Positions 1 to 64,000 of a DNA stretch of 64,000 bases are shown here, piece by piece. The stretch is taken from the NCBI RefSeq assembly GCF_030317115.1, contig NZ_JASZYF010000005.1, forward strand, positions 1-64,000. Reading direction: 5' to 3'. Position 1 is the stretch's first letter. The number at the start of each line of letters is the position of its first letter. A program made the position numbers and the translations under genes. Under the pieces are notes generated by a model. That model had not been told where the DNA came from and ran no database searches. It was given only the letters and a program-made list of their open reading frames with translations. Source of the stretch: Variovorax gracilis. GTDB taxonomy: Bacteria; Pseudomonadota; Gammaproteobacteria; Burkholderiales; Burkholderiaceae_C.

Positions 1-63
1 TGATGGTCTTTCAGATGAATGGGGTTGAGCAGCTTGGGGTCGACGAGGGCGGGAGGAACGGCC

Positions 64-831
64 TCAGCCGTTCATCGTCAGGCCGCCCGAGACGCTGAGC
101 ACCTGGCCGGTGATGAAGCCTGCGTCGTCGCCGGCAAAGAAAAGGATCGCGCCCGGCAGGTCGTCGGGCTGGCCGATGCGCCCGAGCGGAATGGAGCGCG
201 TGAAGGCTTCCATCAGCTTCTCTGGGTTGCCGGCGCCTTCCTTGTAGTCGGCGAAGAGCGCCGTGTCGGTGGGCCCGGGGCACACCACGTTGACCGTGAT
301 GCCGTGGCGCGCATGCTCGCGGGCGATGGTCTTGGAGAAGGCCACCAGGCCGCCCTTGCATGCCGCGTATACCGCTTCGCCCGAGGAGCCGACCCGCGCC
401 GCATCCGACGCGATGTTGACGATGCGCCCGGCCTTGCGCGCGGCCATCCCGGGCAGCACCGCGTGGTGCATGTGCAGGGCGCCGGTCAGGTTGACCGCGA
501 TCAGCTTGTCCCACTGCGCGGGCTCGGTCTTGGTGAAGGGCTTGAACACGTCCCAGCCGGCGTTGTTGACCAGCACGTCGATGAGGCCGAGGCTTCGCTG
601 CACGGCCTCGACGGCGGTGTCGACGCTGGCGCGGTCGGTGATGTCGCAGCGGAAGGCCTGCGCCTGGCCGCCCGTATCGCGGATGTGCGCGGCGACTTTC
701 TCGGCGGCGTCCACGTTCATGTCGAACACGGCCACCTTCGCGCCTTCTCCTGCGAAGCGGCGGCATGTCGCGCCGCCGATCCCGCCGCCACCGCCGGTGA
801 CCACCACTGTCTTGCCTTCGAATCTTTGCAT
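64..831 (-). CDS. badH: SDR dehydrogenase, BadH-like (2-hydroxycyclohexanecarboxyl-CoA dehydrogenase)
   Basis: A 255-residue short-chain dehydrogenase. The N-terminal glycine-rich NAD site reads TGGGGGIGG, followed by NNAG (about 90) and the catalytic Ser...YxxxK (YAACK, about 155). The stretch NIASDAARVGSSGEAVYAAC and the C-terminus VSGGLTMNG are as I remember them from BadH, which oxidises 2-hydroxycyclohexanecarboxyl-CoA in alicyclic-acid degradation. I chose the ATG at 831 because GGAG lies 6 bases upstream; the ATG at 843 has no ribosome binding site. It is divergent from a MarR gene, as badH is near badR in Rhodopseudomonas. No start codon for a further gene is visible in bases 1-63. 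The family call is strong and the exact substrate is inferred. Confidence 0.8.
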   Translation of the reverse strand: MQRFEGKTVVVTGGGGGIGGATCRRFAGEGAKVAVFDMNVDAAEKVAAHIRDTGGQAQAFRCDITDRASVDTAVEAVQRSLGLIDVLVNNAGWDVFKPFTKTEPAQWDKLIAVNLTGALHMHHAVLPGMAARKAGRIVNIASDAARVGSSGEAVYAACKGGLVAFSKTIAREHARHGITVNVVCPGPTDTALFADYKEGAGNPEKLMEAFTRSIPLGRIGQPDDLPGAILFFAGDDAGFITGQVLSVSGGLTMNG

Positions 832-904
832 GAGGTTCTCCATATCAGGTTTCGAGCTTGCTATCGTCTGGACACTGCGGCCTCGAAAAGCACCGCCAAT
901 GCGT

Positions 905-914
905 CAATATATTG
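905..914. promoter_or_regulatory. Candidate MarR operator (perfect 10-bp palindrome)
   Basis: CAATATATTG is a perfect palindrome in the AT-rich divergent region between the BadH-like gene (start 831) and the MarR gene (start 971). MarR dimers typically bind short palindromes in such a position and repress both genes. The site is seen; binding is inference. Confidence 0.4.
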
Positions 915-970
915 TCATATTCTACGGTGTCCGCCAATCTGCGTGTACGGCAATCCTGATGAGAAAAACC

Positions 971-1480
971 ATGGTTATCCCTAATGAAAGTAGCGAAACA
1001 GCCCGTATGGAACTGGCCAATCGCGTGTTCTTCCGCCTGTATCAATGTGCCAATATGTTGCACAAAACAGGGACGCGCGCCGTCGAAGCCGAGGGGCTGA
1101 CCACGCAGCAATGGGCCGTCCTCGGGGCGCTGTCGAGACCGACCGCGGAAGGCGGCATGAGCGTGGGCGACCTGGCCCGCTACCTGAAAGTGAGCCGGCA
1201 GAACCTCTCCGGGCTTCTCAGCCGGATGGAACGCGACGGCCATGTGAGTACGGCGCCCGATGGGCGCGACCGGCGCTCGCGGCTGGTGACGATGACCGCG
1301 TCGGGCCGGAAGGTGTGGCTGGTCGAGGCGCAGCCCAAGATCTACGCCTACTACGACCAGGTCCTCGACGGCTTTTCAGTCAATGACGTGACGCACACGC
1401 TTCACTACCTGCTCAAGATCCTGGAGAACATGCAGCGGGTGGACGACGCGCAGGGAGACGGAGCGCCGCTGGACGAGTAG
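971..1480 (+). CDS. MarR-family transcriptional regulator
   Basis: A 169-residue winged-helix regulator. After an N-terminal dimerisation helix come the helix-turn-helix (GDLARYLKVSRQNLSGLLSR, about 75-95) and the wing with the MarR signature DGRDRRSRLVTMTASG. Start choice: ATG 971 follows a weak GATGAG, ATG 959 is in frame just upstream, and ATG 1007 (MELANRVFFR) is a shorter alternative. The gene is transcribed away from the BadH-like dehydrogenase, so it probably represses that gene and itself until a CoA thioester or aromatic acid binds, by analogy with BadR. The analogy rests on context, not on a ligand-site match. Confidence 0.85.
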   Translation: MVIPNESSETARMELANRVFFRLYQCANMLHKTGTRAVEAEGLTTQQWAVLGALSRPTAEGGMSVGDLARYLKVSRQNLSGLLSRMERDGHVSTAPDGRDRRSRLVTMTASGRKVWLVEAQPKIYAYYDQVLDGFSVNDVTHTLHYLLKILENMQRVDDAQGDGAPLDE

Positions 1481-1520
1481 CACCCGTCGGCCGGCAGCGC
1501 CCGGCTAAGCTCCACCCACC

Positions 1521-2054
1521 ATGACCACCATTCAGTTCAGGCGCCGACTCATCGTCATCATCCTGTTGTGCGTCGCCGTCGGAGGCGCCGTCATGCGGCA
1601 CTTCGCGGCGCCCGGGTCGACGCTGCGCGACATCGGCACGCTGCTGATGCTGCTGTGGGTGCCGATCATCGGCAACGTCATTTCCTGGCTCATCGCGCGG
1701 ATGCGGCGGCCGGCCGCGCCGACGCCCTCGCCTTTCGACGAAAGAGTCGCCTTCGAAGCGCATGCGCTCGTCGAACTCACACTGCGCCAGCCGAAGCTGC
1801 CCTCCCACGACACGCCGATCGCCGAAGGCGAGCACCGCTGCGCTCTCGTGGTCGACAACGAAGCCTTCTCCGCCAGGTGGTGGGTGCGTCCCGGCGAAGC
1901 CTTTCGCCGCGGCACGGCTCAGACACTCGAAGTCGAATTCCTGGCGCCGGCACTGGCGCTGCCTCGATTTCCGGCCGACACCGCGTTCCGGATGCTGGTC
2001 GGCGAGTCATTCATCGGCGATGGCCGCGTGCTCCAGTTGATCGAACCGGCCTGA
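1521..2054 (+). CDS. Hypothetical membrane protein
   Basis: 177 residues that I do not recognise. Two hydrophobic segments lie at the N-terminus (about 9-26 and 38-58), with basic residues before the first, and are followed by a soluble domain of about 115 residues rich in beta-type sequence. The predicted layout is a short two-helix anchor with both ends in the cytoplasm. It is monocistronic between the MarR gene and the convergent DsbA-like gene. Codon use matches the neighbours, which supports real coding. Function unknown. Confidence 0.6.
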   Translation: MTTIQFRRRLIVIILLCVAVGGAVMRHFAAPGSTLRDIGTLLMLLWVPIIGNVISWLIARMRRPAAPTPSPFDERVAFEAHALVELTLRQPKLPSHDTPIAEGEHRCALVVDNEAFSARWWVRPGEAFRRGTAQTLEVEFLAPALALPRFPADTAFRMLVGESFIGDGRVLQLIEPA

Positions 2055-2070
2055 GGCCGGTCATTGGTCG

Positions 2071-2625
2071 CTACGCCGAGGGGGCAAGCAAGGCCTTGTC
2101 GATCGCCTCGTGCAGATGCTGCAGCCCGAACGAAACGTCGGTGGCACTGCCGTTGACATAGAACGCCGGCGTCGAGCGCACGCCCACGCGGCGGCCGCTG
2201 TCGACCTGCTCCTGCACGCGCTGCAGGTAGACGCGGTCTTCGATCTCGTTGCGAAACCGGGAGAGGTCCAGGCCGAGTTGCTCGGCATATCCGAACAGGT
2301 GCGGTTCGTCGAGATGCTGCTGATGGGCAAACAGAAGGTCGTGGTAAGGCCAGAACTTGTGTTGCGCCGCCGCCGCCTCGGACGCTTCCGCTGCCAATTC
2401 CGCATGCGGATGGACTTCACGCAAGGGGAAGTGGCGGAATACGTAGCACACCTTGTCGCCGAAGTGCGCCAGGACGATCTTCACCGCCGGATGCGCCTGC
2501 CGGCACGATGGGCATTCGAAGTCGCCGTACTCGACCACGGTGACCGGCGACATACCCGATCCCACGATGTGGTCAGTGCGCGTGTCGGGCAAGAGGAGCG
2601 GACTCGGCGCTGTGCGGGCGTTCAT
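2071..2625 (-). CDS. DsbA-family thiol oxidoreductase
   Basis: 184 residues with a thioredoxin fold of the DsbA group. The active site is CPSC in GDFECPSCRQAH (about 35-46), and the cis-proline loop is VRSTPAFYVNG (about 150-160), both needed for disulfide exchange. The helical insertion lies between them. There is no signal peptide: the N-terminus MNARTAPSPLLLPDTRTDH is not hydrophobic, so it probably acts in the cytoplasm, like the DsbA-type domains attached to some NhaA antiporters, and not as periplasmic DsbA. Its substrate is unknown. It is convergent with the upstream membrane protein gene. Confidence 0.85.
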   Translation of the reverse strand: MNARTAPSPLLLPDTRTDHIVGSGMSPVTVVEYGDFECPSCRQAHPAVKIVLAHFGDKVCYVFRHFPLREVHPHAELAAEASEAAAAQHKFWPYHDLLFAHQQHLDEPHLFGYAEQLGLDLSRFRNEIEDRVYLQRVQEQVDSGRRVGVRSTPAFYVNGSATDVSFGLQHLHEAIDKALLAPSA

Positions 2626-3069
2626 GATCTTCGGCCTGCGTGAAAGAAGAACAGGCCGTCAGTATCGACCAATGGCGCAAATAGCCAAGGCCGCTACCAC
2701 TCACCATGAATGGGCAATGGCGAGCGAACTCGTCGACCGGGAAGCGGCTGCATTGCGCCGAAGCGCGCGAACTGAAACATAGCCGTGATGCGCACGGCGT
2801 GCGATGGCATGGGCCGACGCGGGCGCGATGCCCCAGGACTTGGCGGTCACGCCGATCACGCGCTGGGCCTGGTGAAGCGATTGGGAAAGCAAGCTCATGG
2901 TTCGTATCTTGGCGGGCATATCGATGTCGATGAACCCCGCATTCTGGGCAACGCACATGACAAGACAACGAAGCAATCTTCAGTTCGATATAGCCGGATC
3001 GAACAAGGCCGGCGACGGGCGGGGCCACCCGGCCGGTCTTCGACGGAAGCCTGCTGGCGCCGAACGCGC
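2626..3069. other. Intergenic stretch with no confident gene
   Basis: About 440 bases between the DsbA-like gene and the cyclase stop. A minus-strand reading frame at 2701-2898 could encode 65 residues (MSLLSQSLHQAQRVIG...), but it has no ribosome binding site, ends in low-complexity Arg/Ala/Ser, and is not recognised. A perfect 7-bp inverted repeat, GTTCGAT...ATCGAAC (2983-3004, 8-base loop), lies just downstream of the cyclase gene. It may be a transcript-end hairpin but lacks a T-tract. Confidence 0.4.
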
Positions 3070-4026
3070 TCAGCGAACGTCGCGACGAGCCAGCAGCACG
3101 TTGCCGCCGGTCGTGTTGAACGAGATGGTCGGCGCGCTGAAATCGCTCAGCGGTGCGCCCAAGCCGATCTCGCCGCTGCCGTGCAGCACGCACTCGTCGC
3201 GCCTGAGCGCGATTTCGCCGCTGGCACCAGCGGTGCCGTGGAACCGGACCCAGGTGCCATAGGTGCTGACATCGACCAGCACGCAACTGCCGTGACGCGC
3301 CTCGATGCGCGCGTGCAGGCGCGACACCCGCGGATCGTTGACGACGAATTGCGCCTCGTCGACCCGCCCCAGGTGAATGGGCAACTCGGCGGCGCGGAAC
3401 ATCGAGCGCACGTCGAGCCATGCCAGCTCGATCTGCCCGAAGGATGAATCCGCGCCGCGCGCCGGCTGGATCAGCGCGGCAGGCATCGTCAGGAATTCGG
3501 AAACCTCGTCCTGCCAGTCGACCCTGTGGACGACGGGCATCTCGACCTTGCCGCGGATATTGATGGGTCCCAGGTTGCGATGGCGCACTTCGCCTTCGTG
3601 CAATTGCTCGATGACGGATTCGGTCGCCCAGATCTGGCCGGGACCGGCCAGGTCGCTGAGCCGCGATGCCAGGTTGACCGCGTCGCCGTAGCAGTCGCCG
3701 TCGACCTCGACGACTTCACCGCTGGCGACGCCGATCTGGAGTTCCATCCGCAAGGGCGCCGGCCAGGTCTGCAGCCGCTTCTGGTGGTTGCGCTGCATTT
3801 CCAGCACGGCCCGGGTCGCGTTCACGCCATTGGCGAAGATGGCAAAGACGCCATCGCCCAGCGATTTCACGACACGGCCGCCATGGGATTCGCACACGCC
3901 GCCGATCCACTGGGTCAGGCGCGTCACCGTTTCGGTCGCACGGGCATTCCCCATGGCCTCGAAAACCCTGGTGCTCCCCGTCAAGTCAGCAAATACGACA
4001 GTGGAAATGGCGCCCATGTTGTGCAA
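3070..4026 (-). CDS. Class III adenylate/guanylate cyclase with C-terminal FHA domain
   Basis: 318 residues in two domains. The N-terminal class III cyclase domain carries both metal-binding aspartates (FADLTGST, D14; KSLGDGVF, D58) and the transition-state region GDAVNLASRL (about 113-122). The C-terminal FHA domain (about 215-300) shows GR, SRLHA and the STYGTWV loop, which bind phosphothreonine. It should make cAMP (or cGMP) under control of a phosphoprotein partner. No transmembrane segment is seen, so it is cytosolic. M4 (4017) is an alternative start. There are no co-transcribed neighbours. The nucleotide product is not settled by what I can see. Confidence 0.88.
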   Translation of the reverse strand: MHNMGAISTVVFADLTGSTRVFEAMGNARATETVTRLTQWIGGVCESHGGRVVKSLGDGVFAIFANGVNATRAVLEMQRNHQKRLQTWPAPLRMELQIGVASGEVVEVDGDCYGDAVNLASRLSDLAGPGQIWATESVIEQLHEGEVRHRNLGPINIRGKVEMPVVHRVDWQDEVSEFLTMPAALIQPARGADSSFGQIELAWLDVRSMFRAAELPIHLGRVDEAQFVVNDPRVSRLHARIEARHGSCVLVDVSTYGTWVRFHGTAGASGEIALRRDECVLHGSGEIGLGAPLSDFSAPTISFNTTGGNVLLARRDVR

Positions 4027-4320
4027 TTTTTGGTAGCTCTCGCTGCTCGATTATGGCAAAGCAGCGCCGGAACCCTGTCTCAAACGCTCAAATCGCGCAC
4101 GATGTGGACAAAGCTGTTGCTTTTTCATTTCGTCACAGCAGGAACACCAAGTTTCATTTTTAAAAGTAACACTTAGGTATCAGTTCTTCCACCGATACTC
4201 GAACTGATTCGTGAAGTATGTTGTTTTTAAACATGAATAATTGTTTCCACGCTTGTGCCGCAAGGAACGCAGCCTTAACGTAGCGGCCATCAAGGCTTTC
4301 GGCAACACGCCTTTATCTCC
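4027..4320. other. AT-rich intergenic region
   Basis: The segment about 4,110-4,260 is strikingly AT-rich for this genome, with runs such as ttttaaaag and the near-palindrome TGTTTTTAAACA (4222-4233). No coding frame is convincing. It separates the cyclase (minus) from a small plus-strand gene and probably holds promoters or a transfer scar. I cannot assign a function. Confidence 0.4.
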
Positions 4321-4653
4321 ATGGTGTCCCTTCGCAGGCTCTTCCGCTTTCTGTCCCTTCCCGGGCTCGGCTTTCGCCGTTCCGCGGATCGTCAGATGGG
4401 CCAGATCCGTACCGCCATGTTGTCGCTGTTGCAGGTTCACGGCGGGCACTCGATCCAGCGGGTAGCGCAACGCGTCCGCTTCGCAGGCGACCTCGAAGCA
4501 CTCTGGTATCTGCGTCAGGATGTGCTGACTGCGCTCAGCGCCGTCGACGGCGAAGTGGCCGCACGGCGCCAGATGCGCCAGATCAACCGCCTGTTCAAGG
4601 GCGGACTGCCCGGCACGATGGGTCCGAGAACCCACCAGCGCATCATCACCTGA
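4321..4653 (+). CDS. Small conserved-looking hypothetical protein
   Basis: 110 residues from ATG 4321, or 85 from ATG 4396 (MGQIRTAMLSLLQ). Neither start has a clear ribosome binding site. The segment ALWYLRQDVLTALSAVDGE and the basic helix RRQMRQINRLFKG look like a genuine helical soluble protein, and the codon pattern is that of a coding strand. It is convergent with ldcA. I do not recognise a domain, and an unrelated reading is possible. Confidence 0.5.
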   Translation: MVSLRRLFRFLSLPGLGFRRSADRQMGQIRTAMLSLLQVHGGHSIQRVAQRVRFAGDLEALWYLRQDVLTALSAVDGEVAARRQMRQINRLFKGGLPGTMGPRTHQRIIT

Positions 4654-4694
4654 GTTGGCGCGCGGCCCTCGCGGCCACTCGCCGGTTGGCACGC

Positions 4695-5624
4695 TCAATG
4701 GGCGTGCCGATGTCCCCACACCATGAAGACGTCGCGACCATCGGCCGCCAGCTCGACCTTGGCGCCGACCGGCAGGAGCACCTTCGTCGGCACGTGACCG
4801 AAAGGCAGCCCGGTGAGGACCGGCGGCTTGATCAGTGCGCGCAGGCGCGCCGTGACGGTTTGCATGCTGAAGCCACGGTCGTGCGGCACCTTCTTCGCGC
4901 CGGTAAAGGACCCGAGGATCACGGCCTTCTGACGTCCCAGCACACCCGCTTGGCGCAACTGGTCGAGCATGCGCTCGACACGGTAGGGATGCTCGTTGAC
5001 GTCCTCCAGGAACAGCACGCCCTTGTCGATCGCCGGGAAGTAAGGCGTGCCGAGCAGGCTGGTCAGCACGCACAGATTGCCGCCCCACAGCACGGCATCG
5101 TGGATGCTGCGCAGCTTCGGCAGATCGGCGCTGTCGCGTGCCGGCATCCGCCAGCCAGTGCCCTCGCCCTGCCCGCTCAGCAGATCGTCGAAGCAGGCTT
5201 CCATGATGTCGTCGGCGCCGGCCTCGGCGCCGAAGTCCTCGCCGACCGCGGGGCCGGCCCAGGTCACGGCGCCGGTCTTGGCCAGCAACGCGCTCTGGAA
5301 GGCGGTGAAGTCGCTGAGTCCGATGAACTCGGTGCCTTGGTGGATGGCCTTGGCCACGGCCTTGTACGGAATAGCGTCGAGGATGCGCGTAAGGCCGTAG
5401 CCGCCGCGCGAGATGAGTGCCACGTTCGCGCCGCTGGCTGCTGCGCGCGAGATGGCAGCCAACCGCGTGGCGTCGTCGCCCGCGAAACGCTGGTGTGTTG
5501 CAAGAGCCGCTTCGTCGATCTCGACTTCATGCCCGAGCGCCTGGAGCCGTTTGACGCCACGCTTGAAGGCGGCCTTGTCGCGCACGGCGCTGGAGGGCGA
5601 ATAGATGTAGATGTGTTTTTTCAC
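4695..5624 (-). CDS. ldcA: LD-carboxypeptidase (muramoyltetrapeptide carboxypeptidase, family S66)
   Basis: 309 residues, normal length for family S66. It removes the terminal D-alanine from murein tetrapeptides during cytoplasmic recycling. The expected catalytic triad is present: Ser104 in GLSDFTAF, Glu207 in FLEDVNEHPYR and His277 in GLPFGHVPTK. There is no signal peptide, consistent with cytosolic recycling. Its ATG overlaps the stop of the upstream TadA-hydrolase gene by 4 bases (ATGA), so the two are translationally coupled. It is the last gene of a four-gene run. Confidence 0.92.
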   Translation of the reverse strand: MKKHIYIYSPSSAVRDKAAFKRGVKRLQALGHEVEIDEAALATHQRFAGDDATRLAAISRAAASGANVALISRGGYGLTRILDAIPYKAVAKAIHQGTEFIGLSDFTAFQSALLAKTGAVTWAGPAVGEDFGAEAGADDIMEACFDDLLSGQGEGTGWRMPARDSADLPKLRSIHDAVLWGGNLCVLTSLLGTPYFPAIDKGVLFLEDVNEHPYRVERMLDQLRQAGVLGRQKAVILGSFTGAKKVPHDRGFSMQTVTARLRALIKPPVLTGLPFGHVPTKVLLPVGAKVELAADGRDVFMVWGHRHAH

Positions 5625-6697
5625 GGGGCGAAGTATCCCATTGCGTCCCTGGCCAACCGGGCCGCCTGCGCGGCCGTGGGGCCGGAGACCCGCTTTGGAA
5701 CAGGCCCCAGCGCGCGCAAGGCGGCCTCGTAGCCCCGATCGGGAAAGGGTGCGCGCCAGGCATCGGATGCGGATTCACCGCCGTCCGGCGCGACCATGAC
5801 CAGAGGAAACCGTTCGGGCGCAGCCTCGGCCAGAAGCGACGCCAGTCCGGATGCATTCGCACTGTGTACCAGCGCGAGCGCCCCCGGCTGCAGGCGATCG
5901 AGCCACTCGATCAGCACGTCCCGATGCCACGCGAGTCGATGCACGGCTTCGCGCTTGGGCTTGTCGCTTTGCCCGAAGCCGATCAGGTCGGGCGCCAGCA
6001 CATGCAGGCCCTGCACGACCGCGAGGTGCCTGAACAGGTAGCACCATTCCCCGGGCCCATGCAGGCACAGGCAGGCGAATGCCGCGTCCTGCGGCCCCTC
6101 GTCCAGATAGTGCATGCGCAAGCCTTGCAGGCTTGGCAGGTCGCTCACGTAGTGCGGCGCAAACGCGTAGTCGGCCAGCGTGCTGAAGCGATCCGCCGGC
6201 GTGCGCAACGCGTCGTCGCGCAAGGGCTCGGCCGTCTCGCGCGCCGCGCTGCGACGGTCGCGGAAGAAGTTCTGCAGGGGTGCCTGGCAATCGGCTGCCA
6301 GAACGCCGCCCTGCACTCGCGTGTGATGGTTCAACTGCGGCTGGCCGAGCACATCGATCACCGATCCCGCCGCGCCGGTCTTCGGGTCCGCAGCGCCGAA
6401 CACCACGCGGGCGAGCCGCGCGTGCAGCATGGCGCCCGCACACATGGCGCAGGGCTCGAGTGTCACGAACAGTTCGCAGCCATCGAGACGGTAGTTGCCC
6501 AGCGCGGCACCCGCCGCCCGAAGCGCGTTGATCTCGGCATGCGCGCTCGGGTCGTGCAGCGCGACAGGAGCATTGCGGCCGCTGGCGATCAACACGCCAT
6601 CCTTCACCAGCACGGCGCCGACAGGCACTTCACCGGCATCGGCTGCCTGCCTCGCCTCGGCCAGCGCGAGGCCCATCCAGTGCTCGTCAGTTGGCAT
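5621..6697 (-). CDS. tadA: tRNA adenosine(34) deaminase TadA fused to a truncated alpha/beta-hydrolase
   Basis: 358 residues. Residues 1-155 are TadA, which makes inosine-34 in tRNA-Arg: zinc and catalytic residues are in HAE (53-55) and PCAMC (82-86). Residues about 165-358 resemble a dehalogenase-type alpha/beta-hydrolase: oxyanion loop LHGPGEWC (212-219), APDLIGFGQSDKP, and the nucleophile region LVHSANASG (Ser279). The two glycines of G-x-S-x-G are absent, and the sequence ends about 80 residues after the elbow, where the acid and histidine would normally follow, so hydrolase activity is doubtful. Start ATG 6697 begins the TadA core and overlaps the upstream small gene by 11 bases. Confidence 0.88.
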   Translation of the reverse strand: MPTDEHWMGLALAEARQAADAGEVPVGAVLVKDGVLIASGRNAPVALHDPSAHAEINALRAAGAALGNYRLDGCELFVTLEPCAMCAGAMLHARLARVVFGAADPKTGAAGSVIDVLGQPQLNHHTRVQGGVLAADCQAPLQNFFRDRRSAARETAEPLRDDALRTPADRFSTLADYAFAPHYVSDLPSLQGLRMHYLDEGPQDAAFACLCLHGPGEWCYLFRHLAVVQGLHVLAPDLIGFGQSDKPKREAVHRLAWHRDVLIEWLDRLQPGALALVHSANASGLASLLAEAAPERFPLVMVAPDGGESASDAWRAPFPDRGYEAALRALGPVPKRVSGPTAAQAARLARDAMGYFAP

Positions 6698-6917
6698 CGT
6701 TGGCGGGACGTCGCTGCTGCATCGCGGCGTCGAGCGACTGCTTGAATTGCTGCTGAATCTGCTGGCTTTGTGCGCGGGCATCGCCGGCTGGCGCGTCGCC
6801 GGCCGGTGCCGGGCCGGTCGACAGAGCGGGCGCGGCCATGCCGCCGAGTTGCTTCTTGACCAGCAAGCCGACGATGGCGAGCGCCAGAACGAGACCGATC
6901 AATCCGATGACACGCAC
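6687..6917 (-). CDS. Small single-pass membrane protein
   Basis: 76 residues from a GTG at 6917. One strong transmembrane segment (VIGLIGLVLALAIVGLLVKK, 3-22) is followed by a Gly/Pro/Ala linker and a Gln-rich polar tail. The GTG lies 1 base from the stop of the upstream FMN-binding gene, and the 3' end overlaps tadA by 11 bases, so translation is coupled on both sides. This tight packing is the main evidence that it is real. Function unknown. Confidence 0.7.
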   Translation of the reverse strand: MRVIGLIGLVLALAIVGLLVKKQLGGMAAPALSTGPAPAGDAPAGDARAQSQQIQQQFKQSLDAAMQQRRPANDAN

Positions 6918-6918
6918 C

Positions 6919-7566
6919 TCAGCTCTCCGTCGCTTGCGCCGCGCTGGCGACGTCCATGCCCAGTCGCCCCATCCAAGCGGCCAGCGCCTGTTCGTCGGGC
7001 GATCCGACGCTGTATTGCGCATGCATGGCGGCGTGCGCCTCCTTGCGGTGCTGGTTGAGCTTGAGCTTGCATTGCAGCGCCGCGACGCGCAGTTCGAAGC
7101 CGACGATGCCGTTGAGCATCTTGAGCTGGAACTCCTCACCGAGATCGCGCCATTGCTGCGCGTAGGCCGGTTCATGCTCGCCGATCAGGCGCTTGAGCAA
7201 CGCATCCTTCTCGGCGGGCGTTTCGATCAGCCGGGCTTCGACCGTGCAATTCACCGCGAGGTAGTTCCACGTGGGAACGCGCGCCACATCGGGGTAGACC
7301 GAAGGCGACATGTAGGCATGCGGGCCGAGAAAGCTCACGACCGCCGTGGGCCGAGCCCGCAGGTAGCGCCAGTGCGCATTGGGCTTGGCGCAGTGGCCCA
7401 GCAGCGCGAAGCCGTCCTCCCCGCGATCGTCCAGCACCAGCGGCAGGTGCGTGATGTAGGGCAGTCCGTCGTCGTCGTTCGAGATCAGCGTCGCGAAGGG
7501 ATGCGCGCGCATCAGCTCCGCGGCGATCGCACGGTCCTTGGAGTTGAACTGGGGCGGTGTGTACAT
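6919..7566 (-). CDS. FMN-binding negative transcriptional regulator, PaiB-like
   Basis: 215 residues of the PaiB/FMN-binding split-barrel family, which starts with MYTPPQF as here. Conserved features are HPFATLISN, LPYITHLPL, GHCAKPNAHW and the C-terminal KLNQHRKEAH. Family members bind FMN; PaiB in Bacillus represses sporulation and protease genes, but most homologues have no tested role. It is the first gene of the run that continues into the small membrane gene, tadA and ldcA, with gaps of 1 base or overlaps. Confidence 0.85.
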   Translation of the reverse strand: MYTPPQFNSKDRAIAAELMRAHPFATLISNDDDGLPYITHLPLVLDDRGEDGFALLGHCAKPNAHWRYLRARPTAVVSFLGPHAYMSPSVYPDVARVPTWNYLAVNCTVEARLIETPAEKDALLKRLIGEHEPAYAQQWRDLGEEFQLKMLNGIVGFELRVAALQCKLKLNQHRKEAHAAMHAQYSVGSPDEQALAAWMGRLGMDVASAAQATES

Positions 7567-7612
7567 GGGGCGAGTCCTGCGAAAAGGATCACCCGATTGT
7601 CCCCGAGCCGCC

Positions 7613-8313
7613 CTACTTTGCGCCCGAGGCCTTGAGCTTTTCGACCATGGCGTTGTAGCCGCGCGCCTTGGCAAGCTGCAGCGGCGTGTTGCCCTGCCGG
7701 TCTGCGAGCTGCAGATTGGCGCCGCATCGACCAGTGCGATCAGCGTGCGCTGGTGGCGCGGCCCGCCGTCGCCGAGCACGATCGACTCGATCAGCGCGGT
7801 CCAGTGCAGGTTGTTGACGTGGTCCAGGGGCGCGCCGGCGGCGATCAGGCGGCGCACGACCTCATCGTGGCCGAGATGGGCCGCCGCGATCAGCGCGGTG
7901 CCGTCGTAGCGGCTCGTGGTCAGGCCGGCGCTGGCGCCGAGCGACAACAGCAACGCGAGCGTGGGCACGTCGTCCGCGACCGCGGCAATGGTGACCGCGT
8001 CATAACGGTCGTCCTCCAGGCGCTGGAGGCTGGCACCGGCCTTTGCCAGTGCAGAGATGGCCTCGCGCTGGCGCCCGTAGGTCGCCACGTGGAGGGGCGT
8101 GCGGCCGAGCCCGTCGCGTGCATCGAGGTCTGCACCGGCAGCGATCAGCGCCTTGAGCCGGTTCATGTCGCCCCGCCACGCCGCCTGGTGCAGGCCCTGG
8201 TAGGCCTGCACCTCGGCAGCCGTTGGCGGCACCTGGCCCAGCGACGCGCCGCCGGCCGACATCAGCAGCGCCGTCACGGCGGCGAGGCTCGAACGGTACA
8301 GCGCGGCCTTCAT
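7613..8313 (-). pseudogene. Exported ankyrin-repeat protein, frameshifted near the 3' end
   Basis: The start at 8313 (MKAALYRSSLAAVTALLMS) gives a signal peptide, followed by ankyrin repeats such as DGLGRTPLHVATYGRQREAI and DGTALIAAAHLGHDEVVRRL. Around 7720-7727 the frame is lost: the upstream frame runs on as nonsense, while a -1 frame continues the expected ankyrin text (NLQLADRQGNTPLQLAKARG) to a stop at 7613. One missing base restores a protein of about 233 residues. It could be a real mutation or an assembly error. It lies 5 bases after the HbpS-like stop, so the two form an operon. Confidence 0.8.
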
Positions 8314-8318
8314 GCTGA

Positions 8319-8834
8319 TCAGCCCAGTTGGCCCTTGACCTTGTCGAGCGCTGCGTTCGCACATTGCTCGTCCAGATGCCCGCCCGGCGCGCCGCCGACA
8401 CCCACGGCGCCGATCACTTCATTGCCGACCTTGACGGGTACGCCGCCGCCGAGCAGCAGGAAGCCGGGGATGTTCACGAGGTTCGCCGCCGCGGGGTTCT
8501 TCTGCGCGTTCTCCATCATGGCGAGCGTCGGCGCCTTGGCCGATGCCGAGGTCCATGCCTTGCGCTCGCTGGCGCCCAGTGTGTGTGAGCCGGCGTTGTC
8601 GGCGCGCTGCACGGCGCGCACGGTGCCCGAACGGTCGACAACGGTCGCGGCGACGGCGTAGCCATTGGCGGCGCAGGCTGCAACGCTGGCGGCGGCGATC
8701 TGGTTCGCGAGTTCGAGCGACATGTTCTTTTCGGCGCGCACGGCCGGGCTGGGCGCCTGGGCTTGCGCCTGCGCGGTCATCGCGGAAGCGGCGAGCAGAA
8801 CGGCGAGGCCGCCGAGGCGAAGGGTCGAATGCAT
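8319..8834 (-). CDS. GlcG/HbpS-family heme-binding protein, exported
   Basis: 171 residues. A Sec signal peptide (LRLGGLAVLLAASAMTAQAQA) is followed by a GlcG/HbpS domain (about 30-171), with the family's YAVAATVVDRSG and the glycine-rich GVGGAPGGHLDEQCA end. Members bind heme or corrin-like ligands and often sit near redox enzymes. The ATG at 8834 has GGAG 8 bases upstream, which decides the start. It is followed at once by the ankyrin gene and preceded by a FixJ-type regulator gene on the same strand. A redox-sensing or alcohol-oxidation context is inference. Confidence 0.85.
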   Translation of the reverse strand: MHSTLRLGGLAVLLAASAMTAQAQAQAPSPAVRAEKNMSLELANQIAAASVAACAANGYAVAATVVDRSGTVRAVQRADNAGSHTLGASERKAWTSASAKAPTLAMMENAQKNPAAANLVNIPGFLLLGGGVPVKVGNEVIGAVGVGGAPGGHLDEQCANAALDKVKGQLG

Positions 8835-8940
8835 GGAGTTCTCCAGAGGTGATGGGTTGCTTGCGCCGGCATATCGCCGACCGCATGGCAACTGTAGAAA
8901 CTGACCGGCACGGAGACCATTCGTACGGCTACGCCCGCCG

Positions 8941-8958
8941 CTCCGTAGAACTACGGAG
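8941..8958. repeat. Perfect 8-bp inverted repeat, candidate operator upstream of the HbpS-like gene
   Basis: CTCCGTAGAACTACGGAG has 8-bp perfect arms around AA. It covers the stop codon of the response regulator gene and lies about 107 bases upstream of the HbpS-like ATG. No T-tract follows, which argues against a terminator. It could be a dimer site for the adjacent FixJ-type regulator. Confidence 0.45.
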
Positions 8959-9571
8959 TGTCGACCAGCGCGGCGTAGCGCCGGATCAGTTGCGCCAGGG
9001 AGTCGCACTCCAACTTGCCAAACAGATTGGCGCGGTGCGTCTCGACCGTTCGCGGCGACAGTGCCAGCGCGCGGGCGATCTCCTTGTTGGTCAGTCCCGC
9101 CACGATGAATCCGAGCACTTCGCGCTCGCGCTCGGAAAGCTGCAGGAAGCGATCACGCGCTGCCTGGTCCGCCTGGGCTCGTTCGCGCGAGTTGACGTGC
9201 TGCCGCACCGCCTGCTGCAAGGCTTCGAGCAGTTGCTCGTCATCCACGGGCTTCTCCAGGAACTCCGCTGCCCCAGCCTTGAAGGCGCGGCGGCACATCT
9301 CCACCGTGCCGTGCCCGGTGAGCATGATCACCGGCTGGTCCACACCCTGCGCGATCAAGGTGTCGAGCACCGCCAGGCCGCTGATGCCGGGCATGCGCAC
9401 GTCGAGGACGATCGCGCCGATGCTGCTGCGGTCGAAGCGGTCCATGAAGGCCTGCGGGTCCGCCCAGGCCTGCGTGCGAAGGCCCACCGTGCCGATCAGC
9501 AATGCGAGGCTCTCGCGCACCGCGAGGTCGTCATCGATCAGGTGGATCAGCGGTGACAGCGGTTCGTTCAT
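8951..9571 (-). CDS. FixJ/NarL-type two-component response regulator
   Basis: 206 residues. The receiver domain (about 8-120) has acidic residues IDDD (12-15), phosphoacceptor Asp57 in IVLDVRMPG, Thr in MLTGHG and Lys in EKPV. After a coiled linker comes a LuxR-type helix-turn-helix (about 145-203; LSEREREVLGFIVAGLTNKE). Its ATG overlaps the stop of the histidine kinase gene (ATGA), so the pair is co-translated. The likely target is the HbpS-ankyrin operon immediately downstream; this is inferred from position and the inverted repeat. Confidence 0.92.
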   Translation of the reverse strand: MNEPLSPLIHLIDDDLAVRESLALLIGTVGLRTQAWADPQAFMDRFDRSSIGAIVLDVRMPGISGLAVLDTLIAQGVDQPVIMLTGHGTVEMCRRAFKAGAAEFLEKPVDDEQLLEALQQAVRQHVNSRERAQADQAARDRFLQLSEREREVLGFIVAGLTNKEIARALALSPRTVETHRANLFGKLECDSLAQLIRRYAALVDTP

Positions 9572-11052
9572 GCGTGCCGCTCCGACGAGGCAGAGATCGC
9601 CAGCGGCAGCCGCAGCGTGAAGCGGGCGCCGCGCGGCGATGCGTGCTCGGCGGCGAGCGAGCCGCCCATGCCGACGGCCAGCGTCTCGCAGAGGCTGAGC
9701 CCGAGCCCGAGGCCGCCTTCCCGCGTGCTGAAGAAAGGCTCGAAGATGCGCGGCAAGGCTTCCGGCGCGATGCCGCGCCCGTTGTCGGTCACCGCCAGCA
9801 CGCCGTGGTCGCCTTCGCGGCCGGTTGAGATTCGAAGGCCGCGCTCGTCCGCAGGCACTTCTTCCAATGCCTGGAGCGCGTTCATCAGCAGGTTGTGCAC
9901 GATCTGTTCGAGTGCGACCGGGTCGGCCCGGACGGTGATCGGCGCATGGGCCGCGTCGTCGAAGGCCGGCGATACCGCGCGCCGTTCGAATTCGGGTGCG
10001 AGCAGATGCAGCGCGCCGCGCAGTGCCTCCTGCAGGACCACGGGCCGCGTCTCGGCCTGCCTGTCCGGCCGCGCGATCACGCGGCGCAGGCGGCCGATGA
10101 CGTCCGCCGCGCGGCGTGCCTGTTCCGCGGCTTGCCGCATCGCGGTGCGTGCGGTCGCCAGCTCGGGCGGCTCCTCGTTCAGCAGGCGCTGGGCGGCCTG
10201 CGTGTTTGCCAGCACCGCGGTCAGTGGCTGATTGAGTTCATGCGCCATTCCCGCCGCGAGTTCACCCAGCGCGTTGAGTCTCGCCACCTGGCCGAGCCTC
10301 AACAACTCTTCCGCGCGCCGCCGCGCGATGCGCTGGCGCAGCAAGGTATAGGCACCCGTGAGCACCACGCCGGCCGCGACCGCCCATGCGGCCATCAGGC
10401 CCCAGGGCAATTCGCGCCAGGAGACGACGCGCTCAGCCACGAGATCGAAGGACTGGCTTTCGGATGCCAGCGCCTTGCGGAAATCGAAGCGCCAGCCGTT
10501 GCGCGCGCTCGGGCCGCCCGGCTGCACCACGAAGGACTGCCCCGCCCGTTCGAGTGTCACCCGCACCGGGCTGGTCTTCGGATCCATCGGCCAATCGCGC
10601 CAGGGCACGGCCGTGGCGAGGTCGATGTCCAACGCGTAGCTTGTCGGCACCGAGCCGATCACGAGCCGATAGCGGCCGCTGGCGAAATCACTCGTCGCGA
10701 GTTCAGGGCGCCGCAGTTCACGCGATCGGGATTCGGCCGGGGCCAACAGCGGGTCGGGCCAATCCGCGCCCGCCTCGCGCCGCTGCACGTCGAGGATGGA
10801 GGGATAGACCGACGGCAACCTGCGTTCGGGCTGGTTCGCGCCCGGCATCGGTTCGAGCAGCGCAAGCGTCGCCAGCACCGCGTCGTACTGCACGACCTGC
10901 TGGCTCATCAGACGGTGCGCAATGCGCCCGTTGACCTCGAAATCATCGTGGAGCTGCTGGATCTCGGCGCGCGCGATCCAGGCCGCACCGGCGCCGGTGA
11001 CCAGCAGCCATGCGAGCCACCAGCCACCTTGCGTACGCAACCATTGCCTCAT
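9568..11052 (-). CDS. Membrane sensor histidine kinase (FixL-like core)
   Basis: 494 residues. Transmembrane helix 1 is at 9-28, a periplasmic sensory region of about 185 residues (no recognised domain) follows, and helix 2 is at 216-237. The HisKA H-box is GELAAGMAHELNQPL with phospho-His271; the N-box (HNLLMNAL) and G-boxes (DNGRGIAP, GLGLGLSL) follow in HATPase_c. It should sense a periplasmic or membrane signal and phosphorylate the overlapping response regulator. Start 11052 places the first helix correctly; an ATG at 11097 would add 15 residues and overlap the divergent GH3 gene. Confidence 0.9.
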   Translation of the reverse strand: MRQWLRTQGGWWLAWLLVTGAGAAWIARAEIQQLHDDFEVNGRIAHRLMSQQVVQYDAVLATLALLEPMPGANQPERRLPSVYPSILDVQRREAGADWPDPLLAPAESRSRELRRPELATSDFASGRYRLVIGSVPTSYALDIDLATAVPWRDWPMDPKTSPVRVTLERAGQSFVVQPGGPSARNGWRFDFRKALASESQSFDLVAERVVSWRELPWGLMAAWAVAAGVVLTGAYTLLRQRIARRRAEELLRLGQVARLNALGELAAGMAHELNQPLTAVLANTQAAQRLLNEEPPELATARTAMRQAAEQARRAADVIGRLRRVIARPDRQAETRPVVLQEALRGALHLLAPEFERRAVSPAFDDAAHAPITVRADPVALEQIVHNLLMNALQALEEVPADERGLRISTGREGDHGVLAVTDNGRGIAPEALPRIFEPFFSTREGGLGLGLSLCETLAVGMGGSLAAEHASPRGARFTLRLPLAISASSERHA

Positions 11053-11095
11053 GGCGCGGATTGTGCCCGCGCCGCAGTCCGCCAGAATGGCGCTC

Positions 11096-13351
11096 ATGAG
11101 CCTTCGTCGATTCCCTCTCCTCGCCCCGGGGCTGCTCATGCTCGCCTGCATGGCGGGCTGCACCACCGGCGTGCAGCAGTCGATGGCCGATGCGCGCATC
11201 GAGTCCCTCATCGGCCGCATGACCGTCGAAGAAAAGGTCGGCCAGTTGAGCCTGTACGCCCCGGCGGGCGTGGATATCGTCGCCAATCCACAGGCCGCGC
11301 AGCAAAGCATCGACCAGCAGATGGCCGACATCCGCGCCGGGCGGGTGACCGGCCTTTTCAACAACGAAGGCCTGGAAGGCAAGCGCCGCGCGCAGGAGGC
11401 AGCGGTCAAGGAATCGCGGCTCGGCATCCCGCTGATCTTCGGCGCGGACATCATCCACGGCTTTCGCACCGTCTTCCCGGTGCCGCTTGCGGAGGCAGCC
11501 AGCTGGGAGCCTGCGCTTGCCGAGCGCACCGCGCGCGCCTCGGCGCAGGAGGCCAGTGCCGACGGATTCCGCTGGACCTTTGCGCCGATGGTCGACATCG
11601 CGCGCGATGCCCGCTGGGGCCGTGGCGTCGAAGGCGCGGGCGAAGATGTCTACGTCGGCCGCCAGTTCGCCGCCGCCCGCGTGCGTGGCTTCCAGGGCAG
11701 CGACCTCTCGCGCGCCGACGCCATGTTGGCAACGCCCAAGCACTTTGCGGGCTATGGCGCCGCGGAAGGTGGCCTCGACTACAACACGGTCGACCTGTCG
11801 GAGCGCACCTTGCGCGAGGTCTACCTGCCGCCATTTCGCTCCGCGATCGATGCGGGCGCACTGTCCATCATGAGCGCGTTCAACGAGATCGGCGGCATTC
11901 CGTCGAACGCCAATGCAGCGCTGTTGACCGGCGTGCTGCGCAAGGAATGGCGCTTCCAGGGCTTCGTCGTCTCCGACTACACGGCCGACGAGGAACTCAT
12001 CGCGCATGGCTTCGCCGCCGATGGCCGCGAGGCCGCACGGCGCGCCTTCATGGCGGGCACGGACGTCAGCATGCAGAGTGGCCTGTACATGAAGTACCTG
12101 CCCGGACTGGTCGCAGCCGGCGAGGTGCCGAAGTCGCGGCTCGACGATGCGGTGCGTCGCGTGCTGCGGGTCAAGGCCAGGCTGGGCCTGTTCGACCAGC
12201 CCTTCCGGGGCCTGGACAAGCAGGATGGTCCGCGCTTCGATGCGCCGGCCCATCAGGCGCTGGCGCGGGAAGCGGCGAGCCGCTCCATCGTGCTGCTCAA
12301 GAACGAAGGCGACTTGCTGCCGCTTCCCAGGTCGGGCAAGAAGATTGCGCTGATCGGCCCCTTCGCCGGCATTTCGGACCTCTTCGGCCCGTGGCGCATC
12401 TTTCCAGACCAGGCGCCGCCGATGGGCATCGAGGAAGCGATGCGCAGCCGGCTGGCCTCGCCTGACTTGCTGACTGTGGTGCGCGGCTCCGATGTCGATG
12501 CGCCGATCGCGGGTGGCATCGCCGCGGCGGTGGCTGCGGCGCGCGATGCCGATATCGTCGTACTGTCGATCGGCGAGAACGAACAAATGTCCGGCGAGGC
12601 GCGTTCGCGGTCCGACATCGAGATCCCGAAGGCGCAGCAGGACCTCGCCGATGCCGTGGCCGCGGCCGGCAAGCCGGTGGTCGTGCTGCTGCGCAATGGC
12701 CGTGCCCTCGCGCTCGAGGGCGGCGTTCGACAGGCCAGCGCGATCCTCGTCACCTGGTTCCTCGGCTCGCAGACCGGCCCCGCGATTGCCGACGTGCTGT
12801 ACGGCGACGTGAATCCCTCCGGGCGGCTGCCGGTGAGCTTTCCGCAGACGCCGGGCCAGGTGCCCTACTACTACAGCCACAAGCGCACCGGCAGGCCGCA
12901 GCTCGCGGATGCGCCGGCGCAGATGTACAAGGCCCGCTACCTGGACGCAACCAACGATGCGCTCTACCCATTCGGCCACGGGCTGGGCTACGCGCGGGTG
13001 CGCTACGACGCGCTGGAGGTCCAGTCGGGCCGCATGGCGTGGGACGGCTCGCTGAAGATCCGTGCGCGCCTCAGCAACACCGGGCGGCGCGAGGCGGAGG
13101 AAGTGGCGCAGCTCTATATCGGCGCACGCTCGGCCAGCGTGACGCGGCCGGTGCGCGAGCTCAAGGGTTTTCGCAAGGTGCGCATCCCGCCGGGCGAGTC
13201 GACGGACGTGGATTTCACCCTCTCGCGCGCGGACCTGATGTTCATCGGCCAGAACCTGAAGCCAACCGTCGAGTCCGGGCCCTTCGACCTCTGGGTCGGC
13301 CCGTCTGCCACGCAGGGATTGAAGAGCAGTTTCGTTCTCGTTCCGGAATGA
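11096..13351 (+). CDS. Glycoside hydrolase family 3 beta-glucosidase, lipoprotein (BglX-like)
   Basis: 751 residues. The lipoprotein signal ends at MAGC (Cys22), so it is probably anchored in the outer membrane facing the periplasm. The GH3 N-terminal domain contains substrate-binding KH (215-216, PKHFAGYG) and nucleophile Asp294 in VVSDYTADEE. The GH3 C-terminal alpha/beta domain (SIGENEQMSGEARSR) and a fibronectin III-like domain (RPVRELKGFRKV) follow. It should release glucose from beta-linked oligosaccharides. Its start is 43 bases from the histidine kinase start, so divergent promoters overlap. Confidence 0.92.
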   Translation: MSLRRFPLLAPGLLMLACMAGCTTGVQQSMADARIESLIGRMTVEEKVGQLSLYAPAGVDIVANPQAAQQSIDQQMADIRAGRVTGLFNNEGLEGKRRAQEAAVKESRLGIPLIFGADIIHGFRTVFPVPLAEAASWEPALAERTARASAQEASADGFRWTFAPMVDIARDARWGRGVEGAGEDVYVGRQFAAARVRGFQGSDLSRADAMLATPKHFAGYGAAEGGLDYNTVDLSERTLREVYLPPFRSAIDAGALSIMSAFNEIGGIPSNANAALLTGVLRKEWRFQGFVVSDYTADEELIAHGFAADGREAARRAFMAGTDVSMQSGLYMKYLPGLVAAGEVPKSRLDDAVRRVLRVKARLGLFDQPFRGLDKQDGPRFDAPAHQALAREAASRSIVLLKNEGDLLPLPRSGKKIALIGPFAGISDLFGPWRIFPDQAPPMGIEEAMRSRLASPDLLTVVRGSDVDAPIAGGIAAAVAAARDADIVVLSIGENEQMSGEARSRSDIEIPKAQQDLADAVAAAGKPVVVLLRNGRALALEGGVRQASAILVTWFLGSQTGPAIADVLYGDVNPSGRLPVSFPQTPGQVPYYYSHKRTGRPQLADAPAQMYKARYLDATNDALYPFGHGLGYARVRYDALEVQSGRMAWDGSLKIRARLSNTGRREAEEVAQLYIGARSASVTRPVRELKGFRKVRIPPGESTDVDFTLSRADLMFIGQNLKPTVESGPFDLWVGPSATQGLKSSFVLVPE

Positions 13352-13399
13352 CGGCCGCGCCCTCAACTCTGGCGCCGGGCTGCCGATATACGGGACAGC

Positions 13400-13849
13400 A
13401 TGAAGCCCTACGCCCGAACCCTGCCCGCCTTTCTTTCCGCCCTGTCGATCGCCGGCTGCATGTCGCTGCCCTCCAACGCCGAAACCCGTGGCGCCGGCAT
13501 TCCGCAGTCGTTCACGCCCCAGCCCGTTCGTGTGTTCGCGCACGATGACGGCGCCGAGAGTGACAAGGCCTACCTCGCCGCACGCGAAGCCGAGCGCGTC
13601 GCCCGCCTGCGCTCGTCCGCCATCGGTACCCGCGACTTCTGTTCCATCACGCGGTCGAGCAGCGACCCGGCGCCGCGCGACGACGAGAAGAAGGTGACCT
13701 GTCATTTCAATTTCGGCTCGACTTCCCTCGCGGAACTCGACGCCGCCGGCTGGAAGGTCGCGGCGCAAGCGCAGAGCGCGTACACCACACGCTGGGGCTT
13801 CCAGGTGGAGACGGTCGCGCTGACCATCGTCAAGGTCCGGTCGAACTGA
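13400..13849 (+). CDS. Hypothetical lipoprotein
   Basis: 149 residues that I do not recognise. The N-terminus MKPYARTLPAFLSALSIAGC is a lipoprotein signal with lipobox SIAGC. The mature part carries two further cysteines (DFCSIT, VTCHFNF) that could form a disulfide in the periplasm. It begins 48 bases after the GH3 gene on the same strand and may be co-transcribed, but nothing ties it to sugar metabolism. Confidence 0.65.
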   Translation: MKPYARTLPAFLSALSIAGCMSLPSNAETRGAGIPQSFTPQPVRVFAHDDGAESDKAYLAAREAERVARLRSSAIGTRDFCSITRSSSDPAPRDDEKKVTCHFNFGSTSLAELDAAGWKVAAQAQSAYTTRWGFQVETVALTIVKVRSN

Positions 13850-13920
13850 AGGGGCCCGTCCGCCGTCGGCGCGCCGGTGCGGGGGCACGCGAGAATGTCG
13901 TGCCCTCTCGTCCCGCACCG

Positions 13921-14964
13921 ATGCAAGACTCGCTTTTCGACGACCCCGATCCCCCTGCCCCGGCCCTCGCCCCGAGGCCGCAGAAGCAGGCCACGCAACG
14001 CCGCGCGAAGGTGCACGCGGCGGCGCCCGATGCATCGCAGCAGGCCTTGCGCGGCGAACTACCGCAAACGCTGCGCTTCGGCACATCCTCGTGGTCCTTC
14101 CCGGGATGGGCCGGCATGGTCTGGGATGGCGACTACGAGCCGTCGGTGCTGTCGAAGCACGGGCTCGCCGCGTATGCGCAACATCCACTCTTGAGGGTCG
14201 TGAGCATTGACCGCAGCTTCTACAAGCCCCTGTCCGCGAGCCAGTTCGCGGTCTATGCATCGCAAGTGCCTGAAGACTTCCGCTTCGTCGTGAAGGCACC
14301 GAGCCTCATCGCGGACGCCGTGGTGCGCGGTGAGAACGGTCGCGGCATGGAGCCGAATCCGGCCTTCCTGGACGCGGCGCTTGCCGCCGGCGAGTTTGTG
14401 CAACCGGCGCTCGACGGACTCGGCCGCAAGCTGGGCGCGCTGGTGTTCCAACTGAGTCCGTTGCCCGGCTATCTGCTCGCCCGAATGCCCGAAGTGCTCG
14501 ATCGCCTGGGCGCGATGTTGCGCGCCCTGCCTGCCTTGCAGCCGGGCGCTCCGGACGGCGTGATCGCAGTCGAGGTGCGCAACCCCGAGTTCCTCACGCC
14601 GGCATTCGTCGACGTCTTGCGAGGCGCGGGCGCCACCTATTGCCTGGGCCTGCACTCGAAGCTGCCGCCGATTGCCGATCAGTTGCCGGTCTTGCGCGCG
14701 CTCTGGCCCGGGCCGCTGGTCTGCCGCTGGAATCTCAACCGCCTCCATGGCGCCTACGGCTACGACGAGGCGAAGACGCGGTACGAACCCTTCGACAAAC
14801 TGGTCGACCCCGACCTCGACACGCGCGCGGCATTGGCGCGCGTCATTGCCGGCACGACGAGCGCCGGCCACAACGCCTTCATCACGATCAGCAACGAGGC
14901 CGAAGGCTCCGCGCCACTGACGGTGCTGGCGCTGGCCGAGGAAGTTCGCCGCCTGCGGCGCTGA
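13921..14964 (+). CDS. DUF72 (YecE-like) TIM-barrel protein
   Basis: 347 residues from MQDSLFDDPD. A low-complexity Pro/Ala leader of about 45 residues precedes the DUF72 domain: RFGTSSWSFPGWAG, IDRSFYKPL, DFRFVVKAPS, AVEVRNPEFL and the terminal HNAFITISNEAEG. DUF72 proteins are widespread TIM-barrel proteins without an established reaction. An upstream ATG at 13900 is possible but adds only seven residues. It lies 29 bases before the flavin reductase gene. Confidence 0.85.
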   Translation: MQDSLFDDPDPPAPALAPRPQKQATQRRAKVHAAAPDASQQALRGELPQTLRFGTSSWSFPGWAGMVWDGDYEPSVLSKHGLAAYAQHPLLRVVSIDRSFYKPLSASQFAVYASQVPEDFRFVVKAPSLIADAVVRGENGRGMEPNPAFLDAALAAGEFVQPALDGLGRKLGALVFQLSPLPGYLLARMPEVLDRLGAMLRALPALQPGAPDGVIAVEVRNPEFLTPAFVDVLRGAGATYCLGLHSKLPPIADQLPVLRALWPGPLVCRWNLNRLHGAYGYDEAKTRYEPFDKLVDPDLDTRAALARVIAGTTSAGHNAFITISNEAEGSAPLTVLALAEEVRRLRR

Positions 14965-14993
14965 AAGCCGAACCTGCTTTTGACGGAGTCCCC

Positions 14994-15569
14994 ATGAAAT
15001 ATTTCCAGCCTGTCGCCCTCGAGCATGCGAGCCGACTCGTCAATCACGGCCCGACTGTCCTGGTGACCAGCGCGGACGGTCCGCGCCGCAATGCGATGGC
15101 CGCGGCCTGGTCCATGCCCGTGGAGTTCACGCCGCCACGCATCGCCGTCGTCATCGACAAGCGCACCTACACGCGCCAACTCGTGGCTGCGAGCGGCGCA
15201 TTCGGCATCTGCATTCCCGGCACTTCGCTGACGGACCTGACCTATGCGCTGGGCAGCACGAGCGGACGCGACACCGACAAGTTCGAGCGCTACGGCATCG
15301 AGGCGCGGCCCGGCCCAGTACTGGGAATGCCGCTGCTGGAGGTGGGCTGCGCCGCGTGGCTCGAATGCCGGCTGATCAGCGAGCCGCACACCGAAGAGGC
15401 CTACGACACCTGCTTCGCGGAAGTCGTCGCCGCGGCTGCGGACGCACGCATCTTCGCCGGCGGCCGCTGGTCTTTCCGCGATGACAACGCCGACTTGCAG
15501 ACGATCCACCATCTGGGCGGAGGGAACTTCGCGCGTTCCGGCGGCAACTTGCAGGCTCGTCCGCTGTAG
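14994..15569 (+). CDS. Flavin reductase-like protein (split-barrel FMN-binding)
   Basis: 191 residues. The flavin reductase domain shows MAAAWSMPVEFTPPRIAVV and GAFGICIPGTSLTDLTYALG, typical of FMN-binding reductases that accept NAD(P)H and hand reduced flavin to partners. GGAG sits 9 bases before ATG 14994, which fixes the start. No monooxygenase partner is adjacent, so the physiological electron acceptor is unknown. Confidence 0.85.
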   Translation: MKYFQPVALEHASRLVNHGPTVLVTSADGPRRNAMAAAWSMPVEFTPPRIAVVIDKRTYTRQLVAASGAFGICIPGTSLTDLTYALGSTSGRDTDKFERYGIEARPGPVLGMPLLEVGCAAWLECRLISEPHTEEAYDTCFAEVVAAAADARIFAGGRWSFRDDNADLQTIHHLGGGNFARSGGNLQARPL

Positions 15570-15595
15570 CCTATGCCAGCGCGCAGCCCGCGCAC

Positions 15596-17587
15596 TCAGG
15601 GGTGCCGCTGCCGCAGCGTCTCGAAGGACACGAGCTCGCCGGCGATCGCGCTGGCCGCCACGGTCGGCGGGCTCGCGAGCCAGACTTGCCCTGGCCCGCC
15701 GCGCCCGGGAAAGTTGCGGTTGATCGCGCTGACGGTGACCTGATCCCTGCTCGTCGAGCCGCCGGGCCCGCAGTTGCCGCAAGCGCCGCATGAGGGCTGC
15801 AGCATGCGCGCGCCGACTGCCTCGAAGGCGTCCATGTAACCCTGGGCGATGCAATGATCGCGCACGGCCGTGGTGCCGAACTGCAGGAACAGCTCCACGT
15901 TCGGCGCCACGCGGAGTCCCCGGTCGGCGGCCCAGCGCAGCACCGCGTGGTAGTGGTCGAAGTCCTCGCGCTTGCCGGCGGTGCAGGACCCGCCGTAGGC
16001 GATGTCGATGCGGATCGGCTCGTGGATCTCCGCCAGCGGCAGTCCGTTGCCCGGGTCACCGGGGCGGGCCACCATTGGAGGCACGCCGGCGCAATCGACG
16101 CGGAGGGTTCCCGCGTATCGGGCCCCCTCGTCGCTGTGCATCCAGGGCTCGAGTGCAAAGTCGATGCCGCGCCGCTCGCGCAGGAAGCGCACCGTTTCCG
16201 CGTCAGGCGCGACGATCCCGGTGAAGCCACCGAGTTCCGCCGTCATGTTGGTGAGCGTGGCACGCTCGTCGGTGGAAAGCCCCGCGATCGCTTCGCCGCA
16301 GAACTCGAACACCTTGCCCAGGCCGCCGCCGCTGCGGATGAACGGCTGCGACAGCAGATGCAGCACGATGTCCTTCGCCGTCACGCCGGCCGGCACACGT
16401 CCTTCCAGCACGATGCGCAGCGACTGCGGCACGGTCAGCCGCACCGCGCCGGTGACAAAGGCATTGGCCATGTCGGTCGTGCCGACACCGAAGGCGACGC
16501 AGCCCAGCGCGCCGCTGTGCGGCGTATGCGAATCGGTTCCGACGACGAGTTGCCCCGGCAGCGCATAGTGCTCGGCCACCATCGCGTGCGAGATGCCCGC
16601 GACGTTGCTGCCGTCGTCGGACGCCGCCTCGACCTCGCTCAGCGTGCGGTGCGAGCGCAGCGCGTAGGCGGCCGCGAACTCGCGCTGCGCCTCGACCATG
16701 CGGTGCACGTTGGGTACCAGCCCGCCGCGCACATGTGCGGGGCTTTCCTCGACATAGGAAGTGTGGTCCTCGAACACGATGATCGAGCCGGGTTCGTACA
16801 GCGCCAGCGGACGGCCGAAGGTGGCGTGCAGCATATGCGCCGCCATGCCGGTGTAGTACTCGTGGATGAAGCGCCAGTCCGCTCGCACGAAGGCGCCATC
16901 GCCCGGCGCGGGATGCGCCTCGGTCAGATCTGTGGCCAGCGCGTGGCGTGCCACGATCTTCTCGAAGAGCGTTCGTGGGCGCGTCTCAACCACCTCGGGC
17001 GCGACGGTAATGTCGCGCATGTGCTGCTGCCCGAAGCGGAGCAAGCCACCGCTGCGAAGGATTGCGGCCGCCAGTGCATCCCGCCCCGCGACGAGGTCAG
17101 CGAGAGCAATCGCTTCGCCCGCCTGGATTCGTTCGACGAGGCCGAAATCGGTCGAGGTGAAAAGTCCGATGTTGTCGGCGTTCTGGCGGTAGATACGCTC
17201 GAAGCTCTCGGCGATCACCAGCCGGACACCGGCGAGCTTTTCGGCCGCCGGACTGTGCTCGCGCGAGGAACCCTTGCCATAGCGCTTGCCCGCCACCACG
17301 ACCTCGACGCCATGGGTGCCGATTGCGTCCGTGCCGATGGGCGTCGCATCGTCGCCCGACCTGAAGCCGGTGTAGGGGTAGCGCCCGAGCTTGTCGTCGT
17401 AATGCGTAAGGATCGGCAGCGGCGTGATCTCGTCGGTGGAGACATCGTCGCGCAAGGGACGGGCCTCGTCGAGCGAGAGCTGTTCGCCATGCAAGCTGCG
17501 GGTGACCGCGCCGGCCGACTGGCTCAGGAAAAGGATGGCTGGCGCAAACCGAAGCGCGTGCGGGGTGGCTGGCGAAGTGGCTGGCAT
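15596..17587 (-). CDS. Aconitase-family hydro-lyase with N-terminal swivel domain
   Basis: 663 residues combining both aconitase-superfamily modules in one chain. A LeuD-like swivel domain comes first (about 35-170; DDVSTDEITP, YGKGSSREHSP, NADNIGLF), then a LeuC-like catalytic domain (about 215-655). The [4Fe-4S] ligands are visible: GGSCTAGK (equivalent of IGSCTN) and SCGACGNCGPG (CxxC). GTDSHTPHSG is the substrate loop. It should isomerise or hydrate a 2-hydroxy di/tricarboxylic acid, but no neighbour indicates the substrate. Start 17587 (MPATSPATPH) is preferred to 17626. It is convergent with the flavin reductase gene. Confidence 0.85.
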   Translation of the reverse strand: MPATSPATPHALRFAPAILFLSQSAGAVTRSLHGEQLSLDEARPLRDDVSTDEITPLPILTHYDDKLGRYPYTGFRSGDDATPIGTDAIGTHGVEVVVAGKRYGKGSSREHSPAAEKLAGVRLVIAESFERIYRQNADNIGLFTSTDFGLVERIQAGEAIALADLVAGRDALAAAILRSGGLLRFGQQHMRDITVAPEVVETRPRTLFEKIVARHALATDLTEAHPAPGDGAFVRADWRFIHEYYTGMAAHMLHATFGRPLALYEPGSIIVFEDHTSYVEESPAHVRGGLVPNVHRMVEAQREFAAAYALRSHRTLSEVEAASDDGSNVAGISHAMVAEHYALPGQLVVGTDSHTPHSGALGCVAFGVGTTDMANAFVTGAVRLTVPQSLRIVLEGRVPAGVTAKDIVLHLLSQPFIRSGGGLGKVFEFCGEAIAGLSTDERATLTNMTAELGGFTGIVAPDAETVRFLRERRGIDFALEPWMHSDEGARYAGTLRVDCAGVPPMVARPGDPGNGLPLAEIHEPIRIDIAYGGSCTAGKREDFDHYHAVLRWAADRGLRVAPNVELFLQFGTTAVRDHCIAQGYMDAFEAVGARMLQPSCGACGNCGPGGSTSRDQVTVSAINRNFPGRGGPGQVWLASPPTVAASAIAGELVSFETLRQRHP

Positions 17588-17717
17588 GCCGGATTCTCGC
17601 CAAGAACCCGGCGCGGCCCTAGGCAACCCCGCCTAGAAGCTCACACGCGCCTTGCCCGGCGCGCGGTCGCGCACTAAGCTGAAGCGGGGCGGGCCTCTCC
17701 CGCCCGGGAGCGTCGCC

Positions 17718-18164
17718 ATGTATGAACGCATCCTCGTCGCCACCGACGGATCAGAGCTGTCGGAACTGGCCGTTACCAGCGCCATCGACCTGGCTCTCCT
17801 GACGCAGGCCGAACTGATCGCCGTCAAGGTGGTCCACCACTACCCCGCCAGCTACTTCGAAGGCTCGATGCTGATGAGCCAGATGGAGGTCACGCGTCTT
17901 CGCGAGCAGGCCGACGTCGAAGCGCAGCGGGTCGTCGATGCCGTCAAGGCCAGCGCGGATGCAAAAGGCGTCAAGAGCACCCGCGGAATCATCATGCAAT
18001 CGGAGCTGATTTCCGAAGCCATCATCGAAGCCGCGCGCGTTCACAAGTGCGACCTCATCGTGATGGCCTCGCACGGGCGCCGCGGCATCAAGCGCCTGCT
18101 GATGGGCAGCGAGACACTGCATGTACTGACGCACTCGCACACGCCGGTGCTGGTGCTGCGCTGA
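17718..18164 (+). CDS. Universal stress protein UspA family
   Basis: 148 residues, a single Usp domain: MYERILVATDGS at the start and an ATP-binding motif G-x2-G-x9-G-S near the end (SHGRRGIKRLLMGSET), so it belongs to the nucleotide-binding subgroup. It acts as a cytosolic stress factor. GGGAG precedes the ATG. A perfect 7-bp GC hairpin (GGGCGGG/CCCGCCC, 17687-17705) sits just before the ribosome binding site and could slow initiation; that is only a suggestion. Confidence 0.92.
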   Translation: MYERILVATDGSELSELAVTSAIDLALLTQAELIAVKVVHHYPASYFEGSMLMSQMEVTRLREQADVEAQRVVDAVKASADAKGVKSTRGIIMQSELISEAIIEAARVHKCDLIVMASHGRRGIKRLLMGSETLHVLTHSHTPVLVLR

Positions 18165-18168
18165 GCAC

Positions 18169-19080
18169 TCAGCGCGCCGTTCCCGCGTCGCGCAGCCGGT
18201 CCTCGCGCTTGACCGCGAGATAGGTCGCGAGATCGATCTCGTGGAGTTGCGTCGGATACTTCTCGACCGCCTGGTACCAGCTGTTCAGGCGCTTGTCGGC
18301 CCGCCCGGGCGGCGGCACCGCAAAGCCGTCGAGATAGGCTTCTAGCGTGAGGAAATAGCGCATCGAATTGCGCTCCACCAATCCGCGCAGGCCGCGGATG
18401 TACTCAGGTGCGCCGGCCGACGTCTTGCCCACCACCGTGAAGCCAACCTTGTCGCTGCCGAAAGTCGCGAGATAGGCCATGGTCGCGAGCCGCGCCACCA
18501 TGTTGTGGTCGTAGGCGTAGGCGAAGTGCAGGAATGTCTGGCGTTCGCCGAGCGGAACGGCTTCGAGCAGCACACGATAGTGGCTGGTGCCCATCGGCCC
18601 CGATTCAGCGGAAAGGTCCACCAGCAAGTAGTCGCGCGAGGCATGGGCAACGCGGTGGACGAAGCTCAGCTCGAAAGCCTGCTCGATCGGCTTGTCATAG
18701 CGCGGCACGACGCTGAGCGTCAGCTTCTCGCCGTCGGCGCCATGCTCCACGCGGCAACGCCGGTTGTTGATGTGCAGGGTCAGCATCTCGCACCACTGCG
18801 ACGATCGCTCGAGCGCGCGGCGCACGTCGTCGATCGAGTGGTCGAAGACCGCGTAGACATCGCCTTGGAGTCCTCCGTCGGTCTCCGTGGAGTCGAGGAC
18901 CACAGGCCGTTTCAAGGGGCTGTTGGCGAGCTGGTCGCCGAGCTTGCGGTGCAGCTCCCGCATGGCCGGTGCCGATCCGGCCTCCAGTGTCGCGGCCTGC
19001 GAGCCCAGCGCCATCACGCCGAGCGCCAGCCAAAGACAGATTCGGCACCAGCGCCGGGGCGCGACCAGGAGCTTTTTCAT
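18169..19080 (-). CDS. Exported hypothetical protein
   Basis: 303 residues. A signal peptide with a basic start (MKKLLVAPRRWCR) and hydrophobic core (ICLWLALGVMALG) ends near SQA-AT. The mature part (PVVLDSTETDGGLQGDVYAV, NNRRCRVEH, YRVLLEAVPLGERQTFLHFA) has the length and beta-rich look of a START/SRPBCC-like lipid-binding fold, but I cannot confirm a named domain. Two cysteines (EMLTL preceded by Cys; RRCR) may pair. It is convergent with uspA, 4 bases apart. Function unknown. Confidence 0.7.
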   Translation of the reverse strand: MKKLLVAPRRWCRICLWLALGVMALGSQAATLEAGSAPAMRELHRKLGDQLANSPLKRPVVLDSTETDGGLQGDVYAVFDHSIDDVRRALERSSQWCEMLTLHINNRRCRVEHGADGEKLTLSVVPRYDKPIEQAFELSFVHRVAHASRDYLLVDLSAESGPMGTSHYRVLLEAVPLGERQTFLHFAYAYDHNMVARLATMAYLATFGSDKVGFTVVGKTSAGAPEYIRGLRGLVERNSMRYFLTLEAYLDGFAVPPPGRADKRLNSWYQAVEKYPTQLHEIDLATYLAVKREDRLRDAGTAR

Positions 19081-19129
19081 GCCGACACCATACACCGCGA
19101 GGCCAGGCCCATCGCGGTCTTCGGGCGGC

Positions 19130-21478
<2,349 letters not shown>

Positions 21479-21616
21479 CGGGGATAGGACGGCAAAGGTG
21501 CCGCGCAGGCCTGCGGGCCGGGTGGGCCCGTGTCGGGCAACCTTGGATTCTAGGGTTTTCCACTGGTGCTGTCGCCCTAAAGGGCAAATTGCACCCGCCG
21601 AGCACCTTGGCATTTA

Positions 21617-21631
21617 GTTGCCTAAGTCAAC
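21617..21631. promoter_or_regulatory. Candidate operator of the MarR-GNAT regulator
   Basis: GTTGCCTAAGTCAAC is an inverted repeat (GTTG/CAAC, 7-base spacer) 8 bases before the first possible ATG of the MarR-GNAT gene and inside the divergent region with ygiQ. The position suits autoregulation; the arms are short, so this is weak. Confidence 0.3.
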
Positions 21632-21638
21632 CAATTAC

Positions 21639-22616
21639 ATGACAATGGCAATCATGTCGCCGGTTCCACCCTTCCCGCCCGAGGTCGCCGCCGTCAAGGC
21701 GATCCGGCAATTCAACCGCTTCTACACCCGCCGCATCGGCGTGCTCGACCCCTACCTGGACAGCGACATGTCGCTGACCGACGTGCGCGTCCTGTACGAA
21801 CTGGCTCACCGCGAGACGCCAGTGGCCAGCGAGATCGGCAAGGATCTGCACCTTGACGGCGGCTATCTCAGCCGCATCCTGCGCCGCTTCGAAGCCAATG
21901 GCTGGCTGAGCCGCGAGCCCCATCCGCGCGATGCGCGGCAGAGCCTGTTGCGCCTGACGGAGGCGGGGCACCAGGCGTTCGCACCACTGCAGCAGAAATC
22001 GCGCGACGAGGCGGCCGCCCTCCTCGCGCCGCTCGCCGCGCCACAAAGGCAGCAATTGATCGACGCCATCCAGACTGTCCAAAACCTCCTGGACCCGGCC
22101 CCGGCAGCGCCGACGAAAACAAGGGCGGCCGTGCTGCGCGACCCGGCCCCGGGCGACATGGGCTGGGTCGTGCAACAGCACGGCGAGATCTATGCGCGCG
22201 AATACGGCTGGAACAGCGACTTCGAAGCGCTGGTGGCCGACATCGCCAGCCAGTTCCTGCGCAAGTTCCAGCCCGGATGGGAGCGCTGCTGGATCGCCGA
22301 ACTCGACGGCGAGCGGGTCGGAGCGGTGTTCGTGGTGCGCAAGTCGCCCACCACGGCGCAGTTGCGCATGCTGATCCTGAGCCCCAAGGCCCGTGGGCTG
22401 GGACTGGGTGCGCGACTCACGGACGAATGCATCGCCTTCGCGCGCGGCAAGGGCTACCGGAAGATGGTGCTGTGGACCAATAGCTGCCTCACGGCGGCGC
22501 GCGGCATCTATGCGGCGCGCGGCTTCAGGCTGGTGAAGTCTGAACCCTACGAGGGCTTCGGACAGCAACTGGTCGGCGAGACCTGGGAGCTGAAGTTTGC
22601 GCCAGCGGCAGCCTGA
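21639..22616 (+). CDS. MarR-GNAT fusion: transcriptional regulator with acetyltransferase domain
   Basis: About 325 residues. The N-terminal MarR winged helix (about 10-150; LTDVRVLYELAHRE, LHLDGGYLSRILRRFE, DARQSLLRLTEAG) is joined to a GNAT N-acetyltransferase (about 170-325; acetyl-CoA loop SPKARGLGLGARLTDEC and GFRLVKSEPY). The fusion is common in proteobacteria: DNA binding plus acylation of a small molecule or protein. In-frame ATGs occur at 21639, 21645 and 21654 (MSPVPPFPPE), and the last is also plausible. It faces ygiQ across a region with an inverted repeat. Confidence 0.88.
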   Translation: MTMAIMSPVPPFPPEVAAVKAIRQFNRFYTRRIGVLDPYLDSDMSLTDVRVLYELAHRETPVASEIGKDLHLDGGYLSRILRRFEANGWLSREPHPRDARQSLLRLTEAGHQAFAPLQQKSRDEAAALLAPLAAPQRQQLIDAIQTVQNLLDPAPAAPTKTRAAVLRDPAPGDMGWVVQQHGEIYAREYGWNSDFEALVADIASQFLRKFQPGWERCWIAELDGERVGAVFVVRKSPTTAQLRMLILSPKARGLGLGARLTDECIAFARGKGYRKMVLWTNSCLTAARGIYAARGFRLVKSEPYEGFGQQLVGETWELKFAPAAA

Positions 22617-22629
22617 TGCGCCGGCGCCC

Positions 22630-23625
22630 TCAGGCAACGTCGTTGAGCAGTTTCTCGCCGGCCAGCCAGCGCCGGAGGTTGTCGATGAAAAGCTCGATCA
22701 CCCGCGACGCGTTGCCGTCGGAAAAGCCTGCGCTGTGAGGCGTGGCGATCACATTGTCCAAGCCCCACAGCGCAGATTCGGGTGGCAACGGTTCGTGCGC
22801 GAAGACGTCGAGATAGGCGCCGCCAAGCCTTCCACTGGCGAGCGCTTCGATCAGCGCCTGCTCGTCGATCAGTTCGCCGCGCGCGACGTTAACCAGATGC
22901 GCGCCTCGTGGCAACCGTGCGATCGCGCCGGCGTCCAGCAGCCCGCGCGTCCGCGACGTCAGCGGGCAGGCCAGCAACAGCCAGTCGGCGCGCGGCAGGA
23001 CACGGCCGATATCCTCGAAAGCCAGCGTCTCGATGTCCGCTGCCGCCGGCTCGGCGCTGGCGCGAACCACGACGAGGCGAAGGCCCAGCAGGCGGAGGAA
23101 GGCCGCGATCTGCTGGCCGATCGGTCCCCAGCCGACGACTACCGCGGTCTGCCCCGCCAGGTCGCGCGGCAAGCCGGTGCCGATCAGCGGCGCCCAGGTG
23201 CGCTCGCGTTGGGCGCGCATGAGTTGAGGAAAGCGCCGTGCGAGCGCCAGCAACCCTGCCAGCGCGGTCTGCGCCACCACGGCCGCGTTGGCGCCCGATG
23301 AGGTGCTGATCGCCACGTCACGGGCACGCAGCTCCACGTAGACCGGCCGGTCCGCTCCCGCCGAGTGCACGTGCACCCAGCGCAGGCTCGGCGCGCCGAG
23401 CATGGCGTCGTAGAAGGCCTGTGTCTCAGGAAGCACGGCGTGCTTGGTCGACAAGCCCGTGACGTCGCGCGTCACGAGAGCGAGATCGGCATCGACGCCC
23501 GATCTCGGCGCGACGAAGCAGTGCGCGCGTGGTCCCATCGCCGACGAGATGACGGCCCCGACCCGCTCCCGGGCGGCATCCGACAGCAGGATGCGCAGCG
23601 CGGGCATCGCGCGGTCGTCGCTCAT
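22630..23625 (-). CDS. D-2-hydroxyacid dehydrogenase
   Basis: 331 residues of the D-isomer-specific 2-hydroxyacid dehydrogenase family. The NAD(P) motif is GWGPIGQ (about 160). Catalytic residues are Arg in NVARGELIDEQAL, Glu in DVFAHEPLP and His in TPHSAGF. It interconverts a 2-keto and a D-2-hydroxy acid. Its ATG overlaps the stop of the Bug receptor gene (ATGA), so it belongs to the cassette aldolase-receptor-dehydrogenase and probably acts on the imported acid or its product. Which acid cannot be read from the sequence. Confidence 0.88.
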   Translation of the reverse strand: MSDDRAMPALRILLSDAARERVGAVISSAMGPRAHCFVAPRSGVDADLALVTRDVTGLSTKHAVLPETQAFYDAMLGAPSLRWVHVHSAGADRPVYVELRARDVAISTSSGANAAVVAQTALAGLLALARRFPQLMRAQRERTWAPLIGTGLPRDLAGQTAVVVGWGPIGQQIAAFLRLLGLRLVVVRASAEPAAADIETLAFEDIGRVLPRADWLLLACPLTSRTRGLLDAGAIARLPRGAHLVNVARGELIDEQALIEALASGRLGGAYLDVFAHEPLPPESALWGLDNVIATPHSAGFSDGNASRVIELFIDNLRRWLAGEKLLNDVA

Positions 23626-24641
23626 TCCGGCGTGGCGCCGGACTCGCGCACGATCACCTTCCACTTCTCGTACTCGCGCTGGGTGAACTGCCCGAACTGT
23701 GCCGCGGTGCCGCCGACCGGATCGGCGCCCTCGCGGATCATCTGCTCCTCCAGCGACGGCAGGACGTCATTGACCGACTTGTTGAGCAGAACGATGACCG
23801 ACTCCGGCGTGCCCTTGGGTGCGAAGAAACCGAACCAAGACCCTGCGGCGAAGCCAGGGAAGCCTTTTTCCGCCACGGTAGGAACACCGGGCAGCGAACG
23901 CGAGGGCTTGTCGCTGGAGACAGCCAACGCCTTCAGCTTGCCGGCGCGGATGTGCTGGATCACCGACGGAATCGTGGCGAACATGAACTGCAGGCGCCCG
24001 GAAAGAAGATCGTTCAGCGCGTTCGCACCCTTGTAGGGGACGTGGGTCGTCTCGGTCCCGATACGCTGGCTCAGCATGAAGCTCGAGAGGTGCGACGAGG
24101 TGCCGGTGCCCGTGGAACCGTAGTTGAGCTTGCCGGGATTGGCCTTGGCGTAGGCGACGAACTCCTCGAAGGTGTTCGCGGGCACCGAGGGATGGACCAC
24201 CAGCACGTTCGGCACGTCCGCAATCTGCACGATCGGCACGAGGTCCTTCAACGGGTCGTAGGGCAGGTTCTTGTAGAGGGTCTGGTTGACCGCGATCGGG
24301 CCCACGGAGTTGACGATCAGCGTGTAGCCATCGGGTGCCGAGCGCACCACCGCCTCGGTGCCGATGTTGCCGCCGCCACCCGGCTTGTTGTCGATCACGA
24401 AAGGCTGCTTCAACTGGTCGCCGAGCTTCTGCGCCACCGAGCGGGCCAGGATGTCGGTGGTACCGCCCGCCGAGAACGCGATGACGATGCGCACCGGCTT
24501 GGCCGGGTACGCCTGCGCGAACGTGGGCGGGGCGATCAACGACGCGGACAGCGCGACCATCGCCAGCGCCGCGGCACGGCGCTTCGGTTGCCACGCGGCG
24601 GTCGGTGGATCGGAGACGGTGGGAGGAAGGTTTCGGCTCAT
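23622..24641 (-). CDS. Tripartite tricarboxylate transporter receptor (Bug family)
   Basis: 339 residues. After a basic start, a signal peptide (AALAMVALSASLIAPPTFAQA) leads into the Bug fold: YPAKPVRIVIAFSAGGTTDI, NKPGGGGNIGTEAV, YGSTGTGTSSHLSSFML, VPYKGANALNDLLSG and WFGFFAPKGTPES. It is a periplasmic receptor for a carboxylate. No TctA/TctB membrane genes are nearby, as usual for orphan Bug receptors in Burkholderiales. GGAG before ATG 24641 fixes the start. It is flanked by class II aldolase and hydroxyacid dehydrogenase genes. Confidence 0.92.
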   Translation of the reverse strand: MSRNLPPTVSDPPTAAWQPKRRAAALAMVALSASLIAPPTFAQAYPAKPVRIVIAFSAGGTTDILARSVAQKLGDQLKQPFVIDNKPGGGGNIGTEAVVRSAPDGYTLIVNSVGPIAVNQTLYKNLPYDPLKDLVPIVQIADVPNVLVVHPSVPANTFEEFVAYAKANPGKLNYGSTGTGTSSHLSSFMLSQRIGTETTHVPYKGANALNDLLSGRLQFMFATIPSVIQHIRAGKLKALAVSSDKPSRSLPGVPTVAEKGFPGFAAGSWFGFFAPKGTPESVIVLLNKSVNDVLPSLEEQMIREGADPVGGTAAQFGQFTQREYEKWKVIVRESGATPE

Positions 24642-24673
24642 GGGGTTGTCTCCTTTTTCTTGTGATCGATGAC

Positions 24674-25462
24674 TCAGTCGCGGAAGCTCGGGTCCGTCCG
24701 GTCCAGCTTGCGCAGCAAGGCAGGCCACTCCATGACGCCGTAGGGTCGGCGTGTGCCGGGCTGGTAGTTTTTCCAGGTCGCCTCCAGCACTTCCGGGGGC
24801 ACCGGGCGGAAGGGGCTGTTGCAGGCCATGGCAGCGAGTTGCGACCGGCAGGCCAGTTCCAGGCGATGCATCCAGTTGAAGGCCTCCCCGACGGTGTTTC
24901 CGACGACGAGCGCACCGTGGTTGCGCAATATCAGCGCCTCGGACTGGCCGAGATCGGCAACCAGCGAGGCCTGCTCGGCGGTGCCGAGCACGACGCCCTC
25001 GTACTCGTGATAGCCGATCTTCAGGAAGCGCATGGCCGTCTGTGTCAGCGGCAGCAGTCCGCAGTCCAGCGACGACACCGCCATCGATGCCCAGCTGTGG
25101 GTGTGGATCACGCACGCCACTTCGGGCCGCGCGGCATGCACTGCGCTGTGGATCACGTAGCCGGCCTTGTTCACGCCGTAGCCCAGGTCGCCGAAGTCCG
25201 GCTTGCAAAGGATGTTGCCTTCGTGGTCGACCTTGATCAGGCTGGACGCCGTGATCTCCTCGTACATCATCCCGTAGGCATTGATGAGGAAGGCGCCGTC
25301 TTCTCCCGGCACCCGCGCCGAGATGTGGTTGGCGATCATGTCGGCCATGCCGTAGAACTCGATCAGCCGATAACAGGCAGCCAGATCGACACGGGCTTGC
25401 CATTCGGCGGGCGAGCACCGGTTCTTCATGGAAGGAATGGCCAGGATGCCGGGCGTCGTCAT
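24674..25462 (-). CDS. Class II aldolase/adducin-family protein
   Basis: 262 residues. The class II aldolase fold carries the zinc ligands in VIHTHSWASM (HxH) and LRNHGALVVG (third His), with an acidic residue near FLKIGYHEYEG. Family members cleave or decarboxylate sugar phosphates or hydroxy acids. The ATG at 25462 follows GAGGAGACAAAG, and the same GGAGACAA leader precedes the next gene, which suggests one transcription unit. The substrate is not determined; context points to a 2-hydroxy acid pathway. Confidence 0.88.
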   Translation of the reverse strand: MTTPGILAIPSMKNRCSPAEWQARVDLAACYRLIEFYGMADMIANHISARVPGEDGAFLINAYGMMYEEITASSLIKVDHEGNILCKPDFGDLGYGVNKAGYVIHSAVHAARPEVACVIHTHSWASMAVSSLDCGLLPLTQTAMRFLKIGYHEYEGVVLGTAEQASLVADLGQSEALILRNHGALVVGNTVGEAFNWMHRLELACRSQLAAMACNSPFRPVPPEVLEATWKNYQPGTRRPYGVMEWPALLRKLDRTDPSFRD

Positions 25463-25589
25463 GCTTTGTCTCCTCGTGAGAGGAGCCACTTTAGGCAGCC
25501 CGAGGCACGCGCGCCAGTGCGCGCGGGGGCAAGAGGTCTTCAGTGTTCGTGAAGACGGAGCCAGCGCGTCTGCTGGCCGGGTGACGGCT

Positions 25590-26396
25590 TCAGCGGGCGG
25601 TCAACGGTTCGAGGCCCGTCTTGGCGATGGTCGCCGCGGCTTCCGGTGAATTCAGGTAGCGGATCAGCGCGCGGGCCGTGTCGGGCTGCTTCGAAGCGCT
25701 CGCAACTCCAGCGGAGAACACCGTGACGCGCTGCACTTCCGCCGGCAAGGGTCCGACGTAGTCGATGCCCTCGATGGGCAGAAGTTCGCTGACCTGCTGC
25801 AGGCCGAGCGCCGCATCGCCGCGCGCGACCACGGTGCCCACGCGCTCGCTCAGGATGCGCTTGCTCTTCGGCTTGACCTGCGCTTCGATGCCCAGCTTCT
25901 TCAGCAATTCGGTCTCGTAGTAGGTGCCGCTGGCGCTCGCCGAGTAGGCGATGGAAGGCGCGGCGATGAGGGTGCGCTTGAGCGCATCGACCGTGCTGAT
26001 GTCGGGCTTGGGCGCGCCTTTCTTGACGGCAAAGCCGATGCTGGAGCGCACCAGGTCGACCTGGCTGCCGGGCAGGACCTTGCCCTGTTCCACCAGTGCG
26101 TCGAGCGCCGGCCGCGCCAGGATCACGACGTCCGCCGGCTCGCCGCGCGCCAGCCGGCTCGGGATCGAGTCTTCGGCGTTGCCCATCGAGGCGCCGTAGG
26201 CGGTCTTCACCGTGCGGCCGCTCGCTTTCTCGAAACCGGGGCGCAGGTCGTTGTAGGCCGCCGTGAAGCCGCCCGAGGTCATCACGTGGACATCGGTCGT
26301 CGCGGGCTGGGTGCCGACACCGCTGCAAGCGGCCAACAGCAACGCCGTGGCCGCGATGGCCGCGCGCCTGCCGATGAAATGAAGTCGAGTCGTCAT
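25590..26396 (-). CDS. ModA-like extracellular solute-binding lipoprotein
   Basis: 268 residues. The lipoprotein signal ends at LLLAAC. The mature part is a type II periplasmic-binding fold similar to molybdate receptors: VMTSGGFTAAYNDLRPGFEKA, GEPADVVILARPALDAL, YSASASGTYYETEL and VGTVVARGDAALGLQQVSEL. No modB/modC genes are nearby, so it may serve a distant transporter or have another ligand; orphan homologues are common in Burkholderiales. M1 at 26396 is chosen over an upstream frame start at 26468 because it begins the signal peptide. Confidence 0.85.
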   Translation of the reverse strand: MTTRLHFIGRRAAIAATALLLAACSGVGTQPATTDVHVMTSGGFTAAYNDLRPGFEKASGRTVKTAYGASMGNAEDSIPSRLARGEPADVVILARPALDALVEQGKVLPGSQVDLVRSSIGFAVKKGAPKPDISTVDALKRTLIAAPSIAYSASASGTYYETELLKKLGIEAQVKPKSKRILSERVGTVVARGDAALGLQQVSELLPIEGIDYVGPLPAEVQRVTVFSAGVASASKQPDTARALIRYLNSPEAAATIAKTGLEPLTAR

Positions 26397-26483
26397 GGCC
26401 TGGGGTCTCCGTGTTCTGAGCGCACCCATCGCGCCCGTTGACGGAATCCTAGGCCGCCAAGCTGTCATTCAGCCGGCATGAAA

Positions 26484-26503
26484 TACAGGGTTACCACCCT
26501 GTA
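26484..26503 (-). terminator. Hairpin terminator after the hydroxybutyrate dehydrogenase gene
   Basis: Perfect 8-bp arms TACAGGGT/ACCCTGTA with a 4-base loop lie 4 bases past the bdhA stop. On the minus strand the hairpin is followed by TTT. The T-tract is short, so efficiency is uncertain. Confidence 0.6.
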
Positions 26504-26506
26504 CGG

Positions 26507-27289
26507 TCACTGCATGAACCAGCCGTGGCTCACGACCAGCGATTGACCCGTCAGGGCATTCGTCGGGAAGGCCGCGAACATCAACGCAACACGCGCCACG
26601 TCATCGGTGGTGGTGAACTCGCCATCCACCGTCTCCTTGAGCATGACGTTCTTGATCACCTGCTCCTCGGTAATGCCCAGCGTCTTCGCCTGCTCGGGGA
26701 TCTGCTTCTCGACCAGCGGCGTGCGCACGAAGCCGGGGCAGATCACGTTGGCGCGAACGCCGTACTTGGCACCCTCCTTCGCCACCGTCTTGGCCAGCCC
26801 GATCAGGCCATGCTTGGCAGTGACGTAGGGCGCCTTGAGCAGTGATGCCTCCTTGGAGTGCACGGAGCCCATGTAGATCACGCTGCCGCCACGGCCCTGC
26901 GCATACATGTGCTTCAGACAGGCCTTGGTGGTGAGAAAGGCGCCGTCGAGGTGGATCGCCAGCATCTTCTTCCAGTCGGCGAAGCTGAACTCCTCCACCG
27001 GGTGCACGATCTGGATGCCCGCGTTGCTGATCAGGATGTCGATGCCGCCAAAGGCCTTGGCGGCTTCCTCGACGGAGGCGTCGACCTGCTCTTCGCTGGT
27101 GACGTCGACGCCGACCCCGATGGCCTGCGCGCCCGCTGCCTTGAGTTCGGCGGCGGTCGCGTCGGCGGCTTCCTTGTTGAGGTCGGCGATGACGATCTTC
27201 GCGCCTTCCTTGGCGAAGACGATGGCGATTTCCTTGCCGATGCCGCTGGCCGAGCCGGTAATGAAGGCGACCTTGTCCTTGAGTTGCAT
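26507..27289 (-). CDS. bdhA: 3-hydroxybutyrate dehydrogenase
   Basis: 260 residues, classical SDR length. NAD site [15 protein letters not shown] (about 90), catalytic Ser in YMGSVHS and YVTAK. The region [19 protein letters not shown] and the C-terminus VVSHGWFMQ are diagnostic of D-3-hydroxybutyrate dehydrogenases, which feed polyhydroxybutyrate breakdown products to acetoacetate. ATG 27289 follows AAGGAA. It lies downstream of the patatin gene on the same strand, about 100 bases apart, so the two may share a transcript. Confidence 0.93.
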
Positions 27290-27389
27290 GGGGATTCCTT
27301 TGCGTGACGGTGGTTGGAAGATGCGTGCAATCTGCGTGCCCATGGCGGCAGAATGGCGCCCGAGACTTAGACGAACCTGATCTGCCCGG

Positions 27390-28607
27390 CTAATTGCCGG
27401 CCGGAATGTGCGGCAGCTTCATCGGCCGGCGGACGCGATGGGCGTTCGGCTCGGTCAGATCGAAGGTAGTGACGCCGTTGATCTGCGACGCGCTCTCCAG
27501 CCATTCGGGGTGATCCAGCGTGTTGCAGATGTCGCGCCAGCCCGCTTCCCAATGCTCGTCGACCGAGGCGCGCGAGAACTCGTAATCCTTCGATTCGAGT
27601 TCGTAGGGCTTGTCGCGGTAGATCAGGTGAACGATCTCGATCGGCTTGTGCGAGAGTTGGTCGCACACGGCCTGCACGCTGGCGTCCTTGCGCAACGGTG
27701 CGGGCAGCTTCTTGATCAGGTCTGCGATCGCCTGCTGGAGATTCATGTTCGAGGCCAGCGCGTCGGTGTTCATGCGGGTGCGGCTCGAATAGGTGATGTC
27801 CTTCTGCCGCTCCATCGTCTCGGAGATCGTCCGCGGCATCGCACCGCGAGCGCTGAACAGATCGACCTGCAGCACCAAAAGCGGTTCGCTGCGCGGATGC
27901 ATGTCGAGCACGTACTGCAACGGAGTGTTCGAGACGATGCCGCCATCCCAGTAGTCCTCGCCGTCGATGTGCACGGGCGCAAAGCCCGGCGGCAGCGCAC
28001 CGCTGGCCATGATGTGCTCGGGGCCGATGCGCTGGACGGTGTTGTCGAAGTAGATGGAATTGCCAGTCCGCACATTCACGGCACCAACGCTGAAGCGGAT
28101 CTCGGGATGGTTGAGGCGATCGAAGTCCACCAACCGCTCCAGCGTGGACTTCAACGGCGCCGTGTCGTAGTAGCTCAGCACGGGTGCCGCGCCGCCGAGC
28201 AGCAGCGTCGGGCTGCGACGCGGCTCGAAGAAGCCGGGCACGCCGAACACCGCAGCCGACGTGGCGCTCCACTGGTTGAACATCACCCTGTCGCTCCACC
28301 ACGCCGGCACGCGCTGGGCCGGGCCCGAAGAAACGAGGTTCCAGAATTCGCGAAGCCGCTGCACGCGCACTTCGGGCGCGTTGCCGGCGATGAGCGCAGC
28401 ATTGATGGCGCCGATCGAAACGCCGGCCACCCAGTCGAGCGCCTTGTGCTTCTCGAAAACGCCCGCGTAGACGCCGGCCTGGTACGCGCCCAGTGCGCCG
28501 CCTCCCTGAAGCACCAGCGCCTTGCGGGCGCTGGTGATATCGACACGGGGGCCGGACCGGCGAGGGGAGGAAGATGTGGCATTGGCTGTGGTTCCCATGG
28601 TGACCAT
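27390..28607 (-). CDS. Patatin-like phospholipase
   Basis: 405 residues. The patatin domain includes the oxyanion loop [13 protein letters not shown] (about 32-44), nucleophile Ser in GVSIGAINA and the aspartate of the dyad in [13 protein letters not shown]3734-like C-terminal extension ([20 protein letters not shown]) follows. Homologues of this type are found with 3-hydroxybutyrate dehydrogenase in Burkholderiales, and a link to polyhydroxybutyrate or lipid turnover is plausible. Two ATGs (28607 and 28598) are possible. No signal peptide is seen, so it is cytosolic or peripheral. Confidence 0.9.
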
Positions 28608-28647
28608 TGGACACCATGCACCACCGCTTTCGCCTCTCTCGGGAGGA

Positions 28648-29097
28648 CTACATCTTGGGCAGCATCTGCCCGCGAATCTCCCCGCCGGGATTGGCCGCCG
28701 TGTGAATGTTGGCGTACCACTTGCCTGCCATCAGGTCGGCAGCCTGAGCCGGAGTGAGCGTCGCCTGCCCTTCGATCGGGCTCGCCGCATTGGCGAAGGG
28801 GAGTACCACCCCTGCATTGGCCCCGGCCGCGGCCGGTCCGTGGAAGTGCGCCGCCGTGGCCGGTCCGCTCAAGCCGTCATAGGTGATCTTGTACTTGAGG
28901 ACGTTCGTTTCCTTGTTGAGCGTCGCCTCGGCGAGACCGCTGCCGCGCGTCATGTTGGGCGGCACTTCGCTCGCCGCGTTCATGCTGCCGCTGAAGCTCG
29001 CTGTGTTGGACTTGGACATCATTCCGCAACCCACGAGAGTCGCGGTTGCAACGCCGGCCACGAGGGCCATGCGCAAGGTCGTGCCATATCGGTTCAT
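28648..29097 (-). CDS. CHRD-domain lipoprotein
   Basis: 149 residues. The lipoprotein signal ends at TLVGC. The CHRD domain (about 35-148) shows FSGSMNAASEVPP, AAHFHGPAAAGANAGVV, LMAGKWYANIHTAANPGGEI and the terminal IRGQM. CHRD domains are secreted modules first noted in chordin; in bacteria their role is unknown, though the conserved His residues suggest metal or ligand binding. AGGAG precedes ATG 29097. It is divergent from the DUF924 gene. Confidence 0.88.
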   Translation of the reverse strand: MNRYGTTLRMALVAGVATATLVGCGMMSKSNTASFSGSMNAASEVPPNMTRGSGLAEATLNKETNVLKYKITYDGLSGPATAAHFHGPAAAGANAGVVLPFANAASPIEGQATLTPAQAADLMAGKWYANIHTAANPGGEIRGQMLPKM

Positions 29098-29203
29098 GAG
29101 GCATCTCCTGTAGTTGGCAATCCCGCAGGATAAAAAGCATTGCGAGGCGGCGCTGTCGGCCATCAACCCGACTTGCGGGACGCAATGGCATGATCCTGCC
29201 CCC

Positions 29204-29749
29204 ATGAATACCCTTCCCTCCGCCCAGGACGTCGCCCGTTTCTGGCGCGATGCCGGCCCCGACCGCTGGTTCGCCAAAAACGACGCCTTCGACGCCGAGT
29301 TCAAGTCGCGCTTCGAGGCCGCCCACCATGCCGCCGCGACCGGTGTGCTCGACCTCTGGGCAGCCGATGCCGAAGGGGTGCTCGCGTTGCTGGTGCTGCT
29401 GGACCAGTTTCCGCGCAATGCCTGGCGCGGCAGCGGCCACATGTTCGCCACCGACGGCAAGGCACTGGCCATCGCGAGCGCCGCCGTCGATGCCGGCCTG
29501 GACCGGCAGGTCGAGCCGGCGCTGCGGCCCTTCTTCTATTTGCCCTTCATGCATTCGGAATCGCTGGCGGACCAGGAGCGTTCCATTGCGCTCAATGCCG
29601 CGCTGGATGCCAACACGCAGCGCTTCGCCGTGCTGCACCGCGACATCGTTGCTCGCTTCGGGCGCTTTCCGCATCGCAACGAGGTGCTCGGCCGCCGCAC
29701 GACAGCCGAAGAGCAGAAGTTCCTCGACGAAGGCGGCTTCTCCGGCTGA
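29204..29749 (+). CDS. DUF924-family protein
   Basis: 181 residues. The DUF924 signature is complete: VARFWRDAGPDRWFAKNDAFD, LLDQFPRNAWRGSG, FFYLPFMHSESLADQ and RFGRFPHRNEVLGR. The fold is an all-helical TPR-like bundle with no known activity. ATG 29204 begins the conserved region. Its stop codon abuts the stop of the convergent BrkB gene with no spacer. Confidence 0.88.
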   Translation: MNTLPSAQDVARFWRDAGPDRWFAKNDAFDAEFKSRFEAAHHAAATGVLDLWAADAEGVLALLVLLDQFPRNAWRGSGHMFATDGKALAIASAAVDAGLDRQVEPALRPFFYLPFMHSESLADQERSIALNAALDANTQRFAVLHRDIVARFGRFPHRNEVLGRRTTAEEQKFLDEGGFSG

Positions 29750-30652
29750 TCAGGCGGACGGCTCCGCGCGCGTCGGCGATGCCCTGGCCGCCGGCCGCGG
29801 CCGCCCCTTGAACGAGCCGTAGGCGTGCGCGTAGACCCAGGTGAACTCCACGCCCAGCAGGAAGATCTGCGCCGAGTAGTACACCCACACCAGCAGCACC
29901 ACCAGCGAGCCAGCCGCACCGTAGCCCGAGGCGATGCCGGTCTTGCCGATGTACAGGCCGATCAGGTACTTGCCGATGGTGAAGAGCACCGCGGTGACGA
30001 TCGCGCCGATCCACACATCGCGCCATTGCACGCTCACGCGCGGCATGACCTTGAAGATCATCGCGAAGCCCACTGTCACGATCACGAAGCCGAACACCGA
30101 GTTGACGTTCTGCGCCAACACGGCCCAGCCGCCGAAGACCGGCGCCCACCACTCGCCCAGCGCCGCCAGCGCCGCGTTGACCACCAGCGAAACGATCAAC
30201 AGGAAACCGATGCCCATGATCATGCTGAAGGACAGCAGCCGCACGCGCATGAGGTCGAGCAGGCCGTTGACTTCTTCGCGCGCGGGCGCGCGCCAGATGC
30301 GGTCGAATGCGTCCTGCAGTTCGCCGAAGACCGTGGTCGCACCGACCAGCAGCAAAGCGATGCCGATCACCGTTGCAACGATTCCCTGCCTCGGCTTGTT
30401 GAGTGCTTCGAGCATGATCTGGATCGCCCGCGCGCCCTCCGCGCCCATCAGCCCCGACAGCTGCTCGAAGATCTCGCCGCGCGCCTCGTCGCGCCCGAAG
30501 ACCAGGCCGACGACCGAGATCACGATCAGCAGCAACGGCGCCACCGAGAACACCGTGTAGTAGGCCAGCGCCGCCCCCATGCTCGGGGCGTAGTCCGCTC
30601 GCCAGGATGCGAAGGACTGCTTGCAGAGATCGAAGAGCGCGCGTGCATTCAT
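29750..30652 (-). CDS. YihY/BrkB-family inner membrane protein
   Basis: 300 residues with six hydrophobic segments (about 30-50, 90-110, 138-160, 180-200, 215-235, 245-270). The family opening MGAALAYYTVFSVAPLLLIV and the sequence TTVFGELQDAFDRIWRAP are diagnostic. The family was once annotated as ribonuclease BN by mistake; its transport or envelope role is unproven. The short basic tail (FKGRPRPAARAS) is cytoplasmic. It is divergent from the chromate transporter genes. Confidence 0.9.
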   Translation of the reverse strand: MNARALFDLCKQSFASWRADYAPSMGAALAYYTVFSVAPLLLIVISVVGLVFGRDEARGEIFEQLSGLMGAEGARAIQIMLEALNKPRQGIVATVIGIALLLVGATTVFGELQDAFDRIWRAPAREEVNGLLDLMRVRLLSFSMIMGIGFLLIVSLVVNAALAALGEWWAPVFGGWAVLAQNVNSVFGFVIVTVGFAMIFKVMPRVSVQWRDVWIGAIVTAVLFTIGKYLIGLYIGKTGIASGYGAAGSLVVLLVWVYYSAQIFLLGVEFTWVYAHAYGSFKGRPRPAARASPTRAEPSA

Positions 30653-30739
30653 GGATGCAGTGTCGCAGCAAGGCCCCGCCGCGCAAACCGGATGCAGCGC
30701 GCCAACGCAGCCGCGCCTTGCCTACGATAATCGCCCGCA

Positions 30740-31330
30740 ATGCACCCGCCTCTTCCCAGCGCGGCATCGGCGCCCGACCGACCGCAACCCCAGTCCCCGC
30801 GCGACCTGTTCGTTTCATTCACGTGGCTTGCGTTGCAAGGCTTCGGCGGCGTGCTCGCCGTCGTGCAGCGCGAGATGGTCGAGAAGAAGCGCTGGCTGAC
30901 GCCCGACCAGTTCCTGGAGGACTGGGCCGTGGCCCAGGTGCTGCCGGGGCCGAACGTGGTCAATCTCGCCCTGATGATCGGCGACCGCTACTTCGGCCTT
31001 CGTGGCGCGATTTGCGCGGTGGCTGGCATGCTGGTCGTGCCGCTCGGCGTGATCCTGACGCTGGCGGTGCTCTACGCGCACTACGCCGGCAATCCGCAAG
31101 TGGCCGGCGCGCTGCGCGGCATGGGCGCGGTGGCCGGTGGCCTGATCGCCGCCACCGGCATCAAGCTGATCCCGGCGCTGCGCAGGCATCCGCTGGGCTT
31201 CGGCGTGTGCCTCGGCCTGGTGGCACTGGTGTTTGCCGCGATCGCTTTCGCACGCATGCCGCTGGGTTGGGTGTTGCTCGTCGTCGGCGGCGTGACCTGC
31301 GTCTGGACCTGGCGAAAGATCGGGCCATGA
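30740..31330 (+). CDS. Chromate transporter, N-terminal-half protein
   Basis: 196 residues, one CHR domain with about five or six hydrophobic segments. Key features are SFTWLALQGFGGVLAVVQREM and VAQVLPGPNVVNLALMIGDRYFG. Short CHR proteins come as adjacent pairs that work together as a chromate/sulfate antiporter, in place of one long ChrA. The stop overlaps the ATG of the second half by 4 bases. Chromate resistance is the known role of the family; the true substrate here is unverified. Confidence 0.9.
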   Translation: MHPPLPSAASAPDRPQPQSPRDLFVSFTWLALQGFGGVLAVVQREMVEKKRWLTPDQFLEDWAVAQVLPGPNVVNLALMIGDRYFGLRGAICAVAGMLVVPLGVILTLAVLYAHYAGNPQVAGALRGMGAVAGGLIAATGIKLIPALRRHPLGFGVCLGLVALVFAAIAFARMPLGWVLLVVGGVTCVWTWRKIGP

Positions 31331-31926
31331 CGATCGTGATGCACTGGCATGACTGGCTGGCGCTCTTCGGCCAGTACCTCATGCTTTCCCTGCTGTCGAT
31401 CAGCGGCGCCATCACGACGGTGCCCGACATGCAGCGCTACCTGGTGGCGCAGCACGGGTGGCTGACGGACGCGCAGTTCAGCTCGTCGGTCGCCATCGCC
31501 CAGGCCGCTCCTGGGCCCAACGTGCTGTTCGTCGCGCTGATGGGTTGGAACGTCGGGCTCAACGCGGGCGGTGGCATCGGCGCCGGTCCGCATGCGTGGC
31601 TGCTCGGCCTGCTCGGCCTGGCCATCACCATGATCGGCATCATGCTGCCCAGCACCACGCTGACCTATTTCGCGACACGCTGGGGGCACCGCAACCGCGA
31701 GCGGCGCGGGGTACGGGCGTTCAAGCAAGGCATGGCGCCGGTGGTGGTCGGCCTGCTGATCGCGACCGGCTGGGTACTGGCCTCGGGTAACCATTCCGGC
31801 GACGCGCCCGCCTGGCACCTCTGGCTGCTGACGGGCGTCTCGGCGTTTATCGTGTGGCGCACCCGCATCCATCTGTTGTGGCTGCTCGGCGCCGGCGCCG
31901 TGCTCGGTGCCCTGGCCTTCGTCTGA
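31327..31926 (+). CDS. Chromate transporter, C-terminal-half protein
   Basis: 199 residues, the second CHR domain: YLMLSLLSISGAITTVPDMQ, SSVAIAQAAPGPNVLFVALM and GWNVGLNAGG, with several membrane segments. ATG 31327 lies inside the stop of the first half (ATGA), giving coupled, equal synthesis of both halves. The inverted membrane topology expected between the two short CHR proteins is not tested here. Confidence 0.9.
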   Translation: MTIVMHWHDWLALFGQYLMLSLLSISGAITTVPDMQRYLVAQHGWLTDAQFSSSVAIAQAAPGPNVLFVALMGWNVGLNAGGGIGAGPHAWLLGLLGLAITMIGIMLPSTTLTYFATRWGHRNRERRGVRAFKQGMAPVVVGLLIATGWVLASGNHSGDAPAWHLWLLTGVSAFIVWRTRIHLLWLLGAGAVLGALAFV

Positions 31927-31950
31927 TCCAACCCTTTCAGGAATCGACCC

Positions 31951-32919
31951 ATGCAGTTTCGTCCGCTCGGCCGCTCCGGCCTGCAAGTCTCTCCCCTCGC
32001 CTTCGGCGGCAATGTCTTCGGCTGGACCGTCGATGAGGCGCTCTCTTTCCGGCTGCTCGACGCCTGGCTCGACGCCGGATTCAACTTCGTCGATACGGCG
32101 GACGTGTATTCGAGTTGGGCGCCGGGCCACAGCGGTGGCGAATCCGAAACCATCATCGGCAAGTGGCTGCGGCAGACTGGCAAGCGCAATCGCGTCGTCC
32201 TCGCGACCAAGGTCGGCAAGCCGATGGGCGAAGGAAAGAAGGGGCTCTCGCCCGCTTACATCCGTGAGGCTGTCGATGCGTCGCTCAAGCGCCTCAGGAC
32301 CGATCACATCGACCTGTACCAATCGCACGACGACGACCCGGAGACGCCGTTTTCGGACACGGCCGAGGCCTTTGCCGCGCTGATCAAGGCCGGCAAGGTG
32401 CGGACGATCGGTGCGTCGAACTTCAGCGCGCCCCGCCTGGCCGAAGCGCTGGACGTCGCCGAGAAGCAGGGCCTGCCGCGCTACGAGAGCCTGCAGCCGC
32501 TCTACAACCTGTACGACCGCGCCGTCTTCGAGAAGGAACTGGAGCCGCTGTGCGTCGAACGCGGTATCGGCGTGATCAATTTCTATGCGCTCGCAGCCGG
32601 CTTTCTCACGGGCAAATACCGCAACGAGGCGGACGCGGCGAAGAGCGCGCGCGGCGTGAACACGACGAAGAAGTACCTGAACCCGCGCGGCCTTCGCATC
32701 CTGCAGGCGTTGGACGCCGCCGGCCACGCCTACGGCGCGACCCCGGGCCAGGTGGCGATCGCGTGGCAGATCGCGCGCCCCTCCATCACGGCGCCCATTG
32801 CGAGCGCCACATCGGTGAAGCAGCTCGACGAGCTGATCGCCGCGGCCAGCCTCCGGTTGGAGCCCGAAACCATTGCCGCGCTCGACGCGGCCAGCGAAGA
32901 GACTGCCGCTCAACGGTAG
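31951..32919 (+). CDS. Aldo/keto reductase
   Basis: 322 residues, TIM-barrel AKR of the YajO/Tas-like group. The start QFRPLGRSGLQVSPLAFGGN is typical. The catalytic tetrad is visible: Asp and Tyr in DTADVYSSW, Lys in LATKVGKP and His in YQSHDDDPETP. NADPH-binding residues lie near TAPIASATSVKQLDEL. It reduces an aldehyde or ketone; the substrate is unknown. AGGA precedes the ATG. It lies 24 bases after the chromate pair and may be transcribed with it. Confidence 0.92.
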   Translation: MQFRPLGRSGLQVSPLAFGGNVFGWTVDEALSFRLLDAWLDAGFNFVDTADVYSSWAPGHSGGESETIIGKWLRQTGKRNRVVLATKVGKPMGEGKKGLSPAYIREAVDASLKRLRTDHIDLYQSHDDDPETPFSDTAEAFAALIKAGKVRTIGASNFSAPRLAEALDVAEKQGLPRYESLQPLYNLYDRAVFEKELEPLCVERGIGVINFYALAAGFLTGKYRNEADAAKSARGVNTTKKYLNPRGLRILQALDAAGHAYGATPGQVAIAWQIARPSITAPIASATSVKQLDELIAAASLRLEPETIAALDAASEETAAQR

Positions 32920-33010
32920 GCACGCTCCGACACGGTTTGGCGGCACAGACCGCCGCGACGGCGACCGGTGTCATGCAGACTGCCTCGATTCACAATTCCG
33001 GAGAGAGAAC

Positions 33011-33181
33011 ATGTCTTTTGCCCTCTACATGGTTGGCTTCCTGATCTTCCTGGCCGGCTTGATCTGGGGTGCGTCGGTAGCCGGCGTACCGACGCTCTAT
33101 ATAGGCATCGGTACGCTGATCGTGCTTGGCATCGGAATCTTCAGCGCGGTGGGCCGCACCCGGGGCAAGGACCCTTCCTGA
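33011..33181 (+). CDS. Small two-helix membrane protein
   Basis: 56 residues with two hydrophobic helices (about 3-24 and 28-47), a short Gly/Val turn, and a basic end (GRTRGKDPS). GGAGAGAG precedes ATG 33011, which supports real translation. It is not recognised as a named family. It sits alone between the aldo/keto reductase and DUF3237 genes. Confidence 0.7.
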   Translation: MSFALYMVGFLIFLAGLIWGASVAGVPTLYIGIGTLIVLGIGIFSAVGRTRGKDPS

Positions 33182-33215
33182 TTTCAAATCTCCCCAACGG
33201 CGCTACGCTCGGCGG

Positions 33216-33692
33216 ATGAACCCGACCGATCCGCTCGCTCCGCCATCCCTCGACTATTTCGCCGATCTCCAGGTCGAGGTCGGCGTACCGCAGGTGCTGA
33301 GCCAGGGGCCTCGCGGGATGCGGCGGCTCGTGCCGATCACCGGGGGCTCGGCGCAAGGCAACGGGTGGACGGCCCGGGTCATTCCGGGCGGCACCGATTT
33401 TCAATTGATCGTCAGCGACAGCCTGTCCGAACTCGACGCCCGCTATGGACTCGAGACCGATGCGGGTGACCTGATCTACGTCCAGAATCATGCGGTTCGG
33501 GCTGCGCCGCCGGAAGCGATGGCGAAACTCCTGCGGGGTGAGCCCGTGGATCCTGCGCAGATCTACTTCCGCTGCAACCCGCGCTTCGAAACCGCTTCAC
33601 CTTCCCTTCGCTGGATCGGCGAACGCATGTTCATCGGCGTCGGCATCCGGCATCCGGCGCAAGTGGTGATGCGCTTCTTCACGCTTCTCTAG
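33216..33692 (+). CDS. DUF3237-family protein
   Basis: 158 residues: LDYFADLQVEVGVPQVLSQG, RRLVPITGGSAQGNGW, ARYGLETDAGDLIYVQNHAV and a C-terminal RHPAQVVMRFFTLL, as in DUF3237 beta-barrel proteins. The biochemical role is unknown. ATG 33216 begins the conserved region. It is convergent with the amidohydrolase gene. The 84-base gap contains a GGCAC...GTGCC hairpin (33703-33720) without a T-tract. Confidence 0.8.
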   Translation: MNPTDPLAPPSLDYFADLQVEVGVPQVLSQGPRGMRRLVPITGGSAQGNGWTARVIPGGTDFQLIVSDSLSELDARYGLETDAGDLIYVQNHAVRAAPPEAMAKLLRGEPVDPAQIYFRCNPRFETASPSLRWIGERMFIGVGIRHPAQVVMRFFTLL

Positions 33693-33776
33693 ATTCCCCA
33701 GAGGCACCTTCCGAAGTGCCAATCGCGTGCTCACCCGGATTCCGGGCCGACCTCGCGCGTATCCGGCCCTTTCGCG

Positions 33777-34643
33777 TCAACGACCGCCGAAGCGATAGAA
33801 GTCCTGCGGGTTGCGCACCAGCAGGCGCTCCCGCACGTCGGGTTCTGGCGCGATGCGCGAGAGCGCGTCGACGAGCACGCCGTCGTCCGGCACATGGTCG
33901 TGAAGCGGATGCGGCCAGTCGGTCCCCCAGAAACAGCGCTCCGGGAAGTCGCGGACCAGCCTTTGGGCGATGGCCACGCCATCGGCGTAGTCGGTCGCGC
34001 GTGAAATCCGGTCCACCCCGCTCACCTTGACGCGGAACAGCGGGTCTTGCATCAGCGCATGCAGCGCGATGAAGTCAGGATCCGCGGCGCCTGCCGAGGC
34101 GTCCACGCGCGCCATGTGATCGATCACCACCGGCACTGCACTGCGCGCGATCGGCGATGCGAGTTCCCGGATCAGGCCTCGCTCGAAGTGCAACTGCAGG
34201 TGCATGCCGAACGGTTCGAGACGCCGGCTGAACGCAACGACGCCTTCCACGTCGAAATCCGCGGCCGGATTCCTCGCGAAATTGAAGCGCACGCCCCTGA
34301 AGCCAACCGACGCAAGCCGCGCCAGTTCCTCATCGGCCACGTCGAGTGGCAGCAATGCCACTCCTAGATAGTTGCCACCGCCGGCCGCGATGGCGTCTTC
34401 CACCACGCGGTTGTCATGGCCATGGCAGAGCGACTGCACGATCACGCAGCGCTCGATACCCAAGTGCCTGTGCAGCGCGAACAGGGCCTCCTTGGGGGCA
34501 TCCGCCGGCGTGAAGCTGCGGCCGTCGGCAAAAGGGAAACGCGCTGCGGGGCCGAACACGTGGACGTGCGCGTCACAGGCGCCGGGCGGCAGCCGAAGCT
34601 GCGGCGCCGAAGGATGCGGGTCGTAGGTGAGCGTCGGCTGCAT
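33777..34643 (-). CDS. Amidohydrolase, 2-pyrone-4,6-dicarboxylate lactonase-like
   Basis: 288 residues of the amidohydrolase_2 (COG3618) group. Metal-site CDAHVHVFGP (about 25-34), VVIDHMAR (about 160) and catalytic Asp in WGTDWPHPL (about 245) are present, with the family text FPFADGRSFTPADAP. Relatives include LigI, which opens the lactone of a lignin-derived aromatic intermediate. The surrounding genes do not show the rest of that pathway, so only lactone or amide hydrolysis is proposed. ATG 34643 starts the conserved part. Confidence 0.85.
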   Translation of the reverse strand: MQPTLTYDPHPSAPQLRLPPGACDAHVHVFGPAARFPFADGRSFTPADAPKEALFALHRHLGIERCVIVQSLCHGHDNRVVEDAIAAGGGNYLGVALLPLDVADEELARLASVGFRGVRFNFARNPAADFDVEGVVAFSRRLEPFGMHLQLHFERGLIRELASPIARSAVPVVIDHMARVDASAGAADPDFIALHALMQDPLFRVKVSGVDRISRATDYADGVAIAQRLVRDFPERCFWGTDWPHPLHDHVPDDGVLVDALSRIAPEPDVRERLLVRNPQDFYRFGGR

Positions 34644-34663
34644 CGAAACCACCCGGAGCGATC

Positions 34664-35410
34664 TCAGCCCAGCCGCTGGCGCATCGCCTCGTAGAGGCAC
34701 ACCCCACTCGCCACCGACACGTTGAGGCTTTCGACCGCGCCCGCCATCGGGATGCTCACCAGCTCGTCGCAGGTCTTTCTCGTGAGTTGCCGCATGCCCT
34801 CGCCTTCGGCGCCGAGCACCATCGCCAGCGGACGCTTCAAGTCGCACTGGTAAAGCGTGCCGGGCGCGTCGTCGCTGGTGCCCACGCACCAGATGTTTCG
34901 TTCCTTGAGCTCGCCGAGCGTGCGCGCAAGATTGGTCACCATGAAATAAGGCACCGTCTCGGCAGCTCCGCTGGCCACCTTGGCCACGGTGGCGTTGATG
35001 CCGGCGGCATGGTCCTTGGGGGCGACCACGGCATGGGCGCCCGCACCGTCGGCCACGCGCAAGCAGGCGCCGAGGTTGTGCGGATCGGTCACGCCGTCGA
35101 GCACCAGCAGCAGCGGCACGGTGCCGGCGGCCTCGAGGCCTTCGAGCAGTTCGTCAAGAGAATGGGTCTGGGGAACGGGCTCCACGCGCGCGGCCACGCC
35201 CTGGTGGCCGTGGCTGCCGGCGAGCTTGGCCAGACGCAAGCCGTCGGCCTCGATCAGCCGGACGCCGGCCTCCTGCGCACGGGCGACGAACTGCCGCATC
35301 CGGGCATCGCGCCGGCTGGCGTCGAAGAGCACCTCGATCACCGATTTCGGCGCGGTCTTGATACGCACGCCCACGGCGTGGAAGCCGAAGATCACTTTGG
35401 GGGAAGACAT
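34664..35410 (-). CDS. rlmB: 23S rRNA (guanosine-2251-2'-O)-methyltransferase
   Basis: 248 residues. The substrate-binding N-terminal domain (KVIFGFHAVGVRIKT) is followed by the SPOUT knot with motif 1 LVLDGVTDPHNLGACLRVAD (about 118-137), motif 2 MVLGAEGEGM and motif 3 IPMAGAVESLNVSVASGVCL. It methylates G2251 in the peptidyl-transferase loop of 23S rRNA using S-adenosylmethionine. It usually follows rnr in proteobacteria; here rnr is not present in the window. Confidence 0.95.
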   Translation of the reverse strand: MSSPKVIFGFHAVGVRIKTAPKSVIEVLFDASRRDARMRQFVARAQEAGVRLIEADGLRLAKLAGSHGHQGVAARVEPVPQTHSLDELLEGLEAAGTVPLLLVLDGVTDPHNLGACLRVADGAGAHAVVAPKDHAAGINATVAKVASGAAETVPYFMVTNLARTLGELKERNIWCVGTSDDAPGTLYQCDLKRPLAMVLGAEGEGMRQLTRKTCDELVSIPMAGAVESLNVSVASGVCLYEAMRQRLG

Positions 35411-35447
35411 CGGGGGATTATCGAGCCCCCGGCCGGCGACACCGGAT

Positions 35448-35633
35448 TCAGGGCCGATTGCCGACGTACAGCACGATCAGCAGGACCACGACCACGGCGA
35501 CGATCGCAGCCACCCATTTGCCGGCGGTACCGTTGCGGGTCGGACGAACCTCGGTGCGTGGCCCGCTGCGTGGCGCCAGCCCACCGAATGCCGTGTCGTC
35601 TTCTTCGTTGCTACCGGGTCGCGGCTTCTGCAT
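35448..35633 (-). CDS. Small tail-anchored membrane protein
   Basis: 61 residues from ATG 35633 (MQKPRPGSNEEDDTA), preceded by AAGGGA. A polar N-terminal half leads into one C-terminal transmembrane helix (WVAAIVAVVVVLLIVLYVG). It lies between rlmB and ybbA on the same strand. It is not recognised; the typical layout and ribosome binding site support expression. Confidence 0.6.
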   Translation of the reverse strand: MQKPRPGSNEEDDTAFGGLAPRSGPRTEVRPTRNGTAGKWVAAIVAVVVVLLIVLYVGNRP

Positions 35634-35690
35634 GGCAATATCCCTTGCGATGCGTGGAGGCCACCCGTGCGGCCCGCCGTTCAAAAGCGC

Positions 35691-36401
35691 TCAGGCGCCG
35701 TGACCGTCGAGCGCCACGCGGCCGGCCTCGATCGTGATCCGCCGCTCGCACCGCTCGGCAATGCCCCGGTCGTGCGTGACAAGGACGAGCGTCGTGCCCA
35801 GTTCGCGGTTCAGATCGAACATCAGTTTCATCACCTGCTCGCCGGTTGCAAAGTCGAGACTGCCTGTCGGCTCGTCAGCCAGCAGCAAAGCGGGCTGTAC
35901 GACAAAGGCTCGCGCCAGCGCCACCCGCTGTTGCTCGCCGCCCGAGAGTACCTTGGGGTAGTGTCCAAGCCGCTGGCCCAGGCCGACCCGGCCGAGCATC
36001 TCGGTCGCGGCCTTGCGGGCGTCCTTGCGGTCGGCCAGTTCGAGTGGCAGCATCACGTTCTCGAGCGCGCTCAGGTTGCCGAGCAGCTGGAAACTCTGGA
36101 ACACGAAGCCGACCTTCTGCGCGCGCAGGGCCGCGCGCTCGTCTTCGTCGATGGCGAACAGGTCCTCTCCAGCGAGCTTCACCGTGCCGCGCGTGGGTGT
36201 GTCCAGGCCGGCGACGATCGACAGCAGAGTGCTCTTGCCCGAACCCGAAGCGCCGACGATGGCGGCGGTTTCCTTCGCGCCCAGCGTGAAATCGATGTCC
36301 TGCAGAATGTCCAGCGTTCCGGTGGAGTCGGTGACGGACTTGAAGACATGCTCGACGGCAACAATGGGTTCGGAGCGGCCATCGGTTTGGATTGAGGACA
36401 T
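35691..36401 (-). CDS. ybbA: ABC transporter ATP-binding protein YbbA
   Basis: 236 residues. Walker A GASGSGKST (about 53-61), Q-loop FQSFQLL, signature LSGGEQQR and Walker B LLLADEPTG are all intact. It is the LolD-type ATPase that pairs with the YbbP permease. The permease gene is not adjacent in the window. The gene is divergent from tesA, with starts about 15 bases apart, the same arrangement as in Escherichia coli, which supports the call. Confidence 0.9.
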   Translation of the reverse strand: MSSIQTDGRSEPIVAVEHVFKSVTDSTGTLDILQDIDFTLGAKETAAIVGASGSGKSTLLSIVAGLDTPTRGTVKLAGEDLFAIDEDERAALRAQKVGFVFQSFQLLGNLSALENVMLPLELADRKDARKAATEMLGRVGLGQRLGHYPKVLSGGEQQRVALARAFVVQPALLLADEPTGSLDFATGEQVMKLMFDLNRELGTTLVLVTHDRGIAERCERRITIEAGRVALDGHGA

Positions 36402-36417
36402 TGAAAGGTTTGTCGTG

Positions 36418-37068
36418 GTGAATCGACGTCACTTTATCTTGAGCGGCGCACTCGCCGGCAGCGGGGGGTCATGGATCGCCGCTCGGGCCCAGGCCGCGAC
36501 CGCCAAAAGGCCGGTGATTCTGATCCTCGGGGATTCGCTTTCGGCCGAATACGGCCTCAAGCGCGGGGACGGCTGGGTGCCGCTGCTGGAAAAGCGCCTG
36601 ACTGACCAAAAGGTCCCGTCGACGGTGATCAACGCCAGCATCAGCGGCGACACCACGTCCGGCGGTCGGGCACGGCTGCCCAACCTGCTCGCACAGCACC
36701 AGCCGACGCACGTGGTGCTCGAACTGGGCGCCAACGACGCGCTGCGCGGCCTGCCGCTGGCGAGCACCGAGGACAACCTGCTGCAGATGACCAAGGCTGC
36801 GCAGGCCGCGGGCGCGCAGGTGCTGATCGTGGGCATCCAGGTGCCACCCAACTACGGCAGCGACTACACACGGCGCTTCGAGGCGATCTTCGCCAAGGTG
36901 GCGGGCGCGACCAAGGCACCGCTCGTGCCCTTCCTGCTCAAGGGAGTGGCGGACAGCCCGGATGCGGCGATGCTCTTCCAAGCTGACCGGATCCATCCGA
37001 CGGCGGCCGCGCAACCTCGCATGCTCGACAACGTGTGGCCGACGCTGCGCAAGCTGCTGCCCAAGTGA
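36418..37068 (+). CDS. tesA: Arylesterase / acyl-CoA thioesterase I (TesA), Tat-type signal
   Basis: 216 residues. The SGNH hydrolase blocks are complete: GDSLSAEYG (nucleophile Ser), SGDTTSGG, LGANDALRG (Asn) and DRIHPT (catalytic Asp and His). The N-terminus NRRHFILSG...ARAQA is a twin-arginine-like export signal, so it acts in the periplasm. No ATG is in place: GTG 36418 (or 36415) after GAAAGG is the start. It cleaves short- to medium-chain esters and thioesters. It is divergent from ybbA. Confidence 0.92.
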   Translation: MNRRHFILSGALAGSGGSWIAARAQAATAKRPVILILGDSLSAEYGLKRGDGWVPLLEKRLTDQKVPSTVINASISGDTTSGGRARLPNLLAQHQPTHVVLELGANDALRGLPLASTEDNLLQMTKAAQAAGAQVLIVGIQVPPNYGSDYTRRFEAIFAKVAGATKAPLVPFLLKGVADSPDAAMLFQADRIHPTAAAQPRMLDNVWPTLRKLLPK

Positions 37069-37089
37069 AGGCCCACGGGGCCAAACAAA

Positions 37090-37120
37090 AAGCCGCCGCA
37101 GGCCCGGGCCGCGGCGGCTT
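37090..37120. terminator. Strong bidirectional intrinsic terminator
   Basis: A perfect 10-bp stem (AAGCCGCCGC/GCGGCGGCTT) with an 11-base loop lies between tesA (plus) and a small minus-strand gene. CTTTCT follows on the plus strand and the left side is preceded by AAAA (T-tract for the minus strand), so it can end both transcripts. Confidence 0.85.
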
Positions 37121-37149
37121 CTTTCTGATCGTTGCTGGAGACGGCCTGC

Positions 37150-37353
37150 TCAGCCGTTCTTCGTGGGAAGTTCCGGAACGGTTGGCGGATCGCGTTCCAG
37201 CGAGGCCACATCGGTTTCCGGATCGCCCGGGGCGAGCCCATCGCTGCTGGGCATGAGCTTGCGGTTGGCTTTTTCCCTCAGCTTGTCTTCCTTCTTCTTC
37301 TTCTTTGCCAGTTCCTTCTGGCGCTTTTCATAGCCGTAATTTGGTGTTGCCAC
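37150..37353 (-). CDS. Small highly charged conserved hypothetical protein
   Basis: 67 residues. A lysine-rich helix (YEKRQKELAKKKKKEDKLRE, about 8-27) is followed by an acidic, proline-rich tail. Proteins with this MATPNYGYEKRQKEL opening occur widely in Burkholderiales without a known role; nucleic-acid binding is a guess from charge. It sits between metC and the bidirectional terminator on the minus strand. Confidence 0.75.
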   Translation of the reverse strand: MATPNYGYEKRQKELAKKKKKEDKLREKANRKLMPSSDGLAPGDPETDVASLERDPPTVPELPTKNG

Positions 37354-37423
37354 TGCTTCTCCTTCGGGCGAGGCAGTCAGGGTGACTGCGCGTGGTCAGA
37401 CTGTACGCGATATCCGCCGGCTC

Positions 37424-38617
37424 TCAGAGTGCCGCGAGGGCCTGTTCGAGGTCGACGCGCAGGTCTTCGACGTCCTCCAGGCCGATCGAAAACCGCACCA
37501 GCGTCCCCTTGTGCGGCCACTTGGCAACGCTCGCGTCGCGCATGAGGCCGATGTCGTACGGCACGACCAGGCTGATCGGCCCGCCCCACGAGTAGCCGAG
37601 CCGGAAAAGTTCCAGGCTGTCGCAAAAGCGGTCGACTTGCTCGGTGCCGTATTGCTCGTCGAACACCACCGAGAACAGGCCGGCAGCCAGGTCGGTGGCG
37701 CCGCAGAGCCGAAGCCAGTGCGCGTGGCCCGGTGAGCTTTCGAGCGCGGGGTGCAGCACCTGCGCGATTTCCGCGCGATCCTCAAGCCAGCGGGCAAGCT
37801 CGCGTGCGCTCCGGTCGTGCGCCTGGTAGCGCAGCGCAATGCTGGGCAGCGAACGCAAGAGCGTCTCCACATCGCCGACGCCGATGCCGAACCCCATGCG
37901 CATGTGCGTGAGCTTGATCGCGCGATGCAGGCGCTCGTCGCGTGTGACGACGCTGCCCATCAGTACGTCGCCGCCGCCGCTCGGGTACTTGGTGAGCGCC
38001 TGGACGGAGATATCGACGCCCTGTCCGCCGCCGTTGAAGTCGAAGGGCGCGAACGCCAGCCCTGCCCCCCAGGTGTTGTCGAGCGCGGTGATGACGCCGC
38101 GCGCGCGGCACACGCCGACGAGCGCGGGCAGGTCCGGGAATTCCATCGTGACGGAGCCGGCAGCTTCCACCCAGACCAGCTTGGTGCGACTCGACAGCTT
38201 GGCGGCGAGGTCCGCCGGATTCATCGCGTCGTAAAGCTGGTGGGTGATGCCGAAGTTCGCCAGCTCGCCGTTCGCCAGTGCCTTGTTGGGGCCGTAGGCG
38301 TTGTCGGGGATCAGCACCTCGTCGCCGGCCTTGAGCAGTGCAAAGGACACCAACGCGATGGCCGCCAGCCCGCTGGGCACCAACAGGCACTCCGTGCCAC
38401 CCTCCAGCGTGGCGAGGCGCTCCTCGAGTGTGAAGGTGGTCGGTGTGCCATGCAGGCCGTAGGTGTAGCCGGCCTTGGTCTTCCAGTCTCTCGCGCGCAT
38501 CGCTGCGACGTCGGCGAAGAACACGGTGGAGGCCTTGTACACGCCGCGCTGGGGCGCCGCGAAGTTCGCAGGGGGGGTGTACGGATGGTGGATCAGGTCG
38601 GTGATGGGCTTTCGCAT
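37424..38617 (-). CDS. metC: Cystathionine beta-lyase (PLP-dependent)
   Basis: 397 residues, Cys/Met metabolism PLP family. Landmarks are YGLHGTPTTFTLEERLATLE (about 52-71), LDNTWGAG (PLP-contact Asp) and the Schiff-base Lys in SVQALTKYPSGGGDV (about 205-219). It cleaves cystathionine to homocysteine, pyruvate and ammonia in methionine synthesis, though some homologues prefer other thiol substrates. It is divergent from an AraC-type gene 48 bases away, which may control it. Confidence 0.9.
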   Translation of the reverse strand: MRKPITDLIHHPYTPPANFAAPQRGVYKASTVFFADVAAMRARDWKTKAGYTYGLHGTPTTFTLEERLATLEGGTECLLVPSGLAAIALVSFALLKAGDEVLIPDNAYGPNKALANGELANFGITHQLYDAMNPADLAAKLSSRTKLVWVEAAGSVTMEFPDLPALVGVCRARGVITALDNTWGAGLAFAPFDFNGGGQGVDISVQALTKYPSGGGDVLMGSVVTRDERLHRAIKLTHMRMGFGIGVGDVETLLRSLPSIALRYQAHDRSARELARWLEDRAEIAQVLHPALESSPGHAHWLRLCGATDLAAGLFSVVFDEQYGTEQVDRFCDSLELFRLGYSWGGPISLVVPYDIGLMRDASVAKWPHKGTLVRFSIGLEDVEDLRVDLEQALAAL

Positions 38618-38665
38618 GCCTCCATGCTAGTCGACCGGATCGGCCGGTCGGCAGACAATGCGCGG

Positions 38666-39487
38666 ATGCTGTTGACGCGCGCACCCAGCCCTTCGCTGCG
38701 ACCGTTCGTCCGGTCGATGTGGGCGGCCGATCCCACGGTCGGCCTGCCCGCATGCGGGGCGTTCGTGCGGGAACACGTGTTGCCGACGGGTGACATGCAC
38801 CTGGTATTCCGGCTTTCGGGCCCGCCGTTGCGGCTCTTCGCCGATGGAGCGGATTCGCTCGGACACACGGTGGGCCATGCGATCGTGGGCGGTGCCCGGT
38901 CCGCCTACTATGCGCGCGATGTTTCTGTTGCAACCCGATCGGTCGGCGTGCAACTTCGGCCTGGCGCCGCACGCGCATTGTTCGGCGTGCCCGCAGATGA
39001 ACTGGCCGAGCGCCACACGCCGCTGGACGCGCTCTGGGGCATCCAGGCGTCCGAGGCACTCGAGCGGCTGTACTCGGCGGTTTCGCCTCGAGCCCAGCTC
39101 GCCCTACTCGAAGACTTGCTGAACGAGCGACTGAAGCGGCAGCCGCGCGCGATGCACCCTGCGGTCGCGCAGGCTCTGCTCCGGCTTGGAAGCGGCGCCA
39201 CTGTGAGCGACCTGGTGAATGCCAGCGGCTACAGCCACCGTCGCTTCATCGCCTTGTTCAAGGACGCCGCCGGGCTGCCGCCCAAGCGGCTCGAACGCGT
39301 CCTGCGCTTCCAACGCGTCATGGCGGCGGCACCCGGCTCGGGTGCCCTGCCCTGGGTCGATCTCGCCCTCCAGTCGGGCTACAGCGACCAGCCACATTTC
39401 AATCGCGACTTTCTGGAGATCACCGGAATGACGCCGCAGGCCTATCGCCGGGCTTCGCCCCTTGCGCCGAACCACGTGCGCGTCTGA
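38666..39487 (+). CDS. AraC-family transcriptional regulator
   Basis: 273 residues. The N-terminal DUF6597-like sensor region (SPSLRPFVRSMWAADP, GVQLRPGAARALFGVPADEL) precedes an AraC helix-turn-helix pair (about 175-262; VSDLVNASGYSHRRFIALFK and LQSGYSDQPHFNRDF). The start ATG 38666 has no strong ribosome binding site; an ATG further upstream would run into metC. It faces metC, so it could regulate that gene; its ligand is unknown. Confidence 0.87.
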   Translation: MLLTRAPSPSLRPFVRSMWAADPTVGLPACGAFVREHVLPTGDMHLVFRLSGPPLRLFADGADSLGHTVGHAIVGGARSAYYARDVSVATRSVGVQLRPGAARALFGVPADELAERHTPLDALWGIQASEALERLYSAVSPRAQLALLEDLLNERLKRQPRAMHPAVAQALLRLGSGATVSDLVNASGYSHRRFIALFKDAAGLPPKRLERVLRFQRVMAAAPGSGALPWVDLALQSGYSDQPHFNRDFLEITGMTPQAYRRASPLAPNHVRV

Positions 39488-39560
39488 GGTCAAATTCGTT
39501 CAAGACGCCCGGTCCCGGGGAGGCCAGAATCGCCTGCAGACCTTTGATGAGGACGCTTCG

Positions 39561-39998
<438 letters not shown>

Positions 39999-40016
39999 GC
40001 GCGAAGGGCGCGCCCT

Positions 40017-40541
40017 TCAGACCGACCACTTCTCCATCAGCTTCTCGGCGCCGAGCGAGTCGTAGCCCTCGAAGGGCTGGTGGATCCACGGATTGGTCTG
40101 CAGGAACTCGACCGAATAGTCGGGCGTGAAGGTCGACAGCGCCTTGGTCCAGATCACTGCGCTTCGCAGCTCGGTGATGGGCTTGTAGCTGCTCTTGAGG
40201 TTCTCGACCACGGCATGGAGCGTATGGCCGGAATCTGCGAGATCGTCCACCAGCAGGACCTTGCCTGCGATCTCGCCCTTGGGCGTGGTGATGTAGCGCG
40301 CGATATCGAGATGGCCCTGGATCGTCCCCGCGTCGGCGCGGTACGAACTGGTCGACATGATCGCCAGGGGCTTGTCGAAGATGCGCGAGAGCACGTCGCC
40401 AGGGCGCATGCCGCCGCGCGCCAGGCACAGGATGGTGTCGAACTGCCAGCCTGACTGGTACACCTTGATCGCGAGCTTCTCGATCAGGTTGTGGTACTCG
40501 TCGTAGCTGACGTAAAGGTGCTTGCCGTCTTCGGTCAACAT
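40017..40541 (-). CDS. Phosphoribosyltransferase (hypoxanthine/guanine-like)
   Basis: 174 residues. The PRPP-binding motif VLLVDDLADSGHTLHAV (about 94-110) and the flexible loop near SSYRADAG are clear; LCLARGGMRPGDVLSRI is the PPi loop. It probably salvages a purine base using PRPP. It lies directly downstream of purA (25-base gap), which agrees with purine metabolism. The base specificity is not readable from the sequence. Confidence 0.88.
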   Translation of the reverse strand: MLTEDGKHLYVSYDEYHNLIEKLAIKVYQSGWQFDTILCLARGGMRPGDVLSRIFDKPLAIMSTSSYRADAGTIQGHLDIARYITTPKGEIAGKVLLVDDLADSGHTLHAVVENLKSSYKPITELRSAVIWTKALSTFTPDYSVEFLQTNPWIHQPFEGYDSLGAEKLMEKWSV

Positions 40542-40566
40542 GAGAAATCGTCTCCTGCGGATGGGT

Positions 40567-43082
<2,516 letters not shown>

Positions 43083-43126
43083 GGGGATCGGGGGCGTGGT
43101 TAAACCGGGATTCTACCGGGACCGCG

Positions 43127-43315
43127 TCACCCCAATACCCAGAGGAGCGCCAAGCCCAGAAGAATGCTGCAAAGACCGAAGAAGCGCAGTTGCCCGTCGC
43201 GCAACTGCATGAGCTGGCCGAAGCCGCGCCGCCAACCGCCGGGAGAGAGGAAAGGCAGCACCCCCTCGATCACCAGGACAAGCGCCAGCGCGCTCCAGAA
43301 GGTATCGGCATCCAC
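43127..43315 (-). CDS. DUF2065 small membrane protein (YjeT-like)
   Basis: 62 residues with two hydrophobic helices (about 6-26 and 44-60) around the conserved loop LSPGGWRRGFGQLMQL and the motif LRFFGLCSILLGLALLW. DUF2065 genes accompany hflC in many proteobacteria, and here the gene lies 45 bases after hflC and before hisZ. A link to HflKC/FtsH is suggested only by synteny. Confidence 0.85.
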   Translation of the reverse strand: MDADTFWSALALVLVIEGVLPFLSPGGWRRGFGQLMQLRDGQLRFFGLCSILLGLALLWVLG

Positions 43316-43360
43316 GACGATCCGATCCTCAGCAGGCGACAGGACAGCGCGCTGTCATCC

Positions 43361-44260
43361 TCAGCGACGGGGCGCGTTGCTCGTCGAACCGGAGCTTTGC
43401 ATCGACTTGAAGAAATCCGACGATGGATCCAGGACCATCACGTCGCTCTTCTTGTTGAAGCTTTGCTTGTAGGCGTCGAGGCTACGATAGAACAGCGCGA
43501 ACTGCGGGTCGCGGCCAAAGGAATCGGCGTAGATGCTGGCGGCACGGCCATCGCCCTCGCCCTTGATCTTCTGGGCATCGCGATAGGCATTGGCCACGAT
43601 CACCTCGCGCTGGCGATCGGCGTCCGCGCGGATCTTCTCGCCCTCGGCGAAACCGGTCGAACGCAGTTCGTTGGCGACGCGCTTGCGCTCGGCCTCCATG
43701 CGGCGGTAGACCGACTCGGTGATGGCCTCGACATAGTCGACGCGCGTGATGCGCACATCGACAACGTCGACGCCCCACGGCTTGGCACCCTTGACCACCG
43801 CCAGCACCTCGCGCTGCACGTCGGACATGACGGCCTCGCGGCGCACGGAGATCAGGTCGCGCACGGTGCGCTTGTTGATGTTTTCCTGGAACGCATTGCG
43901 AACCACGCGGTTGAGCTGCACGGCACCGGCGTTTTCGTCGAGGCCGACATTGCGGATGTATTCCGACGGGTTGGTGATGCGCCAGCGCACGTACCAGTCG
44001 ATCACCACGCGCTGCTTTTCCGCAGTCAGCATGGGCTCGGGGTCGAGGCTCGACAGTGTCAGCAAGCGCTTGTCGATATACGACACGTTCTGGAACGGCG
44101 GCGGGAGCTTGAAGTTGAGGCCCGGCTCGGTGATCACTTCCTTGATTTGCCCGAGCGCGTACACCACGCCGAACTGGCGCTGGTCGACCACGAAAAGGGT
44201 CGAGCTCAGGAGCGCGAGCGCCACCAGGATCGACGAGACGATGAATCCGATTCTGTTCAT
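43361..44260 (-). CDS. hflC: HflC, FtsH modulator
   Basis: 299 residues. One N-terminal transmembrane helix (IGFIVSSILVALALLSSTLFV) then an SPFH/band 7 domain facing the periplasm (VVDQRQFGVVYALGQIKEV, YVRWRITNPSEYIRNV) and a coiled helical region (MEAERKRVANELRSTGFAEG). With HflK it forms the large cage that regulates the FtsH protease. It starts 12 bases after hflK, in the usual order. Confidence 0.95.
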   Translation of the reverse strand: MNRIGFIVSSILVALALLSSTLFVVDQRQFGVVYALGQIKEVITEPGLNFKLPPPFQNVSYIDKRLLTLSSLDPEPMLTAEKQRVVIDWYVRWRITNPSEYIRNVGLDENAGAVQLNRVVRNAFQENINKRTVRDLISVRREAVMSDVQREVLAVVKGAKPWGVDVVDVRITRVDYVEAITESVYRRMEAERKRVANELRSTGFAEGEKIRADADRQREVIVANAYRDAQKIKGEGDGRAASIYADSFGRDPQFALFYRSLDAYKQSFNKKSDVMVLDPSSDFFKSMQSSGSTSNAPRR

Positions 44261-44272
44261 ATTCTTGTGTCC

Positions 44273-45649
44273 TCAGCGCACGTCGCGGTCGCGCGAGCGG
44301 CCATCGCGGGCACGGGCGTCGCCTGCGGATGGAGCGACCGGAATCACCGACGACTGTGGTGCGGCCGTGCCGGCGACATTGGGATTGGCGGCGTCCACCG
44401 GCGTGCCGGCTGCGTTCTGGCCTGACAACTGCATCAGCTTGTCGAGCGGCAAATAGAGCAGGTTCGAGTTCTGCTTGGAGTCGATGAGCACCTTGGTCGT
44501 GCTGCTGTAGATCTGCTGCATCGCATCGGTGTACATGCGGTCGCGCGTCACCTGCGGCGCCTTCTGGTATTCGGAGAGCACCGAACTGAAGCGCTGCGCA
44601 TCACCCTGCGCCTGCGCAACGATCCGCGCCTTGTAGGCCTCGGACTCTTCCTTGAGGCGCGAGCCGGTACCGGTGGCGCGCGGAACCACGTCATTGGCGT
44701 AGGCCTGCGCTTCGTTCTTGGTGCGCTCGCGCTCCTGGCCGGCCTTGAGCACGTCGTCGAATGCCGCCTGCACCTGCTCCGGCGGACGCACCCCGCCCTG
44801 CTGCAGGTTGATGCCGACGACTTCAACGCCGACCTTGTAGCGGTCGAGGATGGTCTGCATCAGCGCGCGCACGCGCGGCGCAATCTGGTCGCGCTCGTCG
44901 GCGAGCGCGGCGTCCATGCGCATCTTGCCGACAACCTCGCGGACGGCGGTCTCGGCGACCTGCACCACGGTATCGGCTGGCGACTTGCTCTCGTAGAGGA
45001 AGGCACGCGCGTCGCTCAAGCGGTACTGCACGGCGAACTTGATCTCGACGATGTTCTCGTCCTCGGTCAGCATGGCGGACTCGCGCAGGCCGGTGGAGCG
45101 CACGATGGTGTCGCGCCCGACGTCGACCGAACGGATCTGCGTGGTGACGACGATCTCATGGCGCTGGATCGGGTACGGCAGACGCCAGTTGAAGCCGGCG
45201 CCCACGGTTGCCTTGTAGCGGCCGAACTGCGTGATCACGGCCTGCTGGCCTTCGTTCACGATGAAGAAGCCGGTGCCCAGCCAGATCAGGACCGCGACCG
45301 CGGCGACCAGGCCCAGGCCGAAGCCAGCATTCTTCATGTCGGGCTTCAGACCGCCGCCATTGCCGCCGTTCGGGCGGTTGTTGTCGCCGCCGCGCCCGCC
45401 GCCGAAAAGGCCGCCGAGCTTGCGATTGAAGTCTCGCCAGAGTTCGTCGAGGTCGGGCGGTCCCTGATTCGGGCCCTGGCCCCGCGGACGATTGTTGTTG
45501 CCCGATGGAGGCGGAGCGGGAGGCTCGCCGTCGGGACGGTTGGCGGCGGGACGATCGCCGTTCGATGAAGAGTCGTCACCCCGGCCCCACCGGCCATCGT
45601 TCAGGTTGAACATGCCGGAAAACCGTCTCCACACTGGCTTTGCATTCAT
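44273..45649 (-). CDS. hflK: HflK, FtsH modulator
   Basis: 458 residues. A glycine/proline/asparagine-rich cytosolic leader (about 15-100) precedes a transmembrane helix (GFGLGLVAAVAVLIWLGTGFF) and a band 7 domain (GQQAVITQFGRYKATVGAGF, IVEIKFAVQYRLSDARAF), then a coiled region (EEVQAAFDD-like, RERTKNEAQAYANDVVP). It partners HflC to bound FtsH. ATG 45649 (MNAKPVWRRF) is chosen; ATG 45613 (MFNLNDGRWGRGD) is an equally plausible start. It lies 40 bases after hflX. Confidence 0.93.
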   Translation of the reverse strand: MNAKPVWRRFSGMFNLNDGRWGRGDDSSSNGDRPAANRPDGEPPAPPPSGNNNRPRGQGPNQGPPDLDELWRDFNRKLGGLFGGGRGGDNNRPNGGNGGGLKPDMKNAGFGLGLVAAVAVLIWLGTGFFIVNEGQQAVITQFGRYKATVGAGFNWRLPYPIQRHEIVVTTQIRSVDVGRDTIVRSTGLRESAMLTEDENIVEIKFAVQYRLSDARAFLYESKSPADTVVQVAETAVREVVGKMRMDAALADERDQIAPRVRALMQTILDRYKVGVEVVGINLQQGGVRPPEQVQAAFDDVLKAGQERERTKNEAQAYANDVVPRATGTGSRLKEESEAYKARIVAQAQGDAQRFSSVLSEYQKAPQVTRDRMYTDAMQQIYSSTTKVLIDSKQNSNLLYLPLDKLMQLSGQNAAGTPVDAANPNVAGTAAPQSSVIPVAPSAGDARARDGRSRDRDVR

Positions 45650-45689
45650 TCGATTCTGTTCTTGAGTCAGTGACGGGGATTGTGCCCAA

Positions 45690-46859
45690 TCAGTTGGCGG
45701 CATCATGCAATTCGGCGCTGGCTTCTGGGGTCATGTCCTCAGTCAGCAGGCGCGATCGTTGCGCAAGTTCGGCGCGCAACGCCGGAACGCCTTCGCCGGT
45801 GTGGGCGCTCAGGAAGATGCGGGGCACCTGCACACCGTCGACGTCGATCTCGTCCTGGAGATGCAGGGGGTGCTGCGTGCTTTCAAGTGCGTCGAGCTTG
45901 TTGAACACCAGCAGTTGCGGCACCGTGTCCGCGCCGATGTCCTTGAGCACGGCCTGCACTTCGGCCATCTGTTCGGGATGATGGGGATTGGATGCATCCA
46001 CCACGTGCAGCAACAGGTCCGCATCGACGGCCTCCTGCAGGGTGGCCTTGAAGGCGTCGATCAAGCCGTGCGGCAGCTCGCGGATGAAGCCGACGGTGTC
46101 GGAGATCGACACCTTCCGGCGCGCGTCGCCGAGGTACAGGTGGCGCGTCGTGGTGTCCAGCGTCGCGAAAAGCTGATCCGCGGCATAGGCGCGCGCCTTG
46201 ACCAGTGCATTGAACAACGAGGACTTGCCGGCGTTGGTATAGCCGACCAGCGAGATGTTGAAGGTGTCGCGACGCTCACGCTGGCGTCGCTGGGTGCCGC
46301 GCTGGCGCTGCACCTTGGCGAGCCGCTCGCGCGTGCGCTTGATGGCTTCGCCGATCATTCGGCGGTCGAGTTCGATCTGCGTTTCGCCGGGGCCGCCACG
46401 CGTCCCGATGCCCCCTCGCTGGCGCTCCAGGTGGGACCAACGGCGCACGAGGCGCGTGCTCAGGTATTGCAGCCTGGCCAGTTCGACCTGCAGCTTGCCT
46501 TCATGCGAGCGCGCACGCTGGGCGAAGATTTCGAGGATGAGGAAAGTGCGGTCATACACCGCGACGCCGAGTTGGCGCTCGAGGTTGCGTTGCTGCGCCG
46601 GGCTCAAGGCCTGGTCGAAGACGACTTCGCTCGCGCGGTGAAGTTCGGCGAGTTCGCGGATTTCGTCGGCCTTGCCGCTTCCGACGAACAATGCCGCATC
46701 CGGCGCCTTGCGTTTGCACACGAGGCGAGCGACTGGCTCCAGGCCCGCGGTCTGCGCAAGCAGTCCGAGTTCCTCGAGTTCGCCGTCGAAATGGGGCAGC
46801 CCGAAATCCACGCCGACAAGAACGACGGCGCCTTCCTTGCGGGGAATCAGTTCAGACAA
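45690..46859 (-). CDS. hflX: Ribosome-associated GTPase HflX, TTG start
   Basis: 389 residues. The HflX N-terminal domain (GSGKADEIRELAELHRASEV, FDQALSPAQQRNLERQL) is followed by the GTPase domain: G1 GYTNAGKSSLF, G3 DTVGFIRELPHGL, G4 FNKLD. The glycine-rich linker GGIGTRGGPGETQIELDRR is typical. It rescues or splits stalled ribosomes. The only start before an in-frame stop is TTG 46859, with no clear ribosome binding site, only 20 bases after a terminator hairpin on the same strand. Confidence 0.95.
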   Translation of the reverse strand: MSELIPRKEGAVVLVGVDFGLPHFDGELEELGLLAQTAGLEPVARLVCKRKAPDAALFVGSGKADEIRELAELHRASEVVFDQALSPAQQRNLERQLGVAVYDRTFLILEIFAQRARSHEGKLQVELARLQYLSTRLVRRWSHLERQRGGIGTRGGPGETQIELDRRMIGEAIKRTRERLAKVQRQRGTQRRQRERRDTFNISLVGYTNAGKSSLFNALVKARAYAADQLFATLDTTTRHLYLGDARRKVSISDTVGFIRELPHGLIDAFKATLQEAVDADLLLHVVDASNPHHPEQMAEVQAVLKDIGADTVPQLLVFNKLDALESTQHPLHLQDEIDVDGVQVPRIFLSAHTGEGVPALRAELAQRSRLLTEDMTPEASAELHDAAN

Positions 46860-46878
46860 GCGGAATCAAAATTGAAAA

Positions 46879-46903
46879 AGCGCGGCGGAAGAACCGCCGC
46901 GCT
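46879..46903 (-). terminator. Intrinsic terminator between hfq and hflX
   Basis: A perfect 10-bp stem (AGCGCGGCGG/CCGCCGCGCT) with a 5-base loop, followed on the minus strand by TTTTTCAATTTT. It lies 10 bases after the hfq stop and 20 before the hflX start, so it should end most hfq transcripts and let only part reach hflX-hflK-hflC, or hflX has its own promoter. Confidence 0.85.
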
Positions 46904-46912
46904 CCGTGCCGT

Positions 46913-47158
46913 TCAGGCGGCAGTGTCGTCGTTCTCGGCAGCCGAGAAATTGACGGCCCGACCCGGCACGATGGTGGAGATGGCATGCTTGTAGACCATC
47001 TGGGTCACCGTATTGCGAAGCAACACGACGTATTGGTCAAACGACTCGATCTGACCTTGCAGCTTGATGCCGTTGACCAGATAGATCGAAACCGGCACGT
47101 GCTCTCGACGCAAGGTGTTCAGGAAGGGGTCTTGTAGAAGTTGCCCTTTATTGCTCAC
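46913..47158 (-). CDS. hfq: RNA chaperone Hfq
   Basis: 81 residues. The Sm1 ([19 protein letters not shown]) and Sm2 ([11 protein letters not shown]) motifs are complete, with [20 protein letters not shown] between them. It forms the hexamer that pairs small RNAs with mRNAs. The initiator is GTG 47158 with GGAG 7 bases upstream; a TTG at 47176 would add six residues but has no ribosome binding site. The short C-terminal tail is acidic. It follows der and precedes a terminator. Confidence 0.97.
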
Positions 47159-47331
47159 GATATTCTCCGTGTTCAAGAGTAGTTGTTGGACTGGTCACCT
47201 TAACACAGCGATTCCGCGCTGCAGCAAGAAAGTCCAATGGCCTTGTAAAAAAACGGCAGTTAAAAGCCGGAACTTCGCCCGCCGCTGCCGCCCATCTGAG
47301 GCTATTGGCGACCAAACCCCGAGACCCGCCT

Positions 47332-48672
47332 TCACTCGCCCTTGTCGGCGTAGGGATTGTGCGAGGTCTTGAGTTCGATGCGCAAGGGCGTGCCGACCAG
47401 GTCGAATTCCTTTCGGAAACGACCCTCGAGAAAGCGCTTGTAGGCGTCGGTGACGTGTTCCAGCGAGTTGCCGTGTATGACGATCACCGGCGGATTCATG
47501 CCGCCCTGGTGCGCGTAGCGCATTTTCGGCCGGTACATTCCCGAGCGCTTGGGAGCCTGGAACTGCACGGCTTCCAGCAGCAGGCGCGTCAGAACCGGCG
47601 TGGACATCTTGCGCGTCGCGGATTTGTGGGCCTGTACGATCGCCTGCCAGACCGGGCCGAGCCCCTGGCGCTTGACGGCTGAAATGAAGTGCAGCGCGGC
47701 GAACTTCAGGAACGGCAGGCGCGTCTCGATCTGGCGCTGGATCTGCTCGCGCTGGTAGCTGTCCACCGCGTCCCACTTGTTGATGGCGATCACGACCGCG
47801 CGGCCGCTTTCGAGGATGTAGCCGGCAATATGGGCATCCTGGTCGGTCACGCCCTGCGTCGCGTCGAGCAGCAGCAGGACCACGTTCGCCGATTCGATGG
47901 CCTGCAGCGTCTTGACCACCGAGAACTTCTCGATCGCCTCGAACACCTTGCCCTTGCGCCGCAGCCCGGCCGTATCGATCAGCTCGAAGCGCTGGCCGTT
48001 GCGCTCGAACGGCACCATGATGGCGTCGCGCGTGGTGCCCGGCAGGTCGAAGGCGACCAGCCGTTCTTCGCCGAGCCAGGTGTTGATCAGCGTCGACTTG
48101 CCGACGTTGGGACGGCCGGCGACGGCGAGCTTGATCGCCTTGTTGGCCTCTTCCTCCTCGTCCTCGTCCTCCTCGGGGAGGTTGAGCGGCGCGAGCGCCA
48201 GTTCGACGAGGCCGCGAATCCCCTGCCCGTGCGCCGCGGAAATGCCGTGCACCTCGCCAAAGCCCAGTTCGTAGAAGTCGACCAGCTTGGTGCCGTCGTG
48301 CATGCCCTCGGCCTTGTTGGCCACGAGCACGCAAGGCTTGCCGAGCCGGCGGAGTTCGTTCGCGATGTCGTGATCCTGGGCCGAGAGGCCTTCGCGCGCG
48401 TCCACCACGAAGATGACCACGTCCGCTTCGGCCACGGCCTGGCGCGTCTGCTTGGCCATCTCCTTGAAGATTCCGCTTCCCGCGTCCGGCTCGAAGCCAC
48501 CCGTGTCGATCACGATGAATTCGCGCTTGCCCTGCCGGCCATTGCCGTAGTGGCGGTCGCGTGTCAGGCCGGCAAAGTCGGCGACGATGGCGTCGCGCGT
48601 CTGTGTCAGGCGATTGAAAAGGGTCGACTTGCCGACGTTGGGACGCCCGACCAGTGCAATGACCGGCTTCAT
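47332..48672 (-). CDS. der: Ribosome-assembly GTPase Der (EngA)
   Basis: 446 residues with two GTPase domains: the first begins [18 protein letters not shown] with DTGGFE, and the second begins [19 protein letters not shown] with DTAGLR. A C-terminal KH-like domain ([19 protein letters not shown]) follows. An acidic linker ([12 protein letters not shown], about 170-181) joins the two G domains. It is essential for 50S subunit maturation. It lies 21 bases after bamB. A weak CGGC...GCCG hairpin with seven T's (minus strand, about 47246-47265) may end the transcript. Confidence 0.97.
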
Positions 48673-48693
48673 TGAAGGCGTCCTTTCACGTGA

Positions 48694-49839
48694 CTACTCA
48701 GGCCGATAGCCGAACACACCGCCATTGCGGGTGACGACCACGACCGTATTGCCCGCCAGAACCGGCGTTGCGACGATGGCAGATCCATCGGGGGTGAGGC
48801 GATTCAGCGGCGAACCGTCCTCGCGAGAAAGCACGTGCACCAGGCCGGTGCTGTCGCCGATGATCAACGAACGGCCGACCGCGAGCGGAGCGGTCAGCAT
48901 GCGGTACTTGAGCAGGTCGGCTTGCTGCCAGGCGCGCTCACCGTCGGAACGGCGCCATGCGATGACCGTGCCGTTTTCCTCGGTACCGAACACGTAGCGG
49001 TCGTCGCCACCCAGGCCATCGGCGCCCACCGCCGGCTTGGTCCAGAGGAGCGCACCGCGGGAGGCATCGACGCAGCCCACATTGGCGTAGTAGGCGCGAA
49101 CGCAGACGACCTCGCCCACGCGGCTCACGGAGCCTGTCAGATCGACCAGCCGCTCGACGTCGTTGGTGCCGCGTGGAGCGGCAATCGGCGACTCCCAGCG
49201 CGAGGTGCCGTTGGCAGGGTTGAGGCCGACCAGCCGGCCTCCCACGCCGGTCACCAGCGTGTCACCCACGGCGAGGAGCACGCCAGGCTTCTTCAAGACC
49301 AGGTTTTCTGCCGGGCGCTGCTGCGCCCAGAGGCGGCGCCCGCTCTGCCCGTCCCAGGCACTGGTCGTGCGATCGGCGGCCTGCACGAAGACGCGGCGGC
49401 CAGCCACCAGCGGCGGCGTATAGGCCTGGGCCGTCAGGCGCTGCTTCCAGAGCACCTTGCCGCCTTGCAGGGCGATGAGTTCGCTGTTGGCCGTCACGAC
49501 CGCGACCATCGATCCGTCGCTACCCACGCCGGCTGCGAGCGGCTCGCCGACTTTGGCGCGCCACACTTCCTGGCCGGCGCGCGCATCGATCACGGCCACC
49601 GTGCCGTCGCTGCCGGCGACCGCGATGAGGTCGCCACTGACGTTGGTCGACAAGGGGAATTCCACCGCCGGAATGCGCACGCTCCAGGCCTGGCGCACGC
49701 CCATCAGCGCCGGATTGGCGGGGAGTTCGGTGGGCTTGGGCCTCGATGTACCGGAGCAGGCCGCCAACGTGGCAATCAATACCGCTGCAGCGCCCGTGCG
49801 CAGGACGGGCGCAGAAGGCAGGTAACGCTTGAAATTCAT
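48694..49839 (-). CDS. bamB: Outer membrane assembly lipoprotein BamB
   Basis: 381 residues. The lipoprotein signal ends at TLAACSG. The mature protein is an eight-bladed PQQ-type propeller with repeats such as DGTVAVIDARAGQEVWRAKV, LIALQGGKVLWKQRL and GRLVGLNPANGTSRWES. It supports BamA in inserting outer-membrane proteins. Its ATG overlaps the stop of the upstream TPR gene by 4 bases. Confidence 0.95.
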   Translation of the reverse strand: MNFKRYLPSAPVLRTGAAAVLIATLAACSGTSRPKPTELPANPALMGVRQAWSVRIPAVEFPLSTNVSGDLIAVAGSDGTVAVIDARAGQEVWRAKVGEPLAAGVGSDGSMVAVVTANSELIALQGGKVLWKQRLTAQAYTPPLVAGRRVFVQAADRTTSAWDGQSGRRLWAQQRPAENLVLKKPGVLLAVGDTLVTGVGGRLVGLNPANGTSRWESPIAAPRGTNDVERLVDLTGSVSRVGEVVCVRAYYANVGCVDASRGALLWTKPAVGADGLGGDDRYVFGTEENGTVIAWRRSDGERAWQQADLLKYRMLTAPLAVGRSLIIGDSTGLVHVLSREDGSPLNRLTPDGSAIVATPVLAGNTVVVVTRNGGVFGYRPE

Positions 49840-50525
49840 GGTTTGTTCTTGGCTGGGGAAGCAGCGCCGGCAGCCGCCAGGCTCTTTGGGTCGACGCCGA
49901 CGGCGTTGAGCTTGATCTCGACGAGACGACGATAGTCGGTACGCGGCTCGAAGGCGGCCCAGGCCTTCTGGTACTCGGCCTTCGCCTCGTCGCGCTTGCC
50001 TTGGACAAGATAGATGTCGCCCTTTCGGTCCGCAACCAATGCTTCGAATTCCTTGGGCACATTGCCCGAAAGCTGCTTGAGCGCCTCGTCGTACGACTTG
50101 GCCTCGAGCAGTTCTGCCGCAAGGCGCAACCTGGCGACCGCCTGGTAGCCGGGATCGACCGCATGGTCCGACACCCACGCCAGTGCGGCGCGCGACCCGT
50201 CCGTGTTGCCCTTCTCGTACAAGGTCTTCGCGGCGAGCAGGCCGGCCTGCTGCGCATAGGCCGTGCCGGCGAACTTGTCCTTCATGTCCGCAAGCGCGCG
50301 TTCGATGCGGGCGGTGTCGCCGGCCTGTGCGCTGCGTTCGACCTCGTCATACAGAGCGGACGCTTGCGCGGCCTTGGTGCGCTGGAAATACTGCCAGCCG
50401 TTCCACGCCACGAAGGCGCCGGCCGCAAGCAGCACGACCCAGGTGATCAGGGTGCCGTAGGTGTTCCAGAAATGCTTGAGCTGGTCGAGCTGTTCCTGTT
50501 CTTCGAGGTCGAGATGGGTGGCCAT
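49836..50525 (-). CDS. yfgM: YfgM-like TPR inner-membrane protein
   Basis: 229 residues. A short cytosolic start with EEQEQLDQLKHFWNTYG, one transmembrane helix (LITWVVLLAAGAFVAWNGW, about 28-46) and periplasmic TPR-like helices (ARIERALADMKDKFAGTAYA, YQAVARLRLAAELLEAKSYD). YfgM in E. coli associates with the SecYEG translocon and periplasmic chaperones. It sits between hisS (6-base gap) and bamB (ATGA overlap), the conserved arrangement. The last residues form an Ala/Pro tail. Confidence 0.9.
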   Translation of the reverse strand: MATHLDLEEQEQLDQLKHFWNTYGTLITWVVLLAAGAFVAWNGWQYFQRTKAAQASALYDEVERSAQAGDTARIERALADMKDKFAGTAYAQQAGLLAAKTLYEKGNTDGSRAALAWVSDHAVDPGYQAVARLRLAAELLEAKSYDEALKQLSGNVPKEFEALVADRKGDIYLVQGKRDEAKAEYQKAWAAFEPRTDYRRLVEIKLNAVGVDPKSLAAAGAASPAKNKP

Positions 50526-50531
50526 GCGCTG

Positions 50532-51830
50532 TCAGTTGTTGGAAGCCGAGGATTGTAGGGTGGCGGCCCAGGTGGGCACGTCGGCGAGCGCTCGGGTGCT
50601 TTGCGCTCCGCTGCCGTCGCGAAGCGACTTGACGGTGACCTCGCCGCGCGCGAGTTCGTCGGCGCCGAAGATCAGTGCGTACGCCGCACCGCTCGCATCG
50701 GCCTTCTTGAACTGCGATTTGAAGCTGCCCAGTCCATCGGCGGTGGCGGCATGCATCTGCGCCCGCACGCCGGCATCGCGCAACTGCTGCAAGGTGCGGA
50801 GCGCGACGGGCATCGCGGCGGTGTCGGGCACCACGGCGTAGACGTCGGGCACCGGCAGCGGGACCTGCGTGCCCTGTTCTTTCACGAGTTCGAGCACGCG
50901 CTCCACGCCGAGCGCCCAGCCGACCGCCGGAGCGGCCTTGCCGCCGATCTGCACGATCAGGTCGTCGTAGCGGCCGCCGGCGCACACCGTGCCCTGCGCG
51001 CCGAGCCGATCGGTCACGAACTCGAAGACCGAGAGGTTGTAGTAGTCGAGGCCGCGCACCAGGCGCGGATTGATGGTGTAGCCGATGCCGTTGGCGTCCA
51101 GGATCGCGCGCAGGCCGTCGAAGTGCGCCATCGACTCGGAACCGAGAAAGTCGATCAGCTTCGGCGCCGATTCGACGATGTCCTTCATCGCCGGATTCTT
51201 GGTGTCCAGGATGCGCAGCGGATTGCTATGCAGGCGACGCTTGGCATCGTCGTCCAACTGATCGGCGTGCTTCTCGAAATGGGCGATCAATTGGGCGCGG
51301 TGCAGGGCCCGTTCGGCAGGCTGGCCCAGGCTGTTGAGTTCGAGGCGCACGTCGGTCAGGCCCAGTGCCTTCCAGAGGGCATTCGCCAACAGGATCAGTT
51401 CGGCATCGACGTCCGGGCCGGCAAAGCCCAGGGCTTCCGCACCAATCTGGTGGAACTGCCGGTAGCGGCCGCGCTGCGGACGCTCGTGGCGGAACATTGG
51501 CCCCATGTACCAGAGCCGCTTGCCGCCGTCGTACAGGAGCGAATGCTCGGTGACGGCGCGCACCACACTCGCAGTGTTCTCGGGTCGCAGGGTCAGGGCT
51601 TCGCCGTTGAGCTTGTCCTCGAAGGAGTACATCTCTTTTTCGACGATGTCCGTCACCTCGCCGATGCCGCGCACGAACAGGGCCGTGTGCTCGAGGATCG
51701 GGGTGCGGATGTTGCGATAGGCATATCGCGCCATCAGTTCTCGCACGGTGGCCTCGAGCCATTCCCAGCGTGCCGATTCGGGCGGCAATATGTCGTTCAT
51801 GCCTTTGACGGCATTGAGTTTGTCAGCCAT
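50532..51830 (-). CDS. hisS: Histidyl-tRNA synthetase
   Basis: 432 residues. Class II motif 1 is in [20 protein letters not shown], motif 2 in [19 protein letters not shown] and motif 3 in [18 protein letters not shown]; the histidine-specific signatures [14 protein letters not shown] and GGRYDDLI are present. A C-terminal anticodon-binding domain follows ([19 protein letters not shown]). It charges tRNA-His with histidine in the cytosol. It lies 8 bases after ispG and 6 before yfgM. Confidence 0.97.
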
Positions 51831-51838
51831 GGATGAGA

Positions 51839-53131
51839 TCAGGCGACTTGCGCAGCGGACTCGCTGCCAAAGCGCTTTTCAATATAGTTTTCGACCAGTT
51901 GGTGGAACTCGCCGGCGATGTTGTCGCCGCGCAGCGTGAGTGCCTTCTCGCCGTCGATGAACACCGGCGCCGCAGGCGCTTCGCCGGTTCCGGGCAGGCT
52001 GATGCCGATGTCGGCATGCTTGCTCTCGCCCGGGCCGTTGACGATGCAGCCCATCACCGCGACCTTCATGGTCTCGACGCCCGGGTACTTCGTTCGCCAG
52101 ACCGGCATCTGCATGCGCAGGTAGTCGTCGATCTGCTTGGCGAGTTCCTGGAAAGTGGTACTGGTCGTACGGCCGCAGCCCGGGCAAGCGGTGACGCTCG
52201 GCACGAACACCCGCAAGCCCAGCGCTTGCAGGATCTCGTTGGCGATCAGCACTTCCTGGGTACGCGATTCCCCCGGCTGCGGCGTGAGCGACACACGGAT
52301 CGTGTCGCCAATGCCCTCCTGCAGCAGGATCGAGAGCGCCGTGGCCGAGGCCACCGTGCCCTTGGTGCCCATGCCGGCCTCGGTCAGGCCGAGGTGCAGC
52401 GTGTAGTCGCAGCGCTTCGCAAGTTCGCGGTAGACCGAGATCAAGTCCTGCACGCCGCTCACCTTGCAGCTCAGGATGATCTGGTTGCCGTTCATGCCCA
52501 TGGATTCGGCGAGCTTCGCGGAATCGATGGCCGAGGTCACGAGCGCCTCGTACATCACCTGCTTCGCGTCCCAGGGTTCGGCACGCCGGCTGTTGGTGTC
52601 CATCAGGCTGGCAAGCAACTCCTGGTCGAGGCTGCCCCAGTTGACGCCGATGCGCACCGGCTTGTTCCAGCGCATCGCCGCGTCGATCATCTGGCCGAAC
52701 TGGCGGTCGCGCTTGTCGCCCTTGCCGACGTTGCCCGGATTGATGCGGTACTTGCTGAGCGCCTCGGCGCAGGCCGGGTAGTCGGTGAGGAGTCGGTGGC
52801 CGTTGTAGTGGAAGTCGCCGATCAGCGGGACGTCGACGCCCATGCGGTCGAGCTGTTCGCGGATATACGGCACCTGCGCTGCTGCTTCGGGCGTGTTCAC
52901 CGTGATGCGCACCATCTCGGACCCGGCAAGCGCAAGCTCCTTGACCTGGATGGCGGTGCCGATGGCGTCCACCGTGTCGGTGTTCGTCATCGACTGGACA
53001 CGCACGGGCGCATCGCCACCCACGGTGACGGTGCGGGGCCCCCAGACCACGCTCGCCTGGCGGCTGCGGCGTGCCTTGGGCGCGGCGGGCTCGATCGGGA
53101 GGCAGCCGATGGTGTCGATGATGTCGGTCAT
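51839..53131 (-). CDS. ispG: 4-hydroxy-3-methylbut-2-en-1-yl diphosphate synthase
   Basis: 430 residues. The N-terminal TIM-barrel ([50 protein letters not shown]) is followed by the iron-sulfur domain with cysteines in [12 protein letters not shown] and [12 protein letters not shown]. It makes HMBPP in the MEP isoprenoid route. ATG 53131 (MTDIIDTIG) is preferred over an in-frame start 63 bases upstream because it directly follows rodZ's stop (10-base gap). Confidence 0.96.
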
Positions 53132-53141
53132 GGTGAAAGCC

Positions 53142-54041
53142 TCAGGATTTGATCTCGAAGCGTGCCACACCGCCGGAACGCGTGAGGGGCGCAAGGTCGA
53201 AGGCCTTGCCGCGCACGCGAACGTCGACGGCCGAAGCCCGGCCCACGACCACCTGGAATGGCAAGTTGCCGCTCAATCCGACGGTTTCGCCCGCCTTGAC
53301 GGTGCGCCGCAGCAATTGCTTGCCGCCCAATTCGGTCACGGTGATCCACGAGTCCTCGCGCGCGACAAACACGATCAGGTCAACGCTGGCGGTTGCGTCC
53401 GGAGCCGCGGCCGCTGGCTCCGCGGGCGCGGTTTCCACGGGCGGCGGCACCGGGGCGGCAGCGGGTGCGACGGCCTCGGTCGTCGTACCTGCCGGACCGG
53501 ACGGAGCCTTGGACGACTTGGACGCCTGGTCGCCCGACTCCGTCGCAGTCAATTGCGCGATCGATTCGCCGACCCGGTCGAAGACCGACTGCGGCAACCA
53601 GAACAGGACGGCAGCGCCGATCAACAACAGCAGCACCACGACCAACAAGGGCCGCGAGGGCAGCCAGTTCGAACCCGCGCCCGAACGCGGTGCAGCTGAG
53701 CGCAGGTTCCGGCTGATGGTCTGATCGGCGTCGGCGAGCCCTGGGCGCTGGGCACCCGGCAGCTTGGCCAGCACGGGTGCCGGGTCGATCCGCAAGGCAC
53801 GGCACACGCTCGCGGCAAGCGCCCGCGCAAACACCGGATCCGGCAGGGACTCGATGTCATCGGCTTCCAACGCCGCGAGCTTCTGCGGCGATACCTTCAG
53901 TGCGGCGGCCACCATCTCGATGTGGAGGCCGTGCGCCTCCCGCGCTTCGCGCAGCATGTCGCCCGCCGTCATGTGAGTGCTGTCACCGCCGACAAGTGGC
54001 ACCGCAGCAGAGGCTCCGAATTCGCTCGCCCGCTCAATCAT
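53142..54041 (-). CDS. rodZ: Cell-shape protein RodZ
   Basis: 299 residues. A Cro/XRE-type helix-turn-helix (about 25-90; [20 protein letters not shown]) binds MreB, then a transmembrane helix ([20 protein letters not shown]), an Ala/Pro-rich periplasmic linker and a C-terminal DUF4115 domain ([20 protein letters not shown]). It anchors the MreB cytoskeleton. Its ATG 54041 overlaps the pilW stop by 8 bases. Confidence 0.93.
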
Positions 54042-54864
54042 TGAAATTCCCGCGCTCGTACGCAATCGCCTCCCGCGACTGGGGGAAGCGCCGCTGCAAC
54101 TGGCCCGCCAGCTGCGCAATCGCCTCACGGTTGTTGAGCTGGCGTTCGATCTTGATGCCGAGCCACAAGGTCTCGGCGGTGGCCGAGGGGCTGTTGTTGA
54201 CTCGGCGAATGTAGAACTGCGCGCGCGACCATTCCTCGCGCTGCGCGAGGACGGACGCCAGGTTGTAGCCGACCACCGGGTTGGCCGCATCGATCTCGTA
54301 GGCCTGCGTGAGACTGCGCTCGGCTTCCACGCGCTGCCCTGCCCTCAACTGGCAGACCCCTTGGGTCATGAGCGTCTTGGCGCGATCGGTGTAGCTGGAC
54401 ACCGAGAGCGCGGCGGTGAACTGCTGCTGCGCGTCGGCATAGCGGTTCTGCTGGCACAGGAGCCACCCGTAGTTGTGGAGAACATTCGGCTCGCGCGGGT
54501 TCAAGGCGATCGCGCGGCGAAAGCTGTCCTCGGCGGCGGGTGCATCGTCGAGGCGCATGTAGACGAGGCCGCGCAGGTTGTAGGCGTCGGCAAAGGTCGG
54601 ATCCGCAGCAAGGGCCAGCTTGATCTCGTCCAGCGCGACCGTCGTCTGGCCCTGCTGGAAGTAGCCGATCGCCAATTCGATCCGCAACTTGGCGCGCTTG
54701 CGGGCGTTCGTTTCGTCCGAGTCCGTCACGATGGCAGCGGCGTTGGGAGCGTTGCTCGGCGAAGCACCATCCTTCGTGGCGCAGGAGGCCAGCAGGAACA
54801 CGGCCGCCACGCCACAGAGCGCCTGCATCACCAGCGTTTGCGCAGTCGGAAAGGCCTTGCTCAT
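54034..54864 (-). CDS. pilW: Type IV pilus biogenesis lipoprotein PilW/PilF
   Basis: 276 residues. The signal ends at FLLASCATK (lipobox). TPR repeats follow: RIELAIGYFQQGQTTVALDE, ADAYNLRGLVYMRLDDAPAA, NVLHNYGWLLCQQNRYADAQ and others. PilF/PilW localises the PilQ secretin in the outer membrane. ATG 54864 (MSKAFPTAQTL) starts the signal peptide. It lies 4 bases after rlmN and overlaps rodZ, as in related genomes. Confidence 0.92.
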   Translation of the reverse strand: MSKAFPTAQTLVMQALCGVAAVFLLASCATKDGASPSNAPNAAAIVTDSDETNARKRAKLRIELAIGYFQQGQTTVALDEIKLALAADPTFADAYNLRGLVYMRLDDAPAAEDSFRRAIALNPREPNVLHNYGWLLCQQNRYADAQQQFTAALSVSSYTDRAKTLMTQGVCQLRAGQRVEAERSLTQAYEIDAANPVVGYNLASVLAQREEWSRAQFYIRRVNNSPSATAETLWLGIKIERQLNNREAIAQLAGQLQRRFPQSREAIAYERGNFND

Positions 54865-54868
54865 CGGA

Positions 54869-56017
54869 TCATTGCTCCTCGGGGGTGGATGTGGCGGCCT
54901 TCTTGCGGGCCGGATGCAAAACGACGGTTCGCCGCTGGGCCATGCGCTCGGCTGCGTGGGTGCGGTCCTTGACGTCGCCCGCCAATTGGCCGCACGCGGC
55001 GTCGATGTCATCGCCACGCGTCTTTCGAACCGTGGTGACGATGCCTGCTTCGCTCAACACCTTGGCGAAGGACAACACCCGGGGTTGCGGCGAACGCAAC
55101 AGGCCGGACGCGGGAAATGGATTGAAGGGGATCAGGTTGAACTTGCAGGAGACGCCCTGCGAGCGAACCAGGTCCACCAGTTGTCGCGCATGCTCCGGCT
55201 GGTCGTTGACGCCATCCAGCATGCAGTACTCGAAAGTGATGAAGTCGCGAGGCGCATGCGCGAGGTAGCGCTTGCAGGCTTCCAGCAGCTCGGCGATCGG
55301 GTACTTCCGATTGAGAGGCACCAGGTCGTCGCGCAACGCGTCGTTCGGCGCGTGCAGCGAGACCGCCAGCGCGACCGGGCAGTCGCCGCCGAGCCGGTCG
55401 ATCATCGGGACCACGCCGGAAGTCGACACCGTCACCCGCCGGCGAGACAGCCCGTAGGCGTTGTCGTCGAGCATGGTGCGCAGCGCCGGCACGAGTGCCG
55501 AGTAATTCTGCAGGGGCTCGCCCATGCCCATCATCACGACGTTGGAAATGATCCGCTCGTAGCGCTTCAGGTGCTTGCGCAGGAAATGCTCGGCAAACCA
55601 CAACTGGGCGACGATCTCGCCGGTCGTGAGATTGCGGCTGAAGCCCTGGTGCCCCGTCGAGCAGAAACGGCAGCCGACGGCGCAGCCGGCCTGGGACGAC
55701 ACGCACAGCGTACCGCGATCGTCTTCGGGAATGAACACGGCCTCGACCGCGTTGCCGTCGCCGACGTCGAACAGCCACTTGATGGTGCCGTCGGCGGATT
55801 CGTGCTGCGTGATCACGCGCAGCGCCTCGACACGCGCCGTGGTGGCGAGCTTCTCGCGCAGCGACTTCGCCAGATCGGTCATGTGCGCGAAATCGCTTGC
55901 CCCCCGCTGGTGAATCCAGCGGAAGAGTTGCGTCGCGCGGAAACGCTTTTCGCCCAGCCGTTCGCAGAACGCGGCCAGTCCTTCCAGATCGAAGTCGAGC
56001 AGGTTGGCCGTGGTCAT
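54869..56017 (-). CDS. rlmN: Dual-specificity RNA methyltransferase RlmN
   Basis: 382 residues. The radical SAM motif is CAVGCRFC (CxxxCxxC, about 111-118) in [19 protein letters not shown]; the methyl-carrier cysteine is probably in DIDAACGQL (C-terminal). [12 protein letters not shown] and [15 protein letters not shown] are family signatures. It makes m2A at position 2503 of 23S rRNA and 37 of some tRNAs. A basic tail ends the protein. It lies 20 bases after ndk. Confidence 0.96.
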
Positions 56018-56037
56018 TGCGTCAGGCGGGCTAAACC

Positions 56038-56463
56038 TCAGCGTGCGTAGACGTTGAGGCCGGCAAAGAAGAAGGCGACTTCGTTCTTCGCGGTTTCAGG
56101 AGCATCCGAACCATGCACTGCGTTGGCATCGATGCTGTCGGCGAAGTCGGCGCGGATGGTGCCGGCGGCTGCCTTCTTGGGGTCGGTCGCGCCCATCAGG
56201 TCGCGGTTCTTGGCGATGGCGTCTTCACCTTCGAGCACTTGCACGAACACCGGACCGGAAATCATGAACTCGACCAGGTCCTTGAAGAAGGGGCGCTCCT
56301 TGTGGACGGCGTAGAACTGCTCGGCTTCGCTGCGCGACAGGTGCACCAGCTTGGCCGCCACGATCTTGAGGCCGGCAGCCTCGAAGCGGGAGACGATCTT
56401 GCCGATGACATTCTTCGCCACTGCGTCGGGCTTGATGATGGAGAGGGTGCGTTCGATGGCCAT
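56038..56463 (-). CDS. ndk: Nucleoside diphosphate kinase
   Basis: 141 residues, normal length. Landmarks are [37 protein letters not shown] and the phospho-accepting His in [12 protein letters not shown] (about 117). It equalises nucleoside triphosphate pools with ATP. It starts the conserved minus-strand block; ATG 56463 follows AAGAAAG. Confidence 0.97.
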
Positions 56464-56548
56464 GGAAGTGCTTTCTTGAGAGCTTGAATCTGGATGGGGT
56501 TTTGTCACTGGCGCAACTCTGCTGTCGCAGCCTTTGACAAAGCCTTTG

Positions 56549-56554
56549 ATTTTA
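56549..56554 (-). promoter_or_regulatory. Likely -10 element of the ndk promoter
   Basis: TAAAAT (one mismatch to TATAAT) on the minus strand, about 86 bases upstream of ndk in the 151-base gap after rluB. No convincing -35 is seen at 16-18 bases. Promoter role is inference from position. Confidence 0.4.
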
Positions 56555-56614
56555 ACCGGCGCGACAGGGCCAACCCGCAAGAAGCGAGCGAAAGACCGCA
56601 GTTCGCGCGGACTT

Positions 56615-58315
56615 TCAGCGACCTCGGCGGCGGCCGCCGCCTTGTCCGCCAAAGTTGCCGCCACCGGGGGATCCGCCGCGACGCGGGCCCTGGCGCTGTT
56701 CCTTGCGCTGGCGCGAGAAGCTGTCGGCACCGATATAGCCGAGCGACGTCTTCATCGGGTCCGGTTGGTTGGCGCCGCTCGGCGGACGATCTTCGCCTTG
56801 CCGGTTGCGGCCCTGCTGGCCACCCTGGCCTTGGCCTTGGCGGTCGCCGCGATTGTTCCGGCGCCCCTGCGGCGGCCCCTTGCCGCCGCCCATGCCGCGG
56901 TCGGTCCGGGCACCCGGACCGTGGGCCAGCGGATTCGGGATCGGCGCTTCGCGCTCATCGCCTTGCGCGCCGCCGCCAGCGCCGTTTCGGTTTCCGCGTC
57001 GCTTGCGGTTGCGGTTGTTGCGTCCGCCGCCGTCCTGGTTCTGGCCCTGGCCTCTCGGGCCTGCGCCGGGCCGGGCCTGCCGTTCGCCGGAACCGCCCGC
57101 CGCCTGGAACAGCGCCCGGATGTCACGCTCGTCGAGCTCCATCCATGCGCCGCGCTTGAGACCACGCGGCAACACCATCGCGCCGTAGCGAATGCGAATC
57201 AGCCGGCTGACCGCGTGCCCCACCGACTCGAAGAGCCGGCGAACTTCGCGGTTGCGGCCTTCGGAGATGGTGACGCGGTACCAGCAGTTGGAACCTTCGC
57301 CGCCGCCCTCTTCGATGGTGCCGAAATGCGCCATCCCGTCGTCGAGCCGGACGCCTTCGAGCAGGCGTTGCTTTTCCTCGCTGCTGAGGGCGCCGAGCAC
57401 CCGGACTGCGTATTCGCGCTCCAGTCCAAAACGGGGGTGCATCAGCTGGTTGGCCAGTTCGCCGGAACTCGTGAAGAGCAACAGACCCTCGGTGTTCAGG
57501 TCGAGGCGGCCGACGGACTGCCACTTGCCCTGCTGCAGGCGCGGCAGCTTGCGGAACACGGTCGGACGGTTCTGTGGGTCGTCGTGCGTGACCACTTCGC
57601 CAACCGGCTTGTGGTACGCGATGACGCGCGCCGGCGGCGGCGCGATGCGGTAGCGAATCGGCTTGCCGTTGATCTTGACCTGGTCGCCGTACTGGATGCG
57701 CTGTCCGATATGGGCCGGCTCGTTGTTGACAGAGATCCGGCCCTGCAGGATGAGCTGCTCCATCTCGAGGCGCGAACCCAGGCCCGCTTGCGCCAGCACC
57801 TTGTGCAACTTGGGCGAATCGGCCTCGGGCAACAGCACTCGCTTGAGCGGCGGGACTTCGGGGCTTTCCTCGTCGGCGTCGAACTGGCCCGAGATGACGT
57901 CGGCAAATCGGATCGGCTCGGGCGGGGGGGCGTTGCGCTGTTCGCGCTCGGCGGCGCGGCGCGCACGGTCGAGGTCGTCTTCCTCTTCGTCCGGCTCTTC
58001 TTCCTCTTCGTCCTCGTCGACCTCGGAGGCACCCACCTCCGAGGCTCTGTCCGGTACTGGCGCAGGTCGGTCTTCGGCGGCTGGCGCCTGAGGCTCGGGG
58101 GACTCGACCGTGTCATCTGCCGGCGCCTCGGCCGACACGTCGGTCGCGGCGGGCTTGCGCCGACGCGGACGACGCTTGCGCGGCGCGTCGGACGCATCTT
58201 CGGCTACGGGAGCGGCGGCGCCGTCTTCAGGCTGCGCCGCCGCATCCGCGACGCGCTCCTCGGGGAGGGCTTCGGCCGGCAGCGTGGCTGCGTCATCGGG
58301 ATCTTTGGGGCTCAT
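56615..58315 (-). CDS. rluB: 23S rRNA pseudouridine synthase RluB with long disordered tails
   Basis: 566 residues, nearly twice the core length. The core (about 165-410) has an S4 RNA-binding domain ([20 protein letters not shown]) and a catalytic domain with nucleophile Asp272 in [13 protein letters not shown]. It makes pseudouridine 2605 in 23S rRNA. The N-terminal 165 residues hold a basic patch (KRRPRRRK) and an acidic run ([15 protein letters not shown]); the last 150 are Gly/Arg/Asn/Gln-rich, RGG-like. Start 58315 overlaps the scpB stop (ATGA). Confidence 0.93.
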
Positions 58316-59154
58316 GGTCGGGTTCCGGAAGGGACAGCGGTAGTGTCGGCCTCATCGGACGGTGCGTCCGCATCTGCGTCGACGGGAGAGGAGGATGGGA
58401 TATCAGTTGCAGCCGGCGAGTCGTTTTCAGGGTCGATCGCCACTTCGGCTCCAGTGCTTTCGGCTATGACCACGACGGTCTCGACGGCTTCGACAGCGTT
58501 GTCGGGCTCGGCGGCTTCATCGGCCACGGCGCCGGCTTCGGCAGGCACCGCCTCGGGTTCGGCCGCGATGTCTTCGATCGGCAGCGCCGGCTGGTCCGCG
58601 CCTGCGGCACGATCGAGCGCGTCGATCAAGGCGCCCTGCTGCGACGGCGATTCGATCACCGGCAACTGGTCGAGCGAAGCCAGGCCCAGATCGTCGAGAA
58701 ACTGGCGGGTGGTCGCGTACAGCGCCGGGCGGCCGACCGTTTCGCGGTGGCCAATGACCTCCACCCAGTTGCGGTCTTCGAGCTGCTTGAGGATCAGCGA
58801 ATTGATGGTGACTCCACGGATGTCCTCCATGTCGCCCCGCGTGACCGGTTGCCGATAGGCAATGATCGCCAGCGTTTCAAGGGCTGCGCGCGTGTAGCGC
58901 GGCGGCTTCTCGGGGTGCAGGCGGTCCAGATGGTCGCGAAGCTCGGGACGGCTCTGGAAACGCCAGCCGGACCCCACGCTCACGAGCTCCAGGCCGCGCT
59001 GCGACCAGTCTTCCTGCAATTCGAGCAACAGCGACTTGATCGTGTCCGCGCCCAGTTCGTCGTCGAACAGCACGCGCAGTTCGCGCACCGGCAAAGGCTG
59101 GGTCGAACAGATCAACGCGGTTTCGAGAATGCGCTTGGCATCCGCCGTATTCAT
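58312..59154 (-). CDS. scpB: Segregation and condensation protein ScpB
   Basis: 280 residues. Two winged-helix domains ([20 protein letters not shown] and [40 protein letters not shown]) make the SMC-ScpA-ScpB partner. The C-terminal 90 residues are acidic and low complexity. ATG 59154 ([10 protein letters not shown]) starts the conserved part. scpA is not adjacent in the window. It overlaps rluB by 4 bases. Confidence 0.93.
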
Positions 59155-59282
59155 GGTTCGCGTTATCCCGGAAAAGGCGTCTCGGGGACGCTTGATCAGA
59201 TGGATGAAAGGAGGGCGCTGCAGGCACGCGGCGAATGCAACGCGAGGCCGGCATCGGATGGCCGGCGCGGCCCTCGGGACCG

Positions 59283-60308
59283 TCAGGCGCGATTGTAATC
59301 CAGCCCCCACTCGGAAAAACCCTGAGCGAGATCGGCCGGCGGCGGCGACTGGAACGCCATCGGCTGCCCAGTGATCGGATGCGCGAATCCGAGCCTGAAA
59401 GCGTGCAGCGCCTGACGCGTGAGGCCGGCCGCGTTGGCGCCTCCGTAGAGGGCATCGCCGACCAGAGGGTGGCCGATCGACGCCATGTGCACCCGAATCT
59501 GATGGGTCCGCCCCGTTTCCAGCGTGCAGCGGACTGCGCAGCCCAGGTCGTTGGTGTCGAGCGCCTCGACCAGCGTGCGCGCCGGCTTGCCGGAATGGCG
59601 CTCCAGATCGACCACCGCCATGCGCAGGCGATTGCGTGGATCGCGGCCGATCGCCGTGTCCACATGCCGCGCGATGGCGCCTTGCCAGGTGCGGTGGGCG
59701 AGCGCGAGGTACTGGCGCTTGACTTCGCGCGCCGCGATCAGTGCCACGAGCGCGTCCATCGCTGCACGGCTTCGTGCCACGACCATCAGGCCGCTGGTGT
59801 CGCGGTCGAGCCGATGCACGATGCCGGCGCGCGGCAGCAGCGCCGCCCGCGGGTCGAGCGCAAGCAGCCCGTTCAGCAAGGTTCCGCTCCAGTTGCCCGG
59901 TGCTGGATGCACGACCAGGCCCACCGGCTTGTCGATGACGCGCAGATGTTCGTCTTCGTGCAGCACGTTGATTGCCATCGTCTCCGGCCGGAATGCCTGG
60001 CTCTGCGGCGTCGGCCGAAGCTCGATGCGCCCGGCTTGGCCAGCGTGAACCGTGGCCGAGGTCTTGGTGACCACCCTTCCCTGCAGTTCGACGGTGCCGG
60101 CATCGATGAGTTGCTGAAGGTAACTGCGCGAGAACTCGGGCACCAATGCGGCGAGCGCCCGGTCCAAGCGCTGGCCGTGTTGGGCTTCGCCGATCAGGAA
60201 GGTGCGAATTTCGCTGGCATCGGACAGCTCCGCACCCTCGTCGTGGTCAGCCGCCTCCGGGGTATTGCCCGAGGGGTCGGCCGATATAATTGAGGGCAAC
60301 TGTTTCAC
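59283..60308 (-). CDS. rluD: 23S rRNA pseudouridine synthase RluD, GTG start
   Basis: 341 residues. An S4 domain ([20 protein letters not shown], about 51-70) and the RluA-type catalytic domain with nucleophile Asp in [18 protein letters not shown] (about 170). It modifies positions 1911, 1915 and 1917 of 23S rRNA, needed for 50S assembly. GTG 60308 has AAGG six bases upstream; an ATG at 60380 would run into bamD. Its start is 14 bases from the divergent bamD start. Confidence 0.95.
60285..60290 (+). promoter_or_regulatory. Consensus -10 element for bamD inside rluD
   Basis: A perfect TATAAT on the plus strand, 33 bases before the bamD ATG, lies within the 5' codons of the divergent rluD. 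The best -35 match (TTGCCC, 60265-60270) has only a 14-base spacer. A transcript would start near 60297. Confidence 0.55.
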
Positions 60309-60322
60309 GAAAGCCTTATCTG

Positions 60323-61129
60323 ATGTTTCGCGCCAAATTATCGGTTGTCCCCGGCTGGCTGGCCCTTTGCGCGGCAGCATGGCTGGTGGCTGGCTGCTCG
60401 ACCCCGACCGACAAGACCGCGAACTGGAGTCCCAACCGCATCTACTCGGAAGCCAAGGACGAAGTGGACTCTGGCGCCTTCGACAAGGCCGTGCCGCTGT
60501 ACGAAAAGCTGGAAGGCCGCGCCGCCGGCACGCCGCTCGCGCAACAGGCGCAACTCGACAAGGCCTATGCCCAGTTCAAGGCAGGCGACAAGGTTCCGGC
60601 CGTCGCGACGCTCGATCGCTTCATGAAGCTGCACCCGGCCAGTCCGGCGATCGACTACGCGCTCTATCTCAAGGGCGTGATCAATTTCAACGACGACCTC
60701 GGCATGTTCGCGTTCATGACGCGCCAGGACCTGTCGGAGCGTGACCAGAAGGCCGCGAAGGAATCCTTCGAGGCGTTCAAGGAACTGGTGACCCGCTTCC
60801 CCGAATCGCGCTACACCCCCGATGCCCGCCAGCGGATGAACTACATCGTCAACTCGTTGGCGCAGTACGAAGTTCACGTGGCCCGCTACTACTACAACCG
60901 TGGCGCCTACCTGGCTGCCATCAACCGTGCGCAGCAGGCCCTGGCGGACTACCGCGAAGTTCCGGCGCTCGAAGAGGCGCTCTACATCATGTACATGTCC
61001 TACGACAAGCTGGGCCTCAACGACCTGCGCGACGACACCCAGCGTGTGCTGACCACCAACTACCCGAAGAGCGAGTATCTGACGCGCGGCTTCCGGGCCA
61101 AGGACGATCCTTGGTGGAAGCTCTGGTAG
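60323..61129 (+). CDS. bamD: Outer membrane assembly lipoprotein BamD
   Basis: 268 residues. The signal ends at WLVAGCSTPTD. TPR helices follow: NRIYSEAKDEVDSGAFDKAV, AQLDKAYAQFKAGDKVPAVA, FEAFKELVTRFPESRYTPDA and VARYYYNRGAYLAAINRAQQ, the last two highly conserved. BamD is the essential partner of BamA in beta-barrel insertion. It is divergent from rluD in the arrangement conserved in betaproteobacteria and convergent with the helicase gene. Confidence 0.96.
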   Translation: MFRAKLSVVPGWLALCAAAWLVAGCSTPTDKTANWSPNRIYSEAKDEVDSGAFDKAVPLYEKLEGRAAGTPLAQQAQLDKAYAQFKAGDKVPAVATLDRFMKLHPASPAIDYALYLKGVINFNDDLGMFAFMTRQDLSERDQKAAKESFEAFKELVTRFPESRYTPDARQRMNYIVNSLAQYEVHVARYYYNRGAYLAAINRAQQALADYREVPALEEALYIMYMSYDKLGLNDLRDDTQRVLTTNYPKSEYLTRGFRAKDDPWWKLW

Positions 61130-61186
61130 CAGGCACTCCCCCGCTTTTCACTTCACTTTGCCTTGGGGCGGCCCGATGGCGGCCGC

Positions 61187-63211
61187 CTACTCCTCGTCTG
61201 ATGACCGCGCGCCTTCACCCAGTTCGGCGACAGCGGCATCGAACTCTGTTTCAGTCTCGATCCTGCGCATGGGCGGCAATGCGGCGAGCAGGCGGCGGCC
61301 GTAGCCCATGGCGACGAGGCGCGTGTCGCAGATCACCAGCACGCCCATGTCGCTCTCCCGCCGGATCAGCCGGCCAGCGCCCTGCTTGAGCGCCACGGCG
61401 GCCTCGGGCAACGAATAGTCGCTGAAGGAACTGCGCCCCTGCGATTCGAGGCGCTGGGAGCGCGCTTCCACCAACGGATCGTTGGGCGGCGGAAAGGGCA
61501 GCTTGTCGATCACGACCAATTGCAATGCATCTCCGGGCGCATCGAAGCCCTCCCAGAATGAGGCGGATGCGACCAGGACACAGCCGGCACGCCCTTCGAC
61601 TGCGCCCTCGCGAAAGCGATCCATCAGGACGCGCTTGGGCAATTCGCCCTGTACCAGCACTTCCGGGCGCTGAACGGGTTCCAGGCGATCGAATTCCTGC
61701 CGCATGGCATCACCGATCGTCCGCAGCGCGCGCAGCGTCGTCGTGAGGACGAGCGTGCGGCCACCGAGGACACCGGCACCGCGGGCGGCGAGCTGTGCCA
61801 CCCGCTGGCTGTGCGCCGGGTCGTTGGGCTTGGGGAACACGCGCGGTACGTAGAGCGCCGCCTGGCGTGCGTAGTCGAACGGACTCTGTACACGCAACAC
61901 CTCGGCATCGTCGAGGCCACAGGGCTCCGTGAACCAACGCAGCCGGGGATCGTCCCCGAGGGTGGCCGACGTGAAGACCCAAGCCCGCCCCTCCTCTTCC
62001 TCGTTGTCAGCGTCGGACTTGAGGACCCGTGTCCGCACCGCCTCGGCGATGTCGAGTGGCGACTCGATCAATCTCAGCTGCGTGCCCACGTCCACCCAGC
62101 GCACCGATCCGGTGGGACAGGCCTCGGCAAAGCGCCTTGCACGATCCGACAGCTGCTGCGCACGATCATGAAGGCGAACGAAATCGGGCGACAGCTCACT
62201 CACGGTGTCGAGCCCCCTCGCGGCTTCCGCGAAAGCCTGCTGCAGTTCATCGAGCGCGACCTGCCAGGCATCCGGTGCGACGCCTTCCGGTGACGCACCG
62301 GCCCAGCGCAACTTTGCGCCTGGGTATTGCTTGCCCACCGACAACCTCAGTTCGCGTGCACCGCGCTCGACCCCTGCCACCAGTTGCTGCCAGTCCACCA
62401 GGCCCCGCGCATGCTGCAGTCCCGCTGCCAGCAGGTCGCGGGCAAAGTCCAAGGCTTGTCCGCTGCCAAGCTGGACGCCGAGGAACTGCACACCGGTCTC
62501 GTTGAGTTGATGCGCTTCGTCGAATACCACGACCCGCACGGTCGGCAGCAGCTCTGCCATGCCGGATTCGCGCACCGCAAGGTCGGCGAAGAACAGGTGG
62601 TGATTGATGACCACCACGTCCGCTGCCATCGCTTCGCGTCGCGCGAGGTTGACGTGGCATGGCTTGAACTGCGGGCACTGCGCTCCAAGGCAGTTCTCGC
62701 GCGTGGAGGTCACCAGGGGGATGAGCGGCGAGCGCTCGTCCAATCCGGGCAACTCGGCCAGATCGCCCGTGCGCGTCGCCTTGGACCATTGCTCGATCTT
62801 CGCAAGCGTGCGCAGCGTGCCCCGTTCGGGCAGAGAGGCGTCGTGCCGCGCCTGATCGAGGCGGTGCAGGCATACGTAGCTGGCCCGCCCCTTGAGCAAT
62901 GCGGTCCGCACGGGCAATCCCAGTGCAGTGACCAGCCGGGGCAGGTCGCGGCCGAAGAGCTGGTCCTGCAGCGTCTTGGTCGCGGTCGACAACAGCACGC
63001 GCTCCCCGCTCAGCAGGGCCGGCACGAGGTAGGAAAAGGTCTTTCCGACGCCGGTCCCGGCCTCGACCACGAGCACGCCGCCCTGGTCGATGGTGCGCGC
63101 GACTGCCAGGGCCATCTGCGTCTGGCCTTCGCGTTCGCGGAACTGCTCGGCGGCATGGGAAAGCACACCGTCCTGCGCGAAGGCCTCGCGCACCTCTTGT
63201 TCGATGGACAT
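61187..63211 (-). CDS. DinG/YoaA-type ATP-dependent DNA helicase
   Basis: 674 residues, XPD-like superfamily 2. Walker A VEAGTGVGKTFSYLVP (about 49-64), iron-sulfur cysteines in YVCLHR (about 112) and NCLGAQCPQFKPCH (about 171-183), DEAH box VVFDEAHQLNE (about 228) and late motifs LVASASFWEGFDAPG and QGAGRLIRRESDMGV. It unwinds damaged or R-loop DNA in repair. Its ATG overlaps the upstream DUF465 stop by one base (TGATG). YoaA versus DinG is not resolved. Confidence 0.92.
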   Translation of the reverse strand: MSIEQEVREAFAQDGVLSHAAEQFREREGQTQMALAVARTIDQGGVLVVEAGTGVGKTFSYLVPALLSGERVLLSTATKTLQDQLFGRDLPRLVTALGLPVRTALLKGRASYVCLHRLDQARHDASLPERGTLRTLAKIEQWSKATRTGDLAELPGLDERSPLIPLVTSTRENCLGAQCPQFKPCHVNLARREAMAADVVVINHHLFFADLAVRESGMAELLPTVRVVVFDEAHQLNETGVQFLGVQLGSGQALDFARDLLAAGLQHARGLVDWQQLVAGVERGARELRLSVGKQYPGAKLRWAGASPEGVAPDAWQVALDELQQAFAEAARGLDTVSELSPDFVRLHDRAQQLSDRARRFAEACPTGSVRWVDVGTQLRLIESPLDIAEAVRTRVLKSDADNEEEEGRAWVFTSATLGDDPRLRWFTEPCGLDDAEVLRVQSPFDYARQAALYVPRVFPKPNDPAHSQRVAQLAARGAGVLGGRTLVLTTTLRALRTIGDAMRQEFDRLEPVQRPEVLVQGELPKRVLMDRFREGAVEGRAGCVLVASASFWEGFDAPGDALQLVVIDKLPFPPPNDPLVEARSQRLESQGRSSFSDYSLPEAAVALKQGAGRLIRRESDMGVLVICDTRLVAMGYGRRLLAALPPMRRIETETEFDAAVAELGEGARSSDEE

Positions 63212-63414
63212 CAGGCGGGCTCTTGCGGGTCGAGCAGGCGTTCGAGGCGTGCGATCTCGTCGCGCAGTCCGAGGCGCCGCTTTTTCAGCCGCCGCAGAAG
63301 CAGTTCATCGACCGGGACGACGTCGCCCAGCCGGTCGATCGTGGCGTCGAGGTCCGCATGCTGGATCCGGAGCTCGATCAGCTGGCGAGAAATGGAGTGA
63401 AGATTGGAGTCCAA
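63211..63414 (-). CDS. DUF465 (YdcH-like) small coiled-coil protein
   Basis: 67 residues, almost entirely helical with charged heptads (RQLIELRIQHADLDATIDRL, LLLRRLKKRRLGLRDEIARL), matching DUF465. Role unknown. Its stop codon overlaps the helicase start, so the two are coupled. It is divergent from the PP2C gene, and the 126 bases between should hold both promoters. Confidence 0.85.
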   Translation of the reverse strand: MDSNLHSISRQLIELRIQHADLDATIDRLGDVVPVDELLLRRLKKRRLGLRDEIARLERLLDPQEPA

Positions 63415-63540
63415 CGGGGGCAGTGTGAAATTCGACGCAACGCTGCTTCGGCCGCAGCTTGTTGTTCACTCGATAATACGTCTTCGTCTACCTTTCACGA
63501 CACTCATGAAAGACCGCGCCATCGGCGCATCTGCGCCCAC

Positions 63541-64000
63541 ATGACCCGAGGCTTTCGACTCGCCGCTGCGACCGGTCTCCACAAGGGAGACCGCCCCTAC
63601 CAGCAGGACCAGGTCCTGATCATGTCCCACCCTCGCGCGCCGGGGTGCGTGCTTGGCGTCGTCGCCGACGGCATGGGCGGGCGCAGTGGCGGTCGCAAGG
63701 CGTCCGACCAGGTCCTGATGACGGCACGCCAGCTTTTCTCGCGCTACAAGCCGGGTCGCGATGAGGCCGTGGCCATGCTCCGGCACCTGCTGGAAGACGC
63801 CCACACCGTAATCAAGCTCACGGCGGTCTCCAGCGAGCAGGAACCGCACAGCACGCTGGCCGCCTTCCTCATGAACCCCGAGGGCGACTGCGCCTGGATT
63901 CACGCCGGCGACTCGCGGATCTATCACTTCCACAACGGCAGCCTCGTCAAGCGCACCAAGGATCACTCCTACGTGCAGGTGCTGGTCGATCGCGGCGAAA
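63541..64000 (+). CDS. PP2C-type serine/threonine phosphatase, 5' part (runs off the window)
   Basis: 153 residues visible, no stop. PP2C metal and catalytic motifs are in order: GDRPYQQDQV, VVADGMGGRSGG (metal Asp and Gly), WIHAGDSRIYHF and KDHSYVQVLVD. It dephosphorylates Ser/Thr phosphoproteins and often pairs with Hanks kinases and FHA proteins. ATG 63541 lies within the stop of a 12-codon reading frame that starts at 63506 (ATGA), which might be a short leader. The rest of the gene is outside. Confidence 0.9.
   Translation, partial: MTRGFRLAAATGLHKGDRPYQQDQVLIMSHPRAPGCVLGVVADGMGGRSGGRKASDQVLMTARQLFSRYKPGRDEAVAMLRHLLEDAHTVIKLTAVSSEQEPHSTLAAFLMNPEGDCAWIHAGDSRIYHFHNGSLVKRTKDHSYVQVLVDRGE

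Follow-up and report, generated by a model that had tools for sequence, protein, structure and literature searches.

A TadA tRNA deaminase fused to a haloalkane dehalogenase remnant that appears to be retained after repeated loss of catalysis

The window analyzed here, 64,000 nucleotides at the start of contig NZ_JASZYF010000005.1 (assembly GCF_030317115.1) of Variovorax gracilis, carries on its minus strand, at 5621-6697, an open reading frame of 358 amino acids in which a TadA deaminase (residues 1-153) is followed by the remnant of a haloalkane dehalogenase (residues 160-358; Table 1). The listing of open reading frames gives an upstream ATG at 6781, and homologues together with the TadA model place the start near 6697. 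Since the next gene starts on the tadA stop codon, there is no room for a hidden C-terminus; an S66-type signature follows tadA in 95 of the 116 relatives' loci with enough DNA. Past the S66 peptidase gene, at 3073-4026 on the same strand, lies a sequence with an adenylate/guanylate cyclase catalytic domain joined to an FHA domain. The best named relative is Variovorax sp. J2P1-59, with 91% identity.

Table 1. Features of the fused gene and its downstream neighbor, in window coordinates.
Feature	Residues	Position	Strand
TadA deaminase domain (HAE at 53, PCAMC at 82)	1-153	6239..6697	-
Haloalkane dehalogenase (HLD-I) remnant	160-358	5624..6220	-
Junction block PLRDDALRTP, kept	158-167	6197..6226	-
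LHGPGEW, kept, oxyanion-type loop	212-218	6044..6064	-
SDKPKR, kept, with the Lys-Lys/Arg pair	244-249	5951..5968	-
Dead elbow VHSAN (QDWGG in intact relatives)	277-281	5855..5869	-
Fragment APFPDRGYEAALRA, kept	316-329	5711..5752	-
Final helix of the dehalogenase fold, with the tail	342-358	5624..5674	-
LD-carboxypeptidase (peptidase S66), next gene; its GTG start and the tadA stop overlap (GTGA)		4695..5624	-

The first half is identified as TadA by a score above the curated cut-off of the NCBIfam equivalog NF008113 (E = 3.8 × 10−60, 202.5 bits vs. a cut-off of 150, residues 3-153) and by the zinc site HAE/PCxxC. It resembles E. coli TadA (1z3a) over the whole domain, with a Z of 26.9, 54% identity and the same HAE and PCAMC motifs. 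The bacterial TadA chains among the structure matches are 138-168 residues long and lack a C-terminal extra domain; the proteins that pass the TadA cut-off here carry approximately 175 to 310 extra residues. A tRNA-Arg gene was sought in the source genome with one pattern, which gave no match and, being narrow, says little.

The C-terminal part matches the haloalkane dehalogenase model PRK00870 with an E-value of 7 × 10−39 (best stretch 162-303) at 134 bits, well below the cut-off of 265, and the full fusion P0003 from a relative scores 331.9 bits against the same model. The best PDB matches are 2xt0 and 1bee (E of about 4 × 10−34), and Pfam Abhydrolase_1 reaches 23.3 bits on this part, also below its cut-off (25.8). 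Residues 160-358 share both fold and sequence with DhlA (1b6g) and DppA (2xt0), at 36-37% identity and a Z of 21, which places their descent in the subfamily-I haloalkane dehalogenases. An earlier note, made from the letters of the window, had read the gene as TadA fused to a shortened hydrolase, and NF008113, PRK00870 and the structure matches bear this out.

Intact relatives carry the elbow VVQDWGG, with the acid located in QDPVLG and the base within GGHFVQE (D285, D412 and H445 in the numbering of P0003). The window protein has VHSAN in place of the Asp nucleophile and its Trp, and both the acid and the base columns are gaps. The LHGPGEWC loop, the VHSAN elbow without both glycines and the absence of the acid and histidine region are thus as the earlier note had described them, and the catalytic elbow is indeed gone, although the nucleophile that was lost is the Asp of QDWGG and not a serine. 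Because intact relatives have Asp at this place, the serine of VHSAN is not the family nucleophile; among 41 Variovorax sequences its H and S are each kept in at least 90%, with the serine short of all, and in other dead lineages the elbow column holds G, P, A, E, N or other letters. H213 and W218 of LHGPGEW are invariant in alignment A1 (n = 71 sequences; L049 and L073, truncated where their contigs stop, were left out, as were the L077 duplicates L078 and L080).

The shortening proposed in the earlier note is also real, though it arose by two internal deletions and the last helix is kept. The AlphaFold2 model of the remnant superposes on DhlA (1b6g) with a Z of 21.0 and an rmsd of 2.3 Å over 194 residues, and since the superposition runs from chain residue 1 to 310 the loss must be internal instead of a C-terminal cut. 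According to the model, one of the two inner deletions took out the greater part of the cap and the other the final two strands, which carry the acid and the base. From the cap boundary of DhlA, we take the remaining fragment APFPDRGYEAALRA (APFPDRGY) to be a piece of the full enzyme's cap. Compared with DhlA and DppA, then, the remnant has lost its nucleophile, its acid and its base together with two of the eight strands and most of the cap; compared with standalone proteins, it has a Lys-Lys/Arg pair and, in PFPDxG, a Gly, neither of which is found in the 29 examined. The window protein is modeled as a compact fold with a mean pLDDT of 93.3 and a pTM of 0.67 (71 sequences), the latter value leaving the relative placement of the two domains in this single-chain model unsure, and the full fusion with a pLDDT of 93.8 and a pTM of 0.73 (54 sequences); both alignments mixed reduced and full-length relatives, which may make the remnant look tidier than it is. 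The full-fusion model matches DppA with a Z of 46.9.

Within the genus, the fusion is present with the same architecture and no stops in 60 of 61 genomes (the source genome included), the single miss being a 62%-complete genome; one match (G037) begins at residue 23. With the frame open throughout, a frameshift or assembly artefact, on which the earlier reading would have foundered, is ruled out. Selection was gauged by pooled Nei-Gojobori omega over 41 sequences (588 pairs, which are non-independent). The values are 0.161 for TadA, 0.269 for the linker and first strands, 0.247 for the stretch from LHG through SDKPKR to WH, 0.062 for the PFPD block (20 codons), which is below TadA itself, 0.454 for the elbow region, the highest of the six regions, and 0.406 for the tail. 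To judge by these codon comparisons, the elbow and tail are clearly relaxed, and the earlier claim that the domain is kept by selection stands for parts of it, the PFPD block above all. With catalytic residues lost and other residues under apparent purifying selection, the domain is a putative pseudoenzyme kept by selection, in agreement with the pseudo-hydrolase on TadA that the note had proposed.

The genome search used the whole fusion as query, and the TadA part alone suffices for a match, so domain-less TadA is detectable as well. At 1e-40, at least 388 of 397 genomes of the family matched, and the matches listed are a mix in which full and reduced fusions occur beside unfused TadA and standalone dehalogenases. 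The 119 loci studied, hand-chosen to span genera and not a random sample, comprise 37 full, 66 reduced and 16 TadA-only loci by search span. They gave 101 fused proteins of more than 300 residues and 18 shorter ones, namely G333 (broken frame), G121 (internal stop), G201 and 15 TadA-only loci (including G220, cut at a contig end). With the window protein and one named Variovorax added, the fused-protein alignment holds 36 live proteins, in which the nucleophile, its Trp, the acid and the base are all kept, and 67 dead ones, in which they are not; some relatives thus do keep a full hydrolase with an intact triad, a point the earlier note had raised. G132, taken as TadA-only, in fact bears a divergent fused domain. 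In G333 (locus L214) the TadA frame stops early and a dehalogenase-like sequence with an altered elbow lies in another frame, through either a real frameshift or a sequencing error, and in each of L179 (G168) and L183 (G121) a single in-frame stop interrupts the matched fusion.

Further out, 300 genomes of the order gave 30 matches at 1e-62, of which 22 lie outside the family: 2 fusions (G455 and G545, both from the same other family), 18 standalone dehalogenases and 2 TadA alone, the last two classes being assigned by matched span. The class survey (370 genomes, 1e-70) gave 8 matches, and the 5 outside the family are all standalone; at these two thresholds strongly reduced fusions outside the family could escape. 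The dehalogenase parts of G455, G545 and L100 cluster with standalone enzymes (SH-aLRT 99 for the three, 82 for the group with three standalone rows) and have neither the Lys pair nor the Gly, which is why TadA and a dehalogenase were, by their sequences, probably fused twice. L100, L336 and L337, whose QDWGG elbow is intact and whose sequence resembles that of standalone enzymes, form an apparently separate second fusion, from a different family in the same order. In the dehalogenase tree the 33 family fusions fall on one side of a branch with a support of only 53, and the RpoB clade that holds the fusions (76 rows) has an SH-aLRT of 100. Nine sampled TadA-only genomes lie outside this clade in the RpoB tree, with G201 inside. 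G201 has lost the whole domain (TadA of 155 amino acids, with an S66-like start close behind), as have L109, L111 and L112, Rhodoferax MAGs if their titles are right, and the domain must therefore be dispensable in some lineages. A pre-fusion state, with a standalone dehalogenase beside tadA, was not seen in six genomes, where the two genes are separated by more than 0.5 Mb or sit on separate contigs. We found no mention of a TadA-dehalogenase fusion in the open-access literature, which was the scope of the search (subscription papers and preprints lay outside it).

The history of the triad was read from the RpoB sequences of 86 genomes (18 live and 56 dead among them), placed in a tree by a quick search under LG+G4. 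G318, G421 and G118 had no RpoB match, that of G127 was too short, and a second G259 piece was omitted; the dead G172 sits on a long branch outside the fusion clade and was excluded from the event count. A Dollo count, in which catalysis is never regained, gives 27 losses, or 21, 18 and 11 after branches below an SH-aLRT of 80, 90 and 95 are collapsed, and unordered parsimony, which allows regain, gives 15 changes. Live and dead sisters are paired at a support of 97-100 in G176/G259, G304/G143, G415/G367, G320/G170 and G249/G164. A single clade-specific truncation, a possibility that the earlier note had raised, does not fit losses spread across the family (27, or 11 at a support of at least 95), and a recent truncation confined to the genus is likewise ruled out, with 60 of 61 genus genomes reduced alike and losses recurring outside it. 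Five dead proteins (G076, G359, G323, G386 and G430) retain the acid and His columns with the nucleophile or its Trp gone, which suggests, so far as aligned columns can tell, that catalytic loss can precede deletion.

The blocks that outlive the triad are the same ones, namely ALRTP, GLRxHY, LHGxxxW, SDKPK[KR] and PFPDxGH. R167, D242, S249, D250 and P252 are kept by all members in 27 of 27 loss events, as is a basic residue (K or R) at 253; for G365 the count is 25. Of the triad, the nucleophile D285 is kept in 4 events, the acid in 2 and the base in 3. Each of the 18 kept residues tabulated is shared by every member in 22 to 27 of the 27 events, with Lys/Arg and His/Tyr scored as equal at four of these positions. 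Lys-[Lys/Arg] after SDKP occurs in 62 of 67 dead proteins and in 0 of 29 standalone ones, and 35 of 36 live proteins have Lys-Lys (the remaining one Lys-His); Gly365, the Gly of PFPDxG, is present in 65/67 dead, 36/36 live and 0/29 standalone proteins. His258, by contrast, is also found in 11 of the 29. Within this alignment, the Lys pair and the Gly can be regarded as typical of the fusion and as having outlived catalysis.

Of 107 positions conserved at 95% or more in live proteins, 38 are unchanged in 75% or more of the dead ones, and these are divided very unevenly: 37 of 58 in scaffold segments (6/10 in 156-190, 9/18 in 191-225, 17/20 in 226-270 and 5/10 in 356-375) vs. 1 of 49 in the elbow, cap, acid and His segments (1/14 in 271-300, 0/15 in 301-355 and 0/20 in 376-463), for a Fisher p of 1e-12 that involves non-independent positions and a segment grouping chosen after the data were seen. 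That so few of the 49 are retained means there has been enough time for decay. Many of the retained residues are conserved in standalone dehalogenases too, and part of the pattern is therefore ordinary fold maintenance.

The reading we favor, with a probability of about 0.68, is that a former dehalogenase was fused to TadA, lost catalysis repeatedly and was kept as a folded remnant for a non-catalytic service. A haloalkane dehalogenase would have joined TadA, most likely once, at the stem of the comamonad-type lineage; the fusion-typical residues would have been gained while the enzyme was still intact; catalysis would then have been lost again and again, with fixed scaffold residues held by selection as the folded remnant serves TadA non-catalytically. 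The fusion, the deletions, the recurrent loss, the selective retention and the predicted fold are shown by computation, and the job of the remnant is inferred. Our first choice, held tentatively, is an appendage that may help TadA hold or position tRNA through the basic SDKPK[KR] loop and the PFPDxGH segment. It is favored because the loop recalls the KR-motif of ADAT2 and the dead domain recalls ADAT3. The parts consulted of the papers on these proteins describe a C-terminal basic KR-motif of ADAT2, in a segment absent from bacterial TadA, that contacts the anticodon stem-loop (PMC9643335), and an N-terminal domain of ADAT3 that positions tRNA (PMC8216470). As portrayed there, ADAT2/ADAT3 too is a wobble deaminase that carries an extra domain or a basic tail, and ADAT3 is itself an inactivated enzyme, as the remnant here appears to be (PMC8216470, PMC9643335); the added parts of the eukaryotic proteins, though, are of other folds with tRNA contacts shown, whereas the dead part here is a hydrolase and its tRNA binding is putative. 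By this analogy, a bacterial lineage may have evolved, independently and out of a dehalogenase, an ADAT-like dead domain that handles tRNA.

Ranked just behind tRNA handling, and a serious competitor to it, is a job in folding, stability or partner docking, in which the remnant would do no more than stabilize TadA or the TadA dimer, or give another protein a place to dock, without touching tRNA. The compact, confidently modeled fold, the kept last helix and the charge of the domain are all in keeping with this: the window's domain is acidic (net charge −5), dead domains are no more basic on average than standalone enzymes over 164-375 (p = 0.49), and only the SDKP segments are more basic (p = 0.003 and 0.007), partly from the Lys pair itself. 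The derived Lys-Lys/Arg pair, however, is not what one would expect if stability were all that mattered, and the TadA side offers no fusion-specific residues: when a signature of a docking surface was sought there, no residue was found except position 88, whose letter in fused TadA also occurs in 5 of 20 TadA-only proteins.

Slow neutral decay of a dehalogenase that had lost its use, in which the remnant consists of parts still to be eroded, or of parts that must stay so that the frame remains open and no misfolded tail results, seems unlikely to us. The relaxed elbow and tail, the stepwise losses in the five proteins that hold acid and His columns after the nucleophile or Trp has gone, and the full loss in G201, L109, L111 and L112 would all suit it. 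It does not readily explain why positions conserved in live proteins are kept at the 75% level in 0 of 35 cases in 301-355 and 376-463 vs. 17 of 20 in 226-270, why the PFPD block is more constrained than TadA, or why the same residues persist through independent events. Least probable is that other chemistry was kept or gained, or that a vestigial pocket binds a small ligand, as a sensor or a serine hydrolase. Most dead proteins keep LHGxxxW and PFPD, and most of the genus keeps the H and S of VHS, which would fit, but the acid and base columns of the window protein are gaps, the elbow column varies across dead lineages and its region has the highest omega; a hydrolase with a Ser nucleophile was thought unlikely on the same grounds.

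Against the retention of a non-catalytic remnant in the service of TadA stand the loss of the domain in G201 and the titled Rhodoferax MAG loci, the missing TadA-side signature and a domain that is not basic overall. The family offers a natural repeated experiment, in which the fused enzyme is still whole in some lineages and catalysis has died separately 11 to 27 times in others. One can use it to ask which parts of an enzyme a lineage still needs when the chemistry has been lost, and whether an accessory domain lies hidden in a bacterial enzyme that edits tRNA. Finally, TadA-only relatives from sister genera (L217-L232) have a conserved terminal peptide, IPxG[ED]xxxL, in 10 of the 14 family members listed, with the variants GIDVRHLDE in G090 and GIEVTELD in G102, and this peptide resembles the GLRLHYLDE strand kept by the fused forms.
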